Position numbers and translations under genes: made by a program. The notes beneath the pieces were generated by a model that saw only the letters and a list, made by a program, of their open reading frames with translations, had not been told where the DNA came from and did not search any database. From positions 1-30,567 of IMG/VR virus record IMGVR_UViG_3300006793_007337: 30,567 bases of DNA; one strand, 5' to 3'. Below are positions 1 through 30,567 of this stretch, one piece after another (positions within the stretch are counted from its first letter, which is position 1; every line of letters begins with the position of its first letter). This DNA is from a virus.

Positions 1-1449
1 CCCCGCCCGTTTGACCCACACCTACACGGAGACCTAACCGCAGAGACCGTTGGGTTCGGCTACATGTATCACGGGACCTCTCCGTTCCCCGACCGATACG
101 ACATCGTGAACCGAAGGGGTGGAGGTCCACGAGGCGGGTTCGCTTTCACCAGCGGACCTACCGAGGGCAATTATCCCTCCACTATCCTACCCTCACCGAC
201 CTTCAACCTCGGCGACCTTGGGTTTAGCGACGGCGGCTGGAATCCCGAGGGCCTGCAATACACGAACCGCCCCCGTCAAATGCGACTCGGCGGTCTCCGC
301 AACGGGTGGCCGCATCAAGTGTTCTTCGTCCGCTCACGGCAGGTATTCTTTCGCAACCTATACGGCCCAATAGCCTCGGACGAGGCAACGCCACGAGCAC
401 CCACCGTTGTGCTGAACGGAAGCAAATCCATTCACGGCGTTCTCTCAGTTTCATCTCGCCACGAACTCAACGCGCCCCGTCGGCTGACGGTTCGTATTTC
501 GTCGGTCGTCGGTCGGAGAGCGGGAGTCGCCCAAGTCGGGGACACCATCCAAGTCTATGCGGCTCCACGGCGCTGGGCGAACCCACCGCTGATTTTCACG
601 GGCTTCGTGTCCGACCTTGAGGAGACCACGAATGAGGTCGTCTTGACCTGCCTTGACCCGCTCGGGTTCCTCACCAACGAGACCATTCTGAACGATGAAC
701 TGCTCGTCCGAGGGGACGCCGCATCGGTGATAAAGGGCATCGTGGCTCAATCGTCATACGCTCCGCCTATTGGCCGTATTAGCACCGAGAGCCTCGTGTC
801 CGTGCCGTCGGGCCTCGTGCTCAAGGGCAAGACCTTGCTGGACGCAGTTCAAACCGTGCTCGGTTTCATCAACATAGCACCAGCGCCCATGACGATTTAT
901 GCCGACGGCAAGGGCTACATTCACCTACGCTCGCTCGCCGAGGTGGACGACTCAAGCCTCACTCCTCTCGTGGCTGGGCGTATGCCCCGCACAGCCGTGC
1001 CGCAGGACTTTTATCCAACCAGCGTGGAACGGGTCAAGGGCGACCTTGACATTTTCAATGTGATAACGGTTCAGAACAACTCGGCTGGGGTCTCATTCAC
1101 CTACCCACCCGAGGACGACGCCTCATATCCCCGCCGTCCAGTCCATCGGGTTGTTCAAGAATCCACAGTCCAAGACGAACGGCAGGCAGAGCAGTTCGCC
1201 CGCTTGATGTTGGCCAATAACGGGCGAACCCAAGAGCAATTCATCATTGAGGGCCTCCCAGAACGCTTTGACATTCGGGCGGGTGATGTGATGGAGTTTG
1301 CATCGTCGGCGGGTATCGCTGGCCGCCACCGAGTCTTTTCGGTTGGTTGGGAATTGACACCCGAAGGGGCGCGTATGACGCTCTCCGTGGGCCGCCAATC
1401 GGCGAACCTTGTGGCCACCTTGCGATTCGCAAGCGGCCTGTCGTTGTGA
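1..1449 (+). CDS. Baseplate hub / late-control-D-like tail protein (5' partial)
   Basis: The frame is open from base 1 with no stop, so the gene starts left of the window. An ATG at 64 is available but need not be the real start. About 480 residues are visible. The middle has the pattern of phage hub proteins of the gpD/gp27 type: a strand-rich segment with 'GDTIQVY' followed by 'LIFTGFVSDLEE', then 'TCLDPLGFL', a helix-rich stretch with 'KGKTLLDAVQTVLGFI', and a C-terminal barrel-like part with 'FDIRAGDVMEF' and 'HRVFSVGWEL'. Such hub proteins sit at the tail tip beneath the tape measure and carry the spike. The family call rests on pattern and viral context only. The other tail genes lie 9 kb downstream, so the tail genes are split or more of them lie upstream of base 1. 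The gene is followed immediately by a long non-coding gap. Confidence 0.5.
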   Translation, partial: PRPFDPHLHGDLTAETVGFGYMYHGTSPFPDRYDIVNRRGGGPRGGFAFTSGPTEGNYPSTILPSPTFNLGDLGFSDGGWNPEGLQYTNRPRQMRLGGLRNGWPHQVFFVRSRQVFFRNLYGPIASDEATPRAPTVVLNGSKSIHGVLSVSSRHELNAPRRLTVRISSVVGRRAGVAQVGDTIQVYAAPRRWANPPLIFTGFVSDLEETTNEVVLTCLDPLGFLTNETILNDELLVRGDAASVIKGIVAQSSYAPPIGRISTESLVSVPSGLVLKGKTLLDAVQTVLGFINIAPAPMTIYADGKGYIHLRSLAEVDDSSLTPLVAGRMPRTAVPQDFYPTSVERVKGDLDIFNVITVQNNSAGVSFTYPPEDDASYPRRPVHRVVQESTVQDERQAEQFARLMLANNGRTQEQFIIEGLPERFDIRAGDVMEFASSAGIAGRHRVFSVGWELTPEGARMTLSVGRQSANLVATLRFASGLSL

Positions 1450-1649
1450 AGAAAAGGTGAGGCGCAGGGAGCGAGAACTTTGCCCTGTTGGGATTCTCGG
1501 TATGCGCCTCGGGGCGAGCACAGGGAGCGAGAACTTGGCCCTACACGGGATTCTCGGTATGTGCTCTAAGCGTTCCCTCGCCGCCTATCCATCCCATCTC
1601 CCCACAGGTGTGGTTCTTGGGCGTGGCGGGTTCGGCTTGGGTCTGCTCT
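1450..1649 (-). ncRNA. Candidate small RNA B: two tandem covarying hairpins
   Basis: A minus-strand TATA box (1670-1679) predicts a transcript start near 1649, where no start codon lies. The predicted RNA of about 200 nt ends with two similar hairpins and a T-rich run (minus strand TTTTCTT, 1455-1449). Each hairpin has an identical middle stem CGAGAA/TTCTCG (1472-1477 with 1494-1499; 1528-1533 with 1551-1556), an apical CCC/GGG stem, and a conserved asymmetric internal loop. The outer stems differ in sequence but remain paired: GAGGCGCA with TGCGCCTC (1459-1466/1503-1510) and GAGCACA with TGTGCTC (1516-1522/1560-1566). This looks like compensatory change between two copies of a structured RNA. 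Function unknown. Confidence 0.55.
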
Positions 1650-1669
1650 GATTAGTCCTATGAGCCACT

Positions 1670-1679
1670 CCTATATGAA
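1670..1679 (-). promoter_or_regulatory. Minus-strand TATA promoter for RNA B
   Basis: On the minus strand this reads TTCATATAGG, identical to the plus-strand TATA elements at 4241 and 27006 that serve protein genes. It is preceded on the minus strand by GCGACACC, also seen before the promoter at 9820. The predicted start lies near 1649. Confidence 0.55.
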
Positions 1680-1727
1680 GGTGTCGCTCAAAAGGGTTGG
1701 ACCCCCGCCGACGCTTCACCATTCAGC

Positions 1728-1950
1728 AAAAACGCACCCCCTCAACACCTTGCGATGTGAGGTTGGGTGGGCGTGCGGCGGGGTGGCCCCCAAGGGTTCC
1801 GTGTGCATGAGGGCGGTGGAATTGCTCCGCCTTGCATCCGCTCGTAGGTATTTCACCTTCCGCTAAACACATCGGTCCCTTGAGGGCCTGTCCTTGAATC
1901 CCCCCGACTCGCATCGGGAGGTGCTTCGGTCGGGGTTGTTGCCCCAACAA
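1728..1950 (-). ncRNA. Candidate small RNA A, about 220 nt, with terminator hairpin
   Basis: The minus-strand TATA at 1969-1978 predicts a transcript start at about 1949-1950. The transcript would contain a hairpin GTTGGGG/CCCCGAC (1929-1948), an 8-bp hairpin CCTCCCGA/TCGGGGGG (1900-1921) and a 5-bp hairpin GGCGG/CCGCC (1812-1831). It ends in a 9-bp bulged stem (1735-1743 with 1759-1769) followed directly by TTTTT (1732-1728 on the minus strand), which is terminator-like. A TTG codon lies exactly at the predicted start and opens a 75-codon frame to 1723. That frame is Gly/Pro/His-rich and lacks the acidic character of the viral proteins, so I favour a non-coding RNA. A leaderless TTG-started peptide remains possible. 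Confidence 0.45.
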
Positions 1951-1968
1951 TCTATCGTAGCGGTCGCC

Positions 1969-1978
1969 CCTATATCAA
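1969..1978 (-). promoter_or_regulatory. Minus-strand TATA promoter for RNA A
   Basis: The minus strand reads TTGATATAGG, followed by GGCGACCGCTACGATAG. This resembles the plus-strand promoter at 9820 (TTAATATAGG followed by TGTGGACGCTACGG). Its centre is about 24 nt from the TTG at 1950, the spacing seen throughout the window. Confidence 0.5.
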
Positions 1979-2042
1979 TGTGTCGGTCTCAAAGGTTTAA
2001 TTCAAGGGGCTTTGGGCAAAAATCCGACATGAAGAAACACTC

Positions 2043-2052
2043 GGCATATAGG
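2043..2052 (+). promoter_or_regulatory. Possible plus-strand TATA element upstream of the helicase
   Basis: GGCATATAGG matches the ATATAGG core of the other promoters. No start codon lies at the leaderless distance, so it would give an RNA starting near 2073, either a separate small RNA or a long structured leader of about 170 nt for the gene at 2244. Confidence 0.35.
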
Positions 2053-2092
2053 TTCTGAGCGTTCTCAAGGCCAAAAATCGCAAAAAGCCCCC

Positions 2093-2129
2093 ATCATTAG
2101 CCCCCCTATGGGGGGCTACCCCCAATGAT
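2093..2129. other. Perfect 9-bp hairpin within a longer inverted repeat
   Basis: TAGCCCCCC (2098-2106) pairs with GGGGGGCTA (2110-2118) around a 3-base loop. An outer ATCATT/AATGAT pair (2093-2098 with 2124-2129) gives an alternative outer stem. It is followed by a CA-rich tract (2139-2172) and TGTGTGT (2173-2179), which could pair with it. No protein-coding function is apparent. Confidence 0.6.
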
Positions 2130-2243
2130 TGAAACAGACTTACACACTAACACACACACACAACAAACAAACTGTGTGTATGAAAGAGGAGAGGGGTCGG
2201 TCTGCATCATTGTTAAGAGGGTGGGGGTAGGCTTGAGGTGAGC

Positions 2244-4238
2244 ATGGCCCCCGAAATTATCGTCAGTCAATCCACCGAGTCGTCGTCCGACTTCCTCTTT
2301 GAAGCCGCCGACCTACCCGTGAAATTGACCTTCCTGTCGTCCACAAAGGGACGCATGGAGTTCAGCGCTGAGGTGGATGGCGAACCCAAGGGCAAGGTCA
2401 ATGTCCTGTCCCAGCACTCCATCGCTCGGCTCGCCAAGTCGTCGCTCAAGGACGAGGGACTCAAGGACGAGTTCACCGCCACGATGCTCAAGGCTGGCGT
2501 GATTCTCCGAGAAGGCACCTATGTCGTCGCCACCATGGAGGACAAAACAACCGCCGAAGTCATGTCGCTTGAGGGCGAGTCATCCACCTACGGGGACATT
2601 GAGCCAGCGACCATCGGACGATTCCTCGGCGAGCGCTTCCTGTTGGACCGTATCAACGAGATTCTCCACGAGAGTCGTGAGACCCCGTTCGTCGGAGACG
2701 ATGCTAACCTGCTCCTCACCTTCCTCGTGTTCTTGTCCTGCAAGACGGACAACCCGCTCAACCTTGAGATGATTGGGCAGTCATCCAGCGGCAAGACCTA
2801 CATGACCTTGACCGCTCGCAACGGCTTCCCCAAGTCCATGATTATGGTTCTCGCTGGGGCCTCCAAGGAGGCGCTGAAATACGACTACGACGAGGTGGAT
2901 GAGGACGGAAACTTCATCGTCAATGTGGACGGTCGTTGCATCGTCGTCTTGGAAAAGGACGAGTCATTCGCATTCATTCGCAAGATGAAGCCCATCATGT
3001 CGGGAGACGACACGGAACTCGTTTGGAAAACTCCCATCAAGAATGAGTTATCGGGGGAAATAGAGACGAGGGACTTCATCATCAGAGGTCGTCCGTCGTT
3101 CATCACGCTCACCACTCGCAACCCCAGCGAGCAGGAGCAAATCACACGGCAACTCATCATGACACCCGACACGACGGTGGAGAAGGTGAATGAAGTGGTC
3201 AAGAACGCCTTGCTGGCCAAGGCACGACCCGAGACCTTCAAGGTGCACCCCGACCTCAAAATGCTTCAAGCGTCCATGCTTTCACTCAACCGCTATCGGG
3301 TCCGCAACATTTTCGCCCCGCTCATGGTGGACTTCTTCCCCGCTCGCAACGCTCAGCACCAGCGAGACATCGGCAAGGTGCTCTCCATCATTGACGCCGT
3401 GGCTCTGCTCCACCAGCACCAGCGACCTGTGCAGAAGGACGAGCACGGGGACGAATACCTGCTGGCCTCCGTGGAGGATAATGTGATAGGGCTTATGCTC
3501 TGCGACCTCGTTCTCCGAGCCAGCCTGTCGGGGGTGCCCGACGACACTTGGACCGTATATCAGCAAATGACCGCCATGGAGGAAGCCAAGCGCCCGCTCA
3601 CCGAGGACAACATTCTCCAATGGCTCGGCATCCACGCCTTCACCATCAGCAAGAACGCCCTCAAGGAGAAGCACCTCCCGACGCTTGAGGACGCTGGCCT
3701 CATTGAGGTCGCTCGTCGTGGCGGAGGGCGCGGTGGCGGCAAGAAGGCATACCGCCTCGTCAAATCTCGCATCGGTCTCATGGACGACTACGCCCTGTCC
3801 CCCCTGTTCGTGGAAGCGGCGGCGGCGAACCTACACGACCTCGCCAACGAATACAACGATGTTTTGACCAGCGCCGAACCTGCCGCTCACCGATTCCCAT
3901 TGAAGGCGAAGGACCAATCCCTTCTCCGCTCCATCGGATGCCCCAGCAAGGAAGCGTCCGAGGTTTGGCGGTCTTTGTTCCTCCCATCCTACCTACGCCC
4001 TGCTGGACGCTCAACGCTCCTGTGGGACATCGTAGGAAAGGACTCCAAACACCGAGACGGATTGTTCGGTGGGGACGCTTGGTTCAACGCTACGAGCGAC
4101 GCAACAGCGGCATTGAGCAAGCGCCGAGAAGTCAAGGAAGCCATCAAGACTGCCTCGCAGTCCACCACTTTGGATAACGAGGACCTATGGGAAGCGATGA
4201 TGGATGCACACCTGTCGGGACTTGAGGATGATGATTGA
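2244..4238 (+). CDS. AAA+ P-loop helicase-like ATPase with C-terminal winged helix
   Basis: A 664-aa protein, probably the replicative helicase or helicase loader. Residues about 177-184 form a Walker A motif (GQSSSGKTY) after a helical segment. A hydrophobic strand ending 'CIVVLEKDE' near 231-240 fits Walker B, and 'ITLTTRNP' near 290 is a sensor-like strand. Residues about 455-515 look like a winged helix with a basic Gly/Arg wing (RRGGGRGGG), comparable in placement to the winged helix of MCM proteins, but the usual MCM motifs are not recognisable, so the exact family is unsettled. ATG 2244 is chosen because GAGGTGA lies 2-8 nt upstream. GTG at 2238 is in frame and sits at leaderless distance from a weak TTAAGAGG element (2209-2218), so it is a real alternative. 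The gene heads the replication region and is followed by the RPA-like gene. Confidence 0.6.
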   Translation: MAPEIIVSQSTESSSDFLFEAADLPVKLTFLSSTKGRMEFSAEVDGEPKGKVNVLSQHSIARLAKSSLKDEGLKDEFTATMLKAGVILREGTYVVATMEDKTTAEVMSLEGESSTYGDIEPATIGRFLGERFLLDRINEILHESRETPFVGDDANLLLTFLVFLSCKTDNPLNLEMIGQSSSGKTYMTLTARNGFPKSMIMVLAGASKEALKYDYDEVDEDGNFIVNVDGRCIVVLEKDESFAFIRKMKPIMSGDDTELVWKTPIKNELSGEIETRDFIIRGRPSFITLTTRNPSEQEQITRQLIMTPDTTVEKVNEVVKNALLAKARPETFKVHPDLKMLQASMLSLNRYRVRNIFAPLMVDFFPARNAQHQRDIGKVLSIIDAVALLHQHQRPVQKDEHGDEYLLASVEDNVIGLMLCDLVLRASLSGVPDDTWTVYQQMTAMEEAKRPLTEDNILQWLGIHAFTISKNALKEKHLPTLEDAGLIEVARRGGGRGGGKKAYRLVKSRIGLMDDYALSPLFVEAAAANLHDLANEYNDVLTSAEPAAHRFPLKAKDQSLLRSIGCPSKEASEVWRSLFLPSYLRPAGRSTLLWDIVGKDSKHRDGLFGGDAWFNATSDATAALSKRREVKEAIKTASQSTTLDNEDLWEAMMDAHLSGLEDDD

Positions 4239-4240
4239 CC

Positions 4241-4250
4241 TTCATATAGG
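4241..4250 (+). promoter_or_regulatory. TATA promoter (TTCATATAGG) for the RPA-like gene
   Basis: The element lies between the helicase stop and ATG 4271, with its centre 25 nt from the ATG. This supports ATG 4271 over the in-frame GTG at 4262, which would lie upstream of the predicted transcript start. Confidence 0.7.
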
Positions 4251-4270
4251 TGGGGTGAGAAGTGGGGGTC

Positions 4271-5428
4271 ATGTCAGCAAAAAACCTGCCTGCCTCCGTG
4301 AAAAGCCGCCTACAACCCTTCATTGACAAGGGGATTCAGAACGGTATTTTCCAAGACGCCCAGCCTGTCGTGAACCTATACCGCAAGAAAGCGGCCGAAC
4401 TCAAAGACACCGTGAGTGAACTCGGTGGGATGAAGTCCAAGAACGCTCAGATGTTCGTGGCGAACTGCGTCATGACCGACCTCTCCGCCATGCTTCGTCA
4501 GAAGTCCTTCATGGTCCACCTTGATGTTTGGACCGTGGACTCCCGAATGACCCGCACAGGCCGAGCCATGGCCAATGTGTTCGGCCAAGCCATCGTTGAG
4601 GATGGCGACTCCGTGATGGACTCCGCTCTGTTCAAGATGTCCCTATGGGACGAGGACGCCGCTCTCGCCGACGACCTCGTGGGCGGTTGCACCTACAACG
4701 CATCAGTCTCCTGTCGCAACCTTGACGCCGAAGTGCTGGACTTCCGCCCACTCTCGGGCATGACCACCTTCACCGAGGAGGAATACGAGCACGGCGCCTC
4801 TGCCGATGTGCTCCAAGCCACCTTTGACATCACTCCAATTGCTGAATTGGAGAACGACATTTCACGCAACCGCAACGACTACCGCATGGTGCAAGCCACG
4901 GTCTCCTACGCTGGCGTTCAGACCTCCAAGACGGGCAACACCTTCGGGAAAATGCTACTCAAGGACGAGTCCACCATGACCATTGAGGCCATTGAATCGG
5001 GCGAGGGCTTGATGCTCAACGCTCTCTGCGACACCACCACCGCCAACCGCTTCGGCAAATACAGCGAGGTGCTCGCTCTCATCACCACTTCCATGTCCGA
5101 GCAATACGGACTCTCCGCCACCATTGAGTGCGCTGTGGGTCTCGTTGTGATTGCTCCGCCCAAGGTTGAGGCTCCCAAGTCGGGAGACGACGCCGAGGAC
5201 AACGCATCGGACTACTTCAACAACGCTCCAACCATTGACCTTGACGACGACGAGGACGCATCGGAAGAGACCACGCAAGGCGAAGGACTACCCGAAACTG
5301 AAAGCGAAGCCGAGGAGGCCGTTGAGTCTCCGCAGGCAGAAACCTCAGACGGGACACAGGCCAAAGCCGACGACGAGGGCTGGACCGAAGGCTCCGACGA
5401 CGAAGAATGGGACGATGATTGGGACTGA
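4271..5428 (+). CDS. RPA-like single-stranded DNA-binding protein with acidic C-tail
   Basis: A 385-aa protein. Residues about 75-160 have the look of an OB fold: 'VHLDVWTVDSRMTRTGR', a strand with 'VFGQAIVE', then 'FKMSLWDEDAALADDL', close to the 'LWDE' turn of RPA and archaeal SSBs. Residues about 205-290 may be a second OB fold ('QATVSYAGVQTSKTG', 'GKMLLKDE'). From about residue 303 the protein is almost entirely Asp/Glu/Ser and ends in DDEEWDDDWD. An acidic tail with terminal aromatic residues recalls bacterial SSB tails, which recruit partner proteins. It presumably coats ssDNA during replication and recombination, consistent with its place between helicase and recombinase genes. Own leaderless promoter; start ATG 4271. 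No zinc finger is visible. Confidence 0.55.
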   Translation: MSAKNLPASVKSRLQPFIDKGIQNGIFQDAQPVVNLYRKKAAELKDTVSELGGMKSKNAQMFVANCVMTDLSAMLRQKSFMVHLDVWTVDSRMTRTGRAMANVFGQAIVEDGDSVMDSALFKMSLWDEDAALADDLVGGCTYNASVSCRNLDAEVLDFRPLSGMTTFTEEEYEHGASADVLQATFDITPIAELENDISRNRNDYRMVQATVSYAGVQTSKTGNTFGKMLLKDESTMTIEAIESGEGLMLNALCDTTTANRFGKYSEVLALITTSMSEQYGLSATIECAVGLVVIAPPKVEAPKSGDDAEDNASDYFNNAPTIDLDDDEDASEETTQGEGLPETESEAEEAVESPQAETSDGTQAKADDEGWTEGSDDEEWDDDWD

Positions 5429-5494
5429 GGCAGAGCACGCTTCACCTTTTTGCTCTGAAAAGCCCAGCGTCGGCTACCCGTGAGGGCGTCGTAG

Positions 5495-5571
5495 GAGTTC
5501 CATCCTTTTCAACGCTGAGCGTTCCTCACCCACTTTCTCTTTGGGGCGGGGGTTTCGGGGGTTTCCCCCGT
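5495..5571. other. Structured intergenic DNA with two hairpins, possible terminator
   Basis: The 200-nt gap after the RPA-like gene holds AACGC/GCGTT (around 5510-5522) and CGGGGG/CCCCCG around TTT (about 5555-5570). No T-tract of useful length follows on the plus strand, so a terminator role is only possible. No gene is seen here. Confidence 0.3.
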
Positions 5572-5597
5572 CCCTCCCATTGTTATTGAGCGATGGT

Positions 5598-5607
5598 TTA
5601 ATATAGG
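5598..5607 (+). promoter_or_regulatory. TATA promoter (TTAATATAGG)
   Basis: Canonical form of the viral TATA element, centred 25 nt upstream of ATG 5628. It is preceded by GAGCGATGG, as at 19860, where GAGCGATGC precedes the same box. Confidence 0.75.
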
Positions 5608-5627
5608 AGTGCACGCTACCACTATTC

Positions 5628-5915
5628 ATGGCGAACAACCCGACCACCATCCTGCCCATGATACGACTGACCCGTGAGGCTTCCACCCTTGAAATCAACT
5701 GTCAATGTGGCGGTGTGATTCGCTGGGATGGCTCCACCGATGTCCGCATCATCCGAGACATGACGCTCGCTGACTACGGCGGCGTGTGCGACGGCTGTGG
5801 ATGGAAAGGTCGTTTGCTAACGGGAGATGCCCGAGACGGCGACACCGAATGGACCATTGACTACGACCCCGAAGGCATTTCCTCATTCTATCAGTTCCTC
5901 TTAGAATCTGCTTAA
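5628..5915 (+). CDS. Small zinc-ribbon protein, function unknown
   Basis: A 95-aa protein with two cysteine pairs, C25-x-C27 and C54-x2-C57 (CQCGG and CDGCG), the knuckle arrangement of a zinc ribbon. The region between them is beta-strand-like with Trp33, and the C-terminal 35 residues are acidic. Zinc ribbons of this size in viruses bind nucleic acid or mediate protein contacts; nothing more specific can be read here. It has its own leaderless promoter, and its stop codon overlaps the TATA box of the next gene, placing it in the recombination/replication cluster. Confidence 0.75.
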   Translation: MANNPTTILPMIRLTREASTLEINCQCGGVIRWDGSTDVRIIRDMTLADYGGVCDGCGWKGRLLTGDARDGDTEWTIDYDPEGISSFYQFLLESA

Positions 5916-5920
5916 ATAGG
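5911..5920 (+). promoter_or_regulatory. TATA promoter (CTTAAATAGG) overlapping a stop codon
   Basis: Centred 25 nt upstream of ATG 5941. The TAA stop of the preceding gene (5913-5915) lies inside the element. It supports ATG 5941 rather than the in-frame GTG at 5920. Confidence 0.7.
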
Positions 5921-5940
5921 TGGGGGACCAACCCTTCACC

Positions 5941-6831
5941 ATGGCTCGCTCAAAGAAGAAGGCTCAGAACTACGCAGACCTCATCGCTTCCTGTGATACG
6001 GGAGAGGACATGATTCGCCGACGACCTCGGCACATGAAGGTCCAAGGATTCAGCGGGGCGGGCAAGTCCACTTTCGCTCTCACATTCTTTGCTCACCACG
6101 CATCTCAAGTGGACCCCGAAGCGGCGCTCATGTGCATCATTGACTGCGACCTTGAGGGTCAAGCAGACCTCGTGGCTCGGGACGACCTCGTGCCTCCCAG
6201 CGTCCGTCCACGCATCCTCCGCAAGGTGTGTCGCACACCCGACGAGGTGAACGACATGAGCCTCGCCTTCATTGACCTCATGCGTCAGCACAAAGAGGAG
6301 CACCCCGAAGGTGTGCGAGTCTTGGTCATGGAGAACGAGGGAGCATTTTACCTCGCCTGCCGTGAGCACTACGCTTCCAGCGTCCACGGTATGTCCGAGG
6401 GCGAACTTCTCCTCTCCCGTCAGCAAGAGGCTATCAGCCAAGGCAAAAAGACACTACCTGCCTACGCTGAGGGTCAAATGCACGCCTACAAGGTCATTAA
6501 CAAACTGTTCTATTCACCCTATGAGCGCCTCAAAATCGGCGGCGAAATGTATGGGTATCACTTCCTCTCCACGGTCCTCCTCAAGACCAAGACTGAGAAC
6601 TACGGCACGCCTAACGAGAGCCGTGTGATTCTCGCCGCTGGTCGCCCCGACATGACCGACCCCCTATTTGATTGGATAGTTGAGATAACCCAGCAACAGC
6701 GCACCGTCAAGGGCGAGGTTGAGTCTCGCCACTTCGCTCACATCAAGAAGTCCCGAGCCTGCCGCCCGTTCCGTCTTGAGAACCCAACGCAGGAACGCTT
6801 TTGGAAGGCCGTGGATAAGGCGTCTCAATGA
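5941..6831 (+). CDS. RecA/Sak4-like P-loop ATPase (phage recombinase family)
   Basis: A 296-aa protein. A Walker A motif is clear at residues about 37-45 (GFSGAGKST), following a short basic N-terminus. A strand 'RVLVMENEG' around 126-134 fits Walker B. Size and layout match the Sak4/AAA_24 group of phage nucleotide-binding proteins, single-domain RecA-like ATPases that help anneal or exchange strands and usually sit beside an SSB and an exonuclease. Here it is three genes from the RPA-like protein and directly before a Cas4/RecB-like nuclease, separated by 10 nt, which supports the assignment. I cannot exclude another RecA-superfamily ATPase. The start follows from promoter spacing. Confidence 0.6.
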   Translation: MARSKKKAQNYADLIASCDTGEDMIRRRPRHMKVQGFSGAGKSTFALTFFAHHASQVDPEAALMCIIDCDLEGQADLVARDDLVPPSVRPRILRKVCRTPDEVNDMSLAFIDLMRQHKEEHPEGVRVLVMENEGAFYLACREHYASSVHGMSEGELLLSRQQEAISQGKKTLPAYAEGQMHAYKVINKLFYSPYERLKIGGEMYGYHFLSTVLLKTKTENYGTPNESRVILAAGRPDMTDPLFDWIVEITQQQRTVKGEVESRHFAHIKKSRACRPFRLENPTQERFWKAVDKASQ

Positions 6832-6841
6832 GGTGCCCTGC

Positions 6842-8062
6842 ATGAGAGTCCCCTACATCTCGGCTTCCCGTCTCAAGACGGCGCAAGACTGCTCTCTGAA
6901 ATACCACTTTCACTACGAGGTCCCCAATGCGGACGCCGCCACTCTCAAGGAGATGAACAACCACCGAGACGAAAGCCAAGCAGGCCGTCTTGGAAACAAT
7001 GTGCACGACGCCTTGGAAGAGTGGCGACGACCCGATGAGAACGGCAAGACGCCCAAGCCATCGTTCGGACGCCTCATGACTCTGTATAAGGAGGTCTCGG
7101 CAACTCGTGAAGTCAATTTTGACATGTATGAGGACGGGAAGAAGATGCTCAAGCGTTGGTTTGACCGCCGTGGACGCGACCCTGTGCGTGTTCTCGCCGT
7201 TGAACAACAGTTCGGGTCCACGAGTGCCCCCCATGTCCTTCAACGGACAGGAACCCCTGTTTATGGGTTCATTGACCTCGTGATTGAGCACAAGGACGGC
7301 ACCATTGAACTCATTGACTACAAAACGCAACGACTTGACATCACGCAAGGCGAGGCGGACAACAATGTGCAGGCCGCCATATACCTCTCGGTGGCTCGTG
7401 AGATATGGCCCGACCGACCGCTCGTGTTCACCTTTGACCTACAACGCCACGGCACCGTCTCAACGGTGTGGACTGATGAGCGATTGGAGACCTTCAAGGA
7501 CTGGCTACACGGCCAATACGAGTCCATCCTTGCCGTGGACTCATCGGACACCCTCAAGGTGCCTGCAACCATCGGGAAAGGGTGTCAATGGTGTGGGTTC
7601 ACCGACATCTGCCCCAAGGCACAGGACCTCATGCAGAACGGTGCTTGGGACATGATAAACCCGACCTTGAGCGCCGAACTTGACGACCTACTCAACGAAC
7701 TCGCCGTTATCAAGGCCAGCAACGCCATGCTCACCAAGCGCAAGAAGGCTATTGACCAACATATCAAGAACGAGGTGTTTGACCGCCACATGAAGGTTGA
7801 GGACTGCAAAGCCGAGACGGACAACTGGTCCGTGGAGTGGCGAGAGCAGAGCCGCCGTTCCTACATTCCCACCGAGGTCCAGCGCCTCGTGCCTCCGACC
7901 GTATTCGGAACCATGGTGTCGCTCTCCAATAGCGCCGTGGACCGAGTGCTCCCTATTCTTCCCGATGATGTGGCCGAAGCCATCAAGCGAACTCAAATCG
8001 TTAAGCCTCAGCGTATGCTCATCATCAAGCCAAAGGAGAGCGGAGATGACGGAGAGAACTGA
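6842..8062 (+). CDS. Cas4/RecB-type PD-(D/E)XK nuclease with Fe-S cysteines
   Basis: A 406-aa protein. The N-terminus 'YISASRLKTAQDC' (residues 5-17) is the typical opening of AddB/RecB/Cas4 nucleases and supplies the first cysteine, C17. Residues about 142-160 carry 'GFIDLVIEHKDG' and 'IELIDYKTQ', matching nuclease motifs II and III (catalytic Asp and D-x-K). C248, C251 and C257 (CQWC..DIC) complete the four-cysteine Fe-S cluster. The C-terminal third has a helical part and an extra domain of unknown role. It probably resects DNA ends for the upstream Sak4-like ATPase. ATG 6842 is preceded by GAGGTG at 6830-6835; longer in-frame starts overlap the upstream gene and are unlikely. Confidence 0.8.
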   Translation: MRVPYISASRLKTAQDCSLKYHFHYEVPNADAATLKEMNNHRDESQAGRLGNNVHDALEEWRRPDENGKTPKPSFGRLMTLYKEVSATREVNFDMYEDGKKMLKRWFDRRGRDPVRVLAVEQQFGSTSAPHVLQRTGTPVYGFIDLVIEHKDGTIELIDYKTQRLDITQGEADNNVQAAIYLSVAREIWPDRPLVFTFDLQRHGTVSTVWTDERLETFKDWLHGQYESILAVDSSDTLKVPATIGKGCQWCGFTDICPKAQDLMQNGAWDMINPTLSAELDDLLNELAVIKASNAMLTKRKKAIDQHIKNEVFDRHMKVEDCKAETDNWSVEWREQSRRSYIPTEVQRLVPPTVFGTMVSLSNSAVDRVLPILPDDVAEAIKRTQIVKPQRMLIIKPKESGDDGEN

Positions 8063-8381
8063 CGACGAAGTGCCGTCGTCCAAATACGGAACTCGCAAGA
8101 AAGGCCGCCTCGGCAAGTCCGACGGCAGGAATGTCCGCCGTCTATGGTCCGCCATGATTGAGGCTGGTGCCGTGTTCCCCGAAGGAACTCCCATCGCCAC
8201 GGGCGAGATTCTGACCCTACCGAACCAACCGTTTGAGATGAATCGTCTCAGCAATCACCTCGCCAAGAAACCGCACCTGTTCTTCAACGCTGGTTCGGTC
8301 CGAATCGCTTCGCTGGACGGGCGAACGAAATATCCCCAGAAGGTTTGGCTCGCCTACCCCGATGCCTATGATGAAGAATAG
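8046..8381 (+). CDS. Small basic, possibly winged-helix DNA-binding protein
   Basis: A 111-aa protein overlapping the nuclease gene by 17 nt. ATG 8046 is preceded by GGAG at 8036-8039. The N-terminus is highly basic ('KYGTRKKGRLGKSDGRNVRRLW'-like composition) and the middle has a helix-turn-helix-like run ('EMNRLSNHLAKKPHLF') followed by strands ending 'KVWLAYPDAY'. This arrangement fits a small winged helix, but no family is recognised. Translational coupling to the nuclease suggests a DNA-binding partner in the same pathway or a regulator. The stop lies 11 nt before the next promoter. Confidence 0.7.
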   Translation: MTERTDDEVPSSKYGTRKKGRLGKSDGRNVRRLWSAMIEAGAVFPEGTPIATGEILTLPNQPFEMNRLSNHLAKKPHLFFNAGSVRIASLDGRTKYPQKVWLAYPDAYDEE

Positions 8382-8392
8382 TGAGCGATGGG

Positions 8393-8402
8393 TATATATA
8401 GG
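8393..8402 (+). promoter_or_regulatory. TATA promoter (TATATATAGG), class with AGTGCCCCC
   Basis: Followed by AGTGCCCCCATGG, nearly identical to the promoter at 23443 (AGTGCCCCCGTGG). Its centre lies 23-24 nt from ATG 8421 but only 14 nt from ATG 8412, so 8421 is the likely start. Confidence 0.7.
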
Positions 8403-8420
8403 AGTGCCCCCATGGACTAC

Positions 8421-8756
8421 ATGAGGCGAACCAACATGACCCGACGACCCCAAACCCAAGAACAAGCAACGAAGCAAATCAACGCTCTGACCGAGCAAAT
8501 CCGAGCCATTGAAGCCAAGCGCATGGAAATCGTGAATGATTTCACTCCCGAGGCAGTCCATCAATTTGACAAATTGGGCGACGAGTCAAGCACTCTCATT
8601 TATGAGCGACACGACCTCATCATCATACGAGAAGTCCTCCCAACCCAAGCCCAATACGACTACGAGGCTGACATGCGACTCCAAGAGCAAATCGCCAACG
8701 ACCCCTACGGTGGCGACGACTTCATGGCCTACAACATGATGGGCGACTGCTGGTGA
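8421..8756 (+). CDS. Coiled-coil hypothetical protein
   Basis: A 111-aa protein, mostly helical. Residues about 10-35 are a Gln/Glu/Lys-rich heptad-like segment ('QATKQINALTEQIRAIEAKRMEI') likely to form a coiled coil, and a second helix runs through the middle. The C-terminus is Asp/Met-rich. No family is recognised. The start was picked by promoter spacing; ATG 8412 and an upstream ATG at 8388 are in frame, but the latter lies within or before the TATA box. It is a single-gene unit: its stop abuts the next TATA box directly. Confidence 0.7.
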   Translation: MRRTNMTRRPQTQEQATKQINALTEQIRAIEAKRMEIVNDFTPEAVHQFDKLGDESSTLIYERHDLIIIREVLPTQAQYDYEADMRLQEQIANDPYGGDDFMAYNMMGDCW

Positions 8757-8786
8757 TTGAAATAGGTGGGGCGACCCCTTGGGGGT
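8757..8786 (+). promoter_or_regulatory. TATA promoter plus palindromic operator before the clamp gene
   Basis: TTGAAATAGG (8757-8766) followed by the palindrome ACCCCTTGGGGGT (8774-8786), which ends exactly at ATG 8787. The primase promoter at 20102 has the same layout and nearly the same sequence, suggesting a shared regulator binding between the TATA box and the start. Confidence 0.7.
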
Positions 8787-9596
8787 ATGCTCACCCCGAA
8801 CTCCAAGGTGTCTCGGACCGCTCGCATTGAAGCGAACGGTGGAGCGCTGGCGACATTCCTTAGTCGTCTGGCCTTGGACTCACCACCCGTGCCCGTCCGC
8901 ATCCTCTTTGAACCCGAGGGAGCATCCTGCTGGACGATGAACGCAGGCAAGACCCTCATGGTTCTGATGGACCGCTGGGCGATTGACGGCCTCAAGGTCA
9001 AGGAGCCATGCGCCATCGTGTGCAACCCCAAGGAACTCGCCGACCTCGTGCGAGCCAAGTCCCGAGGGGGAACGGTGCGTCTGACGACCTCGGCCAACGA
9101 GCCAATCGCCATTAGCACGAAAGAGCACGGGGGTGCCGAGGTTATGCCCGCCGATGAGGACGACTGCCTCATCATCCCCGACAAGAATGTGCTTCCCACC
9201 AACGACGAAGGCAAACGCCTTTTCCCCATGTTTGACGACGAGCCAGCGACGAGCGAGGCCATCCTCACCATCTCAGAATTGACCAAGGCCAGCATGGAGA
9301 TGCAAACGGCCAACGCTCCCTATGTGGCGGTGTCGTTTGACGCCAAGTCTGAGGCTCGGGCTGGTCATTGGGGAGGCAAGACTACCCGCTCGTGGACCCC
9401 AATTGAAGCCACCTTCTCGGGCGCGCCGTTCACCGTCTCCTTCACCGATACCCTCAAATCGCTCATAAGCGTGCTCAACGGCGCAGGAGATGCTCTCAAG
9501 GTCTCCAAGCACCACAAAGGACATTTCCTCGTTGTGGAGACGACGACAGGCAACAAAACCACGATAGTCGCCACCGAGGCAATCAAGGAGACATAG
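8787..9596 (+). CDS. Probable PCNA-like sliding clamp
   Basis: A 269-aa protein, the size of archaeal PCNA. The sequence alternates short strands and helices in two similar halves. The first has 'VRILFEPEG' then 'CAIVCNPKELADLV' and strands to about residue 120; the second has 'EAILTISELTKASMEM' and later 'PFTVSFTDTLKSLISVL' followed by paired strands. This is the layout of clamp folds, in which a helix packs behind each sheet. I see no strict PCNA signature, so this is a fold-level inference supported by context: the gene shares its promoter and palindromic operator with the primase gene at 20132. If correct, it would tether polymerase and nucleases on DNA. Start from leaderless spacing. The next gene follows after 2 nt. 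Confidence 0.5.
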   Translation: MLTPNSKVSRTARIEANGGALATFLSRLALDSPPVPVRILFEPEGASCWTMNAGKTLMVLMDRWAIDGLKVKEPCAIVCNPKELADLVRAKSRGGTVRLTTSANEPIAISTKEHGGAEVMPADEDDCLIIPDKNVLPTNDEGKRLFPMFDDEPATSEAILTISELTKASMEMQTANAPYVAVSFDAKSEARAGHWGGKTTRSWTPIEATFSGAPFTVSFTDTLKSLISVLNGAGDALKVSKHHKGHFLVVETTTGNKTTIVATEAIKET

Positions 9597-9598
9597 AC

Positions 9599-9808
9599 AT
9601 GACAACAAACGAACGATTCATAGAGACCGCTGAGAAAGCGCTGGGACTAACAGACGACGATAGGGGCCACCTGCGGGTGCTGGTGTGCATTGACCTGCTC
9701 ATCGCTCAAGCAGGCATCACCGACGAACAGGTTCGGATGGCGTATGAGAACCGTCTCCGAACTGAAATCAAGGCGTCGGCTGATACCTTGAAGGGTTTGC
9801 TGGATTGA
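9599..9808 (+). CDS. Small helical hypothetical protein
   Basis: A 69-aa, mostly helical, acidic protein. ATG 9599 has AAGGAG 7 nt upstream, inside the end of the clamp gene, so the two genes are co-transcribed and coupled. Hydrophobic positions repeat in a pattern expected for two or three amphipathic helices. No family recognised. By position it could be a clamp-associated accessory factor, but nothing in the sequence shows that directly. Confidence 0.65.
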   Translation: MTTNERFIETAEKALGLTDDDRGHLRVLVCIDLLIAQAGITDEQVRMAYENRLRTEIKASADTLKGLLD

Positions 9809-9819
9809 TAGGCGACACC

Positions 9820-9829
9820 TTAATATAGG
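9820..9829 (+). promoter_or_regulatory. TATA promoter (TTAATATAGG), class with GGTTAAACATG
   Basis: Centred 25 nt upstream of ATG 9850. The start region TACGGTTAAACATG recurs at 19227-19240, defining a subclass of promoters with a conserved initiator. Confidence 0.8.
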
Positions 9830-9849
9830 TGTGGACGCTACGGTTAAAC

Positions 9850-10344
9850 ATGACCAACCTAACCCTGACCACCATGCCCGAGATTGACTTCGCCGACAAC
9901 CGAGTTCGGAGAGGAAAGACCGCCCTTGAGTGGATTCGTGTCAAGGCTGAGAACAACCAATACGGAAGCGAAGGCGGCACGGTCTATATGGCCACCCTCG
10001 GCGACCACTCCTACACGAAGAACAAAATGTATCGTGGCGAGACCGCTGTTTGCCTGTTCAAGACCACCAAGGCAGAACACGGCCACGCTGGCTGGGCCAT
10101 GACCGTCCGCCACCCTGTTCACACCGACGGTATGTGGCTCCCCGTCTATGACGGCTTCAACGAGCACGAGCAGACTCACTATGTCAAGGCATACCGCAAC
10201 GCCCCTGCTGGTGCTGGTCGTGAGGGCCGCACATCCCTCTGCGGCTTCTCCTCCACTCTCCGATACTTGAAGGAGCAAGCCACCTTCCTCGCCTACTACG
10301 AGGCCGTGTTCCCCGTCCGCATGAGCGCTGAGGTGTGGAATTGA
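9850..10344 (+). CDS. Hypothetical protein
   Basis: A 164-aa protein with mixed strands and helices and several aromatic/His residues ('HAGWAMTVRHPVH', 'YEAVFPVRM'). Single cysteines at two positions are too few for a zinc site. No family recognised and no signal peptide or membrane segment seen. It has a strong leaderless promoter and overlaps the next gene by 4 nt, so the pair forms a two-gene operon just ahead of the tail genes. Codon use matches its neighbours (frequent GCC, ACC, GAG). Confidence 0.75.
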   Translation: MTNLTLTTMPEIDFADNRVRRGKTALEWIRVKAENNQYGSEGGTVYMATLGDHSYTKNKMYRGETAVCLFKTTKAEHGHAGWAMTVRHPVHTDGMWLPVYDGFNEHEQTHYVKAYRNAPAGAGREGRTSLCGFSSTLRYLKEQATFLAYYEAVFPVRMSAEVWN

Positions 10345-10652
10345 CTACGCTGAACATACGCCTCTTTGTGAAGCCCAACCGCTCCGCTATGGAGTCATGG
10401 CTTGAGCACAAGTTTGGAGCGAAGCGACGGGACGACTTCCGACTGTTCGTCTTGGCCAACGGAGACACGAGGGTGTTTTTCAAGCGGTCCAGCGAGCGAG
10501 CCAACCGACTTATGCGCTTTGATAGCGACTACGCCACAAGACTCCCAATGGCGTTTGACTCCGTGCTCCATGCGTTCTGCAAGGAGTTCGGGTTCCTCAT
10601 CGTTGCCGAGGACAAGCGCATGGACGGAGCATGGTTCTGCGTCAAACAATAG
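10341..10652 (+). CDS. Small basic hypothetical protein
   Basis: A 103-aa basic protein rich in Arg/Lys and Phe. TTG 10341 overlaps the upstream stop (TTGA) and has GAGGTG at 10329-10334, 6 nt upstream. The in-frame GTG at 10335 is too close to that site, so I prefer TTG. Strand-helix alternation ('IRLFVKPNR', 'DFRLFVLANGD', 'FGFLIVAED') suggests a small alpha/beta fold. Nothing identifies its function. It is coupled to the preceding unknown gene. Confidence 0.65.
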   Translation: MTTLNIRLFVKPNRSAMESWLEHKFGAKRRDDFRLFVLANGDTRVFFKRSSERANRLMRFDSDYATRLPMAFDSVLHAFCKEFGFLIVAEDKRMDGAWFCVKQ

Positions 10653-10661
10653 GCCGACAGG

Positions 10662-10671
10662 TATATATAGG
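10662..10671 (+). promoter_or_regulatory. TATA promoter (TATATATAGG) for the tail operon
   Basis: Centred 26 nt upstream of ATG 10693. It is the only promoter seen before the run of tail genes that extends to 19199, so it probably drives late structural expression. Confidence 0.7.
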
Positions 10672-10692
10672 GGTGGCTACACACCTCTATAC

Positions 10693-10800
10693 ATGCAGAA
10701 GCAGACCCGCCGATTCGTGAGCCGAATAATCATCAGCCCGACCATTCGTGTCGCTTGGGACCGAACGCAGTCCGAGGTTGCAGTCTATCGCAGTCGTTAA
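10693..10800 (+). CDS. 35-aa basic leader peptide at the head of the tail operon
   Basis: The ATG lies exactly at leaderless distance from the promoter, so the first codon of the transcript would start this frame. The 35-residue product is strongly basic and has no recognised homologue. It may be a true small protein, or a leader frame whose translation feeds ribosomes towards the tail-tube gene 25 nt downstream, which lacks a visible Shine-Dalgarno site. Confidence 0.45.
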   Translation: MQKQTRRFVSRIIISPTIRVAWDRTQSEVAVYRSR

Positions 10801-10825
10801 GAACCACCTTGACGAACGATACGGT

Positions 10826-11221
10826 ATGGCTACCCATGAATACACGGGCATCACAGCGAAAATCACGGTCTCCACGAGCCTCGTCGGATTCGTGTCGGGC
10901 GACTTCACGCTCACCCAAGCAACGGGGAAATACATCACTCTCGGAAACGCTACGGCGACCGACCACACCCGTGGTCTCAAGTCCGCATCGGGCACACTCA
11001 AAAGAGCATGGGGGATTGATGATTCAACCCTCTTCACCTACTTTGACACCGATGAGAAGTTTGACATCACCTTTGACAACGATGGCGCCACGGGCGCTAA
11101 CACCTACACTCTCACCGATTGCGTTTTCACGGACCTCTCGGTGGAAGGAATTGAAGCAGGTTCGGAGGGAGCGTTGATGATTAACGCCACCTTTGAGGCG
11201 CTCACATTCTCCCGAGACTGA
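10826..11221 (+). CDS. Probable tail tube (major tail) protein
   Basis: A 131-aa protein, strand-rich and acidic. It contains 'ASGTLKRAWGI' and 'EKFDITFDND', a pattern familiar from siphovirus/myovirus tube proteins, whose beta sandwich stacks in hexameric rings around the tape measure. Position is the main support: it lies directly before the G/GT tail chaperones and the tape-measure gene, the conserved order in tailed phages. A GTG at 10748 extends the frame by 26 residues but has no better start context. Neither start has a clear Shine-Dalgarno site, so reinitiation after the 35-aa peptide is possible. Confidence 0.6.
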   Translation: MATHEYTGITAKITVSTSLVGFVSGDFTLTQATGKYITLGNATATDHTRGLKSASGTLKRAWGIDDSTLFTYFDTDEKFDITFDNDGATGANTYTLTDCVFTDLSVEGIEAGSEGALMINATFEALTFSRD

Positions 11222-11251
11222 TGAAGTCTCACAACTTAGGAGGCACACCCT

Positions 11252-11590
11252 ATGACATGGCTGGATAACGCGATTGAGAAAGCAGGCGGCGAGGTCGCCG
11301 TTGATGTTTCACACCTTGACTTTGAGATTGACACCATCATGGTGAAGCCGCTCACGGCGAACGAATATCAAGTGCTCAAGAGCCACCCCGAGATGGCCAA
11401 CATCACCGACCCCGAGGACAAAGCCGAGCGGCTGGGTCTGCTCATGGTCGCTCAGATGATGAGCAAATGCGACTCGTCCATCACATGGAATCGTCTCAAG
11501 CACCTACCCTTAACGATGCTCGCTCAGTTATCCACGGCAATAACCGCCGCCATAGGCAACGCCAACGGCGGTGGGGTGCTGGGGGAATAA
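11252..11590 (+). CDS. Tail assembly chaperone, short form (gpG-like)
   Basis: A 112-aa, mostly helical protein with a strong AGGAGG site (11238-11243) 8 nt before ATG 11252. Its place between tail tube and tape measure, its size, and an overlapping second frame that can be reached by a -1 shift are the hallmarks of the G/GT chaperones, which coat the tape measure while the tube polymerises. The N-terminus is strand-like and includes 'IMVKPLTANEYQVL', a pattern common to these proteins. It ends at the TAA 11588-11590 just after the G5 slip site. Confidence 0.65.
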   Translation: MTWLDNAIEKAGGEVAVDVSHLDFEIDTIMVKPLTANEYQVLKSHPEMANITDPEDKAERLGLLMVAQMMSKCDSSITWNRLKHLPLTMLAQLSTAITAAIGNANGGGVLGE

Positions 11591-11790
11591 TCGCCCTCGC
11601 CGAATCGGACGAGGGCCAATTCCTATTTTCGTTGATGAAGGACCTCGGCATCACGCCCGAAGAATGGAGGTCCATGGACCTACGGGACACGACCTTCCTA
11701 CTCTCCGCCAAGTCGGAGTCAAACCGAAGAGTCAATAACGAGCAACGCAGAGTCCAATCTCAGCAAAGGGCGCGTAGGAGGCTGAGGTGA
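11252..11790 (+). CDS. Tail assembly chaperone, frameshifted long form (gpGT-like)
   Basis: A -1 shift at the G5 run (11581-11585) would extend the short chaperone into the overlapping frame and give about 179 residues. The T part reads 'IIALAESDEGQF', 'FSLMKDLGITPEEWRSMD', then a basic helical tail (RRVQSQQRARRRLR). The T part has no start codon near its beginning: the nearest ATGs in that frame (11467 and 11485) precede a low-complexity Arg-rich stretch overlapping the G frame. Translation by frameshift is therefore the simplest explanation. T-type tails in phages bind the tape measure. The stop TGA lies just before the tape-measure start. Confidence 0.55.
11579..11590 (+). promoter_or_regulatory. 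Likely -1 ribosomal frameshift site
   Basis: The 0-frame codons are CTG GGG GAA TAA. A glycine tRNA on GGG (11582-11584) can slip back to GGG (11581-11583) with full pairing, after which GGA ATA ATC continues into the T frame. The adjacent stop codon would favour pausing. Confidence 0.5.
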
Positions 11791-11792
11791 GG

Positions 11793-14069
11793 ATGGCGGA
11801 CACAACAGCAGTCATTGATGTTCGCGCTAACACGACGCAGTTCCGCAAAGCCATGACGGGCGTTTCGGCGTCCATGTATGCCGCTGGTGGGGCCGCTTCT
11901 CGCTTCGGAACTATCACTCGTGGGGTATTGACGCCACTCAGCGCATCGCTCACGACTGTGGCGATTTCAGCCAAGGCCGTGGCCACCATAATTCAACGGT
12001 CGTCCGTGCTGTTCATCGGCTTCAACGACACGCTGGCCCGAACGGGCGCTATTCTCGGTGAGAGCGGCGCTGGGATGCAGGCACTTGAGACGGAGATTCG
12101 GAAGGTCGGTTCAACGACACGATTCACAGCCGAGCAAGTGGGTGAGGCGGCCAACGCTCTCGCTATTGCTGGTGTGAACGCCGAGGAGATGATTTCAGAG
12201 AAGGCGTTGGAGAACCTCGTTAAGTTCGCTATCGCTGGTGGAACCGACATTCAAACCGCAACCAACATCGGCATCGCTGGTGTGAAAGCATTCGGCATGG
12301 AGATGAGCGAATTGTCCTTCGTCTCCGATGTGCTCACACGGACCTTCACTCGGTCAAATGTGAACATCATCAGCCTCGGTGAGGGCATGAAGTTCCTCGC
12401 TCCCGTAGCGCACGCCGCAGGCGTCGGGATTGAGGAAGCGGCGGCCGCTATTGGTGCTCTCGGCAACGCTGGCCTGCGTGGAACGATTGCGGGCACAGGC
12501 ATGCGTATGGCCATCAACAAATTGCTCAAGCCTACCTTTGACTCGCAGAAGGCCATCAACGACCTCGGACTCACCATCCAAGTTCTCAGTCCAGCGGGCG
12601 AGCAGGCCAGACAAACTCTCACGGGCGTGGCCACTCAATTGGACCGAACAAAGATGCAGTCGTCGGCGCTCACCAACGAACTCAAGATGCTCAACGGGCA
12701 AATGAACGACCTCAGCATTGAGCAGAAGGCCAACACGCTGGCTATTGAGCAAATTAGGGCACGGGCCGCAAGGAGCAACCGAGAACTCACCGACATGGAG
12801 ATGGCGCAGGTTGAGCGCCTCACCAAAACCAACGACTCACTCCGAGTGAGTGAAATGGAACTTGACTTGGAACGCATGAAGAAGCAACGCTCGCTGAACA
12901 TCGTCGTGGAGCAGGAGAAGGCTTTGGATGAACAGTCCAAGACGCTCACGAAAACGGTTGAGCAACAAACAACGGGCATCACGAGCCTCGGCGATGTGTT
13001 GGACCAATTAGCAAGCGCTGGGGCCACTACAACGCAAGTGCTTGAGATTTTCGGGGTGCGTGGTGGAACGGCCGTAGCGGCACTCTTGAGCCAGCGTGAG
13101 TCGTTCCACGAACTCGTCAAGGAGAACGAGAACGCCACCGATGCTACGAAGGACTACACCAAGTCGCTTCAACAACAGGTTGAGGCTGGCGGTTCGGCCA
13201 AGGAGTCTTTGCTCCTACTCGTCTCAGCCATCCAAGAGGGGATGCTTGAGGTCGGTCGTCCATTCGTTATCATGCTCACCGAATTGGCGGTCCTTTTCAA
13301 GGACGACATTCAGCAGGCGCTCAAAGACAATGTGCCCCTATTCAAGGAACTGGCTCTCTCCATCATGAGCGCTATGAGAATCATCGTGCCGCTGGTGATT
13401 GACATGCTCCCATCTATGATTCAAGGCTTGAAAGCCATCGTCCCCATCATCGTCGTGCTGGTTGGTGCGTTCCGAATCCTCATGGCCGTGCTGTCCCCCG
13501 TCTTGCAGTTATTGAGCGGTATAGGACAAATCTTGATGGGGATTGTGAACCTCTTCCAACTGGATTTTGACACGGGACTGAAAAACATCGCAGTCGGCAT
13601 CAAGGATGCAGGCATTGGACTCGCCATCACGGCCGCTTCCGTGGCCACAGGAGGAGCAATTGGCGCTGGTGCAGGTATCGCATCGGCGGCGGGTGGAATG
13701 ATTGCTGGGAGGGCAACCACGGGCGCCATGATGGCTCTTGGTGGATTCGCTGGGGACCAATTGAACAACCCCTTCTCGGGAGGCATCCAAGCACAGTTCG
13801 CTGACGGTGGCTTCGTTAATGGCCCTACGGTGGGGCTGGTGGGCGAGGCAGGCCCCGAGGTAGTCATACCCCTTGGCGCAGGAAAGGAGGCCCGTAGGGA
13901 CGCCTTAGCGTCATCTGCTGGGCTTGGGGGCATGGAGGTCTCCATCGGCGATATTGTCATTAACGGCGGTTCCAACCTTTCAATTGCTGAGGTGCGAGCG
14001 CTCATGTCAAATGAAATGCCCCGCATCATTCGGCAAGAACTACTGCGTGGCTCAAGGGGTGTGATTTGA
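11793..14069 (+). CDS. Tail tape-measure protein
   Basis: A 758-aa protein. Residues about 85-245 match the TP901-type tape-measure core ('TRFTAEQVGEAANALAIAG', repeated Ala-rich helices, 'AIGALGNAGLRGT'). Residues about 280-385 are a Lys/Glu-rich coiled coil. Residues about 510-575 are strongly hydrophobic and may insert in the host membrane, as in phage tape measures, and a Gly/Ala-rich stretch follows. Near the C-terminus 'VGLVGEAGPEVVIPLG' is a motif seen in many tape measures. The protein sets tail length; by the usual ~1.5 angstrom per residue the tail would be about 110 nm. ATG 11793 follows GAGGTGAGG; a GTG at 11787 is in frame but less likely. Confidence 0.9.
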   Translation: MADTTAVIDVRANTTQFRKAMTGVSASMYAAGGAASRFGTITRGVLTPLSASLTTVAISAKAVATIIQRSSVLFIGFNDTLARTGAILGESGAGMQALETEIRKVGSTTRFTAEQVGEAANALAIAGVNAEEMISEKALENLVKFAIAGGTDIQTATNIGIAGVKAFGMEMSELSFVSDVLTRTFTRSNVNIISLGEGMKFLAPVAHAAGVGIEEAAAAIGALGNAGLRGTIAGTGMRMAINKLLKPTFDSQKAINDLGLTIQVLSPAGEQARQTLTGVATQLDRTKMQSSALTNELKMLNGQMNDLSIEQKANTLAIEQIRARAARSNRELTDMEMAQVERLTKTNDSLRVSEMELDLERMKKQRSLNIVVEQEKALDEQSKTLTKTVEQQTTGITSLGDVLDQLASAGATTTQVLEIFGVRGGTAVAALLSQRESFHELVKENENATDATKDYTKSLQQQVEAGGSAKESLLLLVSAIQEGMLEVGRPFVIMLTELAVLFKDDIQQALKDNVPLFKELALSIMSAMRIIVPLVIDMLPSMIQGLKAIVPIIVVLVGAFRILMAVLSPVLQLLSGIGQILMGIVNLFQLDFDTGLKNIAVGIKDAGIGLAITAASVATGGAIGAGAGIASAAGGMIAGRATTGAMMALGGFAGDQLNNPFSGGIQAQFADGGFVNGPTVGLVGEAGPEVVIPLGAGKEARRDALASSAGLGGMEVSIGDIVINGGSNLSIAEVRALMSNEMPRIIRQELLRGSRGVI

Positions 14070-17000
14070 TGGCGTCGTTCAAGAAGTCTCCCCAAAAGAA
14101 GTTCAGTCGGGTCAAGAACGACCTCGCCGAACTCCAACGCTGGTGGCCTGCGTTCATCAAAGACGACGGCGTTCTCGGTATCTCGGTGGACCCCGTTCTG
14201 TTCCGAACGAACTTCGGGACCTACGAAGGCGATGATGGCGACGAGTCTCGTGTGGCGGGCATTCGTGTTGAGGCTATCAACGACGACGGGACCGATGTGA
14301 GCGGGACTGAGCCGACCATCGTGATAAGCGGGTCGGGGACCTTTGAGCCGAAGTGCACCATCAACCACGCCGACGGGACATCAACCGACATCATGTTGAT
14401 TGCGCCCAGCAGGTCGGTATTCACAGGCTCGGTGAACATGAACTACACCGATAGTAGTGGAAACTCTCAGAACGGCGGCATAACCGTTGATACCGACATG
14501 GATGATGTGGCGATGAACGGCACACGCACGGGGCCATACCCCGTATTCATGACCGTGCAGGAACTTGCCGAGGTGATTGACACCTATCGGCATGTTGGAG
14601 CGGCTGACACGGAGAAGAAGGCGTTCTTGCCTCATGGGGTTCGGGTTCCTCAGACTACGGCGTTTCCCGACATTGAGACCGACCCACGAATCACGAACAC
14701 AGACGCTTTGCCGACCACAGTTCCCTATCGGGCTACTGTGTTCATGCCTATGATGCTGGATAACAACCAATTGAGCAAGAACATAACAGGTTCAATGACG
14801 CTCTGGGGCGGGCATAACAGCCGATGGGACAAGAACGGCATCAGCCGATATGACACCGACCCCGAAGGCGAGGACTCGGCGACTATTGACTACAAAAAAT
14901 ATGGAACGAGTGGGGACCACCAACGGAACTCCAACAAAGCCATGAACGCAACGAACATACGAAGGTCCGTGTGGACGAGTCAAGACTCCTCGGACTGCCC
15001 TGCACCAAAATACCGCATGGCCATGGCGCTGGCGTGCTTCCTCAAGGACGGCACCTATTCGCTCAAGGACGGCGTTATCATCCCTTATTCCTACGACGCC
15101 AGCCGAACACTCGGCGGCGTGAACACGGACACCATGTATTTGACATGGAACGGTAGGGAGGGAGCGGGGGACAGTTCGGGTCTTGACAACAACAAAAAAT
15201 ACCCAGCGGGCATATACCCACTCTTTGATTTCGTGCAAGGACCCATCACCCCACGAGCACAGGGAAGCAATTGGACGCACGCCGTCTTGGCTGACCACGA
15301 AGGAACAAACTACCCCCTGCGTTATGAGGTGCCCCCGAACTCCATGCCGTTGGAGATTCTCGCCGTGGAGGTGGCCGACAAAGACCTCGCCACCGCCCCA
15401 CCTCACACAGGCAAACAGTTCTGCATCCGAGTTTCCGATGTGATTTCATCATCCGAACCCGAGCACACCTACCCCGTCAATGTAGGTCAAGCCGTCTATA
15501 TCCAAGGTCTGGATGGCGTGCTGGGAACAGGCACCGATATGCGGAAGGCCACGGGCAACATTTGGCCCACTCGCTATGACAAGCGACGGAAGCCCGACGC
15601 TACGGTGGCCTCGGACTGCAACGGTTGGTGGATTGTCTCGGGGGTGAACGATACCGAGTTCACAAACGAGATTGAATACCGATTCAATGTGCACCCCGAC
15701 CTATTGCCTGTTGTAGCCTCCTATGTCCCATCGGCGGGGGCGACTGCTTGCGCTGGACGAGCGGGTGGACCCGAGATTGCATTCAACACCTACTTCGCCG
15801 CCGACGCTGACGACAGCGGCAACCCATACGACGGTTCTATGGAGACAGGTATGACGGGGGTGAACAGTTCAGAGGCCAAGAACCCTGTTGTTCCCAAAAC
15901 CGACTTCCAAACCTCTGACGGACGAGCGGCTTCCGCCACGATAGGCACGGGTTATCAAGCAGGGATGGGACAGGGGGACCTCAATGTCCCGCCCGCTTCG
16001 TCTCGCAACGACACCGCTCCAACACGAATCACCATCGCAGAGACAGCCACGGTGGATAACCTCGGAGAGTTCACGGGCAACCGACCCGTGCCTCGTTCCA
16101 TTCACATTCAAACGCTTGATGTAGTCCCAAACGAGGACATTCCATCAGCCCCGCCTGTTATCACCTCGGGCAACGGCTCTCTGCGAGTTCCTGCACCGCT
16201 GGGGCACGACCTATGCACTCGCTACAATTCAACGGGCGAGGATGGGGACTCGGCCTTTCGGCCAACCAACATCGTGGATTCAATGTGGCGCCTGCGCTCC
16301 GACCTTGACCGAGACGAGGATGGGACAGGGCGGCGGGCGATGATTGGTGGACCCGACCGTTGGGCGCACAGGGGTGTCTCAACACCGCTTTGGTCCTACA
16401 TTGACGGGAACACGGGCCGCCACGCTTGGGACTACATCAAGCCCTCGGGGTGGACCTTCGGACGCAACCGACCATGGCCCGCTCACGAGCGCATGGGAAC
16501 CCGCCTTTCTATGTCTCCAACCCTGCAAAGCGGGGTATGGGGTGGATATGGTTCGGGTGTTGGGCTGTTCAATCGGGTTCCACCCTACCAAGAGACGACC
16601 AAAATTGGACTCTCAGAGATTGGTTGCTCACCCGTGTTCCTTGACATTGAGTTCACGGCGTTCATCCCGAATCAAGACAACCGCATGGTCATGATTGACT
16701 TTGACATGAACGATGCTGATTCAATGCTTGGTCGCCATCACATGATTTTCGGAACAACAAATCGGGACATGGGCTTTGGGTTCCGACCACGCTGGGACGC
16801 CACCACGGGCGCTGGTGTTTATCGCAAGGACGGGTTCGTGGACCATGAAGGGGGAGACCTCACAATCACTCCATCCCCTAATCCTGCTGTCCTACATCGT
16901 GATTGGATAAAAGCCGCAGGAGTCGCAAATGCCGTTGCAGGCGATAACCCGAATTGGGCTGGGTTCCCAATTGACACCGCCGCCTCACGACTCCCCACAA

Positions 17001-19081
17001 CGCCCCCTCATTCGGATTCATCAGAGCCACCATACCCACTTCAAACGACCGCCAACCGACCGTCCATTTGGTTCCTTGGCGGAGCCAGTCATTGGGTTAG
17101 CGACGATTGGGTCGGCAACCAAGAGTTCACCTTGCCCTCGGCGGCTGGCTTTGGTCGCATGGGGACAGGGTTTGGTCAAGGTCCATCCTTCGCCTTCTCA
17201 GAGGGGACCAACAAAGTGCGCTCGGTGTTCACAACGGGCGGCATGACGATGGTGTTCAACGGCACGACGATTGGAACGGACATAAGCGCCGACGAACCCG
17301 TGTGGGGGATGCAGTTCAAAGCGTGCAACACCTTCGCCATGACGGACCGTCGCCCGTATTGGCTCACGAACGGAGGGAGTGCAACGCTTGTTCCTTCCGA
17401 ATACGACCACCTTAGCGGAGAGGAGCCGTTGATTCACGGGGAGCGAGACGACACTTCATTCACCAACGCTCGCCACCCAGCAGACCGATTCATGGAAATT
17501 GATGGCTCACCACCCAGCACTTGGGCGGGCATCACCGACCATTATCCCGATGAGTTCCCAGCGGCCATGGCGTCTTTGAGAACGAGCGACAACCGCATGA
17601 GCCGAGCCGACTACCCAGCGCTCCAAACCTCCAATGTTGATTTCAGCATTGATGAAGTCGTTATGCGACAAATCCCAACACCCGCCATGCTCCCGTTCAC
17701 GGTTGATACGCTGACTCAGCAAGCGTCTGGAATCACGCCCGCACGCTATTCGTCATTGACTATTGAGGCCGATAACATCAGCGTGGACGATAAGAAGCGC
17801 ATCACAATCACCCTCCTTGAACCTCCGACCTCAAGCACCATCGCTCAAGAGGCATCAACCGTTATCACGGGCTATGAGAACCTTGACCCCGACTTCCTCG
17901 GGGGCGTGGGTTCCATTGACCTGTCGGGACTCCCAGATTCGGCCGTGGCCAACGGATTCGTGATTCGGTTCAATTTCTTCATCCCCTCGTCTGAGGACAC
18001 GAGCCTTCACCCGCTGGATTGGTCGTCTTTGCCCATCGTGCGCTCCTATTCCATCTATTTTGACCACAAGCCCACGAGCGAGGGAACCATCCTCGGCAAC
18101 ACCTACGACGGCTCCACGGCTACCACGATTGGGACCTCGGGCACGCAGACCTTCACCACCAAGGTGGGGCACATCGTCTCCCTACGGATGCAAGGCGACA
18201 CGACCGACCCCGACCGAAAAATCACCCACCTCAAGGCGGACTTCGGAGACGGTTCAATCACCGACTTCCTACCCGTAGCAACGCCTGCGGCAAGCGCTAC
18301 CTATGACATATCCCATGTGTTCTCAACGCGCCCTGCTGGCGGCACCTACGACATAGTGGTCTATGCGAAAGACGATAACGGCAACGAGACCGTGGCCAGC
18401 GATATTCTCCGAGCCACCATCGTGGCGGCTGAACCTGTGGCCATCGTGCGAGCCGTCCCATCCATGGTTCGGGCTGGCCAACCGATTCGGTTTGACGGCT
18501 CCGACTCATATACGATTGACACCGCCGCCTCAATCGCCTCCTACACATGGACCTTCGGTGATGGGTCGTCAAGCGTGAGTGGAGCGGCCGTTTATCAAGA
18601 CCACACCTACGCCGAGGCTGGTGAGTTCATGGCCACGCTGGTCGTGAACGACGGGACTTCCAACAGCCCCACGGCGAAAGCCGTCGTGAAGGTGCTTCCT
18701 GCGACGCTCGTGGTCCCCTTGACACTCTCCACCAAGCCATCGTCCTTCCGACGAACACGGTCCGCCAGCCTCACGAGAACGCCCATTTTGGATGCCGTTT
18801 ATCCCGAGGTCTCGGACATGGGCCAGCGTGGCGATGAGTTCACGCTCTCGGGTATGTTCCTCAAGAGCACGCAGGACACCGATGTTGCCTTCATGGAGGA
18901 ACTACTCTTCTCGGGAGCGCTCGTTGAGTTCGCCTACCAAGATGTGAACTACGACGGGGTGGCCGACTCCAAGGTGTTCACGGGGCGAATGGTTTCGTTT
19001 GACTACAACCGACAGGGTGGAAATGTGGACCGCACACCCTACACGGCCGTGTTCGTTCGGGAGGCTGGTCTTGGTGCTTGA
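14069..19081 (+). CDS. Very large tail-tip/fibre protein with PKD-like domains
   Basis: A 1670-aa protein whose ATG overlaps the tape-measure stop (ATGA). Long strand-rich, Asp/Gly/Thr-rich segments fill most of it, with several tandem-looking blocks containing Trp and Pro that I cannot place in a family. Residues about 1367-1450 and 1454-1547 are PKD-like beta sandwiches: the second has the diagnostic 'YTWTFGDGSS' and 'HTYAEAGEF', the first a related 'KADFGDGS'. The last ~115 residues ('RGDEFTLSGMF', 'VFTGRMVSFDYN') look like a separate tail-attachment domain. Position directly after the tape measure points to a distal tail or receptor-binding role; PKD domains in viruses usually act in surface contacts. 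It carries no membrane segment. Confidence 0.75.
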   Translation: MASFKKSPQKKFSRVKNDLAELQRWWPAFIKDDGVLGISVDPVLFRTNFGTYEGDDGDESRVAGIRVEAINDDGTDVSGTEPTIVISGSGTFEPKCTINHADGTSTDIMLIAPSRSVFTGSVNMNYTDSSGNSQNGGITVDTDMDDVAMNGTRTGPYPVFMTVQELAEVIDTYRHVGAADTEKKAFLPHGVRVPQTTAFPDIETDPRITNTDALPTTVPYRATVFMPMMLDNNQLSKNITGSMTLWGGHNSRWDKNGISRYDTDPEGEDSATIDYKKYGTSGDHQRNSNKAMNATNIRRSVWTSQDSSDCPAPKYRMAMALACFLKDGTYSLKDGVIIPYSYDASRTLGGVNTDTMYLTWNGREGAGDSSGLDNNKKYPAGIYPLFDFVQGPITPRAQGSNWTHAVLADHEGTNYPLRYEVPPNSMPLEILAVEVADKDLATAPPHTGKQFCIRVSDVISSSEPEHTYPVNVGQAVYIQGLDGVLGTGTDMRKATGNIWPTRYDKRRKPDATVASDCNGWWIVSGVNDTEFTNEIEYRFNVHPDLLPVVASYVPSAGATACAGRAGGPEIAFNTYFAADADDSGNPYDGSMETGMTGVNSSEAKNPVVPKTDFQTSDGRAASATIGTGYQAGMGQGDLNVPPASSRNDTAPTRITIAETATVDNLGEFTGNRPVPRSIHIQTLDVVPNEDIPSAPPVITSGNGSLRVPAPLGHDLCTRYNSTGEDGDSAFRPTNIVDSMWRLRSDLDRDEDGTGRRAMIGGPDRWAHRGVSTPLWSYIDGNTGRHAWDYIKPSGWTFGRNRPWPAHERMGTRLSMSPTLQSGVWGGYGSGVGLFNRVPPYQETTKIGLSEIGCSPVFLDIEFTAFIPNQDNRMVMIDFDMNDADSMLGRHHMIFGTTNRDMGFGFRPRWDATTGAGVYRKDGFVDHEGGDLTITPSPNPAVLHRDWIKAAGVANAVAGDNPNWAGFPIDTAASRLPTTPPHSDSSEPPYPLQTTANRPSIWFLGGASHWVSDDWVGNQEFTLPSAAGFGRMGTGFGQGPSFAFSEGTNKVRSVFTTGGMTMVFNGTTIGTDISADEPVWGMQFKACNTFAMTDRRPYWLTNGGSATLVPSEYDHLSGEEPLIHGERDDTSFTNARHPADRFMEIDGSPPSTWAGITDHYPDEFPAAMASLRTSDNRMSRADYPALQTSNVDFSIDEVVMRQIPTPAMLPFTVDTLTQQASGITPARYSSLTIEADNISVDDKKRITITLLEPPTSSTIAQEASTVITGYENLDPDFLGGVGSIDLSGLPDSAVANGFVIRFNFFIPSSEDTSLHPLDWSSLPIVRSYSIYFDHKPTSEGTILGNTYDGSTATTIGTSGTQTFTTKVGHIVSLRMQGDTTDPDRKITHLKADFGDGSITDFLPVATPAASATYDISHVFSTRPAGGTYDIVVYAKDDNGNETVASDILRATIVAAEPVAIVRAVPSMVRAGQPIRFDGSDSYTIDTAASIASYTWTFGDGSSSVSGAAVYQDHTYAEAGEFMATLVVNDGTSNSPTAKAVVKVLPATLVVPLTLSTKPSSFRRTRSASLTRTPILDAVYPEVSDMGQRGDEFTLSGMFLKSTQDTDVAFMEELLFSGALVEFAYQDVNYDGVADSKVFTGRMVSFDYNRQGGNVDRTPYTAVFVREAGLGA

Positions 19082-19199
19082 TGTCGTCGGAGGCTTGGTC
19101 GTGTTGGAGATTCTTTGGTGGCTATTGGTTATTGTAGCCATCAAGCAGTTCCGTGCCCTGCGAAAGGAAATTGAATCGCTCCCCGTGGAATACCTTTGA
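19074..19199 (+). CDS. 41-aa single-span membrane protein, possible holin-like factor
   Basis: The frame overlaps the end of the large tail gene. GTG 19074 (or TTG 19071) follows GGGAGG at 19059-19064. Residues about 4-24 form one hydrophobic span (VGGLVVLEILWWLLVIVAI), followed by a basic then acidic helix. A short one-span protein at the end of a tail operon could be a holin-like lysis factor or a membrane-docking piece; the sequence does not decide. No endolysin gene is visible nearby. It is too short for confident family assignment. Confidence 0.6.
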   Translation: MLDVVGGLVVLEILWWLLVIVAIKQFRALRKEIESLPVEYL

Positions 19200-19207
19200 C
19201 CGCTATC

Positions 19208-19217
19208 TTAATATAGG
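19208..19217 (+). promoter_or_regulatory. TATA promoter (TTAATATAGG), class with GGTTAAACATG
   Basis: Centred 25 nt from ATG 19238. The region ATACGGTTAAACATG matches that of the promoter at 9820. Confidence 0.8.
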
Positions 19218-19237
19218 GGTGGCGCATACGGTTAAAC

Positions 19238-19561
19238 ATGGCCGAAGCAAGCAACCCTGCGAAGAAATCATGGTGGAGATTCACCGACGAGGCTGACATG
19301 AGCCGCCCCGACGATGGATTCAGCGTGTCCCGTGAAACGGGAGACATCAACGCTCATCGCTCCTTCATCAACGACTGCATACGGTCCACCCGCTCGGCTG
19401 GAAACTCAGGATTTTGCCGTGCCGTCGCACCCTTTTGGAACACACGAGACCGTGCTTTCTATATCAACGGCATGAGCGGCAAGGACGCCTGTGCCGAGGG
19501 CTACAAAGCCATGATGGTTTTCTATGATGTGGACGCTCCCGAGTGGGCTTGGTGGGTTTGA
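19238..19561 (+). CDS. Hypothetical protein
   Basis: A 107-aa protein with a basic N-terminus and several aromatic residues ('KKSWWRF', 'AVAPFWNTRDRAFYI', ending WAWWV). Two cysteines in the middle and one later do not form a clear metal site. No family recognised. It is the first gene of a two-gene unit with its own strong leaderless promoter, and lies between the tail operon and the primase unit, so it may belong to the early set rather than the tail set. Confidence 0.75.
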   Translation: MAEASNPAKKSWWRFTDEADMSRPDDGFSVSRETGDINAHRSFINDCIRSTRSAGNSGFCRAVAPFWNTRDRAFYINGMSGKDACAEGYKAMMVFYDVDAPEWAWWV

Positions 19562-19563
19562 AT

Positions 19564-19860
19564 ATGGACCTACGACCATTCAAGCGTGAATACCAAGGCT
19601 ACATCAACGCCACCGACACGGGGTCATTCACCGTTCTCCATGACGAAGTTCCGCTCGGCACACCGCTCGGCAAAGCCATGCACCACATCGCCAAGGACGC
19701 CGTGAAGCACGGTGCTACGGAGAGTGTGTTGAACATTGATTTCATGTTCATGTTCCGAGCATACCGCTTGTTCGGCATTCGCATCACCCCATGGCGGGTT
19801 GCCTATGACTTTGACCCCGAGGATGAAGAGGAGACGGACCCACATTTCATGCTCCTTTGA
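19564..19860 (+). CDS. Hypothetical acidic-tailed protein
   Basis: A 98-aa protein starting 2 nt after the upstream stop (ATG 19564). A GTG-started longer frame at 19543 overlaps the upstream gene and is less likely. The middle is helical with Met/Phe-rich 'IDFMFMFRAYRLFGI', which could be a hydrophobic core helix rather than a membrane span, and residues 80-92 are Asp/Glu-rich. No family recognised. Expression depends on the promoter at 19208. No Shine-Dalgarno site is obvious. Confidence 0.65.
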   Translation: MDLRPFKREYQGYINATDTGSFTVLHDEVPLGTPLGKAMHHIAKDAVKHGATESVLNIDFMFMFRAYRLFGIRITPWRVAYDFDPEDEEETDPHFMLL

Positions 19861-19868
19861 GCGATGCT

Positions 19869-19878
19869 TTAATATAGG
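19869..19878 (+). promoter_or_regulatory. TATA promoter (TTAATATAGG)
   Basis: Centred 25 nt upstream of ATG 19899; followed by TGTGG and ATACCCTTAACCATG, a variant of the conserved initiator at 9820 and 19208. Confidence 0.75.
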
Positions 19879-19898
19879 TGTGGCCCATACCCTTAACC

Positions 19899-20105
19899 AT
19901 GAGCCGCTTCAAAGTGTCTAACCCCCTGCCCAGCCCCAGCCCAAGTCTGGACTACGCCTTCTCATGTTTGAGTAGCAAAGCCATACCCTACGCCAAGGGC
20001 TACAAGCGAGCCTCCATTTCCTTCGCCACGCTGACGGACGACTGCTATATCGGCGGCCAAGCCATGACCCTCATCCACTTCTATGTCGTTAGCATTGTGG
20101 ATTGA
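19899..20105 (+). CDS. Small hypothetical protein
   Basis: A 68-aa protein with a Ser/Pro-rich N-terminal stretch ('NPLPSPSPSL') and a more hydrophobic C-terminus ('AMTLIHFYVVSIVD'). The start is set by promoter spacing. It stands alone between two promoters, and its stop codon (20103-20105) lies inside the TATA box of the primase promoter, so transcription of the two genes must be tightly packed. No family recognised. It could be a small regulatory protein, but there is no direct sign. Confidence 0.6.
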   Translation: MSRFKVSNPLPSPSPSLDYAFSCLSSKAIPYAKGYKRASISFATLTDDCYIGGQAMTLIHFYVVSIVD

Positions 20106-20131
20106 AATAGGTGGGTGCACCCCTTCGGGGT
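20102..20131 (+). promoter_or_regulatory. TATA promoter plus palindromic operator before the primase
   Basis: TTGAAATAGG (20102-20111), then the palindrome ACCCCTTCGGGGT (20119-20131) ending at ATG 20132. Its sequence and placement match the clamp promoter at 8757-8786. Since the transcript should begin at the ATG, the palindrome would act as DNA rather than as an mRNA hairpin. Confidence 0.7.
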
Positions 20132-21295
20132 ATGCTAACGCCCGCCAAGGTTGATGAATTGACCGAGGCTCTCGGTTTCAATCATTGGCCCCGAGCGGTC
20201 GGCAATCCCCGCCAGCAGTTCATCTATGCGAGCGAGCAAGCCTACACGGCGTTCCACGAGTGGTGGGGCGAGTCGTCGTGCTTCATCAGCACCGCAGGCT
20301 ACGAGAACCTCGTGTTTGACAACGGCAAGCAGATACCCCGCTCCATCATCTATGGACTCACCTTCTTTGACTTTGACCACGACACCAAGCCCGAGAACGC
20401 CTTTGCAGACGCCCAGCGGCTCTCCCAATACCTCACCGAACTCAATGTGGCCCATTGGGTGCAATACAGCGGCGCCAAGGGCTACCACCTCTTCATCGTG
20501 CACCGACCCACCCGCTTCCGATTTGACCACCGAGACGGGAGCGCAGATGCTCTCAAGACGCTGGTGAACCAAACGCAGACCCACCTCAAGAAAACACTCG
20601 GCCTCAACACGCTGGACGAGCAGACGACGGGCGACCCCAAGCGACTCTGCCGATTTCCATTCACTCCGCACATCAACCGACACGGTGAGCGTTCGGGTCG
20701 GCACGCCATGCCCGTCTCGGCTGAGGTTCTGAACAAGCGGTCTCACGCTGACATTGAAGCGTTATCCTATCGGCCCCGATATGCTCTCCCCGAAGTGGTT
20801 GGAGACCGACTAACCCTGCCCGAACTCATCGCCCTCCTTGAAGTCAAATTGCACAAGCCCGAGACTGACATTCGCCCTGTGATTCACACCGACTTCGGGT
20901 TCACCGACATGGCGAGCGCCACAGCGGCCTTCACGGCCTCGTTAGACGACAGGTGCATGGGAGTGGTCAATGAACTCAAGCGACGCAACCCAAGCCATTC
21001 CAGCCGTGTTTATTCGGCTCTTTTCGCCAAGACCATAGGCATGACCATGGAGGCGTTTGAGGAGGTGTGGGTTGAACTCGGGACGAGGATGGGCTATGTG
21101 GACCTACACAACACTCAGCATCGCCACTATCAGATGAAAACCCTCTTTGACGACCCCCGCTTTGTCTCCTTCCCGAACTGCTCCACGCTCAAGGCGAAGG
21201 GGTGTTGTGTCGGAGAGGTGTGCCCTCGCTACATTGACATGGGCGAGGCAAAGCCCCAGCGAATCATCAAACGACGATGGAGGAAACAAACATGA
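20132..21295 (+). CDS. Archaeo-eukaryotic primase: PriS-like domain fused to PriL-CTD-like Fe-S domain
   Basis: A 387-aa protein that should synthesise replication primers. Residues about 78-84 (FFDFDHD) are the catalytic acidic motif of AEP primases. Residues about 111-120 (YSGAKGYHLF) are the nucleotide-binding SGxKGxH motif, and 'DPKRLCRFPF' near 168-177 matches the third motif. The C-terminal ~120 residues resemble the PriL Fe-S domain: cysteines at about 273 (DDRC), 349 (PNC), 358/359 (CC) and 364 (VC), with 'SRVYSALFAKTIGMTMEAF' matching the helices between cluster ligands. Cellular archaea keep these parts on separate subunits; the fusion resembles primases of some archaeal plasmids and viruses. 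Start ATG 20132 from promoter spacing; the stop overlaps the next ATG. Confidence 0.85.
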   Translation: MLTPAKVDELTEALGFNHWPRAVGNPRQQFIYASEQAYTAFHEWWGESSCFISTAGYENLVFDNGKQIPRSIIYGLTFFDFDHDTKPENAFADAQRLSQYLTELNVAHWVQYSGAKGYHLFIVHRPTRFRFDHRDGSADALKTLVNQTQTHLKKTLGLNTLDEQTTGDPKRLCRFPFTPHINRHGERSGRHAMPVSAEVLNKRSHADIEALSYRPRYALPEVVGDRLTLPELIALLEVKLHKPETDIRPVIHTDFGFTDMASATAAFTASLDDRCMGVVNELKRRNPSHSSRVYSALFAKTIGMTMEAFEEVWVELGTRMGYVDLHNTQHRHYQMKTLFDDPRFVSFPNCSTLKAKGCCVGEVCPRYIDMGEAKPQRIIKRRWRKQT

Positions 21296-22083
21296 GAATC
21301 AAGAGAATGGACCAAATCAAGGACGACCCAGCGAAGGTGGAGGACCTGCTCAAGAAGGGCACCCTCGGCAACAAACTCGGACTATTGAGGGCGATGGGTC
21401 CCGACCACGCAGGGCGCGTTGAAGTCGGCGAATCCATCCTCACCGAACTGCTCAGCAGGCACCGACGGATTGACCACCGAGAGCACCCACTCATGATAGG
21501 GTATTTCAGCAACCTTGGCTTTGAGGTCGCTCATCTCAACACAGGGGACGGGGACATGAAAGGCGGCACCACGAGCGTGGAGCGCAAGGAGGATGACTTC
21601 ATGGATAGCCTGTTTGACGACCGCTGGCTACGCCAATTGGGCGCTATGCGTGAGGAGGCAGAGCACTCCTACCTTATCATCACCAAGTCCTACGAGGCCA
21701 TCAAGAACGAGGTGCACGAGCGTGGCGTTAGTGAGCAGGTCTTGACAGGCTTCGTGGCCGCCCTGTGCGCCGTAGGCTACACACCGCTGTTCGTCCCCGA
21801 TAAGTGGGACGCCGCCGTCATCGTCCGCAAAATCATGGATAAAATAGACGACGACACCTCTCGTCTCTATGTTCCCCGACCCCGCTCGCCCAAGGCGACC
21901 GAATACCGAAACGCCATCATTGAGGCCCTGCCGAAGGTCGGCATCAAGACCCGTCGGAAAATCGTTGAGGCGTTCCCATCGCTGGCCGACCTCACGGGAG
22001 CGACCGTGGAGGACCTCTCGGCGATTGAGGGCATCGGGAAGAAAACCGCTGAACGGATTCATGAAATCCTTCATGCGAAATGA
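21292..22083 (+). CDS. XPF/ERCC4-type structure-specific nuclease with HhH domain
   Basis: A 263-aa protein. Residues about 86-115 contain the ERCC4 signature: 'TGDGDMKGG' followed by 'VERKEDDFMDSLFDDRW' and a nearby Gln, matching GDxnERKx3D and the following 'D.R...Q'. The last ~60 residues hold a helix-hairpin-helix pair ('IEGIGKKTAERIHEIL') that binds DNA. The layout matches archaeal XPF and the nuclease end of Hef, without their helicase part. It would cut branched or flapped DNA at forks or recombination intermediates. ATG 21292 overlaps the primase stop (ATGA) and is preceded by GGAGG; the ATG at 21277 is in frame but lies upstream of that site. Confidence 0.9.
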   Translation: MRIKRMDQIKDDPAKVEDLLKKGTLGNKLGLLRAMGPDHAGRVEVGESILTELLSRHRRIDHREHPLMIGYFSNLGFEVAHLNTGDGDMKGGTTSVERKEDDFMDSLFDDRWLRQLGAMREEAEHSYLIITKSYEAIKNEVHERGVSEQVLTGFVAALCAVGYTPLFVPDKWDAAVIVRKIMDKIDDDTSRLYVPRPRSPKATEYRNAIIEALPKVGIKTRRKIVEAFPSLADLTGATVEDLSAIEGIGKKTAERIHEILHAK

Positions 22084-22092
22084 CTATATAGG
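22083..22092 (+). promoter_or_regulatory. TATA promoter (ACTATATAGG)
   Basis: Centred 26 nt upstream of ATG 22114; begins on the last base of the nuclease stop codon. Followed by TGGGGC and GGGGTATAACATG. Confidence 0.7.
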
Positions 22093-22113
22093 TGGGGCAC
22101 ATAGGGGTATAAC

Positions 22114-22518
22114 ATGAGCAACCTAACATGGACTGACAACCGACACTCCCTGTGTCAAGACGGACACAAGGGACACGAATGGGCCGATGGCGCCCAGAGC
22201 ACCTTCAAGACCGAGAGTGGAGATTCATTTTGGCGAATCACACCGATTCGGACTGACATGAGCAAGACTACTCAAAGCGTGGCCACCTTCACACCTATAC
22301 GGGTCATGTGGTATGTTGAGTTCGGCCACGAGCACAACCGATGGACCACCATGGAACATGGCTACACCTACGACCAAGAGTGGGTTCCCGCCTCATACCG
22401 CTGGGCGTCCTGCAACGAAACCAAGCGATTCCTGTTCTTTTCGCTGGACTACGCCAAGGCGTTCTGCGAGCAGACCTACGGCTTCTCCACCATGGTGAAC
22501 ACAAAGGCGGTGCTCTGA
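22114..22518 (+). CDS. Hypothetical protein
   Basis: A 134-aa protein rich in Trp, His and Thr, with mixed strands ('TPIRVMWYVEFGHEH') and a C-terminal helix. Three cysteines are spread too far apart for an obvious metal site. No family recognised. It begins a three-gene unit: its stop overlaps the next ATG (TGATG), which indicates translational coupling. Codon choice is typical for the window. Confidence 0.75.
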   Translation: MSNLTWTDNRHSLCQDGHKGHEWADGAQSTFKTESGDSFWRITPIRTDMSKTTQSVATFTPIRVMWYVEFGHEHNRWTTMEHGYTYDQEWVPASYRWASCNETKRFLFFSLDYAKAFCEQTYGFSTMVNTKAVL

Positions 22519-22874
22519 TGGCGAGAGGCAACTCCAAAGGCGTTCTCCGAGACCGCTTGGTCCGACAGGCCATCCAAGACATGAACGGTGCTCCGTTCGT
22601 TGCTGGCGACCTGCTGGATAAAATGACCTACTCACGCAACATGCCTACCGTCCGAGAGGTCGGTGCCGTCATCAACCAATTGAAACGGGGAGGAGAAGTG
22701 ATATACCTCGGCGAGGCAGGAAGCCGTGTCGGTCGTGAACTGCTGGAAGCCGCAGGCTTGACGCAACACGGTGTCCGCAAAACGGGCCTTTACATCTCAG
22801 CCGACTCACCCAACGCACCGAGGAATGACCATGACAACGATACCGACGACCTACCTACAAACAATGAGGAATGA
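22518..22874 (+). CDS. Probable winged-helix DNA-binding protein
   Basis: A 118-aa protein. Residues about 10-65 read as three helices with a turn ('LRDRLVRQAIQDMNG', 'AGDLLDKMTYSRNMPTVREVGAVINQLKRGG') and a short beta wing ('EVIYLGEAG'), the order of a winged helix. The rest is less ordered, ending in an Asp/Asn-rich tail (NDHDNDTDDLPTNNEE). This fits a transcription regulator or replication-associated DNA-binding protein; no named family is evident. The ATG overlaps the upstream stop, so the genes are coupled, and it overlaps the next gene at its end. Confidence 0.65.
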   Translation: MARGNSKGVLRDRLVRQAIQDMNGAPFVAGDLLDKMTYSRNMPTVREVGAVINQLKRGGEVIYLGEAGSRVGRELLEAAGLTQHGVRKTGLYISADSPNAPRNDHDNDTDDLPTNNEE

Positions 22875-23427
22875 AACCAACTGGACCGTCCGTCTCGGCA
22901 TCAAGACCCACGACCATTGGACTCCGTTTCAATGGGACGGTGAGGACCTCGCCACGGGCATTCATGCCGTATGCAAAGCCGCTCTGAAAGTGAGCGACGA
23001 CGAGTCGCTGGACGACTTGTATATGCTCGGCATTGACCTTGACACCTTCGTCTCCAAGAGCGCTGAGTGCTCCGTCAATTGGGGCATCACCGTGTTCCGA
23101 ACGCAGGGGTATTGGTTCGGCCTTCTTGGCTATCGGGAGCAATACGCTGACAGGGAGTGGGCCACGGCCTGCGCCGACGAGAGCATTCACGCCGCCGTCG
23201 GACAACTGGACCCAAGGAAAACCTGCTCCGCCGTTCCGTGGCGACGAGACATGGTGAACCGCATCATGCCTCGGAACGCCAAAGGCAAGGTCATGAGCCG
23301 CACGCCCGAGGACGCTGACGCCAAGCGCAAGAAGGCGCAGGCGGCCAACCTTGAGATTCGTGAGAACTTCCATCGCTGGGAGGGCAAGGCCAAGTGGGAC
23401 GAACTCGTCGCCAAGCGTAGTGCATGA
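22831..23427 (+). CDS. Hypothetical protein
   Basis: A 198-aa protein with a mixed alpha/beta middle ('GYWFGLLGYREQYADREWATACADESIHAAV') and a basic helical C-terminus rich in Lys/Arg ('ADAKRKKAQAANLEIRENF'). No family recognised. ATG 22831 is preceded by GAGG at 22819-22823. Other in-frame starts are ATG 22825 and ATG 22864, the latter giving only an 11-nt overlap with the upstream gene. The overlap with that gene suggests translation is linked. The basic tail would suit nucleic-acid binding, but this is not shown. Confidence 0.65.
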   Translation: MTTIPTTYLQTMRNETNWTVRLGIKTHDHWTPFQWDGEDLATGIHAVCKAALKVSDDESLDDLYMLGIDLDTFVSKSAECSVNWGITVFRTQGYWFGLLGYREQYADREWATACADESIHAAVGQLDPRKTCSAVPWRRDMVNRIMPRNAKGKVMSRTPEDADAKRKKAQAANLEIRENFHRWEGKAKWDELVAKRSA

Positions 23428-23442
23428 CTATCGGCCGACATC

Positions 23443-23452
23443 TATATATAGG
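23443..23452 (+). promoter_or_regulatory. TATA promoter (TATATATAGG), class with AGTGCCCCC
   Basis: Centred 25 nt from ATG 23473; followed by AGTGCCCCCGTGG as in the promoter at 8393. Both drive small coiled-coil proteins. Confidence 0.75.
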
Positions 23453-23472
23453 AGTGCCCCCGTGGGTGTATC

Positions 23473-23721
23473 ATGGTGCAAATCCTTGAAGAACACAAAG
23501 CGGCCTGCCTTGCTGAACTCCTTGACATTGAGTGTCAAATGTCCCCCGAGCGAATCACGGGCGACGGCGAGTGGGGGCGCATGAGCGACCCACACATTCA
23601 GCGAGAACTCAAGGCGTTGGAGAAGGAGAAGGCCGACTTGGTTCGTCGGTTCCGAGGCATCATGCAATTGCTTGAAGGCGAATGCCGAGACCCGACATGG
23701 GACGAGATTTGGTCGGCTTGA
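23473..23721 (+). CDS. Small coiled-coil hypothetical protein
   Basis: An 82-aa acidic, almost wholly helical protein. Two helices are visible ('EEHKAACLAELLDIE' and 'REKALEKEKADLVRRFRGIMQLLEG'-like), with heptad spacing of Leu/Ile in the second, consistent with a coiled coil or helical hairpin. No family recognised. Its promoter is of the same subclass as that of the coiled-coil gene at 8421, so the two may be expressed together. Two cysteines near the ends have no clear partner. Confidence 0.7.
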   Translation: MVQILEEHKAACLAELLDIECQMSPERITGDGEWGRMSDPHIQRELKALEKEKADLVRRFRGIMQLLEGECRDPTWDEIWSA

Positions 23722-23769
23722 CTCCAAAGTGGGGCCACGACCTCATTCTTTGAACTATCGGCCGCTACC

Positions 23770-23779
23770 TTAATATAGG
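23770..23779 (+). promoter_or_regulatory. TATA promoter (TTAATATAGG)
   Basis: Centred 25 nt upstream of ATG 23800. Followed by GGACCCCCCATGGGAG, a partial palindrome recalling the ACCCC/GGGGT operator of the clamp and primase. Confidence 0.75.
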
Positions 23780-23799
23780 GGACCCCCCATGGGAGTATC

Positions 23800-24012
23800 A
23801 TGGCCGCAACACAAACACCCAACCACCCGACCTGTGAAGCAAGCACACCCTCCAAGTTGAAGCGAGAGTCCCCCACTTGCTCCGTTCGTGGATGCAAGAT
23901 GCCCGCAACACACTTCGTCAAGTCCCGAGACATCCACATGGGCGGTGCCCGAGTCGGCAAGTGTTGCTATCACGCAAATTGCCGCCAATACCTCCGAGAG
24001 CCTCTGTCTTGA
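23800..24012 (+). CDS. Small Cys/His-rich, probably zinc-binding protein
   Basis: A 70-aa protein. Cysteines 27 and 32 (C-x4-C) and C55, C56, H58, C61 form a plausible C-x4-C...C-x2-H-x2-C zinc site, with basic residues between. The N-terminal 25 residues are Thr/Pro-rich and probably disordered. It resembles the small zinc fingers common in archaeal viruses but cannot be assigned. It is a single-gene unit: its own promoter lies just upstream, and its stop (24010-24012) is embedded in the next TATA box. Confidence 0.65.
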   Translation: MAATQTPNHPTCEASTPSKLKRESPTCSVRGCKMPATHFVKSRDIHMGGARVGKCCYHANCRQYLREPLS

Positions 24013-24018
24013 AATAGG
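24009..24018 (+). promoter_or_regulatory. TATA promoter (TTGAAATAGG)
   Basis: Centred 24-25 nt from ATG 24038. Same TATA sequence as the clamp and primase promoters, but without the ACCCC/GGGGT palindrome. Confidence 0.75.
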
Positions 24019-24037
24019 TGGGTGTCGTAGTCCAACC

Positions 24038-24247
24038 ATGCAATACCTCATCACCATTCGGTTTGAGCACGAGACCGTGGAACTGACTCACGACGGCACG
24101 CTGAGCGAAGCCCTCAAGGCCGCTTGGGCCGAGTGTAGGACCCGCAAGGCTCAGCCCGCTCACATCACCTGCCTACGACAAGACGCCACCGTTGAGGTGG
24201 ACGAGGATGGCTGGGAAACTGTCTCCCCGATTGCACGAGCCTCATGA
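24038..24247 (+). CDS. Small hypothetical protein
   Basis: A 69-aa protein with a strand-strand-helix start ('YLITIRFEHETVELTHDG', then 'LSEALKAAWAECRTR') and a final strand pair ('ITCLRQDATVEVDEDGWETV'), which would make a compact alpha/beta fold. No family recognised. ATG 24038 comes from promoter spacing. It starts a unit that may run on through the two following small genes into the collagen-like fibre gene, since no other TATA element is seen between 24038 and 24911. Confidence 0.65.
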   Translation: MQYLITIRFEHETVELTHDGTLSEALKAAWAECRTRKAQPAHITCLRQDATVEVDEDGWETVSPIARAS

Positions 24248-24281
24248 AGCCTCAAGAACCCCGACTGCAAACACTACACCA

Positions 24282-24626
24282 ATGCACGACGAGGGGGATG
24301 CGAACATAGCCATGAATTGGGTCGTAGCAGGCAAGCAGTCTATGGAAATGCACGGCTACTTGCCGAGCAACCAAGACGAACCCGCCGTCATGGTCAAGAC
24401 CTCGGGGTCGGGCGTGTGGACCTTCAAGTTCACCGACCGCAAGGGCACGGGTCGCATTCAAGTCTCCAAGGGAGCGGACTACAACCCGCTGGACCTCATA
24501 GAGACGCTTTATCACCACATCACCAACCTCCCGAGAGAAACACCCAATAACCCCAAGGAGCAGACGATTGACTACGACGATTCTGTCATGCAATTTGATG
24601 CGAACTTTAGGGGCGAATGGGAATGA
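24282..24626 (+). CDS. Hypothetical protein
   Basis: A 114-aa protein. The best coding signal begins near 24282-24312 and includes 'VMVKTSGSGVWTFKFTDRKG' and a helix 'LDLIETLYHHITNL'. ATG 24207 is in frame and follows a GAGGTGG site, but the added 25 residues overlap the upstream gene by 41 nt and use codons rare in this window (AGA, ACA, GCA), so I chose 24282; ATG 24312 is also possible. The C-terminus is acidic. No family recognised. The end overlaps the next gene by 4 nt. Confidence 0.6.
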   Translation: MHDEGDANIAMNWVVAGKQSMEMHGYLPSNQDEPAVMVKTSGSGVWTFKFTDRKGTGRIQVSKGADYNPLDLIETLYHHITNLPRETPNNPKEQTIDYDDSVMQFDANFRGEWE

Positions 24627-24910
24627 TGGCGTGGACGGTCAAGGCTGACGATGGTGCCGTCCTAACTTCCGTATTCCAAGTGGATTCATGGGGCGACCTC
24701 GTGGTTGTCGCTGACCTCATAGAGGAGAACGAGGAATGGACCATTGAAACGGCCGAGGAGTCGTTCACCTTGCTCCAACCCAAGGGTGATTCACACCAAT
24801 ACCTCGCCGCCTTGTTCGGGGCTGGGAACCCGCCATCAATTGACACGACGAAGCCCTTCATGAACTACCGTTCGGGCTTGTTGTCGTTTGATGTGTGGGA
24901 GGTCAAGTGA
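24623..24910 (+). CDS. Hypothetical protein upstream of the fibre gene
   Basis: A 95-aa acidic protein with alternating strands ('GAVLTSVFQVDSWGDLVVVADLI', 'EWTIETAEESFTLLQP') suggesting a small beta-rich fold. Three ATGs are in frame (24617, 24623, 24626); 24623 overlaps the upstream stop as ATGA. The gene ends immediately before the TTG start of the collagen-like fibre and contains that gene's Shine-Dalgarno site, so the two are tightly coupled. A fibre-assembly or tail accessory role is possible from position only. Confidence 0.65.
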   Translation: MMAWTVKADDGAVLTSVFQVDSWGDLVVVADLIEENEEWTIETAEESFTLLQPKGDSHQYLAALFGAGNPPSIDTTKPFMNYRSGLLSFDVWEVK

Positions 24911-26731
24911 TTGCCCGAGACTCCCGAGGAACTCCGCTCCCTTTTGCGAGGGGCTGGCCTACCCGTCTTTGAGACTGAATCCTACAAGGAACTCCGCTAT
25001 CGTGCCCAGCGTGCTGGCTTAGTGTCCTCCACGACCTCCACAGGGACCGCCACGGGCCTCCAAGGCCCTCGGGGTCCCCAAGGCCCAGCAGGACAAAGGG
25101 GGGCCACAGGAGCGACAGGAGCGGCAGGAACCGCTGGTGCTACGGGCGCCACGGGCGCGACAGGTGCCGCAGGCCCAGCAGGAGCGGACGGCTCTGATGG
25201 AGCGGACGGTGCGACAGGACCCACAGGACCCGCAGGAGCCACAGGAGCCGCTGGTGCTGACGGAGCAGATGGCTCCGATGGTGCTACGGGACCCACAGGA
25301 CCCACGGGACCCGCAGGGGCAGATGGCTCTGACGGTGCTGATGGAGCGCAAGGTCCAGTCGGTCCGATAGGACCTCAAGGTCCCGCTGGCTCAGATGGCT
25401 CAGATGGCTCCGATGGTGCAGATGGTGCCGCAGGCCCAGCAGGACCCCAAGGCCCAGCAGGAAATGACGGTGCTGATGGTGCAGATGGCTCTGACGGAGC
25501 CACAGGTCCCGCTGGTCCCATTGGACCCCAAGGCCCTGCTGGTGCGGACGGTGCGGACGGTGCTGATGGTTCTGATGGTGCGGCTGGCCCTGCTGGACCC
25601 GCTGGACCCGCTGGCCCTGCTGGTGCTGATGGCTCAGACGGAGCAGACGGGGCGGCTGGACCTGCTGGCCCTGCTGGACCCATAGGTCCACAAGGACCCG
25701 CTGGTGCAGATGGGAACACGATTGACCTTCCATCGCTCCCAGCAGACACACAACTTGCCGACGCCGACTTAATTCTCATTGACGCAGGGGCTAATGGGAC
25801 CAATAAGAAAACCACATTCACCGAGGTCAAGGAGTGGATTCGGGGCGAAGGTGTTCGGGTTGGTAGGGATGGCGGAGTCAATCAGTTGAGAATCCGAGAC
25901 TCAAGGGACGACGGGGAACTGACGCCCGATGACTTCCTCAATCAGATGGTCCACTTTGACTTCACCGACGACATGGCTGGTTCACCAAACAGTTGGGATG
26001 CAGTCTTGACAATGAAGGGTTGGACTGATTCATACCGTGTGTTTCAAATCTATTCTTCGGCTTCAAGTGAGGGGACGGACCAAACAAGAAAGGACACCGA
26101 GCCGCTGTATTTCCGTAGCGGAGAGGATGCAGGTTGGGGTGCTACACGGGAGATTATGACCTTCGCTGGGACAACCCCGAACGCTGACGGTGCGGCTAAT
26201 CAAATCCTACAAACCGACGGTGCTGGGACGCTCTCGTGGGCGGACCTACCTACTAACCCTGCACTCTCACAATACGAACGATATGAACTTGATTCGTCCA
26301 TTCCAGCGGCCAACGGAACAACCGTGCTTTTGACATTTGGTGTGGGTTCGGGTCCTCACCTCAAATCCACCTACAACCCAGCAATAACTGCGTGGGCTGT
26401 CAATCCAGCAAACACTCACATTGACATACTGGCGAATGGGTTGTATCAATTCACCTTTCAAGCCTTCATGGCCTCATTGGGAACTTCTCAAGCCGATTAT
26501 CGGATAGCAATTTCAACGAGTCCGTCGCTCACGGGAGACTTGCTTATGGTCCGCAATAGGACATCCTATGTGGACCGCCACACATCAGTCGGCACGGCCA
26601 CGGTGTATTTGACGGCGGGGGCCACGGTTTATTTCAGCGTTTTCAAGGGTGGAGGCAACGCCTACGAACTCGGTGGGACATTGGCTGGCCCCGAACTCCG
26701 AACATTCATTGACATGAGGAGGGTTCAATGA
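24911..26731 (+). CDS. Collagen-like tail fibre with a C1q-like C-terminal head
   Basis: A 606-aa protein from a TTG codon that directly follows the upstream stop; GGGAGGT at 24897-24903, 7 nt before, supports it. Residues about 1-47 form a short helical N-terminus, likely the tail-binding part. Residues about 48-265 are uninterrupted Gly-X-Y triplets (over 70), mainly GPA, GAD, GSD and GAT, which would fold as a collagen triple helix. A linker with 'DLPSLPADTQLADADLILID' is typical of phage fibre junctions. The last ~150 residues ('GLYQFTFQAF', 'GATVYFSVFKGGG') look like a trimeric C1q/TNF-like jelly roll suited to receptor binding. The DNA of the triplet region is internally repetitive and may vary in repeat number. 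Confidence 0.85.
   Translation: MPETPEELRSLLRGAGLPVFETESYKELRYRAQRAGLVSSTTSTGTATGLQGPRGPQGPAGQRGATGATGAAGTAGATGATGATGAAGPAGADGSDGADGATGPTGPAGATGAAGADGADGSDGATGPTGPTGPAGADGSDGADGAQGPVGPIGPQGPAGSDGSDGSDGADGAAGPAGPQGPAGNDGADGADGSDGATGPAGPIGPQGPAGADGADGADGSDGAAGPAGPAGPAGPAGADGSDGADGAAGPAGPAGPIGPQGPAGADGNTIDLPSLPADTQLADADLILIDAGANGTNKKTTFTEVKEWIRGEGVRVGRDGGVNQLRIRDSRDDGELTPDDFLNQMVHFDFTDDMAGSPNSWDAVLTMKGWTDSYRVFQIYSSASSEGTDQTRKDTEPLYFRSGEDAGWGATREIMTFAGTTPNADGAANQILQTDGAGTLSWADLPTNPALSQYERYELDSSIPAANGTTVLLTFGVGSGPHLKSTYNPAITAWAVNPANTHIDILANGLYQFTFQAFMASLGTSQADYRIAISTSPSLTGDLLMVRNRTSYVDRHTSVGTATVYLTAGATVYFSVFKGGGNAYELGGTLAGPELRTFIDMRRVQ
25062..25707 (+). repeat. Gly-X-Y coding repeat tract
   Basis: Degenerate 9- and 18-bp units such as GGTGCTGAT, GGCTCTGAC and GGACCCGCT code the collagen-like triplets. 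Synonymous variation between units is considerable, so the tract is not a recent simple expansion. Recombination between units could change fibre length. Confidence 0.85.
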
Positions 26732-26904
26732 TGCTGACACAATTAGAGACACGATACCCCGACCACGATTGGGGCACAATGGATATACTGCCCATCATTT
26801 TGATGTCGGGAAGTGGCGAATACAGGGTCAATGAAGCCCTTTGGCCCTACACTACATACCCCACTCCTCCCACTTCGGACGAAATCAAAGCGTGGTTCGC
26901 ATGA
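26728..26904 (+). CDS. 58-aa fibre-associated protein, possibly an assembly chaperone
   Basis: ATG 26728 overlaps the fibre stop (ATGA) and follows GAGGAGGG at 26716-26723. The product ends in 'YPTPPTSDEIKAWFA', a Pro-Thr-rich segment followed by an amphipathic helix with Trp. Short proteins with such a 'PT..E...W' ending, like XkdW and related small genes, often follow tail-fibre genes in phages. Assignment as a fibre-associated or chaperone protein is an inference from ending and position. The next gene starts inside its stop codon. Confidence 0.6.
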   Translation: MMLTQLETRYPDHDWGTMDILPIILMSGSGEYRVNEALWPYTTYPTPPTSDEIKAWFA

Positions 26905-27005
26905 ACGAAGAGTGCGAGCCTAATGGATGCAAGGACAAGGACTACGAAGAGTGGTGTCTGGCCTGCAAAATCCGCTGGGCTATTTGGTTCGGTCGGGCCT
27001 ATTGA
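26901..27005 (+). CDS. 34-aa micro zinc protein
   Basis: ATG 26901 overlaps the upstream stop (ATGA). The 34-residue product has C5-x4-C10-x8-C19-x2-C22, enough for one zinc site, followed by a Trp-rich end ('IRWAIWFGRAY'). It is too short for family assignment. The overlap, intact cysteine pattern and position at the end of the fibre operon argue that it is translated. It ends 1 nt before the promoter at 27006. Confidence 0.55.
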   Translation: MNEECEPNGCKDKDYEEWCLACKIRWAIWFGRAY

Positions 27006-27015
27006 TTCATATAGG
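27006..27015 (+). promoter_or_regulatory. TATA promoter (TTCATATAGG)
   Basis: Centred 26 nt upstream of ATG 27037; same TATA sequence as at 4241. Confidence 0.7.
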
Positions 27016-27036
27016 GGAAGCCGCCACGCAATACAC

Positions 27037-27366
27037 ATGAGTTCCGATGAAATCGTCGCAGTTCTTGCCCTACTCGGCATCGTTGCCGCAGTCGCATACC
27101 GAGCCTACTTGAAACACAAGCCCGCCATTGACGAGATTCTTGAGGATGGGTTGTCGCTTGACGACTTGGACGACATCAAGGAACTCGCAGAGGACGCCAA
27201 GGAGGACATTGAGGAGGTCGTGAACCTCGTCTCGTCGCTCCCCAAGACCAAGACGGAACTCAAGGGACTCAAGAAGAACGAACTCGTGGCCCTCGCTGAG
27301 GAACACAACCTTGACATTGAAGGCACGAAGGCCGACCTCGTGGAACGCCTTCTCCCACTTCTCTGA
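27037..27366 (+). CDS. Membrane-anchored protein with C-terminal SAP domain
   Basis: A 109-aa protein. Residues about 5-24 form a hydrophobic span (IVAVLALLGIVAAVAYRAYL) followed by Lys/His. Residues about 30-65 are an acidic helix rich in Asp/Glu. Residues about 74-109 match a SAP domain: 'LKGLKKNELVALAEEHNLDIEGTKADLVERLL' has the two helices, the conserved Gly and the 'K.DLVERL' ending. SAP domains usually bind DNA, so this protein may tether DNA or a DNA-bound complex to the host membrane. Start from promoter spacing, excluding upstream in-frame codons. The stop lies 1 nt from the stop of the convergent gene. Confidence 0.75.
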   Translation: MSSDEIVAVLALLGIVAAVAYRAYLKHKPAIDEILEDGLSLDDLDDIKELAEDAKEDIEEVVNLVSSLPKTKTELKGLKKNELVALAEEHNLDIEGTKADLVERLLPLL

Positions 27367-27367
27367 T

Positions 27368-27619
27368 TCAGTCGCCCGTGTGATACGCCGAAAAGGCGGT
27401 CGGGTCAAAGACTCGGTATTCCTTGCGGTTCGTGTAGCCGACATTCCTTCCGAGCACGCCAGCCTCCTTGATGGATGCCGCTTTGACCAAGTGTTGAAGC
27501 GTGCGGACATGAGCATTGACGCCCATCCCACGCAGGATGTCGCACATCTCAGCGACCGTCAGCCAGCGGTCTTGAGGCAGTCGGTGGAACTGCCGTAGGA
27601 TTTGCTGGTGGCGGGGCAT
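27368..27619 (-). CDS. Minus-strand helix-turn-helix protein
   Basis: An 83-aa protein and the only confident protein gene on the minus strand. On that strand AGGAGG lies 4 nt before the ATG at 27619, one of the strongest Shine-Dalgarno sites here. Residues about 18-48 ('RWLTVAEMCDILRGMGVNAHVRTLQHLV') suit a helix-turn-helix with recognition helix, followed by a wing-like 'KEYRVFDP'. It is probably a regulator. A sequence resembling a TATA box (TATTTCAA) on its strand overlaps the plus-strand TATA at 27643, so the two divergent genes may share a promoter region. It converges on the SAP gene with only 1 nt between stops. Confidence 0.7.
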   Translation of the reverse strand: MPRHQQILRQFHRLPQDRWLTVAEMCDILRGMGVNAHVRTLQHLVKAASIKEAGVLGRNVGYTNRKEYRVFDPTAFSAYHTGD

Positions 27620-27642
27620 TGACCCTCCTCACGGCGGCACGG

Positions 27643-27652
27643 TTGAAATAGG
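27643..27652 (+). promoter_or_regulatory. TATA promoter (TTGAAATAGG), possibly divergent
   Basis: Centred 25 nt from ATG 27673. It lies 24-33 nt upstream of the divergent minus-strand HTH gene, which could repress it by binding here. Confidence 0.7.
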
Positions 27653-27672
27653 TGGTGGTGCCGTCCGAGTGC

Positions 27673-27837
27673 ATGGCCAAGCGATATGACGACGACGAAG
27701 TGCCGATTGTGAAGAAGCACATCTGCATCGTGTGCAAGCGTTCGGGACGCACGGGGACAAAGAGCCTCGTGGCTGATGGATGGCTTGACACCGCTAAGGG
27801 GCTGGTCTGCCCTGCTTGCCCCGAACCCGAGGCGTGA
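27673..27837 (+). CDS. 54-aa zinc-ribbon protein
   Basis: Two cysteine pairs, C18-x2-C21 and C46-x2-C49 (CIVC and CPAC), with 24 residues between, are the standard zinc-ribbon layout. The N-terminus mixes acidic and basic residues and the middle contains 'DGWLDTAKGLV', a typical strand before the second knuckle. Start set by promoter spacing from 27643. Such tiny ribbons can act in transcription or as adaptor proteins; function here unknown. The next gene starts 2 nt after its stop. Confidence 0.7.
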   Translation: MAKRYDDDEVPIVKKHICIVCKRSGRTGTKSLVADGWLDTAKGLVCPACPEPEA

Positions 27838-27839
27838 GC

Positions 27840-27980
27840 ATGACCCAAGGACTCCGCAAGCCCAAGAGGGAGTGTGAGAACACATTCTGCCGACGGCTCA
27901 TCAGCAACCAATATCCACTTTGTCGCATCTGCGGCACTTGCGCTCGCCTTCGTAGGGAAGGCAATTCCATTAAGCGCTGA
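27840..27980 (+). CDS. 46-aa Cys-rich zinc-binding protein
   Basis: ATG 27840 begins 2 nt after the upstream stop. The product has C12-x4-C17 and C28-x2-C31-x2-C34, plus many Arg/Lys residues, so it probably binds zinc and nucleic acid. It forms a two-gene unit with the zinc ribbon upstream. The GAGGCGTGA just before the start may serve as a weak Shine-Dalgarno site. It is too small for family assignment. Confidence 0.6.
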   Translation: MTQGLRKPKRECENTFCRRLISNQYPLCRICGTCARLRREGNSIKR

Positions 27981-28003
27981 TTGAGCGACATTTACCGCAA
28001 CCG

Positions 28004-28017
28004 TGAAAAACGATAGG
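28004..28017 (+). promoter_or_regulatory. Weak TATA-like element
   Basis: TGAAAAACGATAGG, centred 20-25 nt before ATG 28034, and the start region GTGGGTGTAGCATG resembles GTGGGTGTATCATG at 23463. It departs from the consensus in the core. Confidence 0.45.
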
Positions 28018-28033
28018 CGAGTGTGGGTGTAGC

Positions 28034-28660
28034 ATGGATGTGGATGACGACGATTGGAACGACGGCCCCGAGGCGGAAGTTCTTGACATTGACACATGGG
28101 GCAAGGGAGGCCAGACGGAAGGGCTGGACGACGCTCTGATACGCTGGGTGGCGCTTCTGATGGTGCAGGGCTACAAAGAACACGAGGTCATGCGTCGTCT
28201 CGGAGAAGCCGATTTGGATAGGCGACTCACCCGAGGTGAACAAACCCGCCTTATGCGACTTGCGAGGATGGAATCAGAGGACCTTCGCCACCTCTCCATA
28301 GCCAAAGCCGAAATGGGCGACACCGATTGGCTAAGGTTGGACTCATACGCACGACGAAAGCGAATGCTGACGCTCACGGAGGGACTCGTTCACCAAGCAC
28401 ACGCCATGGCTGACAATGTGAGCAAACTGAACAATGTCTCCTTCATGGCGGCGAACCTCGTCAAGCAACAGGACCAATTGGATAAGATGAGTGGCGCTCA
28501 AGACGCCAAGCCACAGGTCGTGGTGAACATTGGCTACGACCCAATAGAGCAGTTCCGTTCCGTGGTGCAGGAAGAACTGCGAACCATAGACGATGCGGTG
28601 AGGATTATTCCAGCCGATAGGGACGATTCAGAGGCCGACGAAACCGACGACGAGAATTGA
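28034..28660 (+). CDS. Possible small terminase subunit or DNA-binding protein
   Basis: A 208-aa protein with acidic ends (MDVDDDDWNDG and DDSEADETDDEN). Residues about 35-60 ('DDALIRWVALLMVQGYKEHEVMRRLG') suit a helix-turn-helix, the next ~90 residues are long helices with Gln/Asn/Lys ('VSKLNNVSFMAANLVKQQDQLDKM'), and 'QVVVNIGYDPIEQF' is a strand before the tail. HTH plus helical oligomerisation region is the layout of small terminase subunits, and the gene sits right beside a repeat-rich non-coding region that could be the packaging site. The large subunit is not visible in the window, so a replication initiator or regulator is equally possible. Confidence 0.45.
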   Translation: MDVDDDDWNDGPEAEVLDIDTWGKGGQTEGLDDALIRWVALLMVQGYKEHEVMRRLGEADLDRRLTRGEQTRLMRLARMESEDLRHLSIAKAEMGDTDWLRLDSYARRKRMLTLTEGLVHQAHAMADNVSKLNNVSFMAANLVKQQDQLDKMSGAQDAKPQVVVNIGYDPIEQFRSVVQEELRTIDDAVRIIPADRDDSEADETDDEN

Positions 28661-28675
28661 TTCATAACCGATGGG

Positions 28676-28799
28676 GATTGAACCGATACCTGCGGAACTT
28701 GCCGTTGATTTAGCCGATACTTGCGACACTCGGCATGGATTTAGCCGATACTTGCGAGGTCGGAGGTTGATTTAGCCGATACCTTCGGCAGGACGCGTT
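28676..28799. repeat. Four tandem 31-bp repeats (iteron-like)
   Basis: Units start at 28676, 28707, 28738 and 28769, exactly 31 bp apart. The second and third share GATTTAGCCGATACTTGCG; the first (GATTGAACCGATACCTGCG) and fourth (GATTTAGCCGATACCTTCG) are variants. The other ~12 bp vary. An exact 31-bp period is three helical turns, so proteins bound to each unit would align on one face. Candidate origin, terminase site or operator array. Confidence 0.85.
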
Positions 28800-28979
28800 G
28801 TTTTGGTCTCGTGTTGGCTTCGCCCGCTCGGTCGGGCTGACGCTCAAGGGGTTATAAACCTTTAGGTGTAGCGTTCTCTTTAGGTCAAAGGAGAATGTAG
28901 GGGAGGAAAGATTATATACCCCCTGCGGCGGGGGTCGGCGTGGCGGGTGCTTTGGCCGCTTGCGCTTCATCTGCCCCAT
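28710..28979 (-). CDS. Doubtful minus-strand small protein across the iterons
   Basis: The minus-strand CTTTATAGGG element (29001-29010) lies 26 nt before an ATG at 28979, the leaderless spacing used elsewhere. The 89-codon frame begins with a very basic stretch (KRKRPKHPPRRPPP) and then runs through the 31-bp repeats, where its sequence simply reflects the repeated DNA. Composition is unlike other proteins in the window. Either a small basic protein or a transcript without coding function; I would not rely on it as a gene. Confidence 0.2.
   Translation of the reverse strand: MGQMKRKRPKHPPRRPPPQGVYNLSSPTFSFDLKRTLHLKVYNPLSVSPTERAKPTRDQNNASCRRYRLNQPPTSQVSAKSMPSVASIG
28843..28900. repeat. TATAAA/GCGTTCTC module, copy 1
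   Basis: TATAAA at 28853-28858, then CCTTTAGGTGTA, then GCGTTCTC at 28871-28878. The same two boxes recur with identical 12-bp spacing at 29004-29029 and, inverted, at 30028-30053. Similarity extends into AAAGGAGAATGTAGG (28887-28901), matched in the inverted copy. Confidence 0.7.
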
Positions 28980-29000
28980 GTTGGGACCTAAAGCATTTGA

Positions 29001-29030
29001 CCCTATAAAGGTTTGGGTGTGGCGTTCTCC
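29001..29030. repeat. TATAAA/GCGTTCTC module, copy 2, with minus-strand promoter
   Basis: TATAAA 29004-29009 and GCGTTCTC 29022-29029. Read on the minus strand, CTTTATAGGG resembles the viral TATA element and would direct leftward transcription towards the iterons. The region 28800-29264 otherwise shows no supported gene. Confidence 0.6.
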
Positions 29031-29232
29031 CGTCGGCGAAACGGCCCCGCCGCCCGTAGGTTGATGGGCTGGGGGTATATAGTCTTTCCGTTCTGATAGT
29101 CTCCCGAGGTCGGACCCTATCATGAACGGGCCGCCCCTCTGGCCTTCGGAGGGCCTCGGAGGACCCCCGAAAAAGCCGAAAATGCAGGCCGACCTATATC
29201 CCCCTATAAACCTATCGCAATTCTGCGCCGAA

Positions 29233-29242
29233 ACCTTTAAGG
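29233..29242 (+). promoter_or_regulatory. TATA-like element (ACCTTTAAGG) for the gene at 29265
   Basis: Centred 27 nt upstream of ATG 29265. It differs from the ATATAGG consensus and is related instead to the AACCTTTA motifs of the nearby repeat modules, so this gene may be controlled with them. Confidence 0.5.
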
Positions 29243-29264
29243 TGGGAGGCGGTATAGGACAACC

Positions 29265-29786
29265 ATGGCGCAACAAGCGAACCAAACCCCAGCCCGAACT
29301 GAGACCACCCTCGTTGTGGAGGAAACCACCTCCCTCGTTGGCCTTCAAGCCATCGCCAAGGCGATGGATAAGGTCCACACCACCAACAACAAGGCAACCG
29401 TCCAAGCCCTTGGCGAGGACTCCGCCACCCCCTTCATGCTCACGGGCGTTTTGACCGTCGGCGAAGAGACCGCACTCATTGACGAGAGCGGCATGATTGA
29501 AGTCGGTGCCTCCTTCCAGCGTGCTCAAACCTCAGCGTTCAAGACCACGAACGCCATTCGCGACGCTCTCGCCGTCATGGGCATGCACGCCCCCAAAATG
29601 GCCGAAGCCATCATGGCTTCCATGCTCGCTTCCAAAGACGGTGGAGACTCCGCCGCCGCACTTGAGGCCAACGGCTTCAACATTTCCGAAGCCGCCCTTG
29701 ACCGAGCCAACGCCTTCATGGCCTCCCTCGCCACCAAGAGCACCCGCACCGTTTCCGCCGCTGTCAAGGTCAGCCTTGACGACTGA
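29265..29786 (+). CDS. Hypothetical protein isolated in the repeat region
   Basis: A 173-aa protein rich in Ala and Thr. After a polar N-terminus comes a helix ('SLVGLQAIAKAMDKV'), a strand pair around 'FMLTGVLTVGEETALIDESG', then long Ala/Met-rich helices ('KMAEAIMASMLAS', 'ALDRANAFMASLA') and a final strand. No family recognised; no membrane segment or cysteine. It stands alone between about 600 nt and 460 nt of non-coding DNA with repeats on both sides, and its codon use is strongly biased to GCC/ACC/CTC, as in highly expressed genes. It could be an abundant protein acting on the flanking repeats, but this is inference. Confidence 0.75.
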   Translation: MAQQANQTPARTETTLVVEETTSLVGLQAIAKAMDKVHTTNNKATVQALGEDSATPFMLTGVLTVGEETALIDESGMIEVGASFQRAQTSAFKTTNAIRDALAVMGMHAPKMAEAIMASMLASKDGGDSAAALEANGFNISEAALDRANAFMASLATKSTRTVSAAVKVSLDD

Positions 29787-29852
29787 GACCGACAGACACG
29801 CCCAGACACGCCGCCCCTGCCCCTTCGGGGGTGGGGACCCTGCGAGGTCCCT

Positions 29853-29933
29853 CCCAGCGGGAGCAAGGCCCACAGGGACGCCCACAGGGCCACGCATGAC
29901 CCCCAGCGGGAGCGAGGCCCCCAAGGAGCGCCC
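29853..29933. repeat. GC-rich direct repeat in non-coding DNA
   Basis: Two similar ~31-bp units, at 29853-29883 and 29902-29933, share CCCAGCGGGAGC and GGCCC...CGCCC. The surrounding 29787-29980 also has short hairpins (GGGACC/GGTCCC around 29834-29851; GGGCC pairs). No gene is supported in this stretch. Confidence 0.6.
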
Positions 29934-29981
29934 GAGTGCACGCAAGGTCCGCCCGAAAGGCCCGCCGCCCATATCCGATGG

Positions 29982-29997
29982 GCTGACAGCCTATAAA
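29982..29997 (-). promoter_or_regulatory. GCTGACA-CCTATAAA motif copy (minus-strand promoter-like)
   Basis: GCTGACAGCCTATAAA differs by one base from the motif at 30180-30195. On the minus strand it reads TTTATAGG followed by CTGTCAGC, a TATA-like element pointing left towards the 29265 gene, so it could give an antisense RNA. Confidence 0.45.
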
Positions 29998-30027
29998 GGT
30001 TTTGGACCTACACTTTCCTTTTCTCAA

Positions 30028-30063
30028 GAGAACGCCACGCCGAAAGGTTTATAGGGTGTCAGC
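30028..30063 (+). promoter_or_regulatory. Inverted TATAAA/GCGTTCTC module ending in TTTATAGGGTGTCAGC
   Basis: On the minus strand this is module copy 3 (GCGTTCTC at 30035-30028). On the plus strand CGAAAGGTTTATAGGG (30041-30056) has the form of an archaeal BRE-TATA, predicting a rightward transcript from about 30077. GTG at 30076 opens a 45-codon frame, too weak to call. Confidence 0.5.
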
Positions 30064-30179
30064 GCCCGTGTTCAAGTGGAGAGACGACTTCCAACGGGGC
30101 GCGTTGGAGACGGCATCTCCCCGAGTGCCCTCGCCCCTGCCCCGACCCCCACGGGTCCTCGCATCAATCTAAGGGAACG

Positions 30180-30195
30180 GCTGACACCCTATAAA
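30180..30195 (-). promoter_or_regulatory. GCTGACACCCTATAAA, inverted partner of the element at 30048
   Basis: A perfect 16-bp inverted match to 30048-30063. On the minus strand it is a TATA element predicting a leftward start near 30166, and an ATG lies at 30164 with a 30-codon frame. The two elements face each other across 116 bp, giving overlapping opposed transcripts. Confidence 0.5.
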
Positions 30196-30213
30196 GGTTT
30201 CGTTCACCGATAG

Positions 30214-30223
30214 GTTTAATAGG
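30214..30223 (+). promoter_or_regulatory. TATA promoter (GTTTAATAGG) for the last gene
   Basis: Centred 26 nt upstream of ATG 30245; followed by a GGGGGACCCCC palindrome-like stretch (30224-30233) between the TATA box and the start, reminiscent of the clamp and primase operators. Confidence 0.7.
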
Positions 30224-30244
30224 GGGGACCCCCTACGATAAAAC

Positions 30245-30567
30245 ATGCGAGACCTAACCCGCCTAACCCAAGCCGAGACCCGCCGAATACCTGCCCTATA
30301 CGCTACCGACGGCGTGCCCATGAGCGAGAAGGTCGCTCAAGCCCGCTACTTCTTCGGCGGCCGCTCTGCCTTCTATGTCCTTGAGCGAGACCCCAGCACG
30401 GGCGAGATGTTCGGCTTCTGGATTTCCGAGCACGGCAACGACATGAACGAACTCACCTACGCCGACGCTGAGACCATGCGGTGTGTGCGAGCCGAGAAGG
30501 ACCGCTTCTTCTCCCCGAAAAACCTCATTGAGGCCGTCAAGAGCCGAGAGGGTGCGAACGCCGTCCC
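30245..30567 (+). CDS. DUF2958-like protein (3' partial)
   Basis: The frame runs off the window end, with 107 residues visible. Residues about 14-75 match the DUF2958 pattern: 'IPALYATDGVP' near the start, an aromatic strand 'AFYVLERDPSTGEMFGFW', then 'NELTYADAETM'. Members of this family are found in mobile elements and phages, often with DNA-processing or anti-restriction-type genes, and have no firm biochemical role. It has a good leaderless promoter and conserved start region (GATAAAACATG). The C-terminal part visible here is basic and helical and extends beyond the window. Confidence 0.6.
   Translation, partial: MRDLTRLTQAETRRIPALYATDGVPMSEKVAQARYFFGGRSAFYVLERDPSTGEMFGFWISEHGNDMNELTYADAETMRCVRAEKDRFFSPKNLIEAVKSREGANAV

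Follow-up and report, generated by a model that had tools for sequence, protein, structure and literature searches.

A predicted viral non-coding RNA gene with tandem covarying hairpins in a hotspot of exchangeable RNA genes

Introduction

What is encoded between the tail gene and the ATPase gene of the virus in IMG/VR record IMGVR_UViG_3300006793_007337? We analysed the whole record, a stretch of 30,567 nt referred to here as the window. The tail gene encodes a YQBQ-like protein on the plus strand (1-1449), and an ATPase gene with a P-loop motif (ORF 2238-4238) adjoins the intergenic region. The original prediction had placed a minus-strand small-RNA gene at 1450-1680, built around two tandem hairpins whose fold it did not recognise.

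The window also encodes a tape-measure protein, a PD-(D/E)XK exonuclease and an archaeal Hef/XPF-like nuclease. Its protein genes have archaeal-type promoters, with a BRE-like element and a TATA box, and an ATG about 27 bases downstream, so that the viral mRNAs appear to be leaderless. These promoters and the leaderless layout make an archaeal host likely, perhaps one of the Poseidoniales (marine group II). The ATPase matches no Pfam or NCBIfam family and has no relatives in the phage collection; nor does it provide a link to a host, because relatives are absent from the prokaryote genomes searched. Elsewhere in the window are a 606-aa collagen-like protein of GXY repeats (24911-26731) and an iteron-like intergenic stretch (28660-29265) with about four direct repeats resembling GATTTAGCCGATACTTGCGA and the inverted pair GATTATATACCCCC / GGGGGTATATAGTC.

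Results

A uniform promoter, CGAnACCTTAATATAGGGGTGG, is found at 11 plus-strand sites between 4244 and 27009, with an ATG at +25 to +28. We trained a promoter matrix solely on 11 of the window's promoters that are followed by an ATG, excluding the site upstream of the hairpins. Blind to that site, the matrix nevertheless gave it a score of 29.8, the seventh highest in the window, in a range of 16-32.5 for the ATG-bearing promoters; the best site in 100 dinucleotide-shuffled windows reached 19.3, and the best site in the window apart from the ATG-bearing promoters and those of RNA1 and RNA2 (defined below) reached 12.8. The element (1661-1686, minus strand) consists of the BRE-like CGACACC and TTCATATAGGAGTGG, with ATATA at 1676-1672. 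The minus-strand TATA box of the original prediction is thus present, with its position corrected to 1672-1676. All 11 training promoters have an ATG at +25 to +28, whereas this one has none at the expected start, again as had been predicted. Applying the spacing of the viral mRNAs, whose ATG lies at +27, we set the start of the transcript at 1649.

From this promoter geometry, the fold, conservation in a related contig (L006) and the lack of a conserved ORF, we predict a non-coding RNA of about 200 nt, RNA1, at 1450-1649 on the minus strand. It would begin with a 5' structural domain (1568-1648) closed by a GAGC/GCUU stem, the same closing stems being predicted in the window and in L006, and continue with two tandem hairpins of about 50 nt at 1516-1566 and 1459-1510. 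In hairpin 1, the outer stem P1 (GAGCACA/UGUGCUC) leads through a 3x5 internal loop (UAC/CUCCC) to the middle stem P2 (CGAGAAU/GUUCUCG), a CCAA bulge and a CCC/GGG apex. Hairpin 2 has the same core, with P1 formed by GAGGCGCA/UGCGCCUC, a CAAA bulge and a different apex loop. A T-rich tract, TTTTCTT (1449-1455), directly borders the stop codon of the plus-strand tail gene and may mark the 3' end. The original prediction had noted this tract beyond the last hairpin; it is present here and is not kept in the related contig L014, so the position of the 3' end can only be inferred.

The fold of the tandem hairpins is specific to one strand. Over 1450-1580 the minus strand gives z=-4.15, with none of 200 shuffles as good, compared with z=-1.69 for the plus strand, and the predicted 200-nt RNA1 gives z=-3.51 and -0.92, respectively. 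The structured strand is thus the minus strand, on which an invariant U-G pair is formed that becomes a broken A-C on the plus strand. Between the two copies, six of the 14 P1 bases differ, amounting to three fully compensated pairs, whereas in the middle stem and internal loops a single position out of 32 has changed (Fisher p=0.002). The prediction of two adjacent copies, with different apical loops and with outer stems (GAGGCGCA/TGCGCCTC and GAGCACA/TGTGCTC) that differ in sequence and remain fully paired, therefore stands; the middle stem and internal loops, which had been called identical, are so except for the single difference, an A/C in the bulge.

Both hairpins are kept in two other contigs, L006 and L009, with one change in 108 aligned bases, and in a third, L014, a single copy with a compensatory change in its stem lies within an RNA that is otherwise unlike RNA1. 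Comparing the window with L006, we counted one substitution and one gap in the 108 aligned bases of the hairpins, five substitutions in 82 aligned bases of the 5' domain, together with a 12-nt insertion near its apex, and 35 in 245 for RNA2; at fourfold-degenerate sites of the adjacent tail gene, 58% differ. The hairpin alignment comprises four distinct sequences from three lineages (the window, L006/L009 and L014). Four P1 pairs are changed on both sides, 98.5% of the cells are paired, and loss of pairing in homologues, proposed earlier as grounds for rejecting the small-RNA gene, is not what L006, L009 and L014 display. The covariation score is 0.255; shuffles gave 0.125 (0/500), and slid controls did not exceed 0.098. 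The alignment is small, and shuffle counts of this sort overstate significance when sequences are related. Helices 2 and 3 say nothing about pairing because they are invariant in this alignment. The low divergence may reflect either strong constraint or a recent move of the module. The compensated P1 differences between copies would argue for constraint on the core; since only four hairpin sequences from three lineages are available, recent transfer may account for part of its invariance.

In the collections searched, the hairpins turned up in these few viruses only. A covariance-model search of 61 loci and 14 whole records returned one weak extra match (L075, 14.8 bits), which we judged to be chance, and pattern scans, some with free stem or loop letters, found the same few viruses only; the coding-sequence matches of the first scan were likewise put down to chance. 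The pattern had no matches in the prokaryote genome contigs, phage records or plasmid records screened.

Comparison with known RNA classes bears out the earlier statement that the fold is not a recognised one. Taking a covariance-model score at or above the gathering threshold as membership, no Rfam 15 family matches the window, and scans of 15 relatives were also negative; at E up to 5, the region 1300-2260 yields two chance miRNA matches, neither over the hairpins. ARAGORN finds no tRNA or tmRNA gene. Archaeal box C/D and H/ACA guide RNAs are, like RNA1, small RNAs with hairpins and internal loops. However, the C box RUGAUGA and the D box CUGA are both absent from the 200-nt RNA1, and in place of the ACA expected just 3' of each hairpin, along with a k-turn, hairpin 1 is followed by GCCCCG and hairpin 2 by ACCUUUUC, with no k-turn. 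Nor does any Rfam ribozyme model match RNA1, which sets aside the known self-cleaving ribozymes. CsrB and RsmZ are bacterial multi-hairpin RNAs that sequester protein through GGA loops; RNA1 likewise repeats one hairpin within a short RNA, but here the conserved, putatively protein-binding part is the internal-loop core. Its own promoter, the absence of an ORF and a conserved, covarying fold would place RNA1 among viral structured non-coding RNA genes. Phage-borne structured non-coding RNAs of this general sort, with no assigned role, include GOLLD and ROOL (PMC12286853; PMC2864571). These too are non-coding, structured, carried in viral or mobile DNA and found by comparative genomics, but they are large bacterial RNAs, in contrast to the roughly 200 nt, archaeal-type viruses, tandem near-identical hairpins and lack of an Rfam match that characterise RNA1. 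The literature that we searched describes no structured RNA gene of this kind for marine archaeal viruses, and neither intergenic regions nor promoters are mentioned in a 2023 paper on magroviruses.

The original prediction had overlooked the 5' domain of RNA1, a neighbouring RNA gene with its own promoter, and the hotspot to which both belong. This neighbour, RNA2 (1690-1948, minus strand), is a predicted structured RNA (z=-4.7 to -5.0) in which a hairpin starts at the very first bases, GUUGGGG, and whose end lies at TTTT (1690-1693). Its promoter (1960-1985, site 1975, minus strand) scores 20.3, whereas 100 shuffles produced no site that reached 20, and has no ATG at +27. The first 49-50 bases of RNA2 recur in L014, L015 and L006, and the sequence that follows them is replaced or broken up in some of these contigs. 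In RNA1, RNA2 and predicted RNAs of L014, L016, L023 and L026, the predicted +1 lies within the first two bases of a 5' stem, a coincidence that would lend independent support to the predicted start. Farther towards the ATPase gene, 2000-2210 holds a GGGGCTTT/AAAGCCCC pair and the palindrome CCCCCCTATGGGGGG, common to many relatives; a replication origin or a further RNA is possible there.

We surveyed 58 loci related to the ATPase ORF, counting as close relatives those 21 that share 72% identity or more and have usable sequence upstream. In 19 of the 21, the intergenic region 5' of the ATPase gene contains at least one promoter without an ATG; L020 and L030 have small-ORF cassettes only. The predicted RNAs are mostly different between relatives and lie on either strand. 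One of them, RNA3, is present in L006, L009, L015 and L021; another, with 92% identity over 72 bases, is on the minus strand in L016 and on the plus strand in L023/L024; and further distinct ones occur in L018/L019, L021, L022, L025-L027 and L028. For most of them the predicted fold is more stable than in shuffled sequence, with z down to -7.6; those of L025 and L028 are unremarkable. RNA3, L014, L016 and L026 have a second hairpin module, M, in common, in whose covarying stem eight pairs are changed on both sides, and in L014 an M element is joined to one RNA1-type hairpin in a single predicted RNA. RNA1 is absent from the near relatives L015, whose tail gene is 94% identical, and L072, and is thus accessory. 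These differing cassettes, shared modules and absences indicate that RNAs and modules are exchanged between genomes. On this reading, RNA1 is one of the accessory RNA genes that trade places in the hotspot.

Module M lies 5' of the ATPase gene in L006, L014, L015, L016, L021 and L026 and has a 12-nt loop, GACUGAAACAUA, closed by CC/GG. This loop is similar to a conserved 23S rRNA loop, but mimicry of ribosomal RNA was set aside as no more than a resemblance. Three bacterial-phage contigs (L076, L078 and L079) share a 20-mer of M, near the number estimated for chance, and were left aside. Small ORFs of 61-81 aa fill the same slot behind the same promoters in L020, L021, L023, L024, L026 and L030, some with CxxC pairs like those of a zinc ribbon.

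Discussion

The reading of 1450-1680 as a small-RNA gene is well supported by the comparisons above. The promoter found by a blind matrix, the missing ATG, the minus-specific fold, the compensatory pairs and one change in 108 bases against 58% at fourfold sites together indicate that 1450-1649 is very probably a non-coding RNA gene of the virus, served by a promoter of its own. That relatives keep the fold, and replace the gene by other RNA genes at the same place, points to RNA1 being a real viral RNA.

What such an RNA would do is a more tentative matter. Its product would be the 5' domain followed by two copies of the hairpin, each with an outer stem that varies by compensation around a fixed core. 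Because P1 and the apical loop vary around a core that is near-invariant across copies and viruses, and because L006 and L009 keep both copies, we suggest that the core is a binding site, specific in sequence and structure, that is carried twice. Transcribed at a high level, RNA1 would then offer a protein two such sites and serve as its decoy or assembly platform; the likeliest partner would be a host factor that has to be kept occupied while the virus infects the cell. A role as an accessory gene of host interaction is suggested by its absence from L015 and L072, the reuse of one hairpin in L014, and the other RNAs and small ORFs that neighbour it in the slot. We put forward a bivalent, protein-binding accessory RNA with some reserve, and rate the explanation as a whole, gene and decoy or platform together, at a little short of an even chance. 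The present evidence fits a decoy no better than another protein-binding or a catalytic role.

It is unlikely that RNA1 instead has a structural role, as a virion or packaging RNA, a replication-associated RNA near an origin, or the scaffold of a viral ribonucleoprotein. Its location between the tail gene and the conserved ATPase gene, near the conserved palindromic region at about 2000-2210, would suit such a role; however, RNA1 is missing from close relatives and so is not essential for packaging or replication. Regulation by antisense pairing, in which the conserved, unpaired CUCCC would contact read-through tail mRNA or another viral or host mRNA, is distinctly unlikely. Convergent as it is with the tail gene, RNA1 would be fully antisense to any transcript reading past the tail stop, but its gene ends at that stop codon without overlapping the tail ORF, the apical loops that usually make such contacts vary, and the RNA genes of L018 and L025-L029 in the same slot are oppositely oriented.

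The evident exchange of cassettes at the locus might be taken to mean that the hairpins act as single-stranded DNA, for example as the recombination site behind the exchange. We consider this very improbable, since most hotspot cassettes are without the RNA1 hairpin, the fold signal, with its invariant U-G pair, is specific to the RNA minus strand, and RNA1 has its own promoter. Even less probable is a tandem self-cleaving ribozyme in which the GGG apex pairs with the CUCCC loop as a pseudoknot: the tandem copies, fixed core, freely covarying closing stem and two CCC strands competing for one GGG are what such a ribozyme might look like, yet no Rfam ribozyme family matches even at E=5 and no known catalytic core is recognised. 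Functionless chance repeats, conceivable in a GC-rich region that holds several other inverted repeats, are scarcely credible in view of the covariation in homologues, the near-zero divergence and the promoter, and are contradicted by the comparison.

It is possible, though we hold it doubtful, that tailed viruses of marine archaea maintain the hotspot as a non-coding arsenal against the host, in which unrelated structured RNAs, built from exchangeable hairpin modules and equipped with their own promoters, would pass from genome to genome, as small anti-defence proteins do among phages. Its strong promoters, fixed core and rapid gain and loss make the RNA1-type family a source of concrete targets in marine metatranscriptomes, and RNAs of this type could serve as bait for host factors. 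Our findings suggest that these viruses trade accessory RNAs, besides accessory proteins.
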